From the NCBI GenBank assembly GCA_013215505.1, contig JABSQZ010000005.1, positions 1 to 62,231 on the forward strand: a stretch of DNA of 62,231 nt, given 5' to 3'. A program made the translations under genes and the position numbers. This DNA comes from Oceanospirillaceae bacterium (GTDB taxonomy: Bacteria > Pseudomonadota > Gammaproteobacteria > Pseudomonadales > Balneatricaceae). Positions 1 to 62,231 of this stretch are shown piece after piece. The notes below the pieces were generated by a model. It saw only the letters and a program-made list of their open reading frames with translations. It searched no databases and was not told where the DNA came from. Every line of letters starts with the position of its first letter. The first letter of the stretch is position 1.

Positions 1-88
1 TACTCGCTACTCGCTTCTCGCTACTCGCTACTCGCTACTCGCTACTCGCTACTCGCTACTCGCTACTCGCTACTCGCTACTCGCTACT
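1..88. repeat. 7-bp tandem repeat (TACTCGC)n
   Basis: About 12.5 head-to-tail copies of the heptamer TACTCGC run from the first base of the window. Only one unit differs (TTCTCGC, third copy). The array is cut by the window edge, so its full length is unknown. The sequence after it is unrelated. It has no visible coding role. A 7-bp unit is not a multiple of three, so copy-number change would shift any reading frame that crosses it. Confidence 0.95.
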
Positions 89-573
89 ATTTCCTAACTA
101 CCATGGACATAAAAGATCGCAACCAAACGCAATACTTGATCTGAAAGTCCTTACATCGCATGTATGAATACAGGAATCCTTCGTATTCGAGGAACGATAT
201 GAAAACATATTTAACCCTCTAGGCTGGCTTTTGACCTTTAGAGGGAGCTTCTTATGGGCTGCTGTCCTTCATGATTTACCCGCCAAGCTTACGACTAAAA
301 AATCATTGCCGCGTATCCCCTCCTAGAGCTAAACCATAATTCCGGTTAATTTATTTATCCTCTACTCAGCAGCAGATGCACCTATTGCACTTCGATAAAT
401 TCTTATGTGTATATTTTTTTTTGCAGCCAATCTCACGGGAGATATTTTAATAATGGGCTATTCATACGCTACCAAAGGCTATTTGTATGACCTATAAAGA
501 AGCAAGTAGTATTTAGCAGGGCCTTTCAGATATGTTTGCATTAACAGCAACCAACATAAAAAGGAATTTGATA
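89..573. other. Gene-poor stretch with one hairpin
   Basis: No convincing reading frame is seen on either strand here. The only structure noticed is an imperfect inverted repeat, CCCTCTA at 215-221 and TAGAGGG at 239-245, enclosing a 17-base loop and lacking a T-run on either strand. Together with the tandem repeat before it and the broken gene after it, this looks like decaying intergenic DNA. Confidence 0.5.
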
Positions 574-1003
574 ATGCAAACAACAGGCACTGTAATCAAG
601 TAGCCTGGCAGCAGCTATCAATACGCATCTTTGTAAGCCTGGGAATAGGTGCGGCTGGCTATTTGTTGGGATTGTGGAATGCCGATATTTTGTTGAGTGA
701 AAAAGGCTTTTATTTTGCCGTCTTTTTATCGGCGCTATTCTGGTCGTTGCCTTACAAAAAACTGTGTGTAACCTTGAGGAGGGTGTCCCGGTTACTAGTA
801 TATTTACAGCTATCTGTTGGGCTTCTTTTGCGGCGGTAATCGCTCTTTTAGTGTTAGGGCATTCTCAATGCGAAGATGTTGCTCAGTGAAAAGGCTGCTA
901 TGGGATGTCATTTCTGCTGAGTCGGTTTGCAGTAGTGGCAGTGCAGAAAAATACTAGAGATAATATGGATGACCTACAGGCGAAAAGCCTCAGGCGATGC
1001 TGA
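574..1003 (+). pseudogene. Decayed YiaA/YiaB-family inner membrane protein gene
   Basis: Three pieces in different frames line up with the two-repeat YiaA/YiaB inner membrane family (E. coli YiaA, about 145 residues). A piece after base 600 reads GYLLGLWNADILLSEKGFYF. A piece after about 738 reads LQKTVCNLEEGVPVTSIF. A piece from about 901 reads FAVVAVQKNTRDNMDD. A stop follows only nine codons after the ATG at 574, and frameshifts occur near 735 and 900. The second repeat's LLSEK motif is also still visible. YiaAB proteins are small membrane proteins of unknown role. Because the order and motifs are kept while the frame is broken at several points, this is best read as a dead gene rather than a sequencing slip. 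Confidence 0.8.
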
Positions 1004-1203
1004 AATAGATAATAGTTTGCTAAGTGATTAATGGCTATTGCATTATTCGTATAAATCTCTGAATATAGAGCTGCGGTAATTACTGTTGCCAAATTTTAGA
1101 ATTCAGATCAATAATTTATCAGAGTTAAAATTTAACGATTATTTACTCTCAATAAATGTTTATTCTCTCTATCCTGCAATATCTTCTCCACTATAGGTTA
1201 GCA

Positions 1204-2121
1204 ATGACAATACATATTCAGACGCCACTAATTGAATCTCTATCGGTAGGAAAAGAACTCTCAGCCAAGGTCTGGCTGAAAATGGAGGCGTTGCAGCCCT
1301 GCGGTTCTTTCAAAGCCAGGGGCGTAGGCTACGCCTGCAGTAAGTATGCATCACAAGGTGCGTGTGCATTCATTTCCTCCTCGGGAGGCAATGCCGGATT
1401 AGCCGTGGCTTACTCTGGTCGTTGCTTAAGTATCCCGGTTACTGTGGTAGTGCCGGTAACCACTAAACAAAAAGCTATTGATTTGATGGAGCAGGAGGGC
1501 GCTACCGTCGTTGTCCAGGGTGAGTTATGGATAGAGGCGCATCAGCATGCAATGTCTTTAGCTAAACAGGGGGCAGTGTATATCCATCCCTTTGATGATC
1601 CCTATCTGTGGGAGGGACACGCAAGCTTAATTGATGAAGTGAAAGCGGCGGGAGTTAAGCCAGATTTAATTGTTTTATCAGTAGGTGGCGGAGGCTTGTT
1701 AAGTGGAGTTGTCATGGGATTGCAACGTAATGACTGGCAGGAGATACCTATCTTGGCAGTAGAAACCCAAGGTGCTGATTCTCTGGCAGTGGCTGTTGCT
1801 GCCAAAGAGCATATTGCTCTTTCAGCCATATCCAGTATAGCGACTTCTCTGGGTGCGACTAAAGTTGCCGGGCAGGCGTTTGCACTATTGCAGCAGCATC
1901 CCATTATCTCTCAGGTTGTCAGTGACAAACAGGCCGTCGATGCCTGTTTGAACTTCCTGGATGAGCATAGGGTATTGGTGGAACCCGCCTGTGGGGCGAG
2001 TCTGGCAGCTATTTATCAACACTCTGAAATTTTGCACAATAAGCAAAATATTTTAGTAATTATCTGTGGTGGAGTAGGGGCTACTGTGGAACAATTAAAT
2101 CAATGGAGTCACAGCTTATAA
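1204..2121 (+). CDS. PLP-dependent L-serine/threonine dehydratase-like protein
   Basis: A fold-type II pyridoxal-phosphate enzyme resembling the animal-type serine dehydratase (SDS/SDSL) family, which deaminates L-serine or L-threonine to a 2-oxo acid and ammonia in the cytoplasm. The PLP lysine is in GSFK (Lys37), the substrate and cofactor loop SGGNAG is at 60-65, the glycine-rich phosphate loop GGGG is at 161-164, and a CGG motif lies near the C-terminus. Family members of about 320 residues match its 305 residues. The ATG at 1204 is preferred over an in-frame ATG 48 bases upstream because the extra residues are not family-like. The loop has Gly where classic SDS has Ala, as I recall for the less active SDSL form, so activity may be low or the substrate different. 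The next gene begins 74 bases downstream. Confidence 0.8.
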   Translation: MTIHIQTPLIESLSVGKELSAKVWLKMEALQPCGSFKARGVGYACSKYASQGACAFISSSGGNAGLAVAYSGRCLSIPVTVVVPVTTKQKAIDLMEQEGATVVVQGELWIEAHQHAMSLAKQGAVYIHPFDDPYLWEGHASLIDEVKAAGVKPDLIVLSVGGGGLLSGVVMGLQRNDWQEIPILAVETQGADSLAVAVAAKEHIALSAISSIATSLGATKVAGQAFALLQQHPIISQVVSDKQAVDACLNFLDEHRVLVEPACGASLAAIYQHSEILHNKQNILVIICGGVGATVEQLNQWSHSL

Positions 2122-2195
2122 TCGCATCTAAAGCTGAATATGTATAACATGGCAGACCTATTGAGTGATCCAGGCAAAGGAATTAACAGCAGAAC

Positions 2196-2936
2196 ATGAA
2201 ATACCAAGTAAACCCTAAATTCCCGGAGTGCTCAACGCTGTTAGCTGTGATTGAAACTGAGTTTGATCGCAGTGACTGCATATTACAAGAGGGGCGTAAT
2301 ACGATTAAAAAAATTCAGTATAAAGACACTGAATTAGTGGTTAAATCCTTTAAAAAACCACATTTTATTAATCGCATTATGTACAGTTTTTTAAGAGAAT
2401 CTAAAGCCAGGCGCTCTTATCAGTACTCGCTGAAAATCTGCAATTTTGTTCCTCAAGCAGTCGCTTTTATTGAGCGTCATGAAAGCGGATTAATTGCCAA
2501 CAGCTATTTTGTCTGCGAGTTCTTTGACTATGATTTCACCATCAGAGAGCCACTAACAGACAGTCATTACCCCGATAGAGAGGCTATCTATAAGGCCTTC
2601 GCAACATTTACTTATGAACTACATCAACAGGGAATTTTGCATCGAGACTATTCCCCCGGTAATATTTTGATCAAGCGGGTTGATAGCCGCTATATTTTTA
2701 AAATTGTAGATATTAACCGTATGGATTTTAAAGCCTTATCTTTTGCGGATCGGATGCGTAATTTTGCCATGCTCTGGGCCAGCGATATCGATCTGGACTT
2801 TATCATCCGAGAATATGCCAATTTAGCCGGGTTGGAACCTTCAAAGTGCCAGCAGTCGGCGCAGTTTTATAATCATAAAAACAAACGTTTAAAAAACTTT
2901 AAAAAGCGCCTGAAAGGCAAGCCAGTCAATGATTAA
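2196..2936 (+). CDS. Lipopolysaccharide-kinase (WaaP/Kdo kinase)-like protein
   Basis: A 246-residue protein with a eukaryotic-like small kinase fold as in the WaaP/InaA/KdkA group, which phosphorylate sugars of the LPS core at the cytoplasmic face. A candidate ATP lysine is Lys50 (VVK). The catalytic loop HRDYSPGN gives His149-Arg150-Asp151 and Asn156. The metal-binding segment is VDIN (Asp172), replacing the usual DFG. The C-terminus is lysine-rich and basic, consistent with binding a charged lipid surface. Only 11 bases separate it from the next gene, so the two are probably co-transcribed. The exact substrate cannot be told; a protein or other glycan kinase is possible. Confidence 0.7.
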   Translation: MKYQVNPKFPECSTLLAVIETEFDRSDCILQEGRNTIKKIQYKDTELVVKSFKKPHFINRIMYSFLRESKARRSYQYSLKICNFVPQAVAFIERHESGLIANSYFVCEFFDYDFTIREPLTDSHYPDREAIYKAFATFTYELHQQGILHRDYSPGNILIKRVDSRYIFKIVDINRMDFKALSFADRMRNFAMLWASDIDLDFIIREYANLAGLEPSKCQQSAQFYNHKNKRLKNFKKRLKGKPVND

Positions 2937-2947
2937 TTCCGCTCGTC

Positions 2948-4204
2948 ATGAAAAATAAATTTATCTGGGATAGCTACTCCGATCAGCCTGGTATTATCAA
3001 AGATAAGAAATACAAAAAAATGATGCGCCGCAGGCACTTAGCTGATTACTTGCCATTGTTTATTTATAACTTAGTGTTTTTCCCACTGGCGGCTGCGACT
3101 AGCGGATGGTTTAAAGTTAAACCAAAAGCTGCAGAGAATTTTTTTGCTTTATGTGTCAACTTAGATAAAGGTCAGCAGCAAATTCAACTGGTTGAAGAGT
3201 TAGGTTGCAAAAACCTGCAGATACGGATGCCACTAGCGGATATAGACAACTTAGCTGAGTATGTCACCTTTGCTAAAAAATTTGCTGATTGTCGGATCTT
3301 GATCAACATCTTGCAAGACCGAACTAACATTGAGGACCCTGCCCTGTTGCAGCGAAACATTAGTTTGATTTTTGCAGCTTTTAAGGGGCTAGTTAGTACC
3401 TACCAAATTGGCAATGCGATCAATCGATCCAAGTGGGGCTTTTTTAGTGTTGGCGAATATTTAAAATTTTATCAGTTGGTTCAAGGTATCCGCGATCGGG
3501 AATTTTGCGATTACATTTTGGTAGGTCCATCAGTAATTGATTACGAATATCACTTTACCATCAGAGCGTTATTCAATCAGTTTAAAATTAAATTTGATAA
3601 AGTTTCGGCGCTTTTGTACGTAGACAGAAGAGGAGCGCCGGAAAACCGACAGATGTTGTTTTTTGATACCCGTAAAAAGATCGATTTTCTGTATGCCTTG
3701 ACTAAGCTCAGCTGGCGCTCTGGCAGTGACATTATTATCAGTGAAGCAAATTGGCCTATCTCCAATACCGCTCCCTGGGCGCCAACCAGCGAAACGGAAT
3801 GTGTCGATGAGGATCAATATTGCAACTTTATGCTGCGCTATCATTTTTTAGCACTGGCGACAGGCAAAGTGCAGAGTGTCTATTGGCACCAGTTAATTGC
3901 CTCGGGTTACGGCCTTATCGATAGCAGGGATGGGCTCAGAAAACGTTCCGCTTACCAGGCCTACAAAGTAATGTTAGAACTGTTGCAGGACGCCAGTATT
4001 GTGCAGTATGAGTGCAGTAATCAATACTATCGATTAGTCTGTGATTGCGCTGGAAAATGCATTGAAATTTTGTGGTTGAATGAACAGCGCAGTAGCAAAT
4101 ATGAAACAGAGCATCTGGTGTTGGACAAATTGGGGCAGCCGCTAAAGGGTGATATTTATATCAGTCAGGGCCCCATTTATGTACTGCACAACCGCAGTCG
4201 TTAA
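2948..4204 (+). CDS. TIM-barrel glycoside-hydrolase-like protein of unknown function
   Basis: I do not recognise a named family. The 418-residue protein alternates beta strands and helices as in a TIM barrel. Two places resemble clan A glycosidase active-site strands: IGNAINRSKW (154-163), where the acid/base Glu of a typical GNE motif would be Ala156, and ISEANWP (264-270), whose Glu266 is in the place of the nucleophile. A hydrophobic stretch at 35-51 could be a membrane anchor or buried helix; no cleavable signal is obvious. Pairing with the upstream LPS-kinase-like gene suggests a role in surface glycan modification, which is inference only. Its stop codon overlaps that of the convergent araC-type gene. 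Confidence 0.55.
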   Translation: MKNKFIWDSYSDQPGIIKDKKYKKMMRRRHLADYLPLFIYNLVFFPLAAATSGWFKVKPKAAENFFALCVNLDKGQQQIQLVEELGCKNLQIRMPLADIDNLAEYVTFAKKFADCRILINILQDRTNIEDPALLQRNISLIFAAFKGLVSTYQIGNAINRSKWGFFSVGEYLKFYQLVQGIRDREFCDYILVGPSVIDYEYHFTIRALFNQFKIKFDKVSALLYVDRRGAPENRQMLFFDTRKKIDFLYALTKLSWRSGSDIIISEANWPISNTAPWAPTSETECVDEDQYCNFMLRYHFLALATGKVQSVYWHQLIASGYGLIDSRDGLRKRSAYQAYKVMLELLQDASIVQYECSNQYYRLVCDCAGKCIEILWLNEQRSSKYETEHLVLDKLGQPLKGDIYISQGPIYVLHNRSR

Positions 4205-5112
4205 TTGATGGCTTGTCTATTTTTGTAATGGCTTGGACTCATGCCATAAAAGGACTTGAAGCTGCGACTGAAATGGCTGGTATTGGCGTAACCTGTGGCG
4301 AAGCAAACACGGGTGATGGTCTCACCCGTTTTCAGCATTTGCGCCGCTTCTTTAAGGCGTAATTGATAGAGAAAGTCATTCGGCGTACAGCCTAAAATTT
4401 GCTTGAACTCGGCAAAGAATTTAGTCCTGCTCATACAGGCAAGCTTGCATAAATCATCGATGTTTAAGCTATTGTGTAGATTTTCTCTTATGTAGGATAT
4501 AACGGCATTAAGGCCATTGTGGTCTGGCAGTGCACTGCTGTGAGCAATCAAAAACTCACGGGTTTGATGGCGCAGCAATCGCACTATCAGCTCGGTCACC
4601 GCCAGGTCAATCATAAAGCTGCGGTCTTGGTGATTCTCGGTGTAGATCTGTACTATGCGATTAAGTAGTGCCTGGGTCTGACCATTGTGGTGTGTATGCA
4701 CTAAATTTGCATCGTATTGCCAGTCTTTGCCATAGTTTAATAACGGTGTGTCTGCATTCAGTCCGTTGACTATTTTATTAACTCTCTCTGTGCTGATCTC
4801 AATCGCCAGGCATGTAGTTGGGCTTGTCATGCTGGCAGTGGGGAAGTCAATTTCGATGGGGCTGTTGGGGGCCATGACAAAAGACTCATGGGGTAAAAAC
4901 TCACATTCAAATGCATCGCTGTGAGCATGTATTACTTTCTTTCCAGTGACCATGCCGCAAAAAAGCAGTTGATCGGAGACCAATTTTATCCTGGATGCCT
5001 GCTCAAAAGTATCGTAAATACCCAGTTCTGAATCTGCAGCGGCAAAAGAAATTTTATTTTCAACTAAGAGCTGGGGAGCTTTCCTCTGACTTTCCAAGAT
5101 GTCCCTGATCAT
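4201..5112 (-). CDS. AraC-family transcriptional regulator
   Basis: The 303-residue protein has an N-terminal ligand-sensing half and a C-terminal AraC DNA-binding domain with two helix-turn-helix units at about 210-300 (first around DDLCKLACMSRTKFF, second around ITRVCFATGYANTSHFSRSF, followed by GMSPSHYK). It lies divergent from the aldehyde dehydrogenase gene with a 283-bp shared upstream region, so control of exaC is the natural guess. The inducer is unknown. Its TAA stop shares the palindromic TTAA with the stop of the facing gene, leaving no room for a terminator between them. Confidence 0.88.
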   Translation of the reverse strand: MIRDILESQRKAPQLLVENKISFAAADSELGIYDTFEQASRIKLVSDQLLFCGMVTGKKVIHAHSDAFECEFLPHESFVMAPNSPIEIDFPTASMTSPTTCLAIEISTERVNKIVNGLNADTPLLNYGKDWQYDANLVHTHHNGQTQALLNRIVQIYTENHQDRSFMIDLAVTELIVRLLRHQTREFLIAHSSALPDHNGLNAVISYIRENLHNSLNIDDLCKLACMSRTKFFAEFKQILGCTPNDFLYQLRLKEAAQMLKTGETITRVCFATGYANTSHFSRSFKSFYGMSPSHYKNRQAIN

Positions 5113-5335
5113 AAAGTTAACCTCTCAATTAAATCGCAGCTGAGCCATGCAACGGACAGTATATTCCGGTTGTGCTGGCTTGGTAGTCATTATTGATACA
5201 ACGGATACTAAACGATCAGCTGTTTTGCCGGCAGATTGTGCATCTGCTATGACAGTGAATTGTCCAGCTTTGTCAGCCTAAGATGATTAAACTTCTGAAC
5301 TCACAGACAAGTTTTCTGGATTGCCAGTACTGTTG

Positions 5336-5377
5336 TTTTTGTTGTTGTGTCTAAGATAGTACAGAAGACAACAAAAA
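5336..5377. promoter_or_regulatory. Inverted repeat just upstream of exaC
   Basis: TTTTTGTTGT (5336-5345) and ACAACAAAAA (5368-5377) form a perfect 10-base inverted repeat with a 22-base spacer, ending about 18 bases before the exaC start codon. It could be an operator for the divergent AraC-type protein or a leader hairpin. The ribosome binding site AGAGG follows it. Confidence 0.45.
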
Positions 5378-5395
5378 TAACTAGAGGTAATTAAC

Positions 5396-6916
5396 ATGTT
5401 ATATGCAAATCCAGGTACCCCGGGCTCTGTGGTGAGTTTTAAACAGCGCTATGAAAATTTCATTGGTGGGCGCTGGGTCGCGCCGGTGAATGGTAACTAT
5501 TTTGATAATAGCAGCCCGATAAATGGCAGTGTTTATTGCCAGATTCCACGCTCAGACGCTGCAGACATAGAATTGGCTCTGGATGCTGCCCACCAGGCAA
5601 AAGATGCCTGGGGCAGTACTTCCCCGACAGAGCGCTCCAACATATTGTTAAAAATTGCCGATCGTATGGAGCAGAATCTGGAAATGCTGGCCGTCGCGGA
5701 AACTTGGGATAACGGCAAGGGCGTGCGCGAAACCATGGCTGCAGATCTTCCGTTGGCCATTGATCACTTTCGCTATTTTGCAGGCTGTCTTCGTGCTCAG
5801 GAGGGCTCGATCGGTGAGATAGATGAAAACACTATCTCCTACCAGTTCCATGAGCCACTGGGTGTAGTAGGGCAGATCATCCCCTGGAACTTTCCTTTAC
5901 TGATGGCCGCCTGGAAGTTGGGGCCTGCACTAGCGGCAGGTAACTGTGTGATTTTAAAGCCTGCGGAGCAAACTCCTGTATCGATATTGTTAGTGGCAGA
6001 GTTAATTGCTGATTTATTGCCAGCTGGAGTGTTGAATATCGTCAACGGTTTCGGCGAAGAGGCGGGTCAGGCACTGGCGACCAGTAAAAGAATAGCCAAA
6101 ATTGCCTTTACCGGCTCGACTCCGGTGGGTTCACACATATTAAAGTGCGCCGCTGAGAATATTATTCCCTCTACGGTAGAGTTAGGCGGTAAATCGGCCA
6201 ATATTTTCTTTGAAGATGTAATGGACTTTGAAGATGAATACCTCAGCAAATGTATCGAGGGAGTGGTGTTAGCTTTCTTCAATTCGGGAGAAGTGTGCAC
6301 TTGTCCTTCAAGATTGTTTGTCCACGAGAAAATATACGATAAGTTTATTGCTAAAGTCATTGAGCGCACTAAGGCGATCAAACGCGGCAATCCATTAGAC
6401 ACTGAAACTATGGTAGGTGCTCAGGCTTCGGCAGAGCAGTTTGATAAGATATTGGGTTATTTCGACATAGGTGAGCAGGAGGGAGCAGAAGTTCTGCTAG
6501 GCGGAGCTGCTGAAAAGGTAGATGACGAATACTCATCTGGATTCTATATCCAGCCGACGCTATTGAAAGGTGATAACTCAATGCGCGTTTTCCAGGAGGA
6601 AATATTTGGTCCGGTGGTCTCTGTTTGTACCTTTAAGGATGAAGCTGAAGTGCTGGCTATGGCCAACGACTCTGAGTTTGGATTAGGTGCTGGTGTCTGG
6701 ACTAGAGACATGAACAAGGCTTACCGAATGGGTCGTAAAATTCAGGCGGGTAGGGTCTGGACCAATTGCTATCATCTATATCCTGCGCACGCTGCTTTCG
6801 GCGGCTATAAGAAGTCTGGTGTTGGCCGTGAAACTCATAAAATGGCATTGGAACACTATCAGCAGACCAAGAACATGTTGGTCAGCTATGATGTTAACCC
6901 AATGGGCTTCTTCTAA
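5396..6916 (+). CDS. exaC: NAD-dependent aldehyde dehydrogenase, ExaC/AldB type
   Basis: Oxidises acetaldehyde and similar aldehydes to acids with NAD in the cytoplasm, usually as the second step of alcohol breakdown. The N-terminus (NPGTPG...VSFK) and C-terminus (DVNPMGFF) are those of the 506-residue ExaC/AcoD group. Key residues are PWNFPL with Asn165, the base Glu262 in VELGGK, and the nucleophile Cys301 in GEVC, followed by TCPS. The divergent AraC-type gene is the likely regulator. No alcohol dehydrogenase lies next to it, so it may serve general aldehyde removal here. A strong hairpin terminator follows the stop. Confidence 0.93.
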
Positions 6917-6949
6917 TTAGATTGTAAGCTTGCGGTAGCTAACTGCTAT

Positions 6950-6981
6950 AAAAAGTGCACTGCAACCACACTGTACTTTTT
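6950..6981 (+). terminator. Rho-independent terminator of exaC
   Basis: AAAAAGTGCACT (6950-6961) pairs with ACTGTACTTTTT (6970-6981) with one G-T wobble and one C-C mismatch around an 8-base loop. The 3' arm ends in five Ts. It lies 33 bases after the exaC stop. Confidence 0.65.
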
Positions 6982-7032
6982 CTGGCAGGGCTTATAGTGC
7001 AGCCCATTCTTGTTGTTAGCGCGTATCGATAT

Positions 7033-7072
7033 CTATCGACAGACACAAGCATTGCAACTTGTCTGTCGGTAG
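7033..7072. repeat. Strong palindrome between convergent exaC and fimX-like genes
   Basis: CTATCGACAGACA (7033-7045) pairs with TGTCTGTCGGTAG (7060-7072), giving a 13-bp stem with one wobble and a 14-base loop. There is no T-run on either strand, so it is not a classic terminator. It may end transcription in both directions, protect mRNA 3' ends, or be a REP-like element. Confidence 0.55.
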
Positions 7073-7129
7073 CATGCCTGGGCCTTAATGCAGGGTCTCA
7101 GGCTGTTGCTGCAGCACACAGGGGGCGTT

Positions 7130-9259
7130 TTAGTCGTTGTTATTGAAGTCGTAATCCATCACTTCATTGGGCACTTGCAAATAATAGCCCTGTATCATGC
7201 ACACTCCTGATTTCCACAACATGCTCATGACTTTGGGGTCTTCTACGTGCGGCACAATGGTGATTTTGTCGCGACTCTTTAAGTTAGACAGCAACTTTTT
7301 AAAACTGGGATCAATCAGTTCCTGATCGGAAAAGTCGCGGATGTAGCTGCTATCGAATTTAATGTAGTCGGGATCAAGGGTCTTCAAAATAATTTCTGAA
7401 TTATTGGTGCTGCCATAGTGTTTCAAGCAGACCAGGCAATTGAGTTTTCTGAGCCCGGCGACAAAATAGCTTGCCTGAGTAAGCTTATTTGCACACTCGG
7501 TTTCACTCAGCTGAATGACTATGTGATCGGCATTAATTCGACTTTGTCGCAACAGATCGGCAACCCAGATCAGCAGGTCCTGCCGCTCCCAGACAGTATC
7601 AGTAACACTGATAAATAGTTTTAGCTGGTTGTGTTGGGCCAGTTGTTGCTTATATTGGCTGATACTTTCAGACAGTACCCATCTATCCATATGTTCGTTC
7701 AAATCTGCATGGTCAATACTGGTGAGAAACCGGGCAGGTGGAATGTTTTCATTGTCCGCCCCTATCATTCGCAACAGGACTTCGTAATGCTGTTGCTCGC
7801 TGCTAAATGCCAGGGGCACTAACGGTTGGAACAGCAAGCGTAATTTCTGCTGAGTGATCGCCTCGCGAGCCTGTTCTATTGATTGCAGTTCACGGCGGTT
7901 AAAACCATTAATTTCTTGGCTGTATAGTGTAACTGCCGGCAGATCCGGGGTTAGTTTTTGTGCTTGTCGAATAGCCTTTTGCCCCCGTTCGATCACCCCC
8001 AGGGTGCTGGGGCTGGTATCGGATAAAGTCACGATACCAATGGCGCACTGCAAATATATCGTCTGCTCTGCTACTTTAGTGGGCTGATGGCTGATACGCA
8101 GATAGAGCTCTTCGGCAATTTGTTGAGTTTTATGGGTATTCGGGTCGAGGTAGATAACAGCAAACAGACTGTCTGCTATTCTCGCTTTTAGGTGAGTTTT
8201 ACTGAAATCTTGATTTAATAATTCAGCGGTATCCCTGATCAGGGAACGACTGGCATTATTCCCATACTGGCTGCGGGTGCTGCGAACGTTAAGTATGTCA
8301 ATCAGCAGTAGATGGCAGTCATTACCGCCACGTTGGGCCAGGCGTAAAATACTCTCTAGACTGTCGGTAAAGTATTGCAAGTTGTACAGGCCAGTAATAG
8401 CGTCTATGTCGGCGAATTTACTCTCTTGTGAATACAATTTAGCGCTATCTATTGCGATTTCGATACATTCATCATTGTTGAACTGGACCAGTTGTAGTTC
8501 TAAGTGGGCGGCAAAATTACTTTTATCTGCACGCTGAGCTAGCAATTGATAGGGGAGTTTGCTCTGGCCGCTATCGATGAATGTTGCAAATAGTTTGCTC
8601 ATGCCCTTGCGCTCCTGATCGGCGACTAACATTTGCATCGACTTGTTAAGCAGTAACTCAGCAGTTTGATAGCCAAATAGTTCACAGAAAGCATGGTTTA
8701 CATAGACTATTTTTTGGTTTCGGACAAAGCTAATGGCCAGTGCCGAATTATCCATTAAGTGCTGGCAGCGTTTTTGGCTTTCTGAAAGCTGCAGCTGTAA
8801 TTGCCGGGATCTTCTGCGGCTCTCTAAATGGCTATATTCGCGTTGGATATGTAAAAGCATAAGATCATACTGATCTGTAGCCAGAACCGCTTGCATGTTG
8901 TTTTTAAGACCCTCTGCGATATCTTCTTCTGTGGGGTGTTCAACTAGCTGCAATACCGGTATATCTTTCTCTAAATGTGTTAGCTCTTTTGTCAGTGCAA
9001 AAGGATCAAAACTTCCCTGCTGTGACTTGCAGAGAATTAAATCCCAGCTGCGCTCTCTCAAGGCACTGACCACTTCTTGGACGCTGTTAGTGGACTGTCC
9101 TCTGGGAGAAAGCTGATGAGCGCGCAAATATGAAATAATTGAGCTGGATTCTGCACTGCTAAATTCGACAAATAAAATATAGATGTTTTTTTGCGCTAAC
9201 CCGGAGCACTGCATACTCTGGCGACGCTCGGCAGGGGGGCTTAATATCAGGTCGGGCAT
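7130..9259 (-). CDS. fimX: FimX-like degenerate GGDEF/EAL protein (REC-PAS-GGDEF-EAL)
   Basis: The 709-residue protein has four parts: a receiver-like domain (about 25-140), PAS (about 160-275), GGDEF-like (about 285-445) and EAL-like (about 465-700). The receiver has Lys78 where the phospho-acceptor Asp belongs. The GGDEF site reads ADSLF (362-366) and the EAL motif reads EVL (493-495), so neither cyclase nor phosphodiesterase activity is expected. This matches Pseudomonas FimX, a c-di-GMP-binding effector that controls type IV pilus assembly at the cell pole. A good AAGGAG ribosome site precedes the ATG. No pilus genes are nearby. Orthology to FimX rests on domain order and the EVL motif. 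Confidence 0.78.
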   Translation of the reverse strand: MPDLILSPPAERRQSMQCSGLAQKNIYILFVEFSSAESSSIISYLRAHQLSPRGQSTNSVQEVVSALRERSWDLILCKSQQGSFDPFALTKELTHLEKDIPVLQLVEHPTEEDIAEGLKNNMQAVLATDQYDLMLLHIQREYSHLESRRRSRQLQLQLSESQKRCQHLMDNSALAISFVRNQKIVYVNHAFCELFGYQTAELLLNKSMQMLVADQERKGMSKLFATFIDSGQSKLPYQLLAQRADKSNFAAHLELQLVQFNNDECIEIAIDSAKLYSQESKFADIDAITGLYNLQYFTDSLESILRLAQRGGNDCHLLLIDILNVRSTRSQYGNNASRSLIRDTAELLNQDFSKTHLKARIADSLFAVIYLDPNTHKTQQIAEELYLRISHQPTKVAEQTIYLQCAIGIVTLSDTSPSTLGVIERGQKAIRQAQKLTPDLPAVTLYSQEINGFNRRELQSIEQAREAITQQKLRLLFQPLVPLAFSSEQQHYEVLLRMIGADNENIPPARFLTSIDHADLNEHMDRWVLSESISQYKQQLAQHNQLKLFISVTDTVWERQDLLIWVADLLRQSRINADHIVIQLSETECANKLTQASYFVAGLRKLNCLVCLKHYGSTNNSEIILKTLDPDYIKFDSSYIRDFSDQELIDPSFKKLLSNLKSRDKITIVPHVEDPKVMSMLWKSGVCMIQGYYLQVPNEVMDYDFNNND

Positions 9260-9536
9260 TCATTACACTCCTTGTAATACAGTTTTTTAGCCTAAGCTCC
9301 TTATATGCTTATTTCCGATCAATTAATACTAAAATTTGTTACTTGAGTAGGATTAATTATAGGGTGAAATAGTGTAGACGCCAATGCTCAATATCCAAGC
9401 GGGTAATACCGATCGGCCACAACTTAAAATAAAGTTCGTATAAAGATTGTGCTGCTGTTGCGATTAACTTGTGAAGTGAATTTTGAGTTTGGGCAGATTA
9501 GCGAGGTATAGAAGGTGAGACTAGCAGATTTAAAAT

Positions 9537-9611
9537 TGGCTGGGGTAGGAGGATTCGAACCTCCGCATGACGAGATCAAAACCCGTTGCCTTACCGCTTG
9601 GCGATACCCCA
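9537..9611 (-). tRNA. tRNA-Gln (anticodon UUG)
   Basis: The minus strand reads TGGGGTA at the 5' end, pairing with TACCCCA at the 3' end, then discriminator G and an encoded CCA. The anticodon loop TTTTGAT carries TTG. The T arm GGTTCGAATCC is intact. It lies 12 bases downstream of tRNA-Met and is probably co-transcribed with it. Confidence 0.96.
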
Positions 9612-9623
9612 GCAACAAATGAA

Positions 9624-9700
9624 TGGTGGCAATGGCGGGACTCGAACCTGCGACCCTCGCATTATGAATGCGATGCTCTAACCAGCTGAGCTACATTGCC
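9624..9700 (-). tRNA. tRNA-Met (elongator, anticodon CAU)
   Basis: The acceptor arms GGCAATG and CATTGCC are followed by A and an encoded CCA. The anticodon loop TTCATAA gives CAT. The D arm (AGCTCAGCTGGTTAGAGC) and T arm (GGTTCGAGTCC) are standard. The 5' G-C closing pair and D arm fit elongator rather than initiator tRNA. Confidence 0.93.
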
Positions 9701-9718
9701 TCTTCATTTGAGGCGCGA

Positions 9719-9747
9719 ATTATTCTCTGTTTTGGCTTTGGTGTCAA
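9719..9747 (-). promoter_or_regulatory. Sigma-70 promoter of the tRNA-Met/tRNA-Gln unit
   Basis: The minus strand has a perfect -35 TTGACA, a 17-base spacer and the -10 AATAAT, followed by the GC-rich discriminator TCGCGCC. That discriminator is typical of stable-RNA promoters subject to stringent control. Transcription would start about 10 bases before the mature tRNA-Met. Confidence 0.75.
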
Positions 9748-9832
9748 CAGCAAAATCAGAAAATAACGGTAAATATTAGAAAAAAAATCACACTGCTTAA
9801 ATACTGATCTATCGATGGCAGTGATATTCAGC

Positions 9833-9851
9833 CAGGTTGTGTTTCAACCTG
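9833..9851 (-). terminator. Hairpin downstream of ychF
   Basis: CAGGTTG and CAACCTG form a perfect 7-bp stem with loop TGTTT, 46 bases after the ychF stop. There is no T-run after it on the minus strand, so efficiency as a terminator is doubtful. Confidence 0.35.
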
Positions 9852-9896
9852 AGAACCCGGCCTTGTACTGATAGTGGAATAACTTGCCGACAAGCT

Positions 9897-10988
9897 TTAG
9901 ACGTTAAATCTAAAGTGCATTACATCACCGTCTTTGGTCGTGTAGTCCTTACCTTCTAAGCGCCATTTCCCGGCATCTTTGGCGCCTTGCTCACCTTGAT
10001 ATTCGATAAAGTGCTGGTAGGAGATGACCTCTGCTCGAATAAAGCCCTTTTCAAAATCAGTATGTATAACGCCGGCAGCTTGTGGCGCTGTCGCTCCAAC
10101 TTTGACGGTCCAGGCGCGCACTTCTTTTACTCCCGCCGTGAAATAAGTTTGCAAGTTTAAAAGCTGGTAGCCGGCGTGTATCACTCGGTCTAATCCAGGC
10201 TCTTGCATGCCTAAATCTTGGAGAAACTCATTGCGCTCTTCATCGTCAAGTTCCGAGATTTCCGCTTCTAGTTTGTTGCAGATAACGACCACTACGGCAC
10301 CTTCTGCTTCTGCAATCGCCCTGACAGTATCTAAGTGCGGATTATTTTCAAAGCCGTCTTCATCTACATTGGCGATGTACATAGTGGGCTTGACTGAAAT
10401 CAGATGAAAAGTGTTTACAATTTTTAACTCCTCGGCGTCCAAGTCGAGGGCGCGAACTGATAGTCCCTCCTCCAGGTGAGGCAGCAGCTTTTCCAGCATC
10501 GTCTGTGCGGCGACAGCGGTTTTGTCGCCTCCTTTAGCAAGCTTTTTATTGCGCAGTAATTGCTTTTCGACTGATTCGAGATCGGCCATTGCCAGTTCTA
10601 GATTGATAATGTCGATATCGGATGCGGGGTCAATTTTGTTGGCGACGTGAATGACATTCTCATCTTCGAAGCAACGCACTACATGGGCTATAGCATCGGT
10701 CTCACGAATGTTGGCCAAAAATTTGTTACCTAGTCCCTCTCCTTTGGATGCTCCTGCCACTAAACCGGCAATGTCAACAAATTCCATGGTTGTGGGCAGT
10801 ACTTTCTCGGGATTAACTATTTTAGCCAGATGATCGAGTCGCGCATCGGGCATAGGCACGACACCGGAGTTAGGCTCAATGGTGCAGAATGGGAAGTTTT
10901 CAGCACTGATGCCCGCTTTGGTTAGCGCGTTGAAAAGTGTTGATTTGCCGACGTTTGGCAGGCCTACGATGCCGCATTTAAAACCCAT
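9897..10988 (-). CDS. ychF: Redox-regulated ATPase YchF (Obg-family)
   Basis: A 363-residue P-loop NTPase of the Obg group that hydrolyses ATP and associates with ribosomes. It has an N-terminal G domain with GLPNVGKST near residue 8, a switch-II region DIAGLV, the unusual NKLE in place of NKxD that favours ATP, a helical insertion in the middle, and a C-terminal TGS domain ending in [11 protein letters not shown]. Length and termini are those of the family. It lies downstream of pth, an arrangement widely conserved in gammaproteobacteria, and before the tRNA-Met gene as in Pseudomonas. Confidence 0.97.
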
Positions 10989-11151
10989 AATCTTTGATCC
11001 TTAAGTGTAACTTTATCTATTGTCAGCTCATTAATGAGAGCCGTCAGCAGATGTTAAAAAGTGTATTTTATGCCCATCTTTCAATAGTGCATTTTTAGAA
11101 TTGCGCCATTGTAATGCACAGCTGAAGTTTGTGGAAATATAATCTTAAATT

Positions 11152-11170
11152 AGCAGCTATAATCGCTGCT
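11152..11170 (-). terminator. Hairpin downstream of pth
   Basis: AGCAGC / GCTGCT with a 7-base loop lies about 54 bases after the pth stop and is followed on the minus strand by the AT-rich AATTTAA. It may be a weak terminator or mRNA end of the prs-rplY-pth unit, before the ychF promoter region. Confidence 0.35.
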
Positions 11171-11223
11171 GGCAGGTGCCGGCAGTCATTGTCTGCTAGC
11201 GAAATTAGCGGTGAACGTAGAAT

Positions 11224-11814
11224 CTAGCTGGCTTTAAAACTATGCAGCTTATTCATGGCGATATTCCAGTCACCCTTTACGGCGTCCGCAGTCTGATCTA
11301 GTGCTTCATCTGTAGCTGCTTGAGTCATCTGCTGCTCACTACTGGGAGCTTTACTTAAAACGAAGTTCGCCACGTCTTTAGCTTGTCCAGGGTGGCCAAT
11401 GCCGATGCGCAGGCGGTAGAAGTTTTTATTGTTGCCAAGTTTGCTGATAATGTCGCGCAGACCGTTGTGTCCGCCGTGACCGCCGCTCTTCTTAAAGCGC
11501 GCTGTGCCTGGGCCGATGTCTAGTTCATCGTGCACAACTAAAATATTCTCGGCTGGGATTTTATAGAAATTTGCCAGGGCCGCGACTGAGCTGCCACTTA
11601 AATTCATGTACGTTGTAGGAATCAGCAAGTGAATGCTTTTTCCGTTCAGTATCGCCTTAGCGTAGAGTCCAAGGTATTTCTTATCGGCTGATAAAGTGAC
11701 GAGCAGCTTGCTGGCAAGCTGCTCGACGTACTCTGCACCGGCATTGTGGCGAGTTTGTGAATACTTTGTTCCGGGGTTACCCAGACCAACGATTAACTCA
11801 ATATTGTCTATCAT
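11224..11814 (-). CDS. pth: Peptidyl-tRNA hydrolase
   Basis: Frees tRNA from peptidyl-tRNA that has dropped off the ribosome. The family start [11 protein letters not shown] is clear, with Asn13 in GNPG, catalytic His23 in RHNAG, and HDELD further on. The protein is 194 residues from the ATG at 11814. An in-frame start 93 bases upstream would add 31 non-family residues and run into rplY, so it is not used. The gene follows rplY by 34 bases in the same direction, as in Pseudomonas, so stress-linked rplY and translation rescue are probably expressed together. Confidence 0.96.
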
Positions 11815-11848
11815 GCCTGTTACCATGCAGAGTGATACGCAGCAAATA

Positions 11849-12442
11849 TTATGCTGTGGCGCCACGTGGAGAGTAAACGTAACCGATACTTTGGTTGTGA
11901 TCTTCACCGCGACGCAGTGCAGAAACTTTTACGCCTGCAGGTACGCTGATGTCTGACAAGTGTAATACCTGGCCGATTTCAACGTTGGATAGGTCAACAG
12001 TTACTGACTCTGGAAGTTTGTCTGCCATGCAGATAACTTCAACTACGTTGGCTTCAACGGCAAATTTAGCAGCAGATTTAGCCACTTCCGACTGTTCAAA
12101 GTTGATGAACGAGATAGGCACTTTAATGCTGATCTTGTTAGACTTTGTAACACGTTGGAAGTCAGCGTGTAGCAACAGTGGCTTTGCAGGGTGACGTTGT
12201 AGATCTTTAATGATTACTTTTTCTTCTTTGCCATCAACTACTAAAGTGATGATTGAAGAAAAGAAGTTGTCATTGTTAGTCAGCTTTACAAAATCTTTGT
12301 TAATTAGAGATAGAGAAAGAGGTTTTTTGTTCTTGGCTCCACCGTAAACAACGGCAGGTACAAGACCTTCGTTACGCAGGCGGCGGCTCGCACCTTTGCC
12401 CTGATCTTCACGAATTACTGCTTCGATTGTGAAATTGCTCAT
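11849..12442 (-). CDS. rplY: 50S ribosomal protein L25/general stress protein Ctc
   Basis: Binds 5S rRNA in the large subunit. At 197 residues this is the long Ctc-type form: an N-terminal L25 beta-barrel (1-95, with [12 protein letters not shown] and HADFQRV) plus a C-terminal TL5 domain (about 100-190, with [16 protein letters not shown]). It lies between prs and pth, the usual place in Pseudomonas-type genomes. An AT-rich 7-bp hairpin lies at 12501-12520 in the leader between prs and this gene. Confidence 0.96.
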
Positions 12443-12545
12443 TTTATTACCTATAATATGCCAGCGAAACCGCGACCAGTAACGCTGTGGTTAAATAATC
12501 TTTTAACACTGTTGTTAAAAGAGAGGTTATCCGTACTGGATTCGA

Positions 12546-13487
12546 CTAGCGAAACATAGCACTGATGGATTCTGCGTTTGATACTCGGCGCAATGCCTCG
12601 GCCAACAGCGGGGCAATCGTTAACTGGCGGATCTTCTTGCAGTCAGCCGCCTGTGCTGTCAGCGGGATAGTATCAGTGACGATCAACTCATCAATTGATG
12701 AGTTTTCGATGTTATTTACTGCCGGGCCGGATAGTACCGGATGAGTGGCGTAAGCGTATACTTTTTCGGCACCATTGTCTTTTAGTGCCTGGGCAGCTTT
12801 GCACAATGTGCCTGCTGTATCTGTCATATCATCAACTAATATGCAAGTGCGACCCTGCACATCACCGATGATGTTCATAACTTGAGACTCATTGGCGCGC
12901 TCTCGGCGCTTATCGATAATGGCTAAATCGCAATCCAGTTGCTTGGCCACGGCGCGTGCTCTTACTACACCGCCGACATCCGGTGATACGACCAGTAAAT
13001 TAGTGTAATTTTGCTCCATTATATCATCGAGTAATACTGGGGATCCGTAGACGTTGTCTACTGGAATACTAAAGAAGCCCTGTATTTGGTCTGCATGCAA
13101 ATCCATGGTCATCACTCGGTCGACGCCGACATTGCTAATCATGTCAGCGACGATACGGGCGCTGATGGCAACGCGCGCGGAACGTGGTCGTCTATCCTGA
13201 CGAGCGTAGCCAAAGTAAGGTATTACCGCGGTAATACGTGTAGCAGATGCTCGGCGCAGTGCATCTACCATGACAATTAGCTCCATCAAATTGTCATTGG
13301 TAGGGGCGCAGGTAGATTGAATGATAAAAACGTCTTTGCCGCGAACATTTTCTTGAATTTCAATGCTGACTTCACCGTCGCTAAATCGTGCCACGTGAGC
13401 TTTGCCCATAGGAATGTCTAAACGCTCAACAACTTTGAGCGCAAGCTCTGGGTTGGAGTTACCACTAAAAACCATTAACTGGGACAT
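12546..13487 (-). CDS. prs: Ribose-phosphate pyrophosphokinase
   Basis: Makes PRPP from ribose 5-phosphate and ATP, feeding purine, pyrimidine, His, Trp and NAD synthesis. The 313-residue protein has the divalent-metal loop [11 protein letters not shown], the flexible loop around [16 protein letters not shown], and the PRPP-binding motif [12 protein letters not shown]. Length and order of motifs match class I enzymes. ispE, which normally precedes it in this block, is absent, and a sigma-70-like promoter is seen in the upstream gap. Confidence 0.97.
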
Positions 13488-13657
13488 GCAGCATACCTTT
13501 TGGGGTTGTCATTATAAGCTTTGGGCGTTTTTGGATCGTCGCGGCAATTCACATTCAGCTCAGCTTTGTGCTCTGAATTGCCCGAATAAAAAATTACCGA
13601 ATACAACTGAGCAAGTTAAGTGCTTATTGCTATTAGCCGTCCAAAAATCGCGGCCAC

Positions 13658-13686
13658 ATTTTGCTGTAAAAACAGCCAAAGGTCAA
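13658..13686 (-). promoter_or_regulatory. Candidate sigma-70 promoter for prs in the lolB-prs gap
   Basis: The minus strand has -35 TTGACC, a 17-base spacer and -10 CAAAAT about 170 bases before the prs ATG. The 325-base gap between lolB and prs holds no gene. No recognisable remnant of ispE and no tRNA was found in it. Confidence 0.5.
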
Positions 13687-13812
13687 GCCCGCAGAGCAAT
13701 TAAGCGACTGTAACTGGTGTCGCTAATTAGCTGCAACAAGCTGTTATTTGGCTGCAGGCAATATGGCTGAACGAGAGTGGTTTGAATTTTCTGATGGGTG
13801 AGTCACTGCTAA

Positions 13813-14430
13813 TCAGGATTCTAGTAGAGGTTGGTGGATTTCCCATTTGTAAATAACCAGTAAAAATCGTAATTTTTCTCTGCTGATAAGGATTTTTGCC
13901 GGTAAGTATTGATTCGCTACCTGGCGATACCGGTCATAAGTAATGGTCCAGCCATCTTGTTGAAGAATATATAAGCGCTCGTCTTTGAGGCTGAGCTGGC
14001 TGTCGCTAAGCGGTGATGGAATTCCCTTGATCCAATATTTAGCGTTCTCCACTGGCAGTTGCCATCCCAAACGTTGTTGCAGCAGAGCGCTAGTGTTTGT
14101 GCCGGTCAATGGCGCTTCCCTGGGAATCGTTAAAGTAACAGATTGGCTGTCGCCAGAAAGCTTGGGGCCGGCCTGGCCGAATGGGCCAAGGAAGCTGATG
14201 TCGTAACTGTTGTGGTTTTGTTGCCAGATCATTTTCGCTTTTTGGGTTTTTTGGTCTATCTTGATGGCTATTTGCGCATTTGCGTCCCATTTTTGCAGCG
14301 ATCGTATGCTGTTAAAATGTTGCTGCCAATTAAGGGGAGTTAATTGGGCTGTGTCGCTTTGTTTGGGTGTAGTACTCGCGCAGCCGCTAATCAAAAGGGC
14401 TGCAAACAATATACTGACAATTTTTTTCAT
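13813..14430 (-). CDS. lolB: Outer membrane lipoprotein receptor LolB
   Basis: Accepts lipoproteins from LolA and inserts them into the outer membrane. The N-terminus has a lysine-rich start, a hydrophobic core and lipobox LISGC with Cys17 as the lipidation site. The rest (205 residues in all) has the beta-rich LolA/LolB-like content, including WQLPVENAKYWIKG, a typical LolB stretch. Its start overlaps the end of the upstream TPR gene by four bases (ATGA), indicating translational coupling. In relatives the next gene is ispE; here it is missing. Confidence 0.93.
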   Translation of the reverse strand: MKKIVSILFAALLISGCASTTPKQSDTAQLTPLNWQQHFNSIRSLQKWDANAQIAIKIDQKTQKAKMIWQQNHNSYDISFLGPFGQAGPKLSGDSQSVTLTIPREAPLTGTNTSALLQQRLGWQLPVENAKYWIKGIPSPLSDSQLSLKDERLYILQQDGWTITYDRYRQVANQYLPAKILISREKLRFLLVIYKWEIHQPLLES

Positions 14431-16127
14431 TGTTTTTTCTCTAGGGATTGACGCGCTTGCTCTACGAATTTGTTATTCGGGTGGCTGTTGCTGATTTTTA
14501 TAAACAGCTGATTAGCCTTTTCAAAGTCGTTGTTGTCGGCTAGCGCGGCAATTAAATGCGAGGCCACTTCTGGATCGTCATATAACAAATAGGCTTGTGA
14601 CAAGTACTTGATTGCCTCTTCATAGCGTTTTAGCTTGTATAGAACCCAACCCATGGAGTCTATGGTCGCGGGGTCTTTGGGGGCTAAAGCGAGAGCTCGC
14701 TCTATCAGCTTCAAGGCTTCCTGGTAGCGGTCGGTATGCACCGTTAATGTATAGCCATATGCATTCAATGCCACAGCGTTATTGGGTGATAAATCTAAAA
14801 CCCGTATGAAATCTCTCTCTGCAGCGGAAAAATCCACAGGTTCTAAGTACATCGCCCTAGTGTAAAGTAAGTCAGTATTGTCAGCTTGTTGGAGTATGTG
14901 TTTGTCCAGCAGAGAGATAGCGTCTGCAGAAAACTCAAATTTATTTAACCAGTCGGCTAACATCAGCAGGTAAGTGGTTTGATTTTTTTTGTGGCTGAGG
15001 ATCAGTTGCTCGGTAATTTTTTCTACTTGGCCTTTGTCTGAAGCTTGTTTGTGCAAGCTGATGGCCCGGGTGTGCGCCTGTAGTTGATTACTGCCAGAGA
15101 CCACCTTCAGATAACTATCTATAGCTTGCAGCGGATGTTCGCTGCGCTCGGCTATAATCCCTAAGTAAAAGTAGGGGGCGGTATTGTCTGGATAAGCTAA
15201 CAGCAATTTTTCTAAAATTGCCCTGCTTTTATCTAGTTGATTAAAATCCAGTGCGGTGAGCGCCAGGTAATTCTGCAGCGGTACGTCATTTTCGTTCTTC
15301 ACTATCAGCTGGTCAATTTTTGCTATGCCCTGTTTGTTTTGTTTTAGCAGAAACAACAATTGTATTTCCAGAGCGTTGTACTGACGATCATCTGCGGCAC
15401 CTGCCAATAATAGCCGCACTGTGGTCAGTGCCTCGGTATAGCGCTTTAAGTTTTTTAGCGTCTCGGCTTTTTGGTATAGAGCATTAGGTAGATCGGCAGT
15501 GGATTTAAGGGCGCGATTAAAGTTTTGTAATGCCAAGCTGTATTGTTTGAGGTGTGCCTGCAGTATTCCCAGTGCCACTAAACGCTCGTTATCAAGGTTT
15601 TTATCTATGTCCACAGCTTCGAGTAACTCAATATAGGCCGCTACTTCAGTATCACTCATTTTGCTCAGTTGGGACGTTATCAGCAGCAGAACTTTACCTT
15701 GGCCCTGATCTAAAGCGGTATTAAAATGAGGCAGTGCCTCGGTAAATTTTCCCTGGGTTATGAGAATGTTGGCGAGTATTTGTCGCGGCTCGGATTCGTC
15801 GGGGTCAGCTATAATCCACAGTTTGACGGCTTTGGTCAGAGCTTGAGTATCGCGTAAATGTTGCGCGATACTCGCCGCTCTTTTTGCCAGACCCGGGTCG
15901 CGGGTAAGTTCGGCCTGCTTTAAGTACTTTTCCAGGCTGTAATGGTAGTGTTCTTGGTTGGCTGCCAGTTCAGCACTGAGAATATCGAACAAAGTTTCTC
16001 CGTTCAACTCTCCTGGCTGGTAAATCGCTTTAGGAACCGTTGCACTTGAGGATGAGTGCAGATCAGTGGCGCAGCCGCTAAAGCTAATAAATGCAGCGAG
16101 CAACAGTATAGGGCGTAATGTTATCAC
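14427..16127 (-). CDS. TPR-repeat outer membrane lipoprotein
   Basis: The 566-residue protein starts with a lipoprotein signal ending in FSGC (Cys19). The rest consists of helical tetratricopeptide-like repeats; the clearest units are near residues 455-520, around NAYGYTL and DSMGWVLYKLKRYEEAIKYL. A protein of this kind sits directly before lolB in Pseudomonas. TPR lipoproteins are scaffolds, but the partner here is unknown. Coupling to lolB by a 4-base overlap suggests an envelope-assembly role. The divergent hemA gene lies 455 bases upstream. Confidence 0.85.
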   Translation of the reverse strand: MITLRPILLLAAFISFSGCATDLHSSSSATVPKAIYQPGELNGETLFDILSAELAANQEHYHYSLEKYLKQAELTRDPGLAKRAASIAQHLRDTQALTKAVKLWIIADPDESEPRQILANILITQGKFTEALPHFNTALDQGQGKVLLLITSQLSKMSDTEVAAYIELLEAVDIDKNLDNERLVALGILQAHLKQYSLALQNFNRALKSTADLPNALYQKAETLKNLKRYTEALTTVRLLLAGAADDRQYNALEIQLLFLLKQNKQGIAKIDQLIVKNENDVPLQNYLALTALDFNQLDKSRAILEKLLLAYPDNTAPYFYLGIIAERSEHPLQAIDSYLKVVSGSNQLQAHTRAISLHKQASDKGQVEKITEQLILSHKKNQTTYLLMLADWLNKFEFSADAISLLDKHILQQADNTDLLYTRAMYLEPVDFSAAERDFIRVLDLSPNNAVALNAYGYTLTVHTDRYQEALKLIERALALAPKDPATIDSMGWVLYKLKRYEEAIKYLSQAYLLYDDPEVASHLIAALADNNDFEKANQLFIKISNSHPNNKFVEQARQSLEKKQ

Positions 16128-16224
16128 GTTTAAATCTTATCCTTTTGAGCCAAACGATAGGTCAGGCAATAGCTGAGAGTTAGCATTTATTCTTTAAGAT
16201 ATCTCGCGACTGTCTGGCGTGCGC

Positions 16225-16253
16225 ATTATAGGTTATGTCAGTTACAGTGACTC
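16225..16253 (-). promoter_or_regulatory. Possible promoter for the TPR-lolB operon
   Basis: The minus strand has a perfect -10 TATAAT with a weak -35 GAGTCA at 17-base spacing, about 95 bases before the TPR gene start. It is supported only by the -10 match. The 16128-16582 gap otherwise holds the hemA promoter and nothing coding. Confidence 0.35.
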
Positions 16254-16502
16254 GGCCGTTGCAGCACTGAATTAAGAGTAGCATATGCGCGCAGCGTCTT
16301 GGGGCTTTGGCCCGGTAAAATGCTGCAAAAATATTTTATCTTAAATATCCAGTATCTTGCTAACTAATTATAAAGTCAGACCAATAGCTGTGGAATGAGT
16401 TTCATTTATGCAGAAAATTTTTACTGCTGATGGGCTGGGCTATTTTTAAACACAGCATTGGAGATTCTCTGCGAAGTTTTCATTCAGATATTGTAAAAAT
16501 TT

Positions 16503-16532
16503 TTGAAAGAGATGTCGCTAAAGGTGTATTAT
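16503..16532 (+). promoter_or_regulatory. Candidate sigma-70 promoter of hemA
   Basis: TTGAAA, an 18-base spacer and TATTAT end about 50 bases before the hemA ATG. Start of transcription would be near 16539. Confidence 0.55.
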
Positions 16533-16582
16533 AGCGCGTTTTAAAATGCTGCTAATGGCCCCCACAAAATGACTGTCCTTAC

Positions 16583-17851
16583 ATGACCCTGTTAGTTTTG
16601 GGTATTAATCATAAAACCGCATCTGTGGATGTGCGTGAGCGCTTAGCGATAGCCCCCGCCGCCATGGAGGGTGCGTTAATGGCTGCCAGGCAAGTAGCTG
16701 GCGTCAGCGAAGTGGCAATTTTATCTACTTGTAACCGCACTGAAATATATTGTTCCGGCAGTGATTGCGCTACATCTGAAGTTTTACAGTGGCTCAGTGA
16801 ATTTCAGGAAATTGCCCCGGCTGAGATTGAAAGTAGTCTCTATAGCCACACTGATGACGCCGCCGCTGCGCATATGATGAGAGTCGCCTGCGGTCTGGAT
16901 TCACTGGTGTTAGGAGAGCCACAGATTTTGGGTCAGTTGAAGTCTAGTTTCGCGGTTTCACAAAATCTACAGTTAATGAAAGGGGAGTTGGGTAATTTGT
17001 TCCAGCAGGCCTTTAGCGTGGCAAAAAAAGTTCGCACTGATACGGCTATCGGGGAAAATCCTGTGTCAGTGGCTTACGCGGCAGTTAACTTAGCCCAGCA
17101 TATATTTTCTGACCTGGCAGATTCCAGAGCGTTGCTGATTGGTGCCGGGGAGACGATTGAATTAGTCGCCAGGCACTTGGTGAATGCCGGAGTGAAAGAA
17201 ATCTGTGTAGCTAATAGAACCTTGGATCGGGCCCAGGCTCTGGCAGCCAAATTTTCTGGTGAAGCAATCATGCTCGGTGATATTCCTCAAATGCTGCACT
17301 CAGTAGACATAGTGATCGCCTCTACCGCCTCGCAGTTGCCGATACTGGGTAAGGGGGCGGTGGAGTCTGCGCTGTTGAAGCGTAAACATCAGCCGATGTT
17401 TATGATTGACATAGCAGTGCCCAGAGACATTGAAGTGCAAGTTAAAGAGCTGGATGATGTGTATTTGTACAGCGTAGACGACTTGCAACAAGTCATTCAG
17501 GAGAATCAGCAGCAGCGACGTGTGGCTGCGTTGGAAGCTGAAAAAATTATCATTGCCGGTGTTGAGAAGTATGTCTCCCAGCAGCGTTCCCGGGAAGTTG
17601 TCGATACTTTGACCGAGCTGCGCTCGCAAACAGAAATGTTGCGCGATAGCGAAGTCGCCGCAGCTTTAAAACTGTTGGCAAAAGGGGTGGATGCCGAACA
17701 TGTTATCACTGAGCTGGGGCGACGTTTGACTAATAAGGTATTGCACTATCCCAGTATTCAACTCAGAAAGGCCAGCGCCGAAGGGCGATCCGATATCACG
17801 GAGCTGACAGCAGAGCTTTTCCAGTTAGGCAGTGTCAACAAAGACAAATAA
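16583..17851 (+). CDS. hemA: Glutamyl-tRNA reductase
   Basis: First step of C5 haem synthesis: NADPH-dependent reduction of glutamyl-tRNA to glutamate-1-semialdehyde. The catalytic Cys50 is in STCNRTE. SLVLGEPQILGQLK is the signature of the middle catalytic region. A NADPH-binding domain follows with IGAGE, and the C-terminal dimer helix contains LTNKVLHYPS. The 422-residue length is normal. It heads hemA-prfA-prmC-moeB, a conserved order linking haem synthesis with release factor 1 and its methylase. Confidence 0.97.
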   Translation: MTLLVLGINHKTASVDVRERLAIAPAAMEGALMAARQVAGVSEVAILSTCNRTEIYCSGSDCATSEVLQWLSEFQEIAPAEIESSLYSHTDDAAAAHMMRVACGLDSLVLGEPQILGQLKSSFAVSQNLQLMKGELGNLFQQAFSVAKKVRTDTAIGENPVSVAYAAVNLAQHIFSDLADSRALLIGAGETIELVARHLVNAGVKEICVANRTLDRAQALAAKFSGEAIMLGDIPQMLHSVDIVIASTASQLPILGKGAVESALLKRKHQPMFMIDIAVPRDIEVQVKELDDVYLYSVDDLQQVIQENQQQRRVAALEAEKIIIAGVEKYVSQQRSREVVDTLTELRSQTEMLRDSEVAAALKLLAKGVDAEHVITELGRRLTNKVLHYPSIQLRKASAEGRSDITELTAELFQLGSVNKDK

Positions 17852-17902
17852 TATTTTACTTAAGATTAGCTGGTTTAATCTTAAGGGTTTGAGGATAAAA
17901 GG

Positions 17903-18985
17903 ATGAAACAGTCCGTAAGTTTAAAGTTAGAAAAGCTGACAGAGAGATATGAAGAGCTGGAAGTGTTAATGAGCTCGGTGGAAGTTATCTCCGATCAGGA
18001 AAAATTTCGCTCACACTCTAAAGAGTATGCGGAGATTGAACCTATAGTATTGGCTTTTGCCGAATATAATGCGGCAGAGGATGATTTCGCCGAGGCCAAA
18101 ATAATGGCGGAAGACAGCGATCCGGAAATCCGTGAGATGGCTGCCGAAGAGTATAGGGATGCCAAGGGGCGCATTGAAAGCTTGGCTTCGAAGCTGCAAG
18201 TTTTACTGCTGCCAAAAGATCCTAATGATAGTCGCAATGTCTTTATTGAAGTGCGCGCGGGGACCGGTGGTGACGAGGCGGCTATCTTCTCGGGTGACTT
18301 GTTCCGCATGTACTCTAAATATGTAGATACCATGGGTTGGCGCATAGAAGTGGTCAGTGCTAATCAGGGGGAGCACGGAGGTTATAAGGAAGTTATCTGT
18401 CGTGTAGTAGGTACCGATGTGTATTCCCACTTAAAATTTGAATCCGGGGTTCACAGAGTGCAGCGCGTACCTGATACAGAATCTCAGGGGCGGGTGCATA
18501 CCTCTGCCTGTACTGTGGCGATCATGCCGGAGATGGACGAAGTAGATGAAGTGCAGATCAACAAGGCAGATTTGCGCATAGATACCTACCGCGCTTCGGG
18601 TGCTGGTGGTCAGCACGTCAACAAAACCGACTCCGCTATTCGTATTACTCATATTCCCTCGGGCGTGGTTGTCGAGTGTCAGGAAGAGCGCTCTCAGCAC
18701 AAAAACAGAGCTAAGGCGATGTCTCTGTTGGCGTCTAGATTGCAATCAGCTGCAGATGACAAACAAGCTGCGGAGCAGGCAGATACGCGCAAGAGTCTAG
18801 TGGGGAGCGGTGATAGGTCGGAACGTATTCGCACTTATAACTATCCACAGGGACGAGTGTCGGATCATAGGATTAACTTAACCCTATACAAGTTGGGTGA
18901 GGTGATGGAGGGCCAGTTGGGGCAATTGATCGGCCCACTGCAAATTGAACACCAAACCGAGCTGCTGGGAGAGTTGGGCGATTAG
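17903..18985 (+). CDS. prfA: Peptide chain release factor 1
   Basis: Recognises UAA and UAG and triggers peptide release. The 360-residue protein has the coiled N-terminal domain, the codon-reading tripeptide P-D-T (190-192) and the GGQ motif (235-237) in [10 protein letters not shown], whose glutamine is methylated by the product of the next gene. ATG at 17903 is preceded by AGGATAAAAGG. It lies 51 bases after hemA and 11 bases before prmC. Confidence 0.97.
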
Positions 18986-18996
18986 GCCCAAGTTTG

Positions 18997-19863
18997 ATGA
19001 CAAAATTATCAATCTCACAGGCGCTGCAGAAAAGCCAGCTGTTGATCGGAAAGAGTGCCAGTCCTGAGCTGGATGTGAAATTACTCTTAGCTGAGGTTCT
19101 CAGCCAGTCGATCAGCTATTTATATACTTGGCCCGAGCGACATTTGAGTGCCGAGCAGTACGAGGATTTTAGCGCGTTGCTGCAGCGGCGTATCCAAGGG
19201 GAACCAGTTGCCTATTTGTTAGGTTATCAGGACTTTTGGACATTGCGTCTGTGTGTTAGTGAAGATACTTTGATTCCCCGACCGGACACTGAATTGTTAG
19301 TAGAGCAAGCGCTACTGCTATTGGCTGATGGTGATTTCAAAGTGGCTGATTTGGGTACCGGTACCGGAGCTGTGGCGCTGTCGCTGGCGAGCGAGCGGCC
19401 GTCATGGAAAGTTTGGGCCTGCGACTATATCGCCGCTGCAGCTCAGCTGGCAGAGTTAAACCGTGAGCAGCATCGGCTTGATAATGTGCAAGTGGTTACG
19501 GGTAGCTGGTTTGAGCCACTGACTGGAAAGTTTGCTCTTATTGTCTCTAATCCGCCGTATATTGAAGCCGAAGATGATCACTTATCATCGGGTGATCTTC
19601 GCTTTGAGCCGCGTAGCGCTTTAGTTTCTGGCAGTGATGGCCTGTCGGATATAGCGCATATTGTTAACAATAGTCCAGAGTATCTGCAGTTAGATGGCTG
19701 GTTACTGTTGGAACACGGATACAACCAGGGGGCTGCGGTGCGACAGCTGTTCCAACAAAGAGGGTTTAACAAAGTGCAAACGGTGCAAGATTTAGCCGCC
19801 AATGACAGGGTGACCCTGGGACAGTGGCCGGCTGTTTCCGACCTTGGGGAGAGAGCATGTTAA
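18997..19863 (+). CDS. prmC: Release factor glutamine methyltransferase PrmC
   Basis: Methylates the GGQ glutamine of release factors using S-adenosylmethionine. The 288-residue protein has an N-terminal helical domain that binds the release factor, the region LIPRPDTELLVE, the SAM loop DLGTGTG (118-124) and catalytic NPPY (185-188). ATG at 18997 is taken rather than the in-frame TTG one codon upstream. It lies directly behind its substrate gene prfA and overlaps moeB by seven bases. Confidence 0.96.
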   Translation: MTKLSISQALQKSQLLIGKSASPELDVKLLLAEVLSQSISYLYTWPERHLSAEQYEDFSALLQRRIQGEPVAYLLGYQDFWTLRLCVSEDTLIPRPDTELLVEQALLLLADGDFKVADLGTGTGAVALSLASERPSWKVWACDYIAAAAQLAELNREQHRLDNVQVVTGSWFEPLTGKFALIVSNPPYIEAEDDHLSSGDLRFEPRSALVSGSDGLSDIAHIVNNSPEYLQLDGWLLLEHGYNQGAAVRQLFQQRGFNKVQTVQDLAANDRVTLGQWPAVSDLGERAC

Positions 19864-20606
19864 CTGATGATCAATTGTTGCGTTACTCTCGGCAGATTAT
19901 GCTGCCGGATATTGATATCCGGGGTCAGGAAGCTTTGCAGCAGGCCAAGGTACTTATTGTCGGATTAGGAGGGTTAGGTAGTCCGGTGGCGATGTACTTA
20001 GCCGCAGCGGGGGTGGGTGAATTAGTTCTGGTCGATGATGATAAGGTTGAATTGTCAAATCTGCAGCGGCAGGTGATCCACCACAGCAGTAGTGTAGGGG
20101 TTGCCAAAGTGGACTCGGCAGCGCAGCGTATCGCATCGATTAATTCTGATGTTCAAGTTCAGTGTGTCACTCATAGGTTAGACAGAGCAGAGCTGATTGA
20201 CTGGTTGAAAAAAACACATCTGGTGGTTGACTGTAGCGATAACTTTGCTACCCGTTACCTGCTCAACAGCTGTTGTGTAGAGCAAAATATTCCACTGGTT
20301 AGCGGCGCGGCTATTCGCATGGAAGGGCAGTTGCTGACAGTCGATCCAAGGGTGGCTGGCAGTCCTTGTTATCAGTGTTTGTACCCAAGTGCCGGTGACG
20401 ACAACTTGTCTTGTGCAGAATCTGGAGTGCTGGCACCGGTGGTGGGTGTCATAGGATCAATGCAGGCACTAGAGGCAATAAAAGTATTGACCGGGGTGGG
20501 TGAAACTTTAGTGGGCAGGTTGATGATCTTTGATGGCAAAAATATGCAGTGGCAAACAATGAAACTCAAAGCCGATCCCAATTGTCCGGTATGTTGCGCT
20601 CGGTAA
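19857..20606 (+). CDS. moeB: MoeB/ThiF-family adenylyltransferase
   Basis: E1-like enzyme that adenylates the C-terminus of MoaD (or ThiS) so it can carry sulfur for molybdopterin or thiamine synthesis. The nucleotide loop GLGGLGSP and acidic VDDDKVELSNLQRQ are near residues 38-70. Two Cys pairs (CYQC, CPVC) form the zinc site. The ATG at 19857 gives LTDDQLLRYSRQIML, the family N-terminus; an in-frame upstream start adds 11 unlike residues. Overlap with prmC shows coupling. MoaD or other molybdenum genes are not nearby. Confidence 0.93.
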   Translation: MLTDDQLLRYSRQIMLPDIDIRGQEALQQAKVLIVGLGGLGSPVAMYLAAAGVGELVLVDDDKVELSNLQRQVIHHSSSVGVAKVDSAAQRIASINSDVQVQCVTHRLDRAELIDWLKKTHLVVDCSDNFATRYLLNSCCVEQNIPLVSGAAIRMEGQLLTVDPRVAGSPCYQCLYPSAGDDNLSCAESGVLAPVVGVIGSMQALEAIKVLTGVGETLVGRLMIFDGKNMQWQTMKLKADPNCPVCCAR

Positions 20607-20756
20607 GGCTATTGCGTCGCTGTACTCGCTTGTCGTGGGTGCAGAGAGTGGTTGGCATCTAACGTCGTATCTGCCTAGGATATGATGCCTAGTACAAAGA
20701 GAGCTTTAGACAAACGTCGAATTGTGGTTATTCTCTTTTGGTAGACGAGAGAGGGG

Positions 20757-21734
20757 TCACAAATATTTATCTAAGTTAATATACAAATCTGTCACTACAT
20801 CTTCCAGAGTTCTTGCCGCTGCACTAATTACTCCGAGCTTGTTTAGGCTTGAGCCTACCGCATAAGTGCCTTGAGCGACAGCCCCTGCGTAGCATTGGGT
20901 CATATTGATTATCACTGTTCCCCGCGATCGAGCCTCTTTTAAACTATCCATTAAGTATTTATTTTGGTCCGCAAGGTTGCCGGCGCCAAAGCTGAGCATT
21001 ACTACCGCTTTAATGGTTTTATCCAGCAGTGCTGCTGCGATGATGGGATTGCTGATGCCAGGGTAGAGTAACAGCACAGCTACACTATTTTCTGTCAGTG
21101 GTTGCAGGCGAAATTGGCTGTGGATTTTCTGGTTATTGTCAGTCTGAGTATTAGTGTGCTGTTCTGCAGTAAAGTTTAAACATATGTTGGCGGTTGCCAG
21201 CGGCTGGCCATTGGGGGTGTCGAAGGCTGCCAGTTTGCTGCTATGTACCTTAGTGACGCTATCGGCCGGGAGTAGTTTGCCAGCAAAATACAGACAGACC
21301 TGGGATACTTTGCTGCTGCGGGCAAAAAATGCAGCGTCGATCAGATTGCTAAACGCATCGCTTCGCGGTTGGCACATAGGAATTTGTGAGCCAGTGATGA
21401 TCACCGGCTTGGTATTTCTGCCGAGCATATGTCCCAGTGCGGCGGCGGTATAGGCCATAGTGTCCGTGCCGTGCAGGATAATAAAACCCGCATATTTTTG
21501 ATAGTTATCGCTGATGCACTGCGCTATTTGCAGCCAATCTTTGGGCTGGGCGTTAGAACTGTCTATTAAGTGTTTAAACTCTATGCAGTGAAAAGGTTGT
21601 AGTTGCTGGAGTAATTTTTTGCCCAGGCAGTCCTCAATTAGCTTTTGCATGCCAGCGCCCGGTGTGTACCCCTGTTCGCTGGGGATCATGCCTATGGTGC
21701 CGCCAGTATATATAATTAATAGCTGTTGTTGCAT
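20757..21734 (-). CDS. ansA: L-asparaginase, cytoplasmic type I
   Basis: Hydrolyses asparagine to aspartate and ammonia. The first catalytic threonine is in TGGTIG (10-15) and the second in HGTDTM (88-93). There is no signal peptide, and 325 residues with the late segment FGAGNLAD fit the cytoplasmic AnsA type. It runs opposite to moeB. The CorB-type gene upstream ends 39 bases before it, so the two may share a transcript. Natural alternatives in the family include glutaminase or Glu-tRNA amidotransferase-like activity, less likely here. Confidence 0.9.
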   Translation of the reverse strand: MQQQLLIIYTGGTIGMIPSEQGYTPGAGMQKLIEDCLGKKLLQQLQPFHCIEFKHLIDSSNAQPKDWLQIAQCISDNYQKYAGFIILHGTDTMAYTAAALGHMLGRNTKPVIITGSQIPMCQPRSDAFSNLIDAAFFARSSKVSQVCLYFAGKLLPADSVTKVHSSKLAAFDTPNGQPLATANICLNFTAEQHTNTQTDNNQKIHSQFRLQPLTENSVAVLLLYPGISNPIIAAALLDKTIKAVVMLSFGAGNLADQNKYLMDSLKEARSRGTVIINMTQCYAGAVAQGTYAVGSSLNKLGVISAAARTLEDVVTDLYINLDKYL

Positions 21735-21773
21735 GCCGGTGTCTTCAGTCTGGAGTTGAGGTTTATGAAAAAT

Positions 21774-23054
21774 TTAATCAGACATTTTTGATTCAGTTAG
21801 TTCCAGAGCAAAAAGCCTTGAGGATTTGATTTGATTGTCTGCTATTTGCAATGTTTCTATATGATAGCTGCCAACTTTCAGGCAGATATTGGCGTCGGGT
21901 ATGACCTCTAAGGTCTCGGTAATGAGGCCGTTGAGCGTTTTTGGGCCGTCAGTGGGGAGTTGCCAGTTGAGTGCTTTGTTTATATCGCGGATAAATGCGG
22001 TGCCCTCAATGATGTAACTGTTGTCGTCTTGCTGGTGGATTTCATTGCTCTGTTGTTGTTGTACACTAGAGAGTTCGCCAACTATTTCCTCGAGAATGTC
22101 CGATAGAGTGGCAATCCCCTGCACATCACCGTATTCATCTACCACTAATCCAAGTCGGTGGTTACCCTTTTGGAAGTTAAATAATTGCATTTGCAACGGT
22201 GTGCTTTCGGGGATGAAATACGGCTCCCGGATGACTTGTACTAAGGTTGTTTTAGTCAGATTGTTTCCGGCAATAAGTTTGGTCAAATCCCGCAAGTGTA
22301 ATATGCCAATTACCTTGTTAATGTCTGAATTGTAAACAGGCATTAGCGTGTGTTCTGCGCCGATGATGATGTCTAAGATTTGATCTAGTTCTAAATCGAG
22401 GTCGATGCCTTTTATTTCATTGCGCACAATCATGATATCTTCGACTGTCACTTCATTGAGTTCCAGTACGCCAAGTAGCATGGATTGCTTGCCCTTGGGT
22501 AAGGTTGAGCCCGATTCGTGAACAATAGTGCGGAGTTCTTCAGTGCTTAAGTGTTGCTCGGTGCTGTTATTGGTATCTATACCACACAGGCGCAATAAAC
22601 CATTGGTAATATGGTTGACTACAAATACCAGTGGGTACATGAGTTTTAACAGTGGTCCCAGAATGTAGGCGGCCGGGAAGGCAATTTTTTCCGGGTGTAG
22701 CGCTGCGATAGTCTTGGGAGTTACCTCTGCAAAGATCAGAATAACAATAGTCAAGGAGGTGGTCGCTATGGCGATGCCTGCGTCGCCCCAAAGTCTGACA
22801 GCTATGATGGTAGCAATTGATGCTGCCAGAATGTTGACAAAGTTATTGCCGATTAAAATCACGCCGATAAGGCGGTCTGGTCGCTGCAGTAGCAAGTTGG
22901 CTTTTTCGGCGGCTCGATGCTTTTTCTTGACTAAGTTTTTCAAGCGATATCGATTCAGTGACATCATGCTTGTCTCAGAGCTCGAGAAAAAAGCTGAACA
23001 GAAAATCAAGAAGCAGAGAATAGCTAAAAGTAGGCTTATCGAAGCGTCTTCCAA
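21774..23054 (-). CDS. corB: CNNM/CorB-type membrane protein with CBS domains
   Basis: The 426-residue protein has an N-terminal DUF21 membrane domain (about 1-185, with ETSMMSLNRYRLKNL), a CBS pair (about 200-320, with TVEDIMIVRNEI) and a C-terminal CorC_HlyC domain (about 340-420). Such proteins (E. coli YfjD/CorB) take part in magnesium or cobalt transport or resistance. The start is TTG, preceded by AGAGG; the following residues EDASISLLLA fit the family. It is followed by ansA and preceded by ypjD on the same strand, a neighbourhood with ffh that is widely conserved. Confidence 0.9.
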   Translation of the reverse strand: MEDASISLLLAILCFLIFCSAFFSSSETSMMSLNRYRLKNLVKKKHRAAEKANLLLQRPDRLIGVILIGNNFVNILAASIATIIAVRLWGDAGIAIATTSLTIVILIFAEVTPKTIAALHPEKIAFPAAYILGPLLKLMYPLVFVVNHITNGLLRLCGIDTNNSTEQHLSTEELRTIVHESGSTLPKGKQSMLLGVLELNEVTVEDIMIVRNEIKGIDLDLELDQILDIIIGAEHTLMPVYNSDINKVIGILHLRDLTKLIAGNNLTKTTLVQVIREPYFIPESTPLQMQLFNFQKGNHRLGLVVDEYGDVQGIATLSDILEEIVGELSSVQQQQSNEIHQQDDNSYIIEGTAFIRDINKALNWQLPTDGPKTLNGLITETLEVIPDANICLKVGSYHIETLQIADNQIKSSRLFALELTESKMSD

Positions 23055-23244
23055 GGTGGTAAATCCTCTATAATTGAGAAGAGGCTATTGTCTGATCCAT
23101 GGACAGTCCTGTCAATACTATTAACTAGATAAATTACCCATTAACAACTTGAGATCAGAGCCTTGCTTGAAATATTGGATTCGGGTGTCATTCAGCCGGG
23201 CAAAAAAATTGCCCGAGAGTGAGTTAAGAAGCCAGGTTGGTGGA

Positions 23245-24048
23245 TTATTGCAATAGTTCCAGTACTAGTTTTGATCCGAAAAATCCGAGCATAAGTGAGA
23301 GAAAACCGCCTATTGTCCAGCGGATGGCCTTGTGTCCGCGCCATCCCCAAAAAATTCTTCCGAATAACAGTGTCGCGAAAACACACCATGAAACTAAAGA
23401 AAGAAAGCTTTTATGTGCCAAGTGTTGACCAAAGATGTCTTCGACATAGATAAAGCCGCTAATCAGTGCCGCGGATAATAAGATAAATCCGGTCCAGAGC
23501 ATTTCGAATAAAAGTCTTTCCATTGTTTGCAGCGGTGGCAAGCTATTTAAAAAGCCACCGCCAATGTCGTTTTTCAGAGCATTGTTTTGCAGCTGCAGGA
23601 GCACGGCCTGAAAAGCAGCCAAGGTGAATATGCTATAGGCTAATATCGATAACAGAATATGGCTGATCACACCTAGTGCGTAGGGTTTTGGGTCTGGATG
23701 CGAGAACATGATTTGCAGCGCTAGTACCAGCGCAGCCATTGGCAACACCGCGATGAATAAATTATCCACCTTTTGTCTCAGGCTGCTTATCAGCAGAACC
23801 AGGGCGACTAGCCAGCTTACCAGCGAACCAGTGTTAAAAAAACTGAGGTTTATTCCCTGTTCTAAGTGCAGGGATATTTGCAGGATAAAGGTATGTGTCA
23901 GGATGGCGGCTGCGGCGACCCATTTTACTGCCCAGCCAGGTAGCTTGAATATTGTTGCTGCGCCTGGTTTTCTGGCGAGTTGCAAGTACTGAATCATGGC
24001 AGCCAGGCTGTAAAGCAAAACTGTCGTAAACGTGAAAAAAGTATACAT
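23245..24048 (-). CDS. ypjD: YpjD/CcsA-like cytochrome c assembly family membrane protein
   Basis: The 267-residue protein is almost all membrane-spanning, with about eight hydrophobic helices. It belongs to the cytochrome c assembly (CcsA/CcmC) family, marked by histidines near ISHILLS and the late WGWRGHKAIRW segment. E. coli YpjD has the same place, divergent from ffh. Its own function is not settled; no other cytochrome c maturation gene is here. A GGAGG ribosome site precedes the ATG. Confidence 0.88.
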   Translation of the reverse strand: MYTFFTFTTVLLYSLAAMIQYLQLARKPGAATIFKLPGWAVKWVAAAAILTHTFILQISLHLEQGINLSFFNTGSLVSWLVALVLLISSLRQKVDNLFIAVLPMAALVLALQIMFSHPDPKPYALGVISHILLSILAYSIFTLAAFQAVLLQLQNNALKNDIGGGFLNSLPPLQTMERLLFEMLWTGFILLSAALISGFIYVEDIFGQHLAHKSFLSLVSWCVFATLLFGRIFWGWRGHKAIRWTIGGFLSLMLGFFGSKLVLELLQ

Positions 24049-24604
24049 TGCGCGCCTCCTACCTGGTGGGGCGCTAGTTTGGCATATATTCGACGCCGTT
24101 TAAATATATCTTGGATTACTTTTTAGTTAAGTAGATTGTTTTTTAAATAATTTGCTGGTGCAGATGCTGGGCGAGGATGTGTCCAAGTCCACTGTGGTTC
24201 TCCGGTAAAGTGCACCGGGATTATTACATTGTAGTTGTAGGTGATGCATTGGCAAAGGCTTTCAGATCGCTATTCTATAGCAGCAAGATGGGGTGGGATG
24301 CCAGTCCAGTGGGATTTTGCCAAACAGCTCTGTTGGCCTTTTAGGCAAATAGGGGTTGCCAAAGCCATCGCCTGGCAAAATCTTTCACCACTCTAATTAT
24401 GCGATAGGCGACAGAAAAATGTAGGGTGATTCGCTTGTTTCAAAATAATTAGGAAATTTGAATTGCGGTAGGAGAATGTTACTGGTTTGAGTTACAATGC
24501 TGTCCATTATTGGCAATTACAAAAAGCAACGGGCGTCAGCTGTGGGTTTTTTCCGGGAATTCATCGAGTAAGCTTAAATTGTTGCGAAGGATTTAGAGGT
24601 AAGT
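24049..24604. other. Long divergent region between ypjD and ffh with TTGGCAAA sites
   Basis: No gene is seen in these 556 bases. Four related octamers occur within 132 bases: TTGGCAAA at 24249, TTTTGCCAAA at 24315, TTGCCAAA at 24356 and TGGCAAAA at 24373, in both orientations. They could be binding sites for an unknown regulator. A -10-like TACAAT lies near 24495 ahead of ffh without a good -35. Confidence 0.45.
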
Positions 24605-25984
24605 ATGTTCGAGAATTTATCAGAGCGCTTAACCGGCACGCTAAAGGCGGTGACTGGTCAGGCGAAACTAACTGAAGACAATATCAAAGGGACCTTGCGC
24701 GAAGTGCGTATGGCGCTGTTAGAGGCTGATGTAGCACTGCCCGTAGTCAAAGATTTCATCAATGGGGTGAAAGAGCGTGCAGTAGGGCAGGAAGTGGCCA
24801 GCAGCTTAAAGCCTGGTCAAGTATTCGTTAAAATTGTTAACGAAGAGCTGATTCGTATTATGGGTGAGGCCAATTCCAGTCTGAATTTGGCTGCCACCCC
24901 GCCGGCGATTGTTTTGATGGCAGGTTTGCAGGGGGCGGGTAAAACCACCACTGTGGCAAAGCTATCGAAGATTCTTAAAGAGCGTGAAAAGAAAAAGGTT
25001 TTAGTTGTCTCTGCGGATGTGTATCGCCCGGCCGCGATCAAACAATTGGAAACATTAGCCGCAGAAGTTGGAGTGAGTTTTTTCCCTTCCAGTGACCAGC
25101 AGCGGCCAATAGATATAGTTAACAGCGCGGTAGAACATGCCAAATTGCAGCACTTTGATGTGCTGTTAGTGGACACTGCAGGCCGTTTAGCTATAGACAC
25201 TGAAATGATGGCTGAAATCAAAGCGTTGCACGCCGCCATTAATCCGGTTGAAACACTTTTTGTGGTTGATGCCATGACCGGTCAAGATGCGGCGAATACG
25301 GCTAAAGCATTTGGTGAAGTGTTGCCTTTAACGGGTGTAGTGTTGACTAAGGCCGATGGTGATGCTCGCGGTGGTGCGGCACTCTCGGTAAGGCATATAA
25401 CAGGTAAGCCGATCAAATTTATCGGTATGGGCGAAAAAATTGATGAGCTTGAGCCGTTTTATCCCGATCGTCTAGCGTCGCGGATCTTGGGTATGGGAGA
25501 CGTGTTGTCTCTTATCGAAGAGGCGGAGCGCAAGATAGATAAAAAGAAAGCGGAAAAATTCGCCAAGAAGATGACTAAAGGTAAGCGCTTTACCTTGGAA
25601 GACTTTAAAGATCAGATACAGCAGATGGATAATATGGGCGGCATGATGTCGATGATGGACAAGCTGCCAGGTATGGGGCAGATGATGCAAGCTGCGCAAA
25701 CGGCCCAAGCGGAAAAAGGCATGGGCAAATTAGTGGTTATGATTAATTCGATGACCCTTAAAGAGCGTAGAAACCCTGATATTATTAGCGGTTCGCGGAA
25801 AAAGCGTATTGCAATGGGCTCGGGAACCCAGATCCAGGATGTAAACCGGCTATTGAAACAGCATAAGCAGATGGCAAAAATGATGAAAAAAGTCTCTGCT
25901 AAAGGCGGTATGGCGAAAATGATGCGCGGGATGAAGGGCATGTTGCCCCCGGGAATGGGAGGCGGCTTCAGCGGAATGCGCTAA
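24605..25984 (+). CDS. ffh: Signal recognition particle protein Ffh
   Basis: Binds signal sequences and 4.5S RNA and delivers nascent membrane proteins to FtsY. The 459-residue protein has the N domain (1-95), the G domain with P-loop GLQGAGKTT (107-115), DTAGR, TKADGDARGG, and a methionine-rich M domain (from about 320; e.g. MDNMGGMMSMMDKLPGM and the SGSRKKRIAMGSG RNA-binding part). RBS AGAGGTAAGT precedes the ATG. The ribosomal rpsP operon follows 199 bases later in the same direction, a conserved neighbourhood. Confidence 0.98.
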   Translation: MFENLSERLTGTLKAVTGQAKLTEDNIKGTLREVRMALLEADVALPVVKDFINGVKERAVGQEVASSLKPGQVFVKIVNEELIRIMGEANSSLNLAATPPAIVLMAGLQGAGKTTTVAKLSKILKEREKKKVLVVSADVYRPAAIKQLETLAAEVGVSFFPSSDQQRPIDIVNSAVEHAKLQHFDVLLVDTAGRLAIDTEMMAEIKALHAAINPVETLFVVDAMTGQDAANTAKAFGEVLPLTGVVLTKADGDARGGAALSVRHITGKPIKFIGMGEKIDELEPFYPDRLASRILGMGDVLSLIEEAERKIDKKKAEKFAKKMTKGKRFTLEDFKDQIQQMDNMGGMMSMMDKLPGMGQMMQAAQTAQAEKGMGKLVVMINSMTLKERRNPDIISGSRKKRIAMGSGTQIQDVNRLLKQHKQMAKMMKKVSAKGGMAKMMRGMKGMLPPGMGGGFSGMR

Positions 25985-26183
25985 TGTCGAATTGGAGCTC
26001 TATATACTGCTTCACTTTGTAGTAGATATGGCGTAGAATTCGGCCTCGGAATTATTTTGTCTGTGCTTTTTAAGTACAGGCGCCGTTCTACGGCGAGTGT
26101 GAATCTTTTGGGGTTTGAGCTGGCGGTGGGAAAATTAACGTTGGGTAATATTAACACCCACGCAATATATAAAGGATCACTAT

Positions 26184-26432
26184 ATGGTCACTATTCGTTT
26201 ATCTCGTGGCGGCGCTAAAAAGCGTCCATTTTATCAAATCACTGTTGCTGACTCGCGTTGTTCACGCGATGGTCGCTTTATTGAGCGTCTAGGTTTCTTC
26301 AATCCACTGGCCAAAGGTCAGGAAGAGCGTCTACGTCTTAACTTAGAGCGTGTTGCGTACTGGATGGGCAAAGGCGCTCAGCCATCTGAGCGCGTTGCTC
26401 AGTTGATCAAAGACGCTAACAAAGCAGCTTAA
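26184..26432 (+). CDS. rpsP: 30S ribosomal protein S16
   Basis: Small-subunit assembly protein, 82 residues, with the family start [19 protein letters not shown] and the segment [14 protein letters not shown]. An AAAGGAT ribosome site precedes it. It leads the rpsP-rimM-trmD-rplS operon, whose members all serve ribosome building or tRNA modification; spacings are 23, 3 and 15 bases. The 199 bases upstream hold the operon leader, with a short inverted repeat TGGGT / ACCCA at about 26143-26160. Confidence 0.98.
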
Positions 26433-26455
26433 TTGCTGGTCCTTAAAGGTTCTCA

Positions 26456-26989
26456 ATGAAAACTTATAAAACAGAAGATTTGGCGATACTTGGCCAAATT
26501 ACATCGGTTTATGGTGTTAAGGGATGGCTGAAAATCTATTCCCACACAGAGCCAATGGAAAGCATTCTTGGCTATAAGCCCTGGTTAATCCAGCGCAATG
26601 GTCAGTGGGTGCCTATTAATGTTGAAGTTTCACGAAAACACGGAAAAGGTCTGGTCGCTAAACTGGAAAAAGTAAATGATCGTGATGTCGCTCGTCAGTA
26701 CTGTGGTGCCGAGATAGCGGTAGAGCGCTCTTTATTTCCTGACCTTGAAGTCGGGGAATATTACTGGAGCCAGTTGGAGCAATTAACTGTTTACACTTTA
26801 GCCGATGAAAATTTGGGTAAAGTGAGCCATCTGATCGAAACTGGATCGAACGATGTTCTTGTAGTTAAAGGTGATAGCAATAGCATCGATAACCGCGAGC
26901 GTATGATTCCTTACCTGCCCGATCAAGTGGTGAAAGAAATTAACTTAGAAACAGGTACTATGCGGGTCGATTGGGACCCAGAGTTTTAG
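26456..26989 (+). CDS. rimM: Ribosome maturation factor RimM
   Basis: Helps mature the 30S head and binds S19. The 177-residue protein has an N-terminal RimM barrel (LGQITSVYGVKGWLKIYSHTEP) and a C-terminal PRC barrel (from about 100: YYWSQLEQLTV...GKVSHLIETGSNDVLVV). Length is normal. It sits in the conserved position between rpsP and trmD. Confidence 0.97.
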   Translation: MKTYKTEDLAILGQITSVYGVKGWLKIYSHTEPMESILGYKPWLIQRNGQWVPINVEVSRKHGKGLVAKLEKVNDRDVARQYCGAEIAVERSLFPDLEVGEYYWSQLEQLTVYTLADENLGKVSHLIETGSNDVLVVKGDSNSIDNRERMIPYLPDQVVKEINLETGTMRVDWDPEF

Positions 26990-26992
26990 ATT

Positions 26993-27742
26993 GTGTGGTT
27001 TGCTGTGGTATCGCTGTTCCCTGAGATGCTCGAAGCGGTTACTCGTTTCGGCGTAACAGGTAGGGCAATAAAACGTGAATTAGTACAAGTCGAATGTTGG
27101 AATCCTCGAGATTTCACTGCAGATAAACATCGCACTGTGGATGATCGCCCCTTCGGAGGTGGTCCCGGAATGTTGATGAAAGTACAACCGTTAAAAGATG
27201 CTATACAAGCGGCAAAAAGCGCGGCCCCAGGGGAAGTGAAAGTAGTTTATCTCTCTCCTCAAGGTCGTCAGCTAAATCATCAATTAGTAAAAGAGCTGGG
27301 GTCGATGCAAAACTTGATCTTAGTCGCAGGGCGCTACGAAGGTATAGATGAGCGCCTGATAGAATCGGACATTGATATGGAGATATCCCTTGGGGACTTC
27401 GTATTGAGTGGTGGAGAATTACCTGCCATGACAGTAATTGATGCAGTTTCTCGCCTGGTACCTGGAGTATTGGGGCACGTAGATTCGGCATCTGAGGACT
27501 CCTTCGCTGAAGGGCTCCTGGACTGTCCGCACTACACGCGACCGGAAGTTTTCGAAGACCAGCAAGTACCTGAAGTGTTGTTGTCTGGTGATCATGCAAA
27601 AATCAAACGCTGGCGTTTGAAGCAGCAGTTGGGAAGAACCTATCTAAGGCGACCCGAACTGCTACAGGCATTAGATTTGAACCCGGAACAACAGCAGTTA
27701 TTAGAAGAATATATCTGTGAGACTGAAAAGTCTGACAGTTAA
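26993..27742 (+). CDS. trmD: tRNA (guanine37-N1)-methyltransferase
   Basis: Methylates G37 next to the anticodon, preventing +1 frameshifts. It is a trefoil-knot SPOUT enzyme of 249 residues: SLFPEM near the start, [11 protein letters not shown], the SAM loop YEGIDERL and [11 protein letters not shown]. The start is GTG at 26993, three bases after the rimM stop; [12 protein letters not shown] matches the family from the first residue. Coupled translation with rimM is likely. Confidence 0.97.
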
Positions 27743-27757
27743 CATTAGGAGCTACGC

Positions 27758-28114
27758 ATGAGCGGTAAGAACTCTATCATTCAGCAAATTGAAGCTGAGC
27801 AAATGTCAAAAGAAATCCCTACGTTTAATCCTGGGGATACAGTTATTGTTAAAGTACGCGTTGTTGAGGGAACTCGCAGCCGTCTACAAGCATACGAAGG
27901 CGTAGTAATTGGAATTCGTAACCGCGGTCTGAACTCTGCGTTTACTGTACGTAAAACCTCTCACGGTGTGGGTGTAGAGCGTACTTTTCAAACTTACAGC
28001 AAGATCGTAGAAGAAATTGAAGTAAAGCGTCGCGGTGATGTTCGCCAAGCCAAGCTATACTACTTGCGCGAATTAAGCGGTAAGTCTGCACGTATTAAAG
28101 AGAAGTTAGGTTAA
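27758..28114 (+). CDS. rplS: 50S ribosomal protein L19
   Basis: Large-subunit protein at the 30S-50S interface, 118 residues, with [26 protein letters not shown] and [23 protein letters not shown] ribosome site lies before the ATG. It ends the rpsP operon and is closely followed by a strong intrinsic terminator. Confidence 0.98.
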
Positions 28115-28138
28115 TCCTTAGCGATTAACTGACAATAA

Positions 28139-28164
28139 AGACGACTTAGGTCGTCTTTTTTTTT
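28139..28164 (+). terminator. Rho-independent terminator of the rpsP-rplS operon
   Basis: AGACGAC (28139-28145), loop TTAG and GTCGTCT (28150-28156) make a perfect 7-bp stem followed directly by a run of T to 28164, 25 bases after the rplS stop. Confidence 0.92.
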
Positions 28165-28364
28165 GATTAAATTACGGTGCAGTACTGAATGTGCCTAGTT
28201 CCTGGTGCTGTCAATAGGCCTGGAGTCGGCATATCTGCGCTGGGCCAATTAGTGTTTACTTGGCGTATCTGTATGGTTAGGCTGAAAAAAGGTGCGTAAG
28301 CTTTTAGTATCTGCTATAGCTTATTAGTCGCTGTTAGATTGCCAGAATCAATGGATGGGTTGTA

Positions 28365-29675
28365 ATGTCAAAAAAAGCACTTTTATGGTTGCTGTTGCTG
28401 TTGTTTGCTTGCACAGTCGGTGGTGGCTATTGGCTATATCAATACCAAAGTAAAAGCTTTGTCACTGATCTGATAGAGCAATTCGCCCCCGTGGCGAGAA
28501 TCAATGTTGCCGATATAGAAGTCGATTTAAAAGGCAATATCCTCATCAAAGGTCTTAAAATAGCCCCAATTGGCTATCAGGATGTTGTGCAAATTGAACA
28601 AGTCAATATAGTCAGTGGCAGTGCTTTGGCCCTGCTTAGCGCCGATACTTGGTTCAAAGGCGCGATGCCTAGCAGTTTAAGGCTGCAGTTTTCTAGTTTG
28701 ATTTTCAGTATTGATTCTGACTTTATGCGCACAGATGTGCAGCATGTCAATGCTCCTGTCAGTGAAAAAACCTTGTGGGGGTTAGCTTGTACCGATGAAG
28801 TTAATTTTACTTCAATAGTGACTAACTTGGGGTTGCGAAGAGTACTAGTGGATGTGCAAGTGAATATTGAATCCGTCAATGGTGGGCGGGTATTAAAGAG
28901 CAATATAGCGGTAAGTGCACCGGGACTGGTCAAAGGTTTGTTTGAGTTCGAATTGAATAGCAAGGCGCCACTGAGCTTTTACGAGCGCAGTGTGCTCAGT
29001 AAAACTGAAATTAGCCGGGCACTGCTGAGTATCACTGATGCAGGCTTTAATTTAAAGCGTTTAAAGTATTGTGCCAAAAAGGAGGAAGTCGCGGAAGCGG
29101 ATTACCCGAACTATTTTATGGCCAGTGTGCAGTTAAAAATGATTCAGGAGCAGCAGACTGATAGTCAGGAGTTGGAGAGCAGTGTGTTGGCATTTTTAAA
29201 GCCCAGAGCCAGTGTAGTATTGCGCTTGCAACCTAAAGGCAGGCTGTTGTTATCGCAAGTGCTAGGCAGCGATTTTCAGCTGTTAGCAAGAGATGACTTG
29301 TTATTGAGTGTCAACGCCAAAAAAGCCTCGACCCGTTATTTACCGTTGTTGAACGGGAGGATTATTGAACAGCAAGTCATTGAAGCTGAATCTCCGGTGG
29401 ACGAAGTTGAGGTGTTGGCAAGCCTTAAAGAGCAAGTGTCCAGCAAGAGGGAGATGCAGAAAAGCAGACCTAAATACCAAAGTGTTGAACTCGCCAATTT
29501 AACTGAGTTTAAAGGCCGGCAAATTAGATTGAGAACTTTGCTGGGCAAAGAAATAGATGGGGTGCTGCTGGAAGTGAAAGCTAAAAAAATTATTATGCGT
29601 CGCCGGGTTGAACAAGGGTTAGTAACCTATCCAGTGCTCAAGGAAAATATCGCCAGTATTAAAGTGTTCAGGTGA
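28365..29675 (+). CDS. Membrane-anchored protein of unknown function with Sm-like C-terminus
   Basis: No named family is recognised. The 436-residue protein has one N-terminal membrane helix (about 5-24) and then a long, beta-rich extracytoplasmic-looking region; its opening part (EVDLKGNILIKGLKI) is reminiscent of AsmA/TamB-type strands. The last 60 or so residues (about 372-436, FKGRQIRLRTLLGKEIDGVLLEV and KKIIMRRRVEQG) have the strand pattern of an Sm/LSm-like barrel. A protein at this place between rplS and xerD is, as I recall, conserved in Pseudomonas. Its stop is followed at once by the xerD ATG, so the two are translated together. The domain readings are inference. Confidence 0.6.
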   Translation: MSKKALLWLLLLLFACTVGGGYWLYQYQSKSFVTDLIEQFAPVARINVADIEVDLKGNILIKGLKIAPIGYQDVVQIEQVNIVSGSALALLSADTWFKGAMPSSLRLQFSSLIFSIDSDFMRTDVQHVNAPVSEKTLWGLACTDEVNFTSIVTNLGLRRVLVDVQVNIESVNGGRVLKSNIAVSAPGLVKGLFEFELNSKAPLSFYERSVLSKTEISRALLSITDAGFNLKRLKYCAKKEEVAEADYPNYFMASVQLKMIQEQQTDSQELESSVLAFLKPRASVVLRLQPKGRLLLSQVLGSDFQLLARDDLLLSVNAKKASTRYLPLLNGRIIEQQVIEAESPVDEVEVLASLKEQVSSKREMQKSRPKYQSVELANLTEFKGRQIRLRTLLGKEIDGVLLEVKAKKIIMRRRVEQGLVTYPVLKENIASIKVFR

Positions 29676-30548
29676 ATGTCCAGAGCTGATGAAAGTAACA
29701 GAGCGCAGATAGCGACTGAAGATGCAGGGTTAATTGATAGCTATATAACACATATCGCCAAGACCAGGCAGCTGGTCGAAAATAGTTTGTTGGCGTATCG
29801 CCATGATTTGTCTAAATTTTCGGTTTGGCTGTTGTCGAAGCAGCTAGCATTGCTGCAAGTGGATAGTTTGACGATGCAGCAATATTTTATCTGGCGAACC
29901 ACCGAAGGCTATAATGCCAGTTCCAGCGCCAGGATGTTATCTTGCCTAAAAGGCTTCTTCCGCTATCTGCAATTATTCAACATTGTCAGCGCAGACCCCT
30001 GTTTTAATTTAAAGCCACCTAAAGTACTAGCGGTGAATGCCCCCTCTCTGACAGAGATTGAAGTGGAGGCGATGTTGCAGGCGCCCGACCTGATAACAGC
30101 CATTGGCCTGCGTGACAAAGCCATGCTGGAATGTTTATATGCGAGCGGCTTGAATGTCTCCGAATTGATATCGCTAAAGTTGCAGCAGCTGGATATAGCA
30201 GCAGGAACAGTGCAAGTGTCGGGAAGCAGGCAGCGATTAGTTCCTCTGGGTGAGGAAGCTTGTTACTGGCTGAAAAAATATCTGCAGCAAACTAGAATGC
30301 AGATGCTGTCTTCGGCTGACTCTGATCAGCTTTTTGTCAGTACCCGGGGCACTAAAATGACCCGACAGGCGTTTTGGTATCGGGTAAAGTATTATGCCCT
30401 GAAAGTTTCAGTGACCAGCAAGATATCACCGCAGGGGTTACGCAGGGCTTTTGCCGAGCACTTATTGGCTAATGGGGCCAAGTTGCAGCATGTGCAGCAG
30501 ATGTTAGGGCATACTGATCTGTCAGCTACCCAATCCTATATTCGCTGA
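29676..30548 (+). CDS. xerD: XerD-like tyrosine recombinase lacking key catalytic residues
   Basis: By sequence and neighbours this is XerD, the partner of XerC that resolves chromosome dimers at dif. The N-terminal core-binding domain (about 15-110) is normal. In the catalytic domain the first Arg is Asn160 (SGLNVSEL against SGLRVSEL), the beta-hairpin Lys region GKGNKER is shortened to GSRQR, and the box II His is Gln253 (SPQGLRRAF against SPHxLRHxF). Arg256, His279 and Tyr288 remain. The protein stops two residues after the Tyr, losing the C-terminal helix of about 20 residues that contacts the partner subunit in XerC/XerD. The frame is open for 290 codons, so it may still be expressed. 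It directly follows the upstream gene and precedes dsbC. Confidence 0.8.
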   Translation: MSRADESNRAQIATEDAGLIDSYITHIAKTRQLVENSLLAYRHDLSKFSVWLLSKQLALLQVDSLTMQQYFIWRTTEGYNASSSARMLSCLKGFFRYLQLFNIVSADPCFNLKPPKVLAVNAPSLTEIEVEAMLQAPDLITAIGLRDKAMLECLYASGLNVSELISLKLQQLDIAAGTVQVSGSRQRLVPLGEEACYWLKKYLQQTRMQMLSSADSDQLFVSTRGTKMTRQAFWYRVKYYALKVSVTSKISPQGLRRAFAEHLLANGAKLQHVQQMLGHTDLSATQSYIR

Positions 30549-30645
30549 ACACGGCTGGGGCTTGTGGCATTTCCGCTGAAATTATGGGAACTAAGATCGA
30601 AATTAACCATCAAGATAAATAATTACAAAATTAAATGGAAAACTT

Positions 30646-31413
30646 ATGTCAGATAAAGGTTTAAGCTTCACTGGTCAGTCTCAGCTGTTGAGTAAGTTAT
30701 TGTTAGCGCTTAGTTTAAGCATTAGTTTTTCCACCGCTGCAGTGGCTAGTGTAGAGCAAGAGATTACTGAGAAAATAAAATTAATTAATGAGAACATACA
30801 AATAGAGAGTGTGGTTGTCTCGCCTTGGCCGGGAATGTACGAAGTTACACTGATTTCTGGAGAAGTGATTTTTTCTGACAAAAATGCACAGTACATGGTG
30901 GTTGGTCAAATGTTTCAGTTGAGCCGGGAAAATGGCTTTGTAAATCTATCTGAACAAAAAAATCAACTGAAAGTAAAAGCCGTATTGGCGGCAGTTCCGG
31001 CTTCTGAGCAGATAATATATCCAGCTGCAGGCGCAGAAAAAGCAGTGATCACAGTGTTTACTGATATCGATTGTTACTACTGTCAGAAACTGCATAAGAA
31101 TATCCCCAAGTTACAAGCCAGCGGCGTCACAATCAAGTATATGGCCTTCCCCAGAGCGGGTGTTGGTTCACCCGTCGCTCGGCAAATGGAGTCAATCTGG
31201 TGCTCTGATGATCCTGCAGCTGCACTGACAATAGCAAAATCTAAACGTGAGGTTCCCAAGGTCGAATGTGATAATCCAGTCACCGCGCAATTCCAATTGG
31301 GACACAAGCTGGGCGTCAATGCGACCCCCACCATATTCACTGAGCAGGGAGTGAAAATTGCCGGCTTTGCCTCTGTCGAGAACTTGCTGGCGGATTTGGG
31401 TGTCAAAGAGTAA
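30646..31413 (+). CDS. dsbC: Thiol:disulfide isomerase DsbC
   Basis: Periplasmic V-shaped dimer that repairs wrong disulfides. The protein is 255 residues, with a signal peptide (about 1-35, ending AAVAS), an N-terminal dimer domain and a C-terminal thioredoxin domain. The active site is C143-Y-Y-C146, where E. coli has CGYC. A second, structural Cys pair is Cys186 and Cys208. The cis-proline is in NATPTI. It follows xerD by 97 bases, the order known from Pseudomonas. A GC hairpin CCCGC/GCGGG lies about 25 bases after the stop without a T-run. Confidence 0.93.
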   Translation: MSDKGLSFTGQSQLLSKLLLALSLSISFSTAAVASVEQEITEKIKLINENIQIESVVVSPWPGMYEVTLISGEVIFSDKNAQYMVVGQMFQLSRENGFVNLSEQKNQLKVKAVLAAVPASEQIIYPAAGAEKAVITVFTDIDCYYCQKLHKNIPKLQASGVTIKYMAFPRAGVGSPVARQMESIWCSDDPAAALTIAKSKREVPKVECDNPVTAQFQLGHKLGVNATPTIFTEQGVKIAGFASVENLLADLGVKE

Positions 31414-31814
31414 TTCTTCACTGTGATGCTAAAAGACCCGCTGAATTTTACCCGGCGGGATCGACTAATTTCTCCACACCATTGCCTGCCGCTCTGCTAT
31501 TCTCAGCTTAAACTCGCAAAACTGCCCAGCATGCATGTCAATGGATCTATTGGCTGCCATTAATAAAGCGACAGCATGAAGCTGGCCTATATTTAGGATT
31601 AACAGAGCAGTGCCGCAATATAATTGCCCTTTAGTTGGAATTCTTTGACTAAATAATAAGCTGACAATAGTTTGTCTCTTGCATCTTAGCTATACTATCG
31701 GGCCTGCTATTTCAGGTGATGTGGAATAGTCCAAGATATTGCCGCTAAATGGACGCAATCCTAAAGATCAAGGCAATAGCTAAATTAGTCTAAAGATGAC
31801 AGCGAGGAATTAGT
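31414..31814. other. Intergenic region before hom
   Basis: No gene is seen in these 401 bases. A hairpin CCCGC/GCGGG is at 31437-31459. TTGACT at about 31646 and a -10-like TATACT at 31691 occur but are not at proper spacing to one another, so the hom promoter is not fixed. No threonine-rich leader peptide that would indicate attenuation was found. Confidence 0.45.
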
Positions 31815-33110
31815 TTGAAACCGGTAAAAGTTGGAATATGTGGTTTAGGTACTGTTGGTAGCGGTACGTTCAATGTACTAACACGCAATGCGCATGAGAT
31901 TAGCCGTCGTGTCGGTTGTGACATTGTTATTGAGCAAATTGGCGCCCGTCGCGATAATCCAAACTGCGATACTACAACCACCAACATAACCCGTGATATT
32001 TTCGAAGTCGCAGTCAATCCAGAAGTCGATATTGTCGTTGAGTTAATTGGTGGTTATGAGGTTGCCCTGAAACTAGTATTACTGGCCATTGAAAATGGCA
32101 AGCACGTAGTGACAGCTAATAAAGCATTAATAGCAGTGCACGGTAATGAAATTTTCGCCGCGGCTAAAAAACATAATGTAGTGGTCGCTTTTGAATCGGC
32201 AGTTGCCGGTGGCATTCCTATTATCAAAGCGCTCCGAGAGGGGCTGGCAGCGAACAAAATAAATGGTCTTGCCGGTATCATCAATGGTACGGGTAATTTT
32301 ATCTTATCGGAAATGCAGGAAAAGGGCCGTGATTTCAGCGACGTATTAACTGAAGCTCAGGCGCTCGGCTATGCCGAAGCCGACCCGACCTTTGATGTTG
32401 AGGGAATAGATGCAGCGCATAAATTAACCATAATGGCAGCTATTGCCTACGGCGTGCCGCTGCAATTTGATAAGGCCTATACAGAGGGAATCAGCAATAT
32501 TACTGCTGAAGACGTGAAGTTTGCCTCTGAGCTGGGTTATCGAATTAAGCATTTAGGTATAGCCAGAAGAACCGAACAGGGCATCGAACTGCGAGTACAT
32601 CCAACCATGATTCCCAAGCAAAAGTTACTCGCCAATGTTAACGGGGTAATGAATGCGGTATTGGTAGATGCGGATGCCGTAGGTCAGACTCTGCACTATG
32701 GAGCGGGCGCAGGAGACGAAGCTACTGCCTCAGCAGTGATAGCGGATATCCTGGATATTGCGCGTACTATCGACGTCGACCCAAGCAGTAAAGTTGCGCC
32801 TTTAGGCTTTCAGAGTGAGCAGCTTTCGGACCTGCCGATATTAGCGATGGATCAGACCGAGACGGGTTATTATCTACGCCTTAAAGCGGCTGAAAAACCC
32901 GGAGTGCTGGCTGATGTGACTAAAATCTTAGGTGACTGTGGGATCAATATCGAAGCGATAGTGCAGAAAGAGTCCGATCAGGACTTTGTGCCAGTAATTT
33001 TGTTAACGCAGCGGGTGATTGAGCAGAAGATGAACCAGGCGATCTCTGAAATAGAGGCACTGGACAGCATTTTAGGTGCAGTGACTCGTATTCGTGTAGA
33101 ACACTTATAA
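31815..33110 (+). CDS. hom: Homoserine dehydrogenase
   Basis: NAD(P)H-dependent reduction of aspartate semialdehyde to homoserine, a branch point to threonine and methionine. The 431-residue protein has the Rossmann loop GLGTVGSGT near residue 9, the catalytic region with INGTGNFILSEM and YAEADPTFDVEGIDA, and a C-terminal ACT domain (about 350-431, YYLRLKAAEKPGVLADV) for threonine feedback. The start is TTG with GAGGAA upstream; the family N-terminus KPVKVGICGLGTVG agrees. It is followed 31 bases later by thrC. Confidence 0.97.
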   Translation: MKPVKVGICGLGTVGSGTFNVLTRNAHEISRRVGCDIVIEQIGARRDNPNCDTTTTNITRDIFEVAVNPEVDIVVELIGGYEVALKLVLLAIENGKHVVTANKALIAVHGNEIFAAAKKHNVVVAFESAVAGGIPIIKALREGLAANKINGLAGIINGTGNFILSEMQEKGRDFSDVLTEAQALGYAEADPTFDVEGIDAAHKLTIMAAIAYGVPLQFDKAYTEGISNITAEDVKFASELGYRIKHLGIARRTEQGIELRVHPTMIPKQKLLANVNGVMNAVLVDADAVGQTLHYGAGAGDEATASAVIADILDIARTIDVDPSSKVAPLGFQSEQLSDLPILAMDQTETGYYLRLKAAEKPGVLADVTKILGDCGINIEAIVQKESDQDFVPVILLTQRVIEQKMNQAISEIEALDSILGAVTRIRVEHL

Positions 33111-33141
33111 GCCACAAAGCGTAGGATCGAAATAGGGAAAT

Positions 33142-34533
33142 ATGATGAAATATGTATCAACTCGAGGCCAGGCGCCGGAGTTAAATTTTGAAGAAGTACT
33201 ATTGGCGGGACTGGCCAGTGATGGTGGTCTGTATGTACCTAAACAATTGCCGGTGTTTAGCGCTGCTGAAATCGCCTCATGGGCGGGTTTAAACTATGCA
33301 CAATTGGCTTTTAAAATTATCTCACCTTTTGTTGCCGGCAGTATTTCGGATGCTGATTTAACGGTAATGATTGATGAAACTTATGCGGGTTTCGATCACA
33401 GCGCTGTGGCTCCCTTAAAAGAGTTGGGGACTAATGAGTGGGTGTTGGAATTGTTCCACGGGCCGACTCTGGCGTTCAAAGACTTTGCCCTGCAACTGCT
33501 CGGTAGGTTGATGGATCACATACTGCAAAAGCGCGGTGAAAAGTTGGTCATTTTAGGGGCTACATCCGGGGATACAGGTTCTGCTGCGATAGAGGGCTGT
33601 CGCCACAGTGACTGTGTCGATATCTTTATCATGCACCCGCACAATAAAGTGTCTGAAGTGCAGCGCCGGCAGATGACTTGCATCCTCGCTGACAATGTTC
33701 ACAACATTGCTATCTCGGGAAATTTTGATGATTGCCAGGAGATGGTTAAAGCCAGTTTTGCCGACCAGGATTTTCTACAAGGTCGTAGATTAGGTGCAGT
33801 TAATTCTATTAACTGGGCGCGAATTATGTCGCAAATAGTCTATTACTTCAGTGCTTCGCTGGCACTGGGTGGCCCGCTCAGAGAAGTCTCTTTCTCTGTG
33901 CCCACCGGTAATTTCGGCGATATTTTTGCCGGATACCTGGCTAAGAAAATGGGCTTGCCAATAAAGCAGTTAGTAGTAGCTACCAACCGCAATGATATCT
34001 TACACCGCGCTATTTCCGCCAATGATATGTCCAAGAGTGATTTAAAGCACACCTTGTCACCTTCGATGGACATTATGGTTTCTTCAAATTTTGAGCGCTT
34101 GTTGTTTGACCTCTATGACAGAGACGGTGCGGCAATTGATGAGCTGTTGACGCGCTTCAAGAGCCAGGGTGTATCTCTGGGGGCGCAGCAAACTGAAAAA
34201 ATGCAGGCCATTTTTGACAGTGCCAGCGTCAGCGATCAACAGACCTGTGAGACAATCTCGCAAGTGCATGCGCAAACGGGTTATCTGCTGGACCCTCATA
34301 CCGCCATCGGGGTGTGGGCGGGGCGTCAGTTAAATGCCGATCAGGCAGTGCCAATGATAACCTTGGCCACGGCGCATCCGGTTAAATTCCCGGAAGCCAT
34401 TGTCGAAGCGGGATTAGAGCCGCCAAAGCTTCCCGAGCACTTGGCTGATCTATTTGAGCGCGAGGAGCAGTTTCAAGTGTTGGATAATGATTTGTCTAAA
34501 GTACAGCAATTTGTGATGGATAAATTGTCTTAA
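33142..34533 (+). CDS. thrC: Threonine synthase
   Basis: PLP enzyme that turns O-phosphohomoserine into threonine. The 463-residue protein starts YVSTRGQAPELNFEEVLLAGLASDGGLYVP in family manner (quoted in parts: STRGQAP, GLASDGGLYVP). The PLP lysine is in HGPTLAFKDFALQ, and GATSGDTGSAA binds phosphate. Two ATGs are adjacent (33142 and 33145); either may be used. It forms an operon with hom and ends at a strong terminator. Confidence 0.97.
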   Translation: MMKYVSTRGQAPELNFEEVLLAGLASDGGLYVPKQLPVFSAAEIASWAGLNYAQLAFKIISPFVAGSISDADLTVMIDETYAGFDHSAVAPLKELGTNEWVLELFHGPTLAFKDFALQLLGRLMDHILQKRGEKLVILGATSGDTGSAAIEGCRHSDCVDIFIMHPHNKVSEVQRRQMTCILADNVHNIAISGNFDDCQEMVKASFADQDFLQGRRLGAVNSINWARIMSQIVYYFSASLALGGPLREVSFSVPTGNFGDIFAGYLAKKMGLPIKQLVVATNRNDILHRAISANDMSKSDLKHTLSPSMDIMVSSNFERLLFDLYDRDGAAIDELLTRFKSQGVSLGAQQTEKMQAIFDSASVSDQQTCETISQVHAQTGYLLDPHTAIGVWAGRQLNADQAVPMITLATAHPVKFPEAIVEAGLEPPKLPEHLADLFEREEQFQVLDNDLSKVQQFVMDKLS

Positions 34534-34565
34534 TCCTTGAATACAGTATTTTTTGATTGAACACT

Positions 34566-34592
34566 AAAAAGGCTCGTTTTACGGGCCTTTTT
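34566..34592 (+). terminator. Rho-independent terminator of hom-thrC
   Basis: AAAAAGGCTCG (34566-34576) pairs with CGGGCCTTTTT (34582-34592) as an 11-bp stem with one T-G wobble and loop TTTTA, 33 bases after the thrC stop. The 3' arm ends in five Ts. Confidence 0.88.
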
Positions 34593-34687
34593 AGGTTAGT
34601 CGAAGTGCTGGTGCAGGGCTTAAATTCGGCTGGCCCGGCTGTGAATACTTAACATTGGCGAGCATTCAGCTGTATGGGTTTTTTTAG

Positions 34688-35483
34688 CTATTCGCGAAAA
34701 TTTTCTGGTTTATTGTCAGTCCGGATAACTTGCTAATTATATTGGTGGTTGTCTCGGCTTTTTTGATTGCTCGGAAATCTCTCAGGGGACTGCGACTGCT
34801 CATTGTCAGCTCAGTGTGTGTTGTCAGGATTTTATTTTCCCCGGTGGCAGATATACTCTTGCGGCCACTGCAGAAGCGCTTCCTTGCCCCGCAGCAATTA
34901 CCGCAAAAATATTGAGGGAATTATAGTGTTGGGGGGCTGAGCGCGGGACTTAGGTATTGAGTGGCAAATGGCACAATTCAATCAGGCAGCGGAGCGAATG
35001 ATGGCGATTCCGCTGCTGGCGAAAAAGTATCCTCGAGCTAAAATTGTATTTACCGGCGGCAGCTGATCACTTTAACACCCTCAGGATGTGCCGAGCAGTG
35101 CAACTTGTCGATGGTTCAGTGATCAGGGTGTTGCCGATCGGGTGCTGTGGGAAAAAAAGTCCCGCAATACTTATGAAAATGCTACTTTAACTGAGCAGCT
35201 GTTAGGGGGGTCGCTAAAGGGCGATGGCTGTTAGTGACTTCAGCGTTCCATATGCCCAGATCGATGGGGATATTTCGATTGCGCGGTTAGAATGTGATTG
35301 CCTATCCGGTTGATTACTACTCAAAACCGCCAATGGATTGCACCTGGATGCAAAATATTGGATGCAGGCCAGAGATTTAAATTTTCCTTAAAAGAGTGGA
35401 TCGGACTGTTTGTCTATTACTACAGCGGGAAGACAGATGCGTTGTTCCCAGGTCCGGATGAACTGGGGACAGTGCCTGAGTGA
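34688..35483 (+). pseudogene. Decayed YdcF/ElyC-type DUF218 gene
   Basis: Pieces in shifting frames follow the order of a DUF218 (SanA/ElyC/YdcF) envelope protein. They are an N-terminal membrane segment (SPDNLLIILVVVSAFLIA) then PVADILLRPLQKRF; after a frameshift, QAAERMMAIPLLAKKYPRAK ending in IVFTGGS and a stop; NTYENATLTEQLL; VTSAFHMPRSMGIFRLRG and a stop; NVIAYPVDYYSK; and a tail EWIGLFVYYYSGKTDALFPG. These match the conserved motifs GGS, SxNTxEN, TSxxHMxR and AYPVDY. No start codon precedes the first piece in frame. At least four breaks show it is dead. ElyC-type proteins act in envelope or lipid-carrier metabolism. Confidence 0.85.
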
Positions 35484-35551
35484 CATCGCCAAAATTATCA
35501 ATAAACAAAGTGCAGATCACTGCCTTTGTCAGAGCATGAAGGTTTATCAGC

Positions 35552-37300
35552 TTGCATAAAACTGAGATATTACGCAGAGAAAAAATAGATTTTAGCGCTA
35601 AAATATTCAGCCAAGTCCCCGAGCCACTTGCCAAAGTGTATGCGGCCAGAGGAATCACTGATGAGCGGCAACTGGGGCGCTCTCTGAAAGATTTACTGCC
35701 GGATTCCGGGCTCTTAGATATTGATGTGGCAGCAACCAGGGTCGCTAGCGCAGTTTGCAAGGCAGAGAAGATAATCATAGTGGGAGATTTTGACTGCGAT
35801 GGTGCTACTAGTACTGCAGTATTACTCTTAGGTTTGCGGATGATGGGGGCGCAGGCGGTAGATTACTTAGTGCCGAATAGATTTGCCTACGGTTACGGGT
35901 TGTCGGCGGAAATCGTCGAAGTTGCGGCGCAGCGTCAGCCTAAGTTAATCATCACAGTAGACAATGGTGTCTCTAGCATTGATGGGGTGAATCGCGCCAA
36001 TGCACTGGGAATAGATGTTGTAGTGACCGATCATCACTTGGCCGGGAATGAACTGCCAAAGGCTATCGCTATCGTCAATCCGAACCAGGATGCCTGCAAT
36101 TTTGCCGCAAAATCGACTTGTGGGGTCGGGGTGGTTTTCTACTTGTTGATCGCTTTGCGCCGAAAACTTCAGTCAATGCAGTGGTTTGCTGAGCAGGGAA
36201 TAGCTCAGCCAAATTTGGCTTCACTACTAGATTTAGTGGCACTGGGAACAGTGGCCGATGTAGTACCACTGGAGCACAATAACCGCACTTTGGTCTATCA
36301 GGGGCTGCAGCGAATTCGCGCCGGCCACGCCAGACCTGGATTGAAAGCGCTTTTAGAAGTGGCTAATCGGAAAATAGAGAATTTGGTGGCCAGTGATCTG
36401 GGCTTTGCAGTAGCGCCGAGGCTAAATGCAGCCGGGCGCCTGGATGATATGTCTATTGGTATAGAATGTCTGCTGTGCGAAGATGAAGAGAGTGCTCGAG
36501 AGTATGCGCTGACATTAGATCAGTTGAACATTGAGCGACGCACTATAGAGCAGGGCATGCAGGCACAAGCGCTGCAGTTTTTAGAGAAAGTAGAGCGGGA
36601 TCTCAGTGACAGCGGTGGGCAATTACCTATGGGGGTCTGTCTGTTTGATAGCAGCTGGCACCAGGGGGTAATAGGCATTTTGGCTTCGCGGATTAAAGAT
36701 AAATTACATCGACCGGTGATTGCATTTGCCCCGGGAGATCCCGGAGAAATTAAAGGATCAGCCAGATCTATCAACGGCTATCACTTGCGCGATGGGCTGG
36801 CGCTGATCGATGCCCGTCATCCCGGGCTGATTAAAAAATTTGGTGGCCATGCCATGGCGGCGGGACTGACCATTGATGCCAGTGCTCTGCAGAGCTTTGA
36901 GAGTGCATTTGCGCAAGTTATCAGTGAACAGTTGCACGCCGATGATTTAAAGGCGACGCTGCTGACTGATGGTTCACTACAGGCGGCTGATATGAACGTC
37001 GAGTTGGCCACTCTGTTCCGTCAGGCCGGGCCCTGGGGGCATCATTTTAGCGAGCCACTGTTCGACAATGTATTTAAAATTATTCAGCAGCGTATTGTTG
37101 GAAAAAAACATTTGAAGTTAGTGTTGATGGAGCCTGACTCGGGGCTGGCAATAGATGCTATCTATTTTAATATAGATGAAAATATCTGGCCCAATCAAGA
37201 GATTGATAAGGTGCGTGTTGTCTATAAACTAGATGTTAATGAATTTCGCGGTAAACGCAGTGTACAATTAATGGTTGAACATATAGAACTGGCGGACTGA
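35552..37300 (+). CDS. recJ: Single-stranded-DNA-specific exonuclease RecJ
   Basis: 5'-3' exonuclease on single strands in RecF-type recombination and mismatch repair. The 582-residue protein has the DHH core: motif DFDCDGATST, PNRFAYGYGL, VDNGVSS, VTDHHLAG, then LDLVALGTVADVVPL, RLNAAGRLDDM, and DHHA1 motif FGGHAMAAGL. The start is TTG with AAGG ten bases upstream; no in-frame ATG lies nearby and residues from the start fit the family. It lies just behind a broken DUF218 gene. prfB-lysS, common neighbours of recJ, do not follow here. Confidence 0.96.
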   Translation: MHKTEILRREKIDFSAKIFSQVPEPLAKVYAARGITDERQLGRSLKDLLPDSGLLDIDVAATRVASAVCKAEKIIIVGDFDCDGATSTAVLLLGLRMMGAQAVDYLVPNRFAYGYGLSAEIVEVAAQRQPKLIITVDNGVSSIDGVNRANALGIDVVVTDHHLAGNELPKAIAIVNPNQDACNFAAKSTCGVGVVFYLLIALRRKLQSMQWFAEQGIAQPNLASLLDLVALGTVADVVPLEHNNRTLVYQGLQRIRAGHARPGLKALLEVANRKIENLVASDLGFAVAPRLNAAGRLDDMSIGIECLLCEDEESAREYALTLDQLNIERRTIEQGMQAQALQFLEKVERDLSDSGGQLPMGVCLFDSSWHQGVIGILASRIKDKLHRPVIAFAPGDPGEIKGSARSINGYHLRDGLALIDARHPGLIKKFGGHAMAAGLTIDASALQSFESAFAQVISEQLHADDLKATLLTDGSLQAADMNVELATLFRQAGPWGHHFSEPLFDNVFKIIQQRIVGKKHLKLVLMEPDSGLAIDAIYFNIDENIWPNQEIDKVRVVYKLDVNEFRGKRSVQLMVEHIELAD

Positions 37301-37335
37301 GACAGTTACCGCATAATTTAACAGGAGAAATTACT

Positions 37336-37512
37336 ATGAATGATTTTACTTTAGACGAGCTGACAGTATTAGTTGACCTCTGCTTCCGAGCTGGGATAAA
37401 CACCGATGAAGTATTGGCTGTTGAGTTGCAGAGCAGATTGCAGATCGCGAAGGCAGAGCGCCAGGAACTAGAGAGTTTAGACTTTGAAGATTGTTTAAGC
37501 TGCAAGTTGTAG
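37336..37512 (+). CDS. Small acidic protein of unknown function
   Basis: A 58-residue reading frame with a good ribosome site (AGGAGA, 8 bases before the ATG) sits between recJ and nudF in the same direction. The product is acidic and probably helical: MNDFTLDELTVLVDLCF at the start, a middle with EVLAVELQSRLQIAKAERQ, and a tail DFEDCLSCKL holding two cysteines. I do not recognise it. The strong Shine-Dalgarno, tight spacing to both neighbours and ordinary amino-acid content favour a real gene. Confidence 0.6.
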   Translation: MNDFTLDELTVLVDLCFRAGINTDEVLAVELQSRLQIAKAERQELESLDFEDCLSCKL

Positions 37513-37550
37513 AAAGACGATGAAAAATTGCCAGGCGATAAAAACAGCTA

Positions 37551-38180
37551 ATGAGTGATAATAATAAGCACTGGCAGCCCCAGTACGACAGCGCGGATGT
37601 CGCCCTGGAGGCTGATAAACTGTTGGCTCAGAGCTTTTATCAGTACCGTCAATTAACAGTCACTCACCGCAGTTTTAGCGGTGAGAAAATAACCGTGCAG
37701 CGGGATTTGTTTTGGCGGCCCAACGCGGTGGCGGTGTTGCTCTATGATGCTCAGGCAGATAAAGTGGTGATGATAGAGCAGTTCCGTATAGGTACTTACG
37801 ACCATCCTCGCAGTCCCTGGTTGTTAGAGTTAGTAGCGGGAATTATAGAACCCGGGGAGGAACTCACTGAAGTGGCCAACCGCGAGTGCCTGGAAGAGAC
37901 AGGGTTACAGATAGGGCAGTTACAGCATATCTTTAAGTTCACACCTAGTCCCGGTGGAGTCAGAGAGTATATAGATTTATTTTGCGCCAGCGTTAACTCA
38001 GCGCAGGCTGTAGGTCTGCATGGTTTGGCTGAAGAGGGAGAAGATATAAAAGTGCATGTGTTTGACTCTGAGCAGGCCTTTTCGATGTTGCAGAGCGGGG
38101 ACATTGACAATGCGCCGGCAATTATTGCCCTGCAGTGGTTACAGCTGCACAGACAGAGTTTGCAAGACGCCTGGCGATAA
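37551..38180 (+). CDS. nudF: ADP-ribose pyrophosphatase NudF
   Basis: Nudix hydrolase splitting ADP-ribose to AMP and ribose 5-phosphate, 209 residues. The full Nudix box GX5EX7REUXEEXGU is present at 97-119 (GIIEPGEE...RECLEETGL), and PHSP-like downstream residues (FTPSPGGVREYI, 128 onward) mark the ADP-ribose group. It begins nudF-yqiB-cpdA-yqiA-parE-parC, the same order as in E. coli and Pseudomonas. Confidence 0.94.
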   Translation: MSDNNKHWQPQYDSADVALEADKLLAQSFYQYRQLTVTHRSFSGEKITVQRDLFWRPNAVAVLLYDAQADKVVMIEQFRIGTYDHPRSPWLLELVAGIIEPGEELTEVANRECLEETGLQIGQLQHIFKFTPSPGGVREYIDLFCASVNSAQAVGLHGLAEEGEDIKVHVFDSEQAFSMLQSGDIDNAPAIIALQWLQLHRQSLQDAWR

Positions 38181-38252
38181 TTGCAGAAATACAGCAGCAG
38201 TGCTCGCTTCAGGGCGCAACTGCCAGATAACGAATGAGTTTGGGAAACCTGA

Positions 38253-38729
38253 ATGAAAAGCAAATACATTCCTGATTTAAGCAAGCATATGGCGCTCTGT
38301 GAGGCTAATTATGCAAGGTTGCTAAAACTTTTGCCGGATATAGACCAGTGTCAACAGCGCGATTTCATTATAGATATAGGTGAACATCAGAGTATCGTCA
38401 GTTTGCAAGTACAGGAAAGGTTTAAGTACACAACCACAGTGCTAGTTAGTCAAAGTCAGGCTGCTGCCATTCAATCAGATAAGATCAAACAGCTGTTCTC
38501 CCCGCAATTACAAGTGCGGCTTTATCACGATGCAAAGATGGCCGAAGTGATTAATCCGCATAAACGTTCGCAACTGCAAGGTAGTTACCGCTATCCAAAT
38601 GCTGCGATGTTCCATGTCGATGAAAAAATTCAGCTCAACGAATACCTGGCGCAGTGGTTGAGCCACTGCCTCACCCACGGCTACCAGAGTCGGCAAGTAT
38701 TTTCACAAAGTTTATTTGAAAATGATTAA
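38253..38729 (+). CDS. yqiB: DUF1249 protein YqiB
   Basis: Conserved 158-residue protein of unknown role, found between nudF and cpdA in many gammaproteobacteria. It has the typical start (KYIPDLSKHMALCEANYARLLKLLP) in pieces SKHMALCEANY and LLKLLPD, a middle strand-rich part ERFKYTTTVLV, and a C-terminal FHVDEKIQLNEYLAQWL. No catalytic motif is apparent. Gene context is the main clue; a link to nucleotide signalling through cpdA is only a guess. Confidence 0.92.
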   Translation: MKSKYIPDLSKHMALCEANYARLLKLLPDIDQCQQRDFIIDIGEHQSIVSLQVQERFKYTTTVLVSQSQAAAIQSDKIKQLFSPQLQVRLYHDAKMAEVINPHKRSQLQGSYRYPNAAMFHVDEKIQLNEYLAQWLSHCLTHGYQSRQVFSQSLFEND

Positions 38730-38777
38730 TTGGCAGGACCACTGCCTGTCTATCGCTAATTTTCCAGGTCATGTGCG

Positions 38778-39557
38778 ATGAACAGTGCCATCAAACTCCT
38801 GCAAATAACCGACTGTCACTTGCAGGGGAATCCCGAACACAGTTTAAAAGGCTATAACCCGGAGCGTAGATTAGAGGCGGTGATTGCAGCGGCAGCTGTG
38901 CAGTTACAAGGGCTGGATAATGACTCGGCCAAGGCGGATCACTTACTGCTCACCGGAGATTTGGCACAGCAGCCACAACTATCAGTATATCGGCGAATAT
39001 TAAAGAAAACCGCAGCGCTTGCGGCTCGTACTCACTGGGTGCCGGGCAATCACGACGACAGTGCGATGATGGCCGAATTTACGCAGATGGATAAGAAAAT
39101 CATCATAGACGGGCACTGGGCAATCGTTTTGTTAGACAGCACAGCCAGCCCAGATGGTCGTGGCAGCGGCTCACTGAGTAATGCAGAGCTGGAATTGATC
39201 AGCACTCTGAATGCATTGCCGGTTGAGCATATATTACTGGTATTGCACCATCCCCCGGTTGCGGTGGGCAGTGTTTGGCAAGATCAGATAAAATTGGCCA
39301 ATGCGCAGCAGTTTTGGCAGCGGGTGGACAAGCTAAGTAATGTCAGGGCAGTTTTGTTTGGTCACTTACATCAGGAACAGCAACTGCAGCGACAGGGGAT
39401 AGCGCTGTATTGCTCTCCGGCTACAGCCCCACAATTTAAAAAGTCACAGCTGACGCCGATACTGGAAGACGATCCAAAACTAGTGGCAGCCGGCTTTCGG
39501 CTATTGCAGCTAGAGGTGGATGGTAGTATCAATACAAATGTTTACCGGGTTGATTAA
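38778..39557 (+). CDS. cpdA: 3',5'-cyclic AMP phosphodiesterase CpdA
   Basis: Hydrolyses cAMP and so dampens CRP signalling. The 259-residue metallophosphatase has all metal motifs: DCHLQG (Asp12, His14), TGDLAQQ, GNHDD, LHHPPV and GHLHQE. Length and lack of signal peptide agree with CpdA. It starts 48 bases after yqiB. The neighbouring yqiA follows after 161 bases, where a separate promoter could lie. Confidence 0.94.
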   Translation: MNSAIKLLQITDCHLQGNPEHSLKGYNPERRLEAVIAAAAVQLQGLDNDSAKADHLLLTGDLAQQPQLSVYRRILKKTAALAARTHWVPGNHDDSAMMAEFTQMDKKIIIDGHWAIVLLDSTASPDGRGSGSLSNAELELISTLNALPVEHILLVLHHPPVAVGSVWQDQIKLANAQQFWQRVDKLSNVRAVLFGHLHQEQQLQRQGIALYCSPATAPQFKKSQLTPILEDDPKLVAAGFRLLQLEVDGSINTNVYRVD

Positions 39558-39718
39558 TAACGAATTATTATTTAGAGTGACTGCGCGACAGACTCACTGA
39601 TCTGTAATCTTAGTGGCGGGTAGCCGCTTATTAGACCTGAGGCTAACAATAATAATTACTTGCAACTATAGCCTGGCTTAGGTAAGTTGCCATATAAAAC
39701 ACTGTAAGGATAACCAGT

Positions 39719-40309
39719 ATGTCGGTAACTGTGATTTACCTTCACGGTTTCAACAGCTCAGCGGATTCAATTAAGGCACGGCAACTGCAAGAGTATTTTG
39801 TCACTCAAGCACTGGTTGAAACTAAAAATTATCAGCTGCATATTCCGCAGCTGAATTATCAGCCCACTGTTGCTATCGCGCAGTTGACTGAGTTGATAGA
39901 AGCTTGTGCTGGCGCTGAAATATTATTGGTGGGTAGCTCACTGGGGGGCTATTACAGTATCTGGCTGGCGCAACAATACCCTAACTGTCGTGCAGTGTTG
40001 ATCAATCCAGCGGTCTATCCCTATATTTTGTTGCAACAGTTGCTGGGAGAAAATGAAAATACCTACACTGGACAGAAGTATCAGTTAACTGAAGAGCATA
40101 TAGGGCAGTTGCGAGCGCTCGAAGTGCCAAAGATCATTGATCCGGGAAGATTTTTGTTATTGAGCCAGATGGGTGATGAGACCTTAGATTACAAAGAGGC
40201 GGTGAATAAACTTGCCACTGTTCAACAGAGAGTGACAGCGGGTGGTAACCACAGCTTTGAAAACTTTGTTAGCGTGATTCCCGCAGTGTTAGCTTTTGCC
40301 GAGCAGTGA
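39719..40309 (+). CDS. yqiA: YqiA-type alpha/beta-hydrolase esterase
   Basis: A 196-residue UPF0227 serine esterase. The oxyanion region is YLHGFNSS near the N-terminus, the nucleophile elbow GSSLGGYYS carries the Ser, and Asp (about 160, LSQMGDETLDY) and His in GGNHSFENF complete the triad. E. coli YqiA has weak esterase activity on short acyl groups; the natural substrate is unknown. It precedes parE by 49 bases as in relatives. Confidence 0.93.
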   Translation: MSVTVIYLHGFNSSADSIKARQLQEYFVTQALVETKNYQLHIPQLNYQPTVAIAQLTELIEACAGAEILLVGSSLGGYYSIWLAQQYPNCRAVLINPAVYPYILLQQLLGENENTYTGQKYQLTEEHIGQLRALEVPKIIDPGRFLLLSQMGDETLDYKEAVNKLATVQQRVTAGGNHSFENFVSVIPAVLAFAEQ

Positions 40310-40358
40310 AGCACAATACTTATAATAAACGGATTAACTTTATTAGGATCTATAGTCA

Positions 40359-42251
40359 ATGAGTAGTCAATATCAAGCAGATTCGATTGAAGTCCTCAGC
40401 GGTTTAGACCCGGTGCGCAGACGTCCCGGGATGTACACTGAGACCGATAAGCCCAATCATCTAGCCCAGGAAGTCATAGATAACTCTGTCGATGAAGCAC
40501 TGGCCGGGCACGCCGATCAAATCGATGTAGTGTTATTTCAAGATGGTTTTTTGTCTGTGACTGATAATGGACGCGGCATGCCGGTGGATATTCATCCGGA
40601 GGAAGGGGTCAGTGGCGTAGAGCTAATTCTTACCAGACTGCACGCCGGCGCTAAATTTAGCGATGATAACTACAGTTTTTCCGGCGGATTACATGGAGTG
40701 GGTGTGTCGGTAGTGAATGCATTGTCTAAAAGTCTGCAAGTGCAGATTAGACGCGACGCGCAAGTCTATAGTATTGGTTTTGCCGACGGCGATAAAATTT
40801 CTGAGCTGGAAGTGATCGGCAGCTGTGGAAAACGCAATACCGGTACCACGGTAAAGTTTCTAGCCGACAGTAAGTACTTCGACAGCAGTAAATACAACGT
40901 CACTAAGTTAAAACATAATTTGCGTGCTAAAGCGGTACTTTGTCCCGGGTTAAAGGTCACTTTTACCGACCAGAGCACAGGCAAAAACGACCGCGAAACT
41001 TGGTACTACGAAGACGGTATAAGTGCCTATCTGACCGGGATGACTCAAGTCTATGAAACCCTTCCTCAGCAGCCTTTTGTCGGCGGCTTAAAAGGGCAGG
41101 ATGACGCGGTGGAATGGGCGGTGCAGTGGTTACCTGAAGGCGGTGAACTGACCTGCGAAAGCTTTGTCAATTTAATTCCCACAGTCGTAGGCGGCACCCA
41201 TGTTAATGGCTTCAGAACCGGGCTGTTAGAGGCGATGCGGGAATTTTGTGAATTCCGTTCGCTGTTGCCACGGGGAGTGAAATTGACCGCTGAAGATATT
41301 TGGGAGCGCTGCAGCTATATCTTGTCGGCGAAAATGCGCGATCCGCAATTTGCCGGTCAGACCAAAGAGCGCTTGTCGTCAAGACAGATCGCCGCCTTTA
41401 TTTCCGGGGCGGTGAAAGATGCATTCTCACTCTGGTTGAATAAACATGTGGAGGATGGCGAGAAACTCGCTGAAGCAGTGATTGCCAATGCCCAGAAACG
41501 TTTGCGCACCAGCAAAAAGGTAGTGCGCAAGCGGGTGACTGCAGGGCCCGCGCTGCCCGGAAAGCTCGCCGATTGCTCTGGCACAGAAACCGCGCGCTCA
41601 GAGTTGTTTTTAGTGGAGGGAGACTCTGCTGGTGGCTCGGCGAAACAGGCCCGAGATCGCCGCTTTCAGGCGATTATGGCGCTGCGCGGGAAAATTTTAA
41701 ACTCCTGGGAAGTCGACTCTTCTCAAGTGCTGGCCTCCAATGAAATTCACGATATTTCAGTAGCTATTGGAGTTGAGCCAGGTAGCGATGACATCAGTGG
41801 CTTGCGCTACGGAAAAGTCTGCATATTAGCGGATGCCGACTCAGACGGCGCACACATTGCGACGTTGATCTGCGCGCTGTTTCTGCGTCACTTCAAACCG
41901 CTGGTCAGTGCCGGAAATATCTATGTGGCTATGCCACCACTGTACCGTATAGATGCGGCGAAGGATGTCTTCTATGCGCTGGATGATGCAGAGCGCGACG
42001 GGGTAATCGAGAGGATTAAAGCGGAGCGAAAAAATGTCAAAGTTAACGTGCAGCGCTTCAAGGGGTTGGGTGAGATGAACCCGATGCAGTTACGCGAGAC
42101 CACTATGGACCCGGATACCCGTCGTCTGGTGCAGCTGGTGATTACTGAAGGTGATGACAGCCACGAAATGATGGATATGCTGCTGTCGAAGAAGCGTGCC
42201 GCAGATCGTAAAGTTTGGCTGGAGAGTAGCGGCGATTTAGCCAAAGTATAA
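40359..42251 (+). CDS. parE: DNA topoisomerase IV subunit B
   Basis: ATPase subunit of the enzyme that separates replicated chromosomes. The 630-residue protein has a GHKL ATP site (EVIDNSVDEALAG, DNGRGMPVD, GGLHGVG), a transducer domain, and a TOPRIM domain with EGDSAGGSAKQARDR and DADSDGAHI. Ends like E. coli ParE (RKVWLESSGDL). An AGGATCTATAGTC leader precedes the ATG. parC follows 52 bases later. Confidence 0.97.
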   Translation: MSSQYQADSIEVLSGLDPVRRRPGMYTETDKPNHLAQEVIDNSVDEALAGHADQIDVVLFQDGFLSVTDNGRGMPVDIHPEEGVSGVELILTRLHAGAKFSDDNYSFSGGLHGVGVSVVNALSKSLQVQIRRDAQVYSIGFADGDKISELEVIGSCGKRNTGTTVKFLADSKYFDSSKYNVTKLKHNLRAKAVLCPGLKVTFTDQSTGKNDRETWYYEDGISAYLTGMTQVYETLPQQPFVGGLKGQDDAVEWAVQWLPEGGELTCESFVNLIPTVVGGTHVNGFRTGLLEAMREFCEFRSLLPRGVKLTAEDIWERCSYILSAKMRDPQFAGQTKERLSSRQIAAFISGAVKDAFSLWLNKHVEDGEKLAEAVIANAQKRLRTSKKVVRKRVTAGPALPGKLADCSGTETARSELFLVEGDSAGGSAKQARDRRFQAIMALRGKILNSWEVDSSQVLASNEIHDISVAIGVEPGSDDISGLRYGKVCILADADSDGAHIATLICALFLRHFKPLVSAGNIYVAMPPLYRIDAAKDVFYALDDAERDGVIERIKAERKNVKVNVQRFKGLGEMNPMQLRETTMDPDTRRLVQLVITEGDDSHEMMDMLLSKKRAADRKVWLESSGDLAKV

Positions 42252-42303
42252 CCCTGAGCCCGGTTTCCTATCAATTAATTTAGATAAGGTGTGTTGATTA
42301 AAT

Positions 42304-44583
42304 ATGTCTAGTTACACAACAGATGACAGCATAGAGTCATTGCCACTGCAAGATTTTACCGAGAAAGCGTACTTAGATTACTCTATGTACGTGATCCTCG
42401 ATCGCGCGCTACCACACGTTGGTGACGGTATGAAGCCGGTGCAACGCCGTATCGTGTATGCGATGAGCGAGCTGGGTTTGAAACACACAGCCAAGCACAA
42501 AAAATCTGCCCGTACTGTCGGTGATGTATTAGGCAAGTATCACCCCCACGGTGACAGCGCCTGTTACGAGGCGATGGTGTTGATGGCGCAGCCCTTTAGT
42601 TATCGCTACCCGCTGATTGACGGTCAGGGCAACTGGGGGGCACCGGATGATCCTAAGTCGTTCGCCGCGATGCGTTATACCGAGGCGCGCTTGACCTCGT
42701 ACTCGCAAGTGCTATTACAGGAAGTGAGTCAGGGAACAGTCGACTGGGTGCCCAATTTTGATGGTACCTTAAACGAGCCCACAGTGTTGCCGGCGCGGCT
42801 GCCAAATATCTTACTCAATGGTGGCACCGGTATTGCGGTGGGCATGGCTACAGATATTCCGCCACACAACTTGCGGGAAGTGACCTCGGCCTGTATCCAC
42901 TTACTGGAGCATCCCAGGGCAACGCTTGAGGAAATCTGTGAGTTTGTTCCCGGACCGGATATGCCCACAGATGCAGAAATTATCTCTTCAAAAGAGGAGT
43001 TGCGAAAGCTCTACACTACCGGCAGGGGCTCGGTGCGGATGCGATCGCTGTGGAATAAAGAGCAGGGGGATGTGATTATCACCGCGCTGCCTCACCAAGT
43101 GTCAGGAGCGAAAATTCTCGAGCAAATTGCGGCGCAGATGCAGCAGAAGAAGCTGCCAATGGTGGCGGATTTACGCGATGAATCCGACCACGAAAACCCT
43201 ACTCGACTGGTCATAGTGCCACGCTCTAATCGCATTGACCTGGAACAGTTGATGGCGCACTTATTTGCCTCTACGGATTTGGAGCGCACCTACAGAGTCA
43301 ATATGAACATGATAGGTGTGGATGGGCGCCCGCAGGTAAAAGATCTGCGACAAATACTCACTGAGTGGCTCAGCTGGCGAACCAATGTAGTGCGCAAGCG
43401 GTTGCAGTACCGGCTTGATAAAGTACTGAATCGTTTGCACATCCTTGACGGTTTGATGATCGCCTATCTGAATATCGATGAGATAATTGAGATTATCCGC
43501 ACTGTGGATGAGCCAAAAACGGAGATGATGCAGCGCTTTAATATTTCGGATATTCAGGCCAATGCCATTTTAGACCTGAAGCTTCGCCACCTGGCTAAAC
43601 TTGAAGAATTTAAGATCAAGGGCGAGCAAGATGAGTTACAGAGCGAGCGACAGAAACTGGAGCTGATTTTAGGATCTGATCAGCGCATGCGTACTCTGAT
43701 TAAGAAAGAACTAAAAGAAGATATGCAGACTTTTGGCGATGCGCGCCGCTCTCCGATAGTTGCCCGCACCGAAGCTAAGGCCTTTTCTGAAAAGGATCTG
43801 CTGTCGGCTGATCCTGTCACTGCAGTGATCTCTAAGCAGGGCTGGATCAGGGCGGCAAAAGGTCACGATATAGATGCAGTGGGCTTAAGTTATAAATCCG
43901 GGGACAGTTTCAAGCTCGCCTGTCAGGGGCGGATGAATCAGCCGCTGATACTATTGGATTCCACGGGCCGCAGTTACACTATTGATACGCATAATTTGCC
44001 TTCAGCGCGGGGTCAGGGAGAACCGGTAACTGGAAGGATTTCGATGCCCAAAGGAGCCACTATTGACGCGGCAGTAACCGGGGCTGAGCAATGTAAGGTG
44101 TTACTCTCCAGTGATGCAGGATATGGGTTTTTGACGACTATTGCAGATTTGTCGAGCAAGACAAAAAATGGCAAGGCGGCCCTGAGTTTGTCTAAAAATG
44201 CGCAGTTACTCACATCCATTAATATTGAAGAGGTTGGGGATAAAATGTTGGCGGCCGTCACAAACGAGGGTCGGATGTTGGTCTTTACAGTGGCGGATCT
44301 GCCTGAGTTAGCCAAAGGCAAAGGCAACAAAATTATTAATGTGCCAACGGCCAGAGCGGCCAGTCGCGAAGAGCTAATGATTGCGCTGGTAGTGTTTAGC
44401 CCAGGTGATACGTTGCTGGTTCACTCCGGAAAACAACACTTGAAGTTAAAGCCTGCTGATATTGCGCACTTCTGTGCCGAGCGCGGTCGCCGGGGTAACA
44501 AGTTACCCAGGGGTTATCAACGGGTTGAACGTATTGATGTTGAAGCAGGCAAACAGGATACGGCTAAGCTTGAGCAAGACTAG
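42304..44583 (+). CDS. parC: DNA topoisomerase IV subunit A
   Basis: DNA-cutting subunit of topoisomerase IV, 759 residues. It has the winged-helix region with [15 protein letters not shown], which keeps the Ser and Glu whose change gives quinolone resistance in other species, the active-site Tyr in [10 protein letters not shown], the coiled gate, and a C-terminal beta-pinwheel (from about 490). It works with ParE. A structured repeat region begins just after its stop. Confidence 0.97.
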
Positions 44584-44622
44584 TCCAGTGGGTGCAAAGT
44601 AGAGTAAACCCTGAGCTTAATC

Positions 44623-44674
44623 AAATCCCTCTAGCTGCCAATACCTAGGCAGGTGTTCTAGGGGGATTTTTTTT
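44623..44674 (+). terminator. Rho-independent terminator of parE-parC (start of repeat A)
   Basis: AAATCCC (44623-44629) pairs with GGGATTT (44663-44669); inside, CTAG/CTAG and CTGCC/GGCAG add further pairs. Eight Ts follow from 44667. It lies 40 bases after parC and is also the head of the first repeat copy. Confidence 0.75.
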
Positions 44675-45060
44675 GCCCGCTAGCATATAGGAGTATAGCG
44701 ATAAGTTGGGTCTGGTCTGCGGCTACAAAATTATTGAGATACGACTACGCTGGAGAAAAACTTCTCCAGCTACTGCTCTGTACAGCTTGCTCTTAAGGAA
44801 AACCCACTCCTCTAGTTGCCGTTTTTCAGCCAGGTGTTCTAGGGGGCCACCAGTAGGCTTATTGAGGCATAGTAATAAGTTGTGTTTGTTATGCACCGAC
44901 AAAATCATTGGGGTACGACTAAGCTGGAGAAAAGCTTCTCTGGCCGATTATACCCACTAATTACCTGTTCTCAACTAGATACTCCAGGGAGGTTTTTTTC
45001 CGCCAGCTTATAAGGCTATGCAAATAGATTTTGTCGGTTACGGGGCTATAAAACCACTTT
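44623..45060. repeat. Two to three degenerate ~175-bp direct repeats with a conserved hairpin
   Basis: Copy A (from 44623) and copy B (from about 44808) share CAGGTGTTCTAGGGGG (44650 and 44831), ATAAGTTG (44701 and 44875) and TACGACTA followed by GCTGGAGAAAA (44740 and 44914), a spacing of 174-181 bases. Each copy ends in a stem of 9 pairs: A has perfect GCTGGAGAA/TTCTCCAGC (44749-44770); B keeps the same stem by two G-T wobbles (44923-44944). A weaker third part near 44970-45040 has CTCCAGGGAGG plus seven Ts, and GATTTTGTCGGT (45027-45038), the exact reverse complement of ACCGACAAAATC in copy B (44895-44906). No reading frame is shared by the copies. The whole 531-base gap from parC to the next gene holds nothing else seen. 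Confidence 0.75.
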
Positions 45061-45114
45061 TTAGTTCAATATTGTAACTCAGGTACCGGTCTCTCAGGGG
45101 AGTTGATATCTGAC

Positions 45115-46722
45115 TCAGTTGAAACTCTTTACTAAATGTCTGGCCTGCTTTTCCAGCAGCTCCTGGTAACTGGGACTCAGTGCTAAAATAAGAATCTTGT
45201 CTTCGTCCTGGCGCTCGGTTTTGGCATTCTCCAGCAAGCTGTTTTTCAAAGCTTTTACCTCGCTCAATGGCGTGTGACTGATCAATTGATTAGAGGCTGT
45301 CGTACAAGTAAGGAAGTGCGACTCTTCTCGGAGCAATTCAATTTTATCTCTATTGCCGCGCACCAGTGAAATTTGTATGTTCAAGGTTGGCTGCATACGG
45401 GTGATTTGCCGGTGGTTATAATATTGATACAGCTGATTAAATAGCTTGGCAGCACACAGGGCCGCAATGCCGTGATTGTCATCGGGATCACGGTCGTCGA
45501 ACATCACTCTGATGTCGCCGTTGGCGAGTAGCTCTACTACTCCGCCATAGATATTTATCACCAGGGTGATCAGGCGACGATACTGAGTCAGCAGGGCCTG
45601 ATGCTCCTCAATATCTTCTATCGGTGCGCGCCCGCTACTGCAATCAATAAATAATAAGTAGGCGGCATCGCGGGCCTTTAGGCTGAGCTCGGTCTGGTGT
45701 TCCAGTGAGTACAGGTCTAATTGCTCTTCGTGGGGATGTGCTCTCAATAATGGATTCTGAGAGCCGACAGTGGGGCTAGGCGCAGGCCTTTGTTCCTCAA
45801 ATAATTGGATTGATTCACGCAGTTCAATTTCAGGGGAGGCCATGTGCGCCGGGCCTCGATATTTTTGCTCTGTGTCCGTTTGGTTGTTAAAGGGTTTGAA
45901 ATGCGGCATGCGCTGCTGTGTGTCGGGTTTTAGCAGCGAAACTAACTGTTCATTGTCTTCATTTTGCGGATCATTACTCGGTACACCGCTGAGCGGTTCG
46001 GCTTCAATTGGCTGCTCAATGTCTAAATCTACGATGGCCAGTGAGACCGGTTGATCTGTAGCCTGAGGTCGCAAATGGTTGTCTACAACATTTCCCTGTG
46101 GCTCGGTGGGTACAATTGTGTCGCTATCTTTCGCGACTTGAGCCAGCTCCATACTAAAGCGATGTTCTAGCAACGGTTTATATTGATTGCTGAACTCGCG
46201 CAATATCCTTTTTGCAAAATAGGCCACGGAAACTAAAGTGAACATCGCCGATATGGCTGCCAGCACCACAAATATCCACAGTAAACGCTTAAAGAATTGC
46301 TCGCTGGGGGCACTGTTAATGTATAAATTTAACTCACCTATAAGCAGCTGTTGGCTGAAAAGTTGGCTTTTTTTCAAGGGGCCATTGCGGCTGCCGGAAC
46401 GCGCGAGTAATTTACCCTTAGCATCAACCAGTGTTGCGCCTTGGATGAAATCGGCGCGGGCTAGAGTCCCCAGGTAGAAATTCATGCTCAAGGTGTCTTT
46501 GGCCAAGAGCATCGGCTTTAAAGTAATAATAGCCTGGGCATTGGCATTGGCAACTTGATTGTCGGTGTAAAGTTTTGCTTGATTTTGTGCAAAAACATAG
46601 ATAAATGCACCGCTGCCGATGATGCAAGCGAACATGACCAGAGCAGTTAAGATCACTAATTTAATGGGTGAGGGCTCAAAAAATATAGAGGTATTAGGAG
46701 AATTTGAAATGTTATTTGCCAT
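45115..46722 (-). CDS. Membrane sensor (YtjB/AhpA-like) with degenerate class III cyclase domain
   Basis: The 535-residue protein starts with a membrane helix (about 20-42), a short periplasmic domain (about 43-145, with GATLVDAKGKLLARSG, similar to E. coli YtjB/Smp) and a second helix (about 147-170). Then comes a polar, proline-rich linker (about 180-335) and a C-terminal domain (about 345-490) laid out like a class III nucleotidyl cyclase. Both metal Asp positions can be seen, in LLFIDCS and in LANGDIRVMF, but the usual lysine, asparagine and arginine motifs are not clear. Pseudomonas carries a protein of this type near parC, serB and fimX, as I recall. Activity is uncertain; it may be a non-enzymatic regulator. 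Confidence 0.6.
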   Translation of the reverse strand: MANNISNSPNTSIFFEPSPIKLVILTALVMFACIIGSGAFIYVFAQNQAKLYTDNQVANANAQAIITLKPMLLAKDTLSMNFYLGTLARADFIQGATLVDAKGKLLARSGSRNGPLKKSQLFSQQLLIGELNLYINSAPSEQFFKRLLWIFVVLAAISAMFTLVSVAYFAKRILREFSNQYKPLLEHRFSMELAQVAKDSDTIVPTEPQGNVVDNHLRPQATDQPVSLAIVDLDIEQPIEAEPLSGVPSNDPQNEDNEQLVSLLKPDTQQRMPHFKPFNNQTDTEQKYRGPAHMASPEIELRESIQLFEEQRPAPSPTVGSQNPLLRAHPHEEQLDLYSLEHQTELSLKARDAAYLLFIDCSSGRAPIEDIEEHQALLTQYRRLITLVINIYGGVVELLANGDIRVMFDDRDPDDNHGIAALCAAKLFNQLYQYYNHRQITRMQPTLNIQISLVRGNRDKIELLREESHFLTCTTASNQLISHTPLSEVKALKNSLLENAKTERQDEDKILILALSPSYQELLEKQARHLVKSFN

Positions 46723-46769
46723 TATTTCTAATTATAATTAACTAGCAGAAGATATCTGCGCCAATAGGG

Positions 46770-46798
46770 TTATTAAGCGGTTGAGGGCGTAGTATAAT
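46770..46798 (+). promoter_or_regulatory. Possible promoter upstream of proA
   Basis: A perfect -10 TATAAT (46793-46798) has TTATTA 17 bases upstream as a weak -35. It lies 236 bases before the chosen proA start. The rest of the 311-base divergent region holds no gene. Confidence 0.4.
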
Positions 46799-47033
46799 TA
46801 CATTTAATTCCCTTTGCACCTTTGCTGATGAAGTCACCTTCTATTGGGTAGTTGTTGTTTAATGATAGGATGTTTTCTTTTTAATCTTCCTGCGGATTGT
46901 ATTAAGCTATCCAAGTGTTCGCACAGTGCCGCTGAATGCTTATTTAAGAGTTGCAGAAGGTAGATCTAAACAGGCAAGAATGACGATAAAAGATAGTTTA
47001 CAGTCGATAATATTGAGAGCTGATAGGTTAACA

Positions 47034-48290
47034 ATGAACATAGATCAATACATGCAGCAACTGGGAGAGAGAGCTAAAGCTGCTTCTCGGAGCATTGCCA
47101 GTGCCGAGTCCGGACAGAAAAACGATGCTCTGCTACAGATGGCGGCCGCCCTGAATGAGAGCCGTGAATCACTGATTGCAGCAAATGCTAAAGATATTGA
47201 AAATGGCATAGGTAAAAATTTATCTGCGCCGATGTTAGATCGATTGTTAATAGATGATGCCGTTATTGATAAAATGATTAGCTCTTTGCAGCAAGTCGCT
47301 GGCCTGGCTGATCCCGTTGGCGGTATCAGCGATATGCGCTATCTGGATACGGGTATACAATTAGGTAAGATGCGAGTGCCGCTGGGAGTCATAGGGATTA
47401 TTTATGAATCTCGGCCGAATGTCACTGTTGAAGCTGCCAGTTTGTGCCTTAAATCTGGCAATGCAACAATATTGCGTGGTGGCTCAGAAGCTATACATTC
47501 CAATACTGCGATAGCCGCTTGTATTGCCGCTGGCTTACAGCGTGCGGGTCTGCCTGCAGACACAGTGCAAGTGGTAGAAACCGTTGACAGGGAGGCAGTG
47601 GCAAAGTTGATCACTATGGCTGAGTATGTAGATGTGATAATCCCCCGTGGTGGCAAGGGACTGATAGAACGCATTAGTCGAGATGCTAAAGTTCCGGTAA
47701 TCAAACACTTAGATGGTATCTGTCATGTGTATATCGATAATGAGGCGGACATAGAAAAAGCCATTGCTATCGCCGTGAATGCTAAGACCCGCCGTTACGG
47801 TGTCTGTAATGCCATGGAAACTTTGCTGCTACACAAAGATATTGTCGATACTGTGCTGCCGCAACTGTGCCGCATCTACAGCGAAAAAGAAGTGGAGTTG
47901 CGTGGCTGTGAGCAGTGCGTAGACAAGTTGCCGCAGCCGATCAAAGCGACAGAAGAGGATTGGTCTACCGAATATTTAGCCGCTGTATTGTCGATTAAAG
48001 TGGTCGATGATATGCACAATGCAATCGAGCATATAAATCATTACAGCTCTGCGCATACCGATGCGATAGTGACAGAAAGCTACAGTAAATCCAGAGCCTT
48101 TTTGCGCCAGGTCGACTCCAGTTCGGTGATGGTAAATGCGTCAACAGCCTTTGCCGATGGCTTTGAATATGGCCTGGGTGCAGAGATTGGTATTTCTACA
48201 GACAAACTGCATGTCAGAGGTCCGGTTGGGCTCGAGGGTTTGACCTCGCAGAAATATGTGGTGCTGGGTGACGGGCAGATACGCCAGTAA
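47034..48290 (+). CDS. proA: Gamma-glutamyl phosphate reductase
   Basis: Second step of proline synthesis: NADPH reduction of glutamyl-5-phosphate to the semialdehyde. The 418-residue protein (from ATG at 47034) is an ALDH-fold enzyme; the catalytic Cys is in [13 protein letters not shown], with [12 protein letters not shown] and [10 protein letters not shown] as conserved parts. Upstream in-frame starts to 46926 would add 36 residues not found in the family. proB is not adjacent; instead proA leads nadD-rsfS-rlmH-mrdA-rodA-mltB-rlpA, as in Pseudomonas. Confidence 0.94.
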
Positions 48291-48332
48291 TTATGTCTAA
48301 AGGTAATTTTCGATACAGAGCCAGCAACTAGC

Positions 48333-48974
48333 ATGTATGTATTTATGGGCGGTACCTTTGATCCCATTCACTGCGGTCACTTGCAGGGAGCAAGACAAGT
48401 TTGTCAGATGTTAAAGGCTGATAGTATCTATTTGCTACCGGCTAAAGTACCAGTGCATAAGACAGCTCCGCAGGCCACTACCGCTCAACGACTGGCTATG
48501 CTTGAAATTGCTGTTGCACCTTTCCCTGAAATCAAACTCGATCTGCGCGAAATAACCTCCGCGACCGAATCTTATAGCTTAGATACGTTAAAGCAGCTGC
48601 GTGCAGAGCTGGGAGCACAGCGACCATTGGTAATGGTGATAGGCATGGATTCGTTTACCACGCTACCGAACTGGCGTGGTTATCGGCAGTTTTTGAGCTT
48701 GTGTCATATTATCGTCTTGCAGCGACCTAACTATCAGTTAGTTAAAACTGCAGAACATCAGATATTACTGCAACAACAAGTGAGTAACAGCGACGCGTTG
48801 TCGACCAGCAGCGCCGGAAAGCTGCTGTTTTTTCAACAGCCGCCACTGAATGTTTCAGCCAGTGATATTCGCCAGCAGTTGCATAAAAGTTTAACCCCCG
48901 GGTTGCTGCCCAGTGCAGTGACTGAATATATTAAACAACACCGTTTGTATAAATCGGAGTTGGCAGCCACTTAA
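48333..48974 (+). CDS. nadD: Nicotinate-mononucleotide adenylyltransferase
   Basis: Makes deamido-NAD from nicotinate mononucleotide and ATP, essential for NAD. The 213-residue protein has the nucleotidyltransferase motif GGTFDPIHCGH (6-16) and the late motif VSASDIRQQL of the ISSTxIR class. Spacing of 42 bases to proA and 45 to rsfS indicates one operon. Confidence 0.96.
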   Translation: MYVFMGGTFDPIHCGHLQGARQVCQMLKADSIYLLPAKVPVHKTAPQATTAQRLAMLEIAVAPFPEIKLDLREITSATESYSLDTLKQLRAELGAQRPLVMVIGMDSFTTLPNWRGYRQFLSLCHIIVLQRPNYQLVKTAEHQILLQQQVSNSDALSTSSAGKLLFFQQPPLNVSASDIRQQLHKSLTPGLLPSAVTEYIKQHRLYKSELAAT

Positions 48975-49019
48975 AGCATAACTTTAAGTTATAAATTTTA
49001 AATCAAGGTATAGAAAGAA

Positions 49020-49379
49020 ATGCAAAACGAAAAAGTAATTGAGTTAGTAGTCGCGTCCCTGGAAGAGCTAAAAGCGAGAGACATTGAAATTATCGATGTA
49101 CAAGGTAAATCTAGTGTTACTGACTTTATGGTGGTCTGCAGCGGAACTTCTAAGCGTCATGTGATGTCTATCGCTGGTAATGTGGAAGATCAGCTTAAAC
49201 AGCAGGCGGTAATGCCAATCAGTAGTGAGGGGCAACATGTGGGCGACTGGGCCATTGTTGATTTGTCAGACGTGGTTGTACATATTTTAACGGCTGAAGC
49301 GCGTGAGTTATACGATTTGGAAAAACTGTGGCGCTTTGACATGAAACCTGAAGCTATCATTAAAGAGAGTGCTCAATAG
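49020..49379 (+). CDS. rsfS: Ribosomal silencing factor RsfS
   Basis: Binds L14 on the 50S subunit and blocks joining with the 30S when nutrients are short. The 119-residue protein shows the DUF143 motifs DIEIIDVQGKSSVTDFMVVCSG (in parts: GKSSVTDFMVVCSG), SEGQHVGDWAIVDL and ARELYDLEKLW. It lies between nadD and rlmH, a very stable arrangement. Confidence 0.96.
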   Translation: MQNEKVIELVVASLEELKARDIEIIDVQGKSSVTDFMVVCSGTSKRHVMSIAGNVEDQLKQQAVMPISSEGQHVGDWAIVDLSDVVVHILTAEARELYDLEKLWRFDMKPEAIIKESAQ

Positions 49380-49411
49380 ATATTACTGATTTCATCTAAT
49401 GAGACCTAGCA

Positions 49412-49879
49412 ATGAAAATTAAGCTGTTAGCGGTCGGCGGTAAAATGCCTGCCTGGGTAACGACAGGCTTTAATGAGTACAACAAGCGTATGCCAGGGGA
49501 GATGAGTGTCGATTTAATCGAACTCCCTCTCGGCCATCGTGGCAAAGGTGCAGATCTGGCCAGGGCCATCAAGCGAGAAGGGGATGCGATGTTAGCTGCT
49601 ATCCCCGCTGGCGATTGGGTGGTTGCACTGGAAGTAACCGGTAAAACCTGGTCGACTGAACAGCTGTCAGTGCAGATGGAAAAATGGCAAATGCAGGGCG
49701 GTAATCTCTGCTTGTTGATTGGCGGTCCCGATGGTCTGGACCCCAGATGCAGTGCCAGAGCAGATCAAAAATGGTCGCTCTCTGCGCTGACTCTTCCCCA
49801 TCCAATGGTACGGATATTATTATCCGAGCAACTATATCGAGCCTGGACATTGATTCAAGGCCACCCTTACCATAAATAG
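49412..49879 (+). CDS. rlmH: 23S rRNA pseudouridine-1915 N3-methyltransferase RlmH
   Basis: SPOUT methyltransferase that modifies pseudouridine 1915 in helix 69 of 70S ribosomes. The 155-residue protein has [34 protein letters not shown] and the ending GHPYHK, all hallmarks. Only five bases separate its stop from mrdA. Confidence 0.97.
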
Positions 49880-49884
49880 GTTTT

Positions 49885-51807
49885 ATGTCCGGATACGCGC
49901 GCTTCAAAGATCATCCCCAGGAGAGAAGAACCTTTCAATTTCGAGCAGTGATCGCATTTCTGTTTGTATTAATTGCAATGGCCGCGCTGGTGTCGCGGAT
50001 GTATTTTTTACAAGTTATAGAGAATGACCGCTACTCGGCGATCTCCGATAAAAACCGCATTCAGCTGAAGCCGGAAAAGCCCACCCGGGGGCTTATTTTT
50101 GATCGATCCGGGGTATTAATCGCCGATAACAAACCCAGCTACAGCGTCACTGTGCTAAAAGAAGAAATGGCCGGAAAATTGGAGCAAATCGTCGCCCAAG
50201 TCGGGGACATTATTGAACTGAGCGACAGGGATTTAGAGCGCTTTAATAAACGCTTAAAAAGGCGCCGCCGGCCCTATGAATCTGTTATGTTGCGCTCTCG
50301 GTTAACCGCGCAAGAGATCGCTAAATTGGCTGTAAATTACCACAGGCTCCCGGGAATAAGGGTAGAGTCCGATTTAATTAGGGTCTATCCCTACGGTGAG
50401 ACTTTAGTCCATGCGATGGGTTATGTGGGAAGAATTAACGAGAGGGAGCTAAAACGGGTCGATGAGAAAAATTACTCTGCGACCAATTACATCGGTAAGT
50501 TGGGTATTGAAAAGTTCTACGAGAGTGAGCTGCACGGTACTGTCGGGATGCGTAAAGTTGAGACTAATGCCCGTGGGCGGGTAATGCGGGTGCTGGAGAA
50601 AACAGAGCCGGTACCCGGTAGAGATTTGCAGTTAACCATCGATTTACCGCTGCAGCAAATTACCGAAAAATTGCTCAAAGGCGAGAAGGCTTCAGTGGTA
50701 GCGATAGATCCAAAAACCGGTGGTATCCTGGCACTGGTTTCCACTCCCGGCTACGATCCAAATTTATTTGTCACTGGTATCTCCAACAAAGATTACGACG
50801 CACTGCGAGAGTCCCCGGACCTGCCACTGTTTAATCGGGCTATTCGCGGTGGTTACCCACCGGGTTCCACCATCAAGCCTATTACTGCTCTGGCGGCTAT
50901 TGATAGTGGTACCATTCCCTTGGATTATACGGTTTATGATCCGGGTTGGTACATTATCGCCGATGACCGATATCAACGTAAGTATCGAGACTGGAAGCGC
51001 AGTGGTCACGGTAAAGTTAATTTAAATTTAGCCCTGGCACAATCTTGCGATGTCTGGTTTTATGATGCGGGACACAAAACCGGAGTCGATAACATTTCCC
51101 ATTATATGGACATGTTTGGTTTAGGTAAGGTTACTAGTTTGGACTTGCCCGAGGCAATACCGGCGATCTTACCGACAAAAAATTGGAAAAAACGTCGCTA
51201 CAAACAATCTTGGTACCCCGGTGACTCCCTGAACCTGAGTATTGGTCAGGGCTACTTAGTGACAACTCCGCTGCAGCTGGCAACGACTGCCATGCTGCTG
51301 GCAAATCGCGGTGTATGGCGGCAGCCAAAGCTATTAATGGGGTTTCGTGAGTTTGATGATCAAGGTGCAATGCGCTTAACCCAGCCGGATTTGCAGCAGA
51401 ATAATCCCAAGCCTGCAGACATCCAACTCAGAGATCCTGCCTACTGGGATGCAGTGATTTCAGGAATGACAGAAGTAATGCATGGAAAGCGCGGTACCGC
51501 TCGAAAGGTGGGGAGAGATGCTCCCTATCTGATTGCCGGAAAAACCGGTACGGCTCAAGTAGTAGGTATTAAACAAGGTGAGCGATACGATGCCAGCAAG
51601 CTGCTTAAGAAGCATCGAGATCACGCATTGTTCATCGCCTTCGCGCCGGTGGATGATCCAAAGATAGCGATTGCCGTGGTGGTAGAAAATGGGGGAGAGT
51701 TTGGCGGCGGCGGCTCCAGCACCGCTGCGCCACTGGCCAGAAAAATCCTCGATGCCTATTTACTGGGCATTGACCCTGAGCAGCAGTGGGGAGGCGAGGT
51801 TCTATGA
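49885..51807 (+). CDS. mrdA: Penicillin-binding protein 2 (elongasome transpeptidase)
   Basis: Inner-membrane D,D-transpeptidase that cross-links new peptidoglycan in rod elongation with RodA. The 640-residue protein has one N-terminal membrane helix (about 20-42), the pedestal domain, and a transpeptidase domain with Ser328 in STIK, SCD at about 387-389 and KTGT at about 552. Its last four bases overlap the rodA start. Confidence 0.97.
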   Translation: MSGYARFKDHPQERRTFQFRAVIAFLFVLIAMAALVSRMYFLQVIENDRYSAISDKNRIQLKPEKPTRGLIFDRSGVLIADNKPSYSVTVLKEEMAGKLEQIVAQVGDIIELSDRDLERFNKRLKRRRRPYESVMLRSRLTAQEIAKLAVNYHRLPGIRVESDLIRVYPYGETLVHAMGYVGRINERELKRVDEKNYSATNYIGKLGIEKFYESELHGTVGMRKVETNARGRVMRVLEKTEPVPGRDLQLTIDLPLQQITEKLLKGEKASVVAIDPKTGGILALVSTPGYDPNLFVTGISNKDYDALRESPDLPLFNRAIRGGYPPGSTIKPITALAAIDSGTIPLDYTVYDPGWYIIADDRYQRKYRDWKRSGHGKVNLNLALAQSCDVWFYDAGHKTGVDNISHYMDMFGLGKVTSLDLPEAIPAILPTKNWKKRRYKQSWYPGDSLNLSIGQGYLVTTPLQLATTAMLLANRGVWRQPKLLMGFREFDDQGAMRLTQPDLQQNNPKPADIQLRDPAYWDAVISGMTEVMHGKRGTARKVGRDAPYLIAGKTGTAQVVGIKQGERYDASKLLKKHRDHALFIAFAPVDDPKIAIAVVVENGGEFGGGGSSTAAPLARKILDAYLLGIDPEQQWGGEVL

Positions 51808-52940
51808 GTAAAGATTTTTCCCGCTCGATGCAAAACTCCAGTGCACATTTACGGCGCAAGCGCGGAATCTGGAGTTATACCCATCTAGACGCGCCGCTGT
51901 TGATATTGTTAATGCTGTTGTGTGCCTTTGGGCTGTTTGTTTTATACAGTGCCTCTGCCCAAGATTCAGGGTATGTGTCCAGGCAGGCGGTGCGAATGGG
52001 GGTTGGCTTCGTTGCCATGTTTGTGATTGCGCAGATAAGTCCCGGTTTGCTTGAACGCTGGGCACCCTGGGTGTATGCCGGTGGTGTTATTTTACTGATT
52101 TGTGTGCTGTTGTTTGGCGTGGGAGCAAAAGGTGCTCAGCGCTGGTTGGCACTGCCGGGGATTCGCATCCAGCCATCGGAAATTATCAAAGTAGTACTGC
52201 CACTGACAATTGCTTTTTGCCTGGCGGGGAGGCCCCTACCCCCCACCCTGAAGCAGTGCTGTATCGCTCTGTTACTGATTGCCATACCGACATTGTTAAT
52301 CATGAAGCAGCCAGACTTAGGTACATCTCTGGTGATCGCCTCCTCAGGTATTTTTGTATTGCTGTTCTCCGGTATTCTCTGGCGCTACATCTTTTTGTCA
52401 CTGGCCACCGCTGCGGCAGGTCTGCCGGTGCTGTGGATGACAATGAAAGAATATCAGAAACAGCGAGTAATGACTTTTTTAGATCCCGAGAGTGATCCGC
52501 TGGGATCGGGTTGGAATATTATTCAATCGAAAACCGCCATAGGTTCTGGCGGCTTCTCCGGAAAGGGGTGGCTTGAAGGCACTCAATCGCAGCTGAGCTT
52601 TTTGCCAGAGTCGCACACCGACTTTATCATTGCAGTACTTGCCGAAGAGCAGGGGTTATTGGGAGTGATGACGCTGATAGGCTTGTATTTATTGATCATT
52701 GCCAGGGGCTTGTGGATGGCCGCACAGGTGAGCGATAGTTTTGGCCGCTTAATCTGCGGCAGTATTATCCTGACATTTTTTGTATTTATTTTCGTAAATA
52801 TTGGTATGGTAAGTGGCATCTTGCCGGTGGTTGGTTTGCCGCTGCCAATGATGAGCTACGGTGGTACTTCAATAGTGACATTAATGATGGGTTTCGGGGT
52901 TATTATGTCGGTACACACCCATAGAAACGTGGTTATTTAA
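51804..52940 (+). CDS. rodA: Peptidoglycan glycosyltransferase RodA
   Basis: SEDS-family polymerase that makes glycan strands from lipid II, working with PBP2. The 378-residue protein has about ten membrane helices, with IQPSEIIKV, KQPDLGTSL (Asp of the active site region in loop 4), SFLPESHTDFI and PMMSYGGTS. The start at ATG 51804 overlaps mrdA by four bases (ATGA). An in-frame upstream ATG would lie further inside mrdA and is less likely. Confidence 0.96.
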   Translation: MSKDFSRSMQNSSAHLRRKRGIWSYTHLDAPLLILLMLLCAFGLFVLYSASAQDSGYVSRQAVRMGVGFVAMFVIAQISPGLLERWAPWVYAGGVILLICVLLFGVGAKGAQRWLALPGIRIQPSEIIKVVLPLTIAFCLAGRPLPPTLKQCCIALLLIAIPTLLIMKQPDLGTSLVIASSGIFVLLFSGILWRYIFLSLATAAAGLPVLWMTMKEYQKQRVMTFLDPESDPLGSGWNIIQSKTAIGSGGFSGKGWLEGTQSQLSFLPESHTDFIIAVLAEEQGLLGVMTLIGLYLLIIARGLWMAAQVSDSFGRLICGSIILTFFVFIFVNIGMVSGILPVVGLPLPMMSYGGTSIVTLMMGFGVIMSVHTHRNVVI

Positions 52941-53024
52941 TAGCGCTTGATGGGGTTTTCTTGCAGCCCCGCGAAACCAGCTACTGGCGCTGCAAAATAG
53001 GCTATTTGAGGACTTTGATTAAAA

Positions 53025-54014
53025 ATGAGCATTAAAAGAGTTTTGAACTGTTGTCTGTTATTGCTGGTGGTTTACTCTCAGGGAATTTATGCCGCTGATT
53101 ATTTGCAACACCCGCTGGCACAAAAGTGGCTACAGCAAATGTTGGCTGAAGGTTTTACTAAAGAGTACTTAAGCAAAGTGTTAAGCACTGCCAAGCGCAA
53201 AGATTCAATTCTTAAAGCACTGGCAAGGCCTGCAGAAGCGCGCAAGAGCTGGCAGGAGTACCGCTCTGGGTTTATCCGCACTAAAGGGATTCAGAACGGC
53301 AATAAATTTTGGCAAAAACATGCCCGGGCACTGGCCCGAGCTGAGCGTGAATTTGGAGTTCCGGCGCAGCTGATAGTGTCTATTATTGGTGTTGAAACCC
53401 GCTATGGTAAAGTGACAGGCAGCTACAGAGTTGTTGATGCACTGGCGACAATAGGGTTTGATAACCCTCGCCGGGGGGAGTATTTTCGCAACCAGTTAAA
53501 GGAATTCCTGATCTTGTGTCGCGAGGAAAAACTCTCTTTTGACGAGATAAAAGGCTCCTACGCCGGGGCTATGGGTATAGGCCAGTTTCTTCCCTCAAGC
53601 TTTAGAAAATACGCGATTGACTTCGACGGTGACGGTAAAAAGGACATTTGGAAAAATCCCGTGGATGCCATCGGCAGTGTGGCTAATTACTTTGCCGAGC
53701 ACGGATGGTTAACAGATCAACCTGTGGTTATTAGCGCTAAAGTGTCGCGAAAAATAGATAAAGAATGGTATAACAATGGCTTGGATCTTAAAGTGACTCT
53801 GCAACAGTGGCGCAAACGCTCTATAGGCGGCGCAGAACGGCTGAATCAGCGGCAGAAGGCGACACTCATGAAATTAATCTACGACAAAAAAGATCAGTAT
53901 TGGTTTGGGCTGCAAAATTTTTACGTTATCACCCGCTACAATCGCAGCCGCTTTTATGCAATGGCGGTGTTTCAGTTGAGTGAACTGATTAAAGCTGAAA
54001 ACAAGTTAAGTTAA
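53025..54014 (+). CDS. mltB: Lytic murein transglycosylase B
   Basis: Cleaves glycan strands to anhydro-muropeptides. The 329-residue protein has a cleavable signal (1-24, GIYAAD) rather than a lipobox, catalytic Glu124 in GVETRYG, GAMGIGQFLPSSF and DFDGDGKKDIW. It is thus the soluble SltB-like form rather than lipid-anchored. rlpA follows 8 bases later, grouping wall-cutting enzymes behind the elongation pair. Confidence 0.94.
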   Translation: MSIKRVLNCCLLLLVVYSQGIYAADYLQHPLAQKWLQQMLAEGFTKEYLSKVLSTAKRKDSILKALARPAEARKSWQEYRSGFIRTKGIQNGNKFWQKHARALARAEREFGVPAQLIVSIIGVETRYGKVTGSYRVVDALATIGFDNPRRGEYFRNQLKEFLILCREEKLSFDEIKGSYAGAMGIGQFLPSSFRKYAIDFDGDGKKDIWKNPVDAIGSVANYFAEHGWLTDQPVVISAKVSRKIDKEWYNNGLDLKVTLQQWRKRSIGGAERLNQRQKATLMKLIYDKKDQYWFGLQNFYVITRYNRSRFYAMAVFQLSELIKAENKLS

Positions 54015-54022
54015 AGGGATAT

Positions 54023-55105
54023 ATGAATAATTATAAAAACTACCGCAATCTACTGGCTTTGCTAATGGTAACAATGTTGGTCTCAGGTTGCGCTAATAAA
54101 GCGGCTCACAAGGGCGGCAAAAAAACCAATGAAGGTCGATACAAAGTTACTAAAGACTATGGCCCTGACACTAACGTGGATGTCTCACATGTGCCCGATG
54201 CAGTGCCTAAAGTAGAATTTCTTAGCCGCGGTGGGAACAAGAGTGAATATCAAGTATTTGGTAAAAGCTATTCAGTGATGGCCAATTCGCTTGGTTATAA
54301 AGAGCGTGGTGGAGCTTCCTGGTACGGTAAGAAATTTCACGGTTATCTGACCGCTAACGGTGACAAATATGATATGTATGGGATGAGCGCTGCGCACAAA
54401 TCATTGCCGCTGCCGACTTATGTAAAAGTGACCAATTTAGCCAACAACAAAGTAGTGATTGTCAGGGTTAATGATCGGGGGCCCTTTCACCAGGGGCGGA
54501 TTATTGATCTGTCTTACGCCGCCGCTTCAAAATTGGGCATGTTAAATAGTGGTACCGGTCAGGTAGAAGTGGAGGCAATAAACCCGCTTACCTGGCAGGT
54601 CAGCAAAAAGGTCGCAAGCCAAGTCGCCAAAAATGAAGCTGCGGAGCCGCAAGTCAAGCAGCCGTTGATTTTTAAACCCGCTAAGCTTTCAGTGAGCACT
54701 GCCAGTGTCGCAACGCAAGCCGTCACTGACAAAGTTCTGCCGACAACCGCAACTGCCAACGTCACTGACAAAGTTCTGCCGACAACCGCAACTGCCAACG
54801 TCCCCAAGAAGGCGCCGAGCAAACAACCGATAAGGGTTGAACAAGCACCACGAACTGATAAGTATTTAGGTATTCACTACGTACAAGTGGGTGTTTATTC
54901 CACTGAGCAGGCGGCGCATGCAGTGACCTTAAAAGTAAATGATCTGGGGCTTCCTGTTCTGATCAGCGAACTGCAAAAACAACAGCGCAAGTTATACAAA
55001 GTTATCCTCGGACCGATGAAAAGTCGCATGAGGACAGAGCAGTTAAAAATGATATTGGCTGATAGAAGCTTTGCCGGGGCGCACCTGATCGATCTGCCAA
55101 AGTAA
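54023..55105 (+). CDS. rlpA: Septal lytic transglycosylase RlpA (DPBB + SPOR)
   Basis: Outer-membrane lipoprotein (lipobox VSGC, Cys23) that cuts naked glycan at the septum. A double-psi beta-barrel (about 97-185) holds GGASWYGKKFHG, SAAHK (His125), and NDRGPF (Asp151). At the place of the catalytic Glu in Pseudomonas RlpA (Glu120 as I recall) there is Asp114; Asp117 and His125 keep the same spacing. A low-complexity linker carries an exact 13-residue duplication. A SPOR domain (about 285-360, HYVQVGVYSTEQAA) binds denuded septal glycan. Confidence 0.92.
   Translation: MNNYKNYRNLLALLMVTMLVSGCANKAAHKGGKKTNEGRYKVTKDYGPDTNVDVSHVPDAVPKVEFLSRGGNKSEYQVFGKSYSVMANSLGYKERGGASWYGKKFHGYLTANGDKYDMYGMSAAHKSLPLPTYVKVTNLANNKVVIVRVNDRGPFHQGRIIDLSYAAASKLGMLNSGTGQVEVEAINPLTWQVSKKVASQVAKNEAAEPQVKQPLIFKPAKLSVSTASVATQAVTDKVLPTTATANVTDKVLPTTATANVPKKAPSKQPIRVEQAPRTDKYLGIHYVQVGVYSTEQAAHAVTLKVNDLGLPVLISELQKQQRKLYKVILGPMKSRMRTEQLKMILADRSFAGAHLIDLPK
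54722..54799 (+). repeat. Exact 39-bp tandem duplication in rlpA linker
   Basis: Two identical 39-base units (54722-54760 and 54761-54799), each coding VTDKVLPTTATAN, lie between the DPBB and SPOR domains. Identity at every base points to a recent duplication by slippage. It keeps frame and lengthens the flexible linker. Confidence 0.93.
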
Positions 55106-55212
55106 ACTCAGCCATTTAAACGTCGGTCAGGGCAACTTCAATGCAGCAATTGGAGGATGAGTCTGGGGCGTTGAAAATCTGGCTTTAATAGCCATTTTAA
55201 ATTTTAGAAGTT

Positions 55213-55231
55213 GCGCATTTACAAAGTGCGC
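55213..55231 (+). other. Hairpin in the dacA leader
   Basis: GCGCATTT and AAAGTGCGC form an 8-bp stem (one wobble) around a 3-base loop, 12 bases before the AAGGAG of dacA. It could end rlpA mRNA or tune dacA translation. There is no T-run. Confidence 0.45.
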
Positions 55232-55254
55232 GTTTGAATAGATAAGGAGTCATT

Positions 55255-56418
55255 GTGACGCGCTTGATTAATAAGAACATTGTTCGCTCTTTGGTAATGT
55301 TCGCAGCCATCGCTACTACAATCGGTACCCATGCCGCCCAATTAATACCTGCGGCGCCGAAAATAGCGGCCACCAGTTATATAATCATGGATGCAGACAC
55401 TGGTAAAATCATTGCACAGAAAAAGGCAAAACAGCAATTTCCGCCTGCTAGTCTGACCAAAATGATGACCAGCTATATCACTGAATATGAGTTGACTAAA
55501 GGCAATATCAGTTTAGATGACCAAGTGCTGGTGAGTGAGAAAGCCTGGAGAACCAAAGGTTCGCGGATGTTTATCAAAGAGGGCACACAGGTAAAGCTGG
55601 AGCAATTGCTCAACGGTATTATCATTCAGTCAGGCAATGATGCGTCGGTGGCAATGGCTGAATACATAGCTGGTAGTGAAAGTGCATTTGCCAGCTTAAT
55701 GAACCAGCATGCGAAGTTGCTGGGCATGGATAATACCAAGTTCTCGAATGCTACCGGATTGCCAAGTGAAGATCACTACTCGTCTCCCTATGATTTGGCA
55801 CTGTTGGCCCGGGCAATTATCCAGAAGTATCCGCAACATTACGGTATCTACTCTGAAAAGTACTTTACCTACAATAATATCCGCCAGCCAAACCGCAATA
55901 AATTACTCTGGAGTGATAAAACTGTTGACGGTTTAAAAACCGGTTACACCGATGCCGCTGGTTACTGTCTGGTCGCCTCTGCGAAACGTGATGGTATGCG
56001 TTTAATTACCGTAGTCTTAGGAACTAAAAGCGAAGATGCCAGAGCCAGAGAGTCACAGAAACTATTGGCCTATGGTTTTCGTTTTTTCCGAACTCACAAA
56101 CTCTATGAAGCCAATCAACAGCTTTCGCTGATTAAAGTCTGGGGTGGCAGTGAATCCCAGGTAAGTCTGGGCCTGGCTGAGCCCCTCGCGGTGACTATTC
56201 CCCGTGGTCAGGCAAAAGGTCTGAAAGCGACCATGGATATCAATGATGAAGTAACAGCGCCGGTAATCGCCGGACAAGTTTACGGAGTGGTGAGGATTAC
56301 CTTGGAGGGCAAGGAGGTCGCCACAGTACCGCTGGTGGCTTTAAATGCCGTCGAGGAAGGTGGTTTTTTTAAGAAGATCTGGGATAGCATCCTGTTGTTC
56401 TTCATAGGTTTACTATAA
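55255..56418 (+). CDS. dacA: D-alanyl-D-alanine carboxypeptidase (PBP5/6 type)
   Basis: Trims the terminal D-Ala of pentapeptides in the periplasm, limiting cross-links. The 387-residue protein has a signal peptide (about 1-28), the active Ser66 in SLTK, SGN (126-128) and KTG (228-230), a PBP5 C-terminal beta domain, and an amphipathic membrane-binding end (FFKKIWDSILLFFIGLL). The start is GTG with AAGGAG at 55244. It follows rlpA after 149 bases. Confidence 0.96.
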   Translation: MTRLINKNIVRSLVMFAAIATTIGTHAAQLIPAAPKIAATSYIIMDADTGKIIAQKKAKQQFPPASLTKMMTSYITEYELTKGNISLDDQVLVSEKAWRTKGSRMFIKEGTQVKLEQLLNGIIIQSGNDASVAMAEYIAGSESAFASLMNQHAKLLGMDNTKFSNATGLPSEDHYSSPYDLALLARAIIQKYPQHYGIYSEKYFTYNNIRQPNRNKLLWSDKTVDGLKTGYTDAAGYCLVASAKRDGMRLITVVLGTKSEDARARESQKLLAYGFRFFRTHKLYEANQQLSLIKVWGGSESQVSLGLAEPLAVTIPRGQAKGLKATMDINDEVTAPVIAGQVYGVVRITLEGKEVATVPLVALNAVEEGGFFKKIWDSILLFFIGLL

Positions 56419-56484
56419 TAACCAAGCTTGTTCAGCTGTAGGATGTTCTAATAGTGACGGATGTTAAGGCCGAGGTCGCAGCGG

Positions 56485-57339
56485 ATGATGGATAAAGTCT
56501 ATCTCAACGGTGAATTTATTGCCGCTGATCAAGCAAAAATATCTGTTTTTGATCGTGGCTTTTTGTTTGCAGACAGTGTCTACGAAGTTGTTCCCTACTA
56601 TCAGGGGAAGAGTTTTCAAATGGAGTTGCATCTGCGTCGGCTACAGCAGAGTTTGGCAGCGATTAATATACGCGCTGAGCACAATTGGCGAAAAATTACT
56701 GATCGGCTGGTAGAGCTAAATGGTGGGGGCGACTTGTCAGTGTATTTGCAAGTCACCCGAGGGGTAGGCAATAGGCGCTCACAAGCCATAGATACAAATA
56801 TGCTGCCGACAGTGTTTGCCTGTACCCATTCTATTGAAAATAGTTATAGTGCAAATGTCGACTCTGTCGCTGGCATTAAGGTAATCGTCTGTGAAGACTT
56901 GCGCTGGCGCCGCTGCGATATTAAGTCCAATAGTTTGCTGCCGAATATCTTAGTGATGGAGCAGGCTCGGTTGCAGGGAGCGCAAGAAGCCCTGTTACAG
57001 CGCGACGATACTATGTTAGAGGGCGCTAGCTCCAATCTACTGATAGTCGAAAACGGTAAGTTAATCGCCCCTGACAGTGAACATGCGATATTGGCCGGTA
57101 CTACCAGTAGTCTGGTACGCGATTTAGCGGCTGCAAACGGCATTCAATATAGACAACAGTCAATTAGTTATAGCCGTTTACTGGCCGCTGATGAGGTTTG
57201 GATAAGCAGTTCCACCCGAGGCTTGTTACCGGTGCTGCAGATAGATCAGTATTTGGTTGGCACCGGCATTAAAGGGCAGCTGTGGCGAAGAATGTATCAG
57301 CTACTGGCAGTGCAGCAGCAATCCCTGTTCGAAAACTAA
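56485..57339 (+). CDS. dat: D-amino-acid aminotransferase (PLP fold type IV)
   Basis: Transaminates D-alanine or related D-amino acids, a source of D-Glu or a way to recycle D-Ala. The 284-residue protein has VFDRGFLFADSVYEV, PLP lysine Lys147 in CDIKSNSLLPN, GASSNLLIV and SSTRGLLPV. The nearby dacA releases D-Ala, which fits. ATG 56485 or 56488 gives the family N-terminus (DKVYLNGEF); an in-frame ATG 24 bases upstream adds unlike residues. Branched-chain or 4-amino-4-deoxychorismate activity is a less likely alternative. Confidence 0.88.
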   Translation: MMDKVYLNGEFIAADQAKISVFDRGFLFADSVYEVVPYYQGKSFQMELHLRRLQQSLAAINIRAEHNWRKITDRLVELNGGGDLSVYLQVTRGVGNRRSQAIDTNMLPTVFACTHSIENSYSANVDSVAGIKVIVCEDLRWRRCDIKSNSLLPNILVMEQARLQGAQEALLQRDDTMLEGASSNLLIVENGKLIAPDSEHAILAGTTSSLVRDLAAANGIQYRQQSISYSRLLAADEVWISSSTRGLLPVLQIDQYLVGTGIKGQLWRRMYQLLAVQQQSLFEN

Positions 57340-57467
57340 CATTACTTAGCAGCGACTGTCAGGCAGCAGTAATCGCTATAAGATTGCTCGTTAACAGGGC
57401 ATAGTTAACTGCTGAATTTTCGCTTACAGTGGTGTAAATCACTGTTTCATCGTGATAATTACAATAA

Positions 57468-57496
57468 GTGAATCTCTGCTGAAGAGCGTGTATAAT
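57468..57496 (+). promoter_or_regulatory. Candidate promoter of ybeD-lipB-lipA
   Basis: A perfect -10 TATAAT (57491-57496) lies 34 bases before the ybeD ATG, with a weak -35 GTGAAT at 17-base spacing. The leader would be about 28 bases and has no clear Shine-Dalgarno. Confidence 0.45.
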
Positions 57497-57530
57497 GCTC
57501 AACACTTCAGTTTTTTAGAATGACACAGCA

Positions 57531-57830
57531 ATGAATAAAGTACCTTCAATTAAGAGTTCCAACGATCCACGGCCTCCAAAAATAGAATTTCCCTGTGCAG
57601 ATTATCCCATTAAAGTTATCGGCCACAATACCAGTGGTTTCCAGGAGTATGTGCTGGGTGTGATGGAAAAATATGATCGACAATTAGATCTGCAAAGAGT
57701 CACGCATCAAGATTCCAAGAATGGAAAATTTCGCTCTGTACGGCTGTTTATGACTGCCCAGAGTGAGCAGCAGCTGGCTGATTTAAATGCAGAGTTTAAA
57801 GCCTCTGGTAAAGTAATCACCGTACTTTAA
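57531..57830 (+). CDS. ybeD: DUF493 protein YbeD
   Basis: A 99-residue ferredoxin-like, ACT-type small protein of unknown role (UPF0250) found before lipB. It contains FPCADYPIKVIG near 25, RVTHQDSKNGKFRSVRLF and the ending ASGKVITVL. The lipB ATG follows the stop directly, so the two are coupled, suggesting a part in lipoate metabolism that is not proven. Confidence 0.93.
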   Translation: MNKVPSIKSSNDPRPPKIEFPCADYPIKVIGHNTSGFQEYVLGVMEKYDRQLDLQRVTHQDSKNGKFRSVRLFMTAQSEQQLADLNAEFKASGKVITVL

Positions 57831-58481
57831 ATGGCTGCTGAGAGTCACTTAATTATCCGCCGGCTTGGATTGCAACCCTACCAGCCAACCTGGCGGAAGA
57901 TGCAGCAGTTAACTAACCAGCGAGATAAAGACAGCAGCGATGAAATTTGGCTATTAGAGCACCAGAGTGTCTTTACTCAAGGGCAAGCCGGTAGAGCCGA
58001 GCACTTGTTAAATCCCGGAGACATTCCGGTTGTGCAAGTAGATCGCGGCGGCCAAGTTACCTATCACGGACCGGGCCAGCTAATCATGTATTTGATGCTG
58101 GACTTGCGACGAAATAAGTTGGGCGTCAGGGACATTGTCACTTTGATGGAGCAGGGGATCATAGATTTACTGCAACACTATGATGTGCATGCCTATGCTA
58201 AAGCTGATGCACCGGGGGTATATGTAGATCAGAGTAAGATTGCATCACTGGGTTTAAGGGTTAGAAGGGGTTGTAGTTTTCATGGTCTGGCGCTGAATTT
58301 GAATGTCAATACTGAGCCTTTTTTGCGGATCAACCCCTGCGGTTATGCGGGGATGAAAATGAGTAATTTGAGTGATTATGTTAGCGATTTGGACAACCAA
58401 CAAGCGGCAACCTTACTGGCCGATTACATGATTAAAAAAATCGGCTACGAAAATATTAGCTATGTTACAGAATTTAATTGA
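57831..58481 (+). CDS. lipB: Octanoyl-ACP:protein N-octanoyltransferase LipB
   Basis: Moves octanoate from ACP to lipoyl domains, making a thioester through its cysteine. The 216-residue protein has [13 protein letters not shown] (His79), Lys136 in [10 protein letters not shown] and catalytic Cys170 in INPCGYAGM. It starts straight after the ybeD stop, and its stop TGA overlaps a possible TTG start of lipA. Confidence 0.96.
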
Positions 58482-58489
58482 GCGATCTT

Positions 58490-59488
58490 ATGATAGAAAT
58501 AAAAGACCTTACTAATCAGCGGACTCGGCCCAAAGGTAAGCGCCTTGAGCAGGGGGTAAAACTACGTGGCGCCGATAAAATGGCGCGTATCCCGATTAGA
58601 ATTCTGCCCACAGAAAAGGCTGATATGCTGAAGAAGCCACCTTGGTTAAGAGTACGTATGGGCAACAATGCTGAGGTCAAAAGAATTAAGGCGAAGCTCC
58701 GCGAGCACAAGCTCTCCTCGGTCTGTGAAGAGGCGAGCTGTCCGAATATTGGCGAGTGTTTTAGTAAAGGTACTGCTACTTTCATGATTATGGGTGATAT
58801 TTGTACCAGGCGCTGCCCTTTTTGCGATGTGGCGCACGGTAGACCAAACCCACTGAATGAAAATGAGCCCCGGGAATTGGCGGAAGCCATTACCGAAATG
58901 GGGTTAAAATATGTGGTGATCACTTCTGTTGATCGCGATGACTTGCGCGATGGTGGTGCTCAGCATATTGCCAATTGTATTATTGAAACGCGCAAGCGCT
59001 CTAAAACTTTGCAAATCGAAACACTAGTACCGGATTTTCGCGGCCGCATGGATATTGCTATAGAGCTGTTGTCTAAGTATCCCCCTGATGTGTTCAATCA
59101 CAACATGGAGACAGTGGAGCGCTTGTTTAAAAAAGTAAATCCAGGTTCCAGCTACGCGGGATCGCTGGAACTATTGCGCCGCTACAAAGAGGCGATGCCG
59201 CATATCCGTACTAAATCGGGGATCATCGTTGGCGTTGGAGAGACTAATGAAGAAGTTGTGCAAGTGTTAAAGGATCTGCGTGTGCACAATGTAAATATGG
59301 TCACTTTGGGGCAATATTTACAGCCGAGCAGAGACCATTTACCCGTGGATAGGTTTGTGACCCCCGCGGAGTTTGATGAGTTTGCCCGCATCGCCAAAGA
59401 GCTGGGCTTTGACCATGTCGCCAGTGGGCCTTTAGTGCGCTCGTCTTACCATGCTGATCTACAGGCATCAGGGGTTTCGATCGGCTAA
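58490..59488 (+). CDS. lipA: Lipoyl synthase LipA
   Basis: Radical-SAM enzyme that inserts two sulfurs into protein-bound octanoate. The auxiliary cluster motif [12 protein letters not shown] and the SAM cluster motif CTRRCPFC are both intact, and the C-terminal Ser ligand is in RSSYHAD. ATG at 58490 gives 332 residues; TTG at 58478, overlapping the lipB stop, is an alternative. It finishes the ybeD-lipB-lipA operon. Confidence 0.96.
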
Positions 59489-59492
59489 TTTA

Positions 59493-59524
59493 GCAACCCC
59501 AGCTCTAACAAGAGCTAGGGTTGC
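59493..59524. terminator. Strong hairpin between convergent lipA and psuG
   Basis: GCAACCC-C-AGCTCT, loop AACA, AGAGCT-A-GGGTTGC form a 13-bp stem with one C-A mismatch, starting four bases after the lipA stop and 20 bases after the psuG stop. Neither strand has a T-run. It probably serves both genes as a shared mRNA end. Confidence 0.55.
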
Positions 59525-59544
59525 GTTCAGTCAAACAACAGAGT

Positions 59545-60477
59545 TTACGATTGTTGCAGCTGACTCATTTCTATTGCGATCTCTGCGCCCAGCGCCGCAT
59601 TGTTATACACCAGCTCGATATTCGCCTGCAGGCTTTTTCCCGCAGTTACTTCTGCGATCCGCGCCAGTAAAAATGGTGTACTTTTTTTGCCACTGACTCC
59701 CTGCTGCGCCATATCCAGCAGTGCTTGATCAATGGTCTTGCCAATCATTGTGGCGTCCATCGAGTGCTGTTGTGGAATTGCATTGGTTACCACAACTCCT
59801 CCTTTTAGTCCCAGCTGCCATTTGGTGATTAAGCTCTCGGCTATTTCTTTTGCACTATCAAGCTTATAATCAACCTTGAAACCACTTTCTCTGGTGTAAA
59901 ATGCCGGCATTTCATCACTCTGAAAGCCTATCGTAGGCACACCATAGGTCTCCAGATATTCAAGGGTTAGGCCTATGTCTAAAATGGACTTTACTCCTGC
60001 GCAGACGACCGCCACTGAGGTTGTGGCTAGCTCCTGGAGATCTGCGGATATATCCATAGTGGTTTCAGCGCCGCGGTGTACCCCCCCTATGCCGCCGGTG
60101 GCAAATACCTTAATGCCCGCCATCTGCGCCAAAATCATGGTCGAGGCGACGGTAGTGGCGCCGTCTTTTTTGCCTGCGACAATAAATGGGATGTCGCGAC
60201 GGCTGGTTTTATTGACGCTTTGACCCGCTTTACCTAGATATTCAATTTGCTGATGGCTTAAGCCAACCACTAGCTCTCCCTGTAAAATGGCGATAGTTGC
60301 CGGAATGGCGCCTTTGTCGCGAATGATCTGCTCGACATTCAGTGCAGTTTCGACATTTTTAGGGTAGGGCATGCCGTGGGATATGATCGTTGATTCCAAA
60401 GCGACGACCGGTTTGCCAGATGCTATGGCAGCTTTAACTTCGTCACTGACCTGTAAGTGTTTCTCTAGTGCTAGCAT
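59545..60477 (-). CDS. psuG: Pseudouridine-5'-phosphate glycosidase
   Basis: Breaks the C-C bond of pseudouridine 5'-phosphate to give uracil and ribose 5-phosphate. The 310-residue protein carries VALESTIISHGMPYP near residue 25, the lysine region SRRDIPFI...GATTVASTM, ATGGIGGVHRGAE, and CAGVKSILDIG with the imine Lys. It follows psuK on the same strand after 135 bases, so the two likely form the two-step pathway. No pseudouridine transporter gene is seen in the window. Confidence 0.94.
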   Translation of the reverse strand: MLALEKHLQVSDEVKAAIASGKPVVALESTIISHGMPYPKNVETALNVEQIIRDKGAIPATIAILQGELVVGLSHQQIEYLGKAGQSVNKTSRRDIPFIVAGKKDGATTVASTMILAQMAGIKVFATGGIGGVHRGAETTMDISADLQELATTSVAVVCAGVKSILDIGLTLEYLETYGVPTIGFQSDEMPAFYTRESGFKVDYKLDSAKEIAESLITKWQLGLKGGVVVTNAIPQQHSMDATMIGKTIDQALLDMAQQGVSGKKSTPFLLARIAEVTAGKSLQANIELVYNNAALGAEIAIEMSQLQQS

Positions 60478-60612
60478 GTTGTGTCCTTGCCTGATATGTA
60501 GGTACGGCCATAGTGGCCAAATTTAGATGAATCTTGGAGTCGCCAGCCGAGCATTGAATGAGGCTCGGTGGCGATTGCATAGGTTTGGAAAAGGTTCTCT
60601 GATTAACTATCT

Positions 60613-61710
60613 CTAATCTTTAAGGTTTGCCTGATCAAGTAGTTTTTCAATTCTGGGAACTGATAATTCCGGGTTGATGGTTGCTTTGGTCGCCAGAGCG
60701 CAGTTAGCCGCTGCAAGGGCGAAATAAGCGCTTTTCTGGATATCTATATCTAACATCTGGCAATGGCATAGAGCAGCCATCATAGCGTCTCCTGCGCCGT
60801 TGCTGTTGGTGATATTCAGTGCCGGGAGCTTTACTGATTTTTGCTGCTGCCCGTCGGAGTAAAAGAGTCCCTGTTCACCTAAGCTAATATAGATACGTTG
60901 TACTCCACGGTTATGGAACCAGCTGGCGAGTTCAGGGAGTTGCCGAGGATGGTTTATTTTCATACCTGAAATCTGTTCGGCTTCTAAAAGGTTGGGCTTT
61001 AAGCTGTGCACATGCTGCAGAAATGGGGTGATTTTATCTGCCTTGGCAACGGAAACAGTATCAACAAAGAACGTAGTGGCAGCGAGGTGGGTGAAAAGGA
61101 ATTGCATCAACTGCACACTAATATTGGTATCTAGTACTATCAAGCTCGCCTGCTTTAACAGTGGCAGTTGTTTTTGTAACAGCTCTGGCGTTAATTTTTC
61201 TAGAATTTTCATATCGGCTATCGCCAGTTGCATTTCTCCATCGCTATCGATTATCGATAGATAACAAGAGGTGCTCTGTCCCGCAATACAGAGGACTTGC
61301 GAGGTGTCGACGCCGGCACTGTGACTTAGCTCTATCAGTTGTCGACCCTGACTGTCATCACCGACCGCGGCAATCAAGTAGCACTTATTGCCAAGTCTGG
61401 CGATATTTTCAGCAATATTGCGGGCGACTCCGCCGGGGCTGCTGGTAACAGATCCTGGTGCAGAGCTATTGGCGCTGATTTGTGTATCTGGCTTGCCCAG
61501 TATATCCATGTTGGCGCCGCCAATAGCGACACAGAATTTTTCTGCTGCGACCACATAGCCGCGACCTTCGATAATACCTTTAGATATTAAGTTGGTAATA
61601 TGGCTGGCGATGGCTGAGCGGCTAATGCCGATAATTTCTGCCAATTGAGACTGGGAAATTAGCGGGTTGTTTTTAATCGCATTAATGATTTGTTGTTCGC
61701 GCTTGGTCAT
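60613..61710 (-). CDS. psuK: Pseudouridine kinase with N-terminal winged-helix domain
   Basis: A PfkB-family kinase that phosphorylates pseudouridine for PsuG. Residues about 1-55 form a helix-turn-helix (NPLISQSQLAEIIGISRSAIASHI), and the kinase follows with AIGGANMDILG, the glycine pair in SPGGVARNIAEN, and NSNGAGDAMMAAL with the catalytic Asp. The ATG at 61710 begins TKREQQIINAIK; an in-frame TTG 36 bases upstream would add residues without support. The fusion suggests the protein may also bind DNA and control its own operon. Sugar specificity rests on the psuG neighbour. Confidence 0.85.
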   Translation of the reverse strand: MTKREQQIINAIKNNPLISQSQLAEIIGISRSAIASHITNLISKGIIEGRGYVVAAEKFCVAIGGANMDILGKPDTQISANSSAPGSVTSSPGGVARNIAENIARLGNKCYLIAAVGDDSQGRQLIELSHSAGVDTSQVLCIAGQSTSCYLSIIDSDGEMQLAIADMKILEKLTPELLQKQLPLLKQASLIVLDTNISVQLMQFLFTHLAATTFFVDTVSVAKADKITPFLQHVHSLKPNLLEAEQISGMKINHPRQLPELASWFHNRGVQRIYISLGEQGLFYSDGQQQKSVKLPALNITNSNGAGDAMMAALCHCQMLDIDIQKSAYFALAAANCALATKATINPELSVPRIEKLLDQANLKD

Positions 61711-62020
61711 TGTCTGGACTTTTGTTGGTTGTTGGACGAAAGTCAATATTAGATTGGAGCCGCTCCCAGAGCAAGGCTTAAATTGGTCAATCTTTGCAGC
61801 GTTGTAGAGTCAATAGTGGTTTTTATAGCGGTAGCCAACGGGGCTTAATAGTCATCAACAACTGTCGATAATTTATACAAAAAAGCTCTCGCAGAGGGTA
61901 GATAATCTAGTTTTGTTGGTTATTTGTACGATTTTAGGGGTGAAATCAAAATAAATTAACTTTTGTGAATTATTCTGTTGACTCCTGCTGATAAATCGAT
62001 AAAATCTGCGCCCATCTTCT
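61711..62020. other. Divergent region between psuK and tRNA-Ser
   Basis: No gene was found in these 310 bases. The upstream part should hold the psuK promoter, which I could not place. The last 45 bases hold the tRNA promoter. Confidence 0.5.
61978..62005 (+). promoter_or_regulatory. Promoter of tRNA-Ser/tRNA-Asn
   Basis: TTGACT, a 16-base spacer and TAAAAT are followed by the GC-rich discriminator CTGCGCCC, as in stringently controlled stable-RNA promoters. It ends 15 bases before the mature tRNA-Ser. Confidence 0.68.
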
Positions 62021-62108
62021 GGAGGGGTGGCTGAGTGGCCGAAAGCACTGGTCTTGAAAACCAGCGAGTCGAGAGGCTCCCAGGGTTCGAATCCCTGCCC
62101 CTCCGCCA
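62021..62108 (+). tRNA. tRNA-Ser (anticodon UGA)
   Basis: Acceptor arms GGAGGGG and CCCCTCC, discriminator G and encoded CCA frame an 88-base class II tRNA. The anticodon stem CTGGT/ACCAG has the loop with TGA, and the long variable arm CGAGTCGAGAGGCTC follows. The T arm is GGGTTCGAATCCC. Confidence 0.97.
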
Positions 62109-62155
62109 TTAACGTTTTACCAAGGCGTAAATGGCATATGAAGATGATGTGATGT

Positions 62156-62231
62156 TCCTCGATAGCTCAGTTGGTAGAGCAGTAGACTGTTAATCTATTG
62201 GTCGTAGGTTCAAGTCCTACTCGAGGAGCCA
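62156..62231 (+). tRNA. tRNA-Asn (anticodon GUU)
   Basis: Acceptor arms TCCTCGA and TCGAGGA, discriminator G and encoded CCA end exactly at the window edge. The anticodon loop CTGTTAA gives GTT. D arm AGCTCAGTTGGTAGAGC and T arm GTAGGTTCAAGTCCTAC are regular. It is 47 bases after tRNA-Ser and probably shares its transcript, which may continue past the window. Confidence 0.97.

What the first reader, a model, noticed from the sequence alone, without database searches (positions are those of the whole stretch)
29676..30548. XerD homologue with a wrecked active site but an open reading frame
Compared with E. coli XerD (Arg148, Lys172, His244, Arg247, His270, Tyr279), this protein has Asn160 for the first Arg, has lost the Lys hairpin by a two-residue deletion, has Gln253 for the His, and ends two residues after the Tyr. 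The N-terminal domain and the neighbours (rplS-side gene, dsbC, hom) are those of true xerD. XerCD/dif resolution is needed in nearly all circular chromosomes. So either a second XerD does the job, a single-recombinase system has replaced it, or this is a structural partner that works only as a non-cutting subunit.
Basis: partly seen in the sequence, partly recalled or inferred. Interest (0 to 1): 0.75.

Follow-up and report, generated by a model that had tools for sequence, protein, structure and literature searches.

The report
Dead XerCD, replaced by another recombinase
Relatives of a bone-eating-worm symbiont keep both genes of the standard machine that separates fused sister chromosomes, but both enzymes look dead, and a different single enzyme with its own palindromic DNA site appears to have taken over the job.

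Summary
The XerD orthologue at 29676-30548 lacks the first catalytic Arg (Asn160), the Lys hairpin, the catalytic His (Gln253) and the C-terminal tail. It is no sequencing error: all 7 genomes of the genus (two are Osedax symbiont Rs2 assemblies) show the same kind of loss, His being Gln in 7 of 7. XerC is dead too: its Tyr is gone in 7 of 7. Both genes stay under purifying selection (dN/dS 0.11-0.18 in the three unsaturated pairs), and a dif is found in all 7. A 426-aa tyrosine recombinase with an intact pentad (dN/dS 0.02-0.04) lies near dif, with a perfect 11-6-11 bp palindrome identical over 28 bp in 6 of 7 genomes (flanks 42% alike). FtsK-orienting motifs switch at the palindrome (19 of 20 agree; 17 of 20 for dif). 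Of 293 order genomes, 76 of 81 without XerD carry this recombinase, against 21 of 212 with XerD. Its nearest relatives found sit on Pseudoalteromonas chromids beside similar sites. Best reading: a chromid-type single recombinase replaced XerCD catalysis, and dead XerCD with dif was kept for binding. The nearest known system is Legionellales XerL/dif; no report of kept dead XerC and XerD was found.

The parts
29676..30548 (+). xerD orthologue encoding a catalytically dead XerD (pseudo-XerD, 290 aa)
   Evidence: predicted fold mean pLDDT 84.7, first-ranked PDB match XerD 1a0p at 40% identity
30153..30155 (+). codon of Asn160, in place of the first catalytic Arg (N, S, K, N, N, K, N in G000-G006, never Arg)
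   Evidence: column R163 of the alignment
30219..30236 (+). region of the missing Lys beta-hairpin (SGSRQR, 2-residue gap; in the alignment the Lys is kept only in G001)
30432..30434 (+). codon of Gln253, in place of the catalytic His (Gln in 7 of 7 genus genomes)
   Evidence: column H258
30441..30443 (+). codon of Arg256, second catalytic Arg, kept 7 of 7
30510..30512 (+). codon of His279 (LGH motif), kept 7 of 7
30537..30548 (+). Tyr288, two more residues and stop: C-terminal helix lost, as in 7 of 7 genus genomes
28365..29675 (+). upstream neighbour, 436-aa protein of unknown function; its stop codon directly abuts the xerD start
30646..31413 (+). dsbC-like gene, usual xerD neighbour
   Evidence: name by recall from the sequence
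31815..33110 (+). hom (homoserine dehydrogenase), usual xerD neighbour
   Evidence: name by recall from the sequence

Best explanation
The gene encodes a retained, catalytically dead XerD. Its partner XerC, at the usual dapF-side locus (G000:C2:41797-42651), is dead too. Chromosome dimers are most likely resolved by a separate 426-aa single tyrosine recombinase (G000:C6:43889-45166) acting at a 28-bp site with perfect 11-bp arms and a 6-bp centre, ATGTCCAATAC-TTAAGA-GTATTGGACAT (G000:C6:60062-60089), towards which FtsK is steered by KOPS. This module resembles those on chromids and large plasmids and was probably acquired from one; once it was in place, selection on XerCD chemistry lapsed. SHOWN by sequence: loss of catalytic residues in both proteins in 7 of 7 species; purifying selection on both genes; a dif in 7 of 7; conservation of recombinase and palindrome in 6 of 7; the KOPS pattern; the anticorrelation of recombinase and XerD over the order. 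INFERRED: that the recombinase cuts the palindrome, that it resolves dimers, and that dead XerC/XerD still bind dif as a non-catalytic terminus complex (for example an SMC-unloading landmark, as reported for B. subtilis XerD, or an FtsK-related one).
For: XerD: of 112 positions nearly invariant in 25 family XerDs, 25 are lost in all 7 species, including the first Arg, the His and the tail, while 39 are kept in all 7, among them W54, R89, S92, T234-R235-Q236, F238-W239 and R241. XerC (19 references): Tyr and first His lost 7 of 7. dN/dS in the three unsaturated pairs: xerD 0.15-0.18, xerC 0.11-0.18, recombinase 0.02-0.04. dif: pattern matched without mismatch in 4 of 7 (G000, G003, G004, G006), and at the fadL-side locus in 7 of 7; the TTATGTTAAAT arm is intact in 6 of 7. 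Recombinase in 6 of 7 (the other five at 80-94% identity to G000), pentad invariant in 23 of 23 aligned relatives. Palindrome 28 of 28 identical in 6 of 7, no control match, flanks 42% identical. A site of the same type 52-70 bp upstream of the gene in XerD-less G062 (perfect), G063 and G070 (2 mismatches each), and beside the homologue on a Pseudoalteromonas chromid (1 mismatch) and an Alteromonas plasmid (perfect). KOPS GGGNAGGG: best split in G000 is 58674-62012, which holds the palindrome (19 of 20; dif 17 of 20); XerD-less G052 16 of 16, G063 8 of 8, G070 4 of 4, at or near the recombinase. Order survey: 76 of 81 XerD-less genomes carry the recombinase, 21 of 212 others do; 31 of 34 XerD-less genera, 14 families. 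FtsK gamma present in G000 and 30 of 30 others. Tree: genus with chromid copies 100/99.
Against: No experiment. G005 lacks both recombinase and palindrome in its draft (93% complete). The dif of G001, G002 and G005 has 3 mismatches to the pattern, a level the reversed-pattern control also reaches now and then; they are accepted for their place and shared arms. The KOPS preference for the palindrome over dif in G000 rests on two motifs (the pair recurs at orthologous places in G003); one motif on G006:C86 points the other way, and counts of the variant GGGCAGG are mixed (G000 22 of 25 for the palindrome and 19 for dif; G004:C13 1 of 3; G070 only 2 of 10 at the gene). The cumulative GC-skew maximum of contig C6 is at about 85 kb, nearer dif (78 kb) than the palindrome (60 kb). 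Perfect 11-6-11 repeats alone are not rare (2 in the 187.5 kb of C6). For six of nine XerD-less genomes scanned, no such site was found within 0.7 kb upstream or 0.4 kb downstream of the gene (G052, G058, G065, G068, G073, G076); G052 has an imperfect one inside its KOPS switch interval. 20 of 41 other family genomes keep XerD, dif and a recombinase of this superfamily, so having the recombinase does not by itself remove XerCD. Four XerD-less genomes of family f8, and G150, lack the recombinase. In G001, G002 and G005 the Glu pair of XerD that should touch FtsK gamma (E183/E184, PMC5052618 passages; placed in the alignment by recall) is gone, so FtsK contact is not a general reason for retention.
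Confidence: 0.76

Rival explanations
1. Slow decay: xerC and xerD are functionless leftovers after the takeover, not kept proteins.
For: Their dN is about five times that of the recombinase in the same pairs; many recombinase-bearing lineages have no XerD; XerC of G001, G002 and G005 has lost parts of its C-terminal domain.
Against: 14 of 14 genes are open and near full length across species whose synonymous sites are mostly saturated; dN/dS is far below 1; the same His-to-Gln change and the XerD arm of dif are conserved.
Confidence: 0.15
2. The dead XerC/XerD act as non-cutting subunits in a mixed complex in which the third recombinase cuts dif.
For: dif and both proteins persist while the third recombinase is highly conserved and about 33 kb from dif in G000; in 18 of 20 XerD-positive family genomes that have a recombinase of this superfamily it lies within 20 kb of dif.
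Against: The genus recombinase goes with its own, invariant, fully symmetric site, whose arms do not resemble dif arms; nine XerD-less relatives have the recombinase and no dif match with fewer than 3 mismatches.
Confidence: 0.07
3. The recombinase is an unrelated integrase or mobile-element enzyme and the genus does without dimer resolution.
For: Homologues occur on 567 plasmid records; some genomes of family f29 have up to six matches; second sites with 3 mismatches exist in G000 and G002, the one in G002 beside an island-like gene run.
Against: One match per genus genome that has it, dN/dS 0.02-0.04, syntenic in G000, G003 and G006, at 0.37-0.61 of the record in 16 of the 18 single-contig genomes with a strong match (interval chosen after looking), KOPS switch at or near it in three XerD-less genomes.
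Confidence: 0.05
4. XerC and XerD are still active with a rearranged active site.
For: XerD keeps Tyr, second Arg and LGH His in 7 of 7; dif is kept.
Against: XerC has no Tyr in 7 of 7, so the strand exchange that needs both looks impossible; XerD lacks first Arg and His in 7 of 7 and Lys in 6 of 7.
Confidence: 0.03

Closest known systems
XerL/dif single-recombinase system of Legionellales (PMC9765430; abstract, passages, sections 5 and 10 seen)
   Same: Single tyrosine recombinase of similar length (catalytic Tyr 387 there; Tyr 405 in the 422-aa reading); dif-like site of about 28-29 bp with perfectly symmetric arms in the terminus region; no working XerCD.
   Different: Another order; here XerC, XerD and dif remain, dead or kept; gene and site are close (44-85 bp in several relatives, 15 kb in G000) against more than 400 kb in L. 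pneumophila. Sequence orthology to lpg1867 was not tested.
XerCD/dif of E. coli and of the family of this genome
   Same: Same genes, same loci, same dif layout, FtsK gamma kept.
   Different: Both recombinases here lack essential catalytic residues; XerD lacks the C-terminal helix; KOPS favour another site.
XerS/difSL and XerH/difH single-recombinase systems
   Same: One recombinase gene lying near its own dif-like site (PMC9765430 passages).
   Different: The recombinase here scores 33.7 bits against the XerS model (cut-off 267); the genus site has perfectly symmetric arms, unlike those systems (PMC9765430 passages).
Catalytically impaired XerD-like protein of streptococci (recalled, no call)
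   Same: An Xer homologue lacking catalytic residues kept in genomes that use another single recombinase.
   Different: There a lone divergent homologue; here the XerC and XerD orthologues at their home loci, with dif, are all kept.

Membership tests
XerD (TIGR02225) | Score over the curated cut-off of 329.6 bits | tested here: not met
   277.3 bits
XerD (TIGR02225) | Catalytic Arg, Lys, His, Arg, His, Tyr | tested here: not met
   first Arg, Lys and first His absent; second Arg, LGH His and Tyr present
XerD (TIGR02225) | Orthologous locus and closest similarity to XerD rather than XerC | tested here: met
   277 against 212 bits; rplS-dsbC-hom context
XerC (TIGR02224), partner gene | Catalytic residues including Tyr | tested here: not met
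   Tyr and first His lost in 7 of 7; 148 bits against cut-off 335.15
Classical dif | 28 bp, XerC arm, 6-bp centre, XerD arm, near terminus | tested here: met
   4 of 7 genus genomes match the pattern without mismatch; G001, G002, G005 with 3 mismatches (altered XerC arm), accepted for their place
Single-recombinase Xer/dif system (XerL-like) | One full-pentad tyrosine recombinase conserved where XerCD is absent | tested here: met
   (the order survey tested XerD; XerC absence only through)
Single-recombinase Xer/dif system (XerL-like) | Dif-like site with perfectly symmetric arms near the replication terminus | tested here: met
   in 6 of 7 genus genomes; in relatives arms are perfect in some and carry 1-3 mismatches or were not found in others
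Single-recombinase Xer/dif system (XerL-like) | Recombinase necessary and sufficient for recombination at the site | not testable with these tools
   needs an experiment
XerL proper | Orthology to L. pneumophila lpg1867 | not tested
XerS | Score over NF003462 cut-off | tested here: not met
   33.7 bits against 267

The most novel reading that the evidence does not exclude
A whole genus has turned both XerC and XerD into kept pseudoenzymes: they still bind an intact dif as a heterodimer and do a catalysis-free terminus job (such as unloading SMC or marking the terminus), while a chromid-derived recombinase with a symmetric second dif has taken over dimer resolution. This genus would be a living intermediate of a replacement that looks complete in members of 14 other families of the order.
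Probability: 0.5. Interest if true: 0.9.

Novelty: new variant of a known kind. Interest (0 to 1): 0.8.

Why it matters
XerCD/dif is usually treated as near-universal where chromosomes are circular. A 2009 survey (PMC2731167, passages) found large-genome gammaproteobacteria without it (Legionellales, Colwellia psychrerythraea, Saccharophagus degradans) and left open whether they had a substitute; XerL answered this for Legionellales in 2022 (PMC9765430). The module described here is a candidate answer for many genera of the order in which this genome lies, and it can be tested in cultivable, harmless relatives. The dead but constrained XerC and XerD separate binding from cutting in nature, so they offer a clean way to find out what XerCD-dif does besides recombination.

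Tried and rejected
Sequencing error or local misassembly: rejected, 7 of 7 genomes agree. Another XerC/XerD in the genome: rejected; the two best other hits (C1:749873-750652 and C10:150016-150798, about 150 bits) are integrases of an IS91-associated type by recall (an IS91-like transposase lies beside the C10 one), both interrupted by a stop. Loss of FtsK gamma: rejected. Loss of dif: rejected. Phage or IMEX origin of the recombinase in this genome: no phage genes recognised in the 10 kb around it (by eye). Literature: 9 searches, read as listings and abstract starts, turned up no report of retained dead XerC/XerD or of this recombinase family in dimer resolution of this order; only open-licence PMC papers are held. 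Passages seen: PMC9765430 (also sections 5, 10), PMC2731167, PMC13342612, PMC5052618, PMC7858055; in PMC5357621 my search terms were not found. No PDB chain matched the recombinase at E up to 1. Direct XerL homology could not be tested. In one search one of 20 XerC references (L289) was a wrong reading frame; one search repeats the count without it. Thresholds (XerD absent = best TIGR02225 E weaker than 1e-80; recombinase present = E up to 1e-90) are mine, and the lists were copied by hand; five of the 81 'absent' have matches of 1e-57 to 1e-76 (G062, G150, G231, G298, G301), and six 'present' lie at 1e-81 to 1e-88 (G000, G054, G123, G126, G192, G306). The GGGCAGG motif counted beside GGGNAGGG and the dif search pattern are from recall.

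Full report
WHAT IS THERE. The ORF at 29676-30548 (+) encodes 290 aa without interruption. It is the xerD orthologue by similarity (277 bits to the XerD model, 212 to the XerC model) and by its neighbours trmD, rplS, a 436-aa protein, dsbC, hom and thrC (names by recall from the sequences). Aligned with 25 XerDs of the same family, the first catalytic Arg is Asn160, the Lys hairpin has a two-residue gap and no Lys, the catalytic His is Gln253, and the C-terminal helix is missing; Arg256, His279 and Tyr288 are kept. The predicted fold is still XerD-like (mean pLDDT 84.7, pTM 0.57; first-ranked PDB match XerD 1a0p, 40% identity, probability 1.00, though with rmsd 13.5 over both domains).

IT IS A PROPERTY OF A GENUS. 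The own genome (G000, 5.73 Mb, 98.2% complete) has six held relatives in its genus. Two can be named: contig lengths tie G003 and G006 to the Osedax symbiont records MABF01000243 and ASZI01000172. In 7 of 7 genomes xerD is open. The first Arg is replaced in 7 of 7 (N, S, K, N, N, K, N in the order G000 to G006), the His is Gln in 7 of 7, the Lys remains only in G001, and the tail is lost in 7 of 7; the second Arg, the LGH His and the Tyr remain in 7 of 7. Of 112 positions nearly invariant in family XerDs, 39 are kept in all 7 and 25 lost in all 7.

XERC IS DEAD TOO. At the dapF-side locus the XerC gene (G000:C2:41797-42651) is open in 7 of 7, but the Tyr and the first catalytic His are lost in 7 of 7 and the first Arg is kept only in G004 (19 references). 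The C-terminal HPRA tail of XerC is kept in 5 of 7 (not in G002 and G005), whereas that of XerD is lost in all. So one of the two tail contacts of the XerCD complex may persist; that is an inference.

BOTH GENES AND DIF ARE KEPT. For the three pairs with unsaturated dS (G000, G003, G006), dN/dS is 0.15-0.18 for xerD, 0.11-0.18 for xerC and 0.02-0.04 for the recombinase described next; other pairs are saturated (one further xerC pair gave a dS of 3.3, ratio 0.20). dif matches the search pattern without mismatch in G000, G003, G004 and G006. In G001, G002 and G005 it has three mismatches, a level the reversed-pattern control also reaches in some genomes; I accept these because they lie at the same fadL-side place in 7 of 7 and, in G000, G002, G003 and G005, also beside the antiporter or nuo genes. 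The XerD arm is intact in 6 of 7 species and has one change in G001; the XerC arm is altered in G001, G002 and G005; the 6-bp centre drifts in sequence but not in length. All 41 other family genomes searched have dif with 0-1 mismatch. The six of 77 without any match (G052, G058, G062, G063, G070, G073) have no XerD match above 123 bits.

A SECOND RECOMBINASE. The searches with the XerD and XerC models also hit a 426-aa tyrosine recombinase, G000:C6:43889-45166, 33 kb from dif. It occurs in 6 of 7 genus genomes, the other five at 80-94% identity to G000 (not in the G005 draft), with the catalytic pentad invariant in 23 of 23 aligned relatives. It scores far below the XerC, XerD, XerS and archaeal XerA cut-offs. 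A 28-bp palindrome, ATGTCCAATAC-TTAAGA-GTATTGGACAT, is identical in the same six genomes, including its centre, while 30-bp flanks are on average 42% identical; the reversed-pattern control gave no match. Perfect 11-6-11 repeats as such are not rare (two in the 187.5 kb of C6); the conservation is the evidence. It lies 61-157 bp upstream of the gene start in G001, G002 and G004 and 15 kb away in G000 (at 60062, between gene and dif). Sites of the same type lie 52-70 bp upstream of the homologous gene in XerD-less G062, G063 and G070, but none was found within 0.7 kb upstream or 0.4 kb downstream of the gene in the other six XerD-less genomes scanned (G052, G058, G065, G068, G073, G076). They also lie beside the homologue on the chromid of Pseudoalteromonas sp. 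CF6-2 and on a plasmid of Alteromonas stellipolaris. The nearest homologues in the plasmid collection are 12 Pseudoalteromonas replicons of 0.68-1.3 Mb at 49-53% identity, and the tree groups the two sampled with the genus at 100/99. The Alteromonas plasmid copy groups with XerD-less G063, G068 and G070 at 100/100. Recruitment from large secondary replicons, more than once, is the simple reading; the direction of transfer is not shown.

WHERE FTSK IS SENT. KOPS (GGGNAGGG, as given in PMC13342612 passages) on G000 contig C6 switch polarity between 58674 and 62012, the interval that holds the palindrome: 19 of 20 agree with the palindrome and 17 of 20 with dif. The two deciding motifs recur at orthologous places in G003. 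On the shorter contigs of the other genus genomes the motifs are few: G002 4 of 4 for both sites, G004:C13 2 of 2, G001:C96 1 of 1, G006:C86 2 of 3. In XerD-less genomes the switch is at or near the recombinase: G063 8 of 8 at the best split (7 of 8 at the gene), G070 4 of 4 (one side only), G052 16 of 16 with the gene 7-16 kb off but an imperfect palindrome of the same type inside the switch interval. The looser motif GGGCAGG gives a mixed picture: G000 22 of 25 for the palindrome against 19 for dif, but G004:C13 1 of 3 and G070 2 of 10. In three XerD-positive family genomes (G012, G030, G039) GGGNAGGG does not separate dif from the gene or does so by one motif, and GGGCAGG favours dif. Also against the reading, the cumulative GC-skew maximum of C6 is at about 85 kb, nearer dif. 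FtsK gamma is present in G000 and in 30 of 30 other genomes tested, XerD-less ones included.

THE ORDER-WIDE PATTERN. In 293 genomes of the order at 90% completeness or more, 81 lack XerD by my threshold; 76 of these carry the recombinase, in 14 families whose XerD-less members all have it. The five exceptions are G095, G147, G247, G265 (family f8) and G150 (f14). Of the 212 with XerD, 21 carry the recombinase (G000 is one of them). Fisher p is about 4e-44, but the genomes are not independent: by genus it is 31 of 34. Within genus g39, four genomes have only the recombinase (G070, G155, G197, G270), seven have XerD and no recombinase match (G105, G178, G216, G234, G252, G287, G319), and G304 has both; genus g31 is similar. 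In the 18 single-contig genomes with a strong match, the gene (one copy each) lies at 0.37-0.61 of the record in 16, as expected for a terminus if records start near the origin; the interval was chosen after looking and lengths are rounded. In the family itself 20 of 41 other genomes have XerD, dif and a recombinase of this superfamily; the gene lies within 20 kb of dif in 18 of 20 (in the other two it is on another contig), and a palindrome lies 296-1591 bp from dif in 11 of the 15 whose loci I could examine.

HOW IT MOST LIKELY WORKS. The recombinase binds both arms of the palindrome as a dimer, two such sites are brought together at the septum by FtsK moving along KOPS, and dimers are resolved there. 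This is inferred from anatomy and from the XerL precedent (PMC9765430), where a single recombinase acts at a site with perfect dyad symmetry. With that in place XerCD chemistry was free to go. That xerC, xerD and the dif arms have nevertheless been kept suggests a role that needs binding only. One published candidate is SMC unloading: PMC13342612 (passages) cites XerD-mediated unloading in B. subtilis and reports a pattern on another replicon that suggests unloading at dif. FtsK contact is a weaker candidate, because the Glu pair of XerD that touches FtsK gamma (PMC5052618, passages; placed in the alignment by recall) is kept in G000, G003 and G006, partly in G004, and lost in G001, G002 and G005.

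NOVELTY. Single-recombinase Xer systems and Xer pseudoenzymes are each known kinds (the latter from recall). What was not found in print in the searches is a lineage that keeps both XerC and XerD, dead, with dif, beside a replacement system, nor this recombinase family as the substitute in XerD-less members of this order. I rate it a new variant of a known kind.

CORRECTIONS AFTER CHECKING. 

Noticed in passing
G000:C1:228699-228726 (L193) and G002:C5:63567-63594 (L192): Second sites of the same type (3 mismatches). In G002 the site is beside a run of accessory-looking genes and, about 8 kb on, a transposase-like gene (by eye), as an element using the host recombinase might leave.
   Followed up: partly
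G000:C10:150016-150798, C1:749873-750652, C1:766644-766868: IS91-associated type integrases (by recall): the first two interrupted by a stop, the third a fragment; IS91-like transposase pieces beside the first and third.
   Followed up: partly
G095, G147, G247, G265 (family f8): Genomes without XerD by my threshold and without this recombinase (best match about 116 bits or less): a further replacement system may be present.
   Followed up: no
families f29 and f16 (G135, G218, G289, G306, G231): Several matches to the recombinase per genome (up to 6), some pieces holding stops, suggesting mobile copies or extra replicons.
   Followed up: no
L195:7907-7934 and 7976-8003; L194:7218-7245 and 7943-7970: On the Pseudoalteromonas sp. 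NC201 chromid a classical dif and a site of the palindrome type (imperfect) lie 41 bp apart; on that of CF6-2 about 0.7 kb apart, with filamentous-phage-like genes next to the dif. PMC7858055 (passages) reports prophages at or near the chromid dif.
   Followed up: partly
G003:C288:1-415 and C357:26454-26867: The two contigs overlap by about 415 bp at 97% identity across dif, with different dif centres (TAATTA, TTATTA): probably a strain mixture in the assembly.
   Followed up: partly
G052:C1:1733863, G063:C95:164306, G245:C1:1714188: In these XerD-less genomes the ftsK gamma domain lies 8-24 kb from the recombinase; in others (e.g. G107, G134, G329) it is far away.
   Followed up: no
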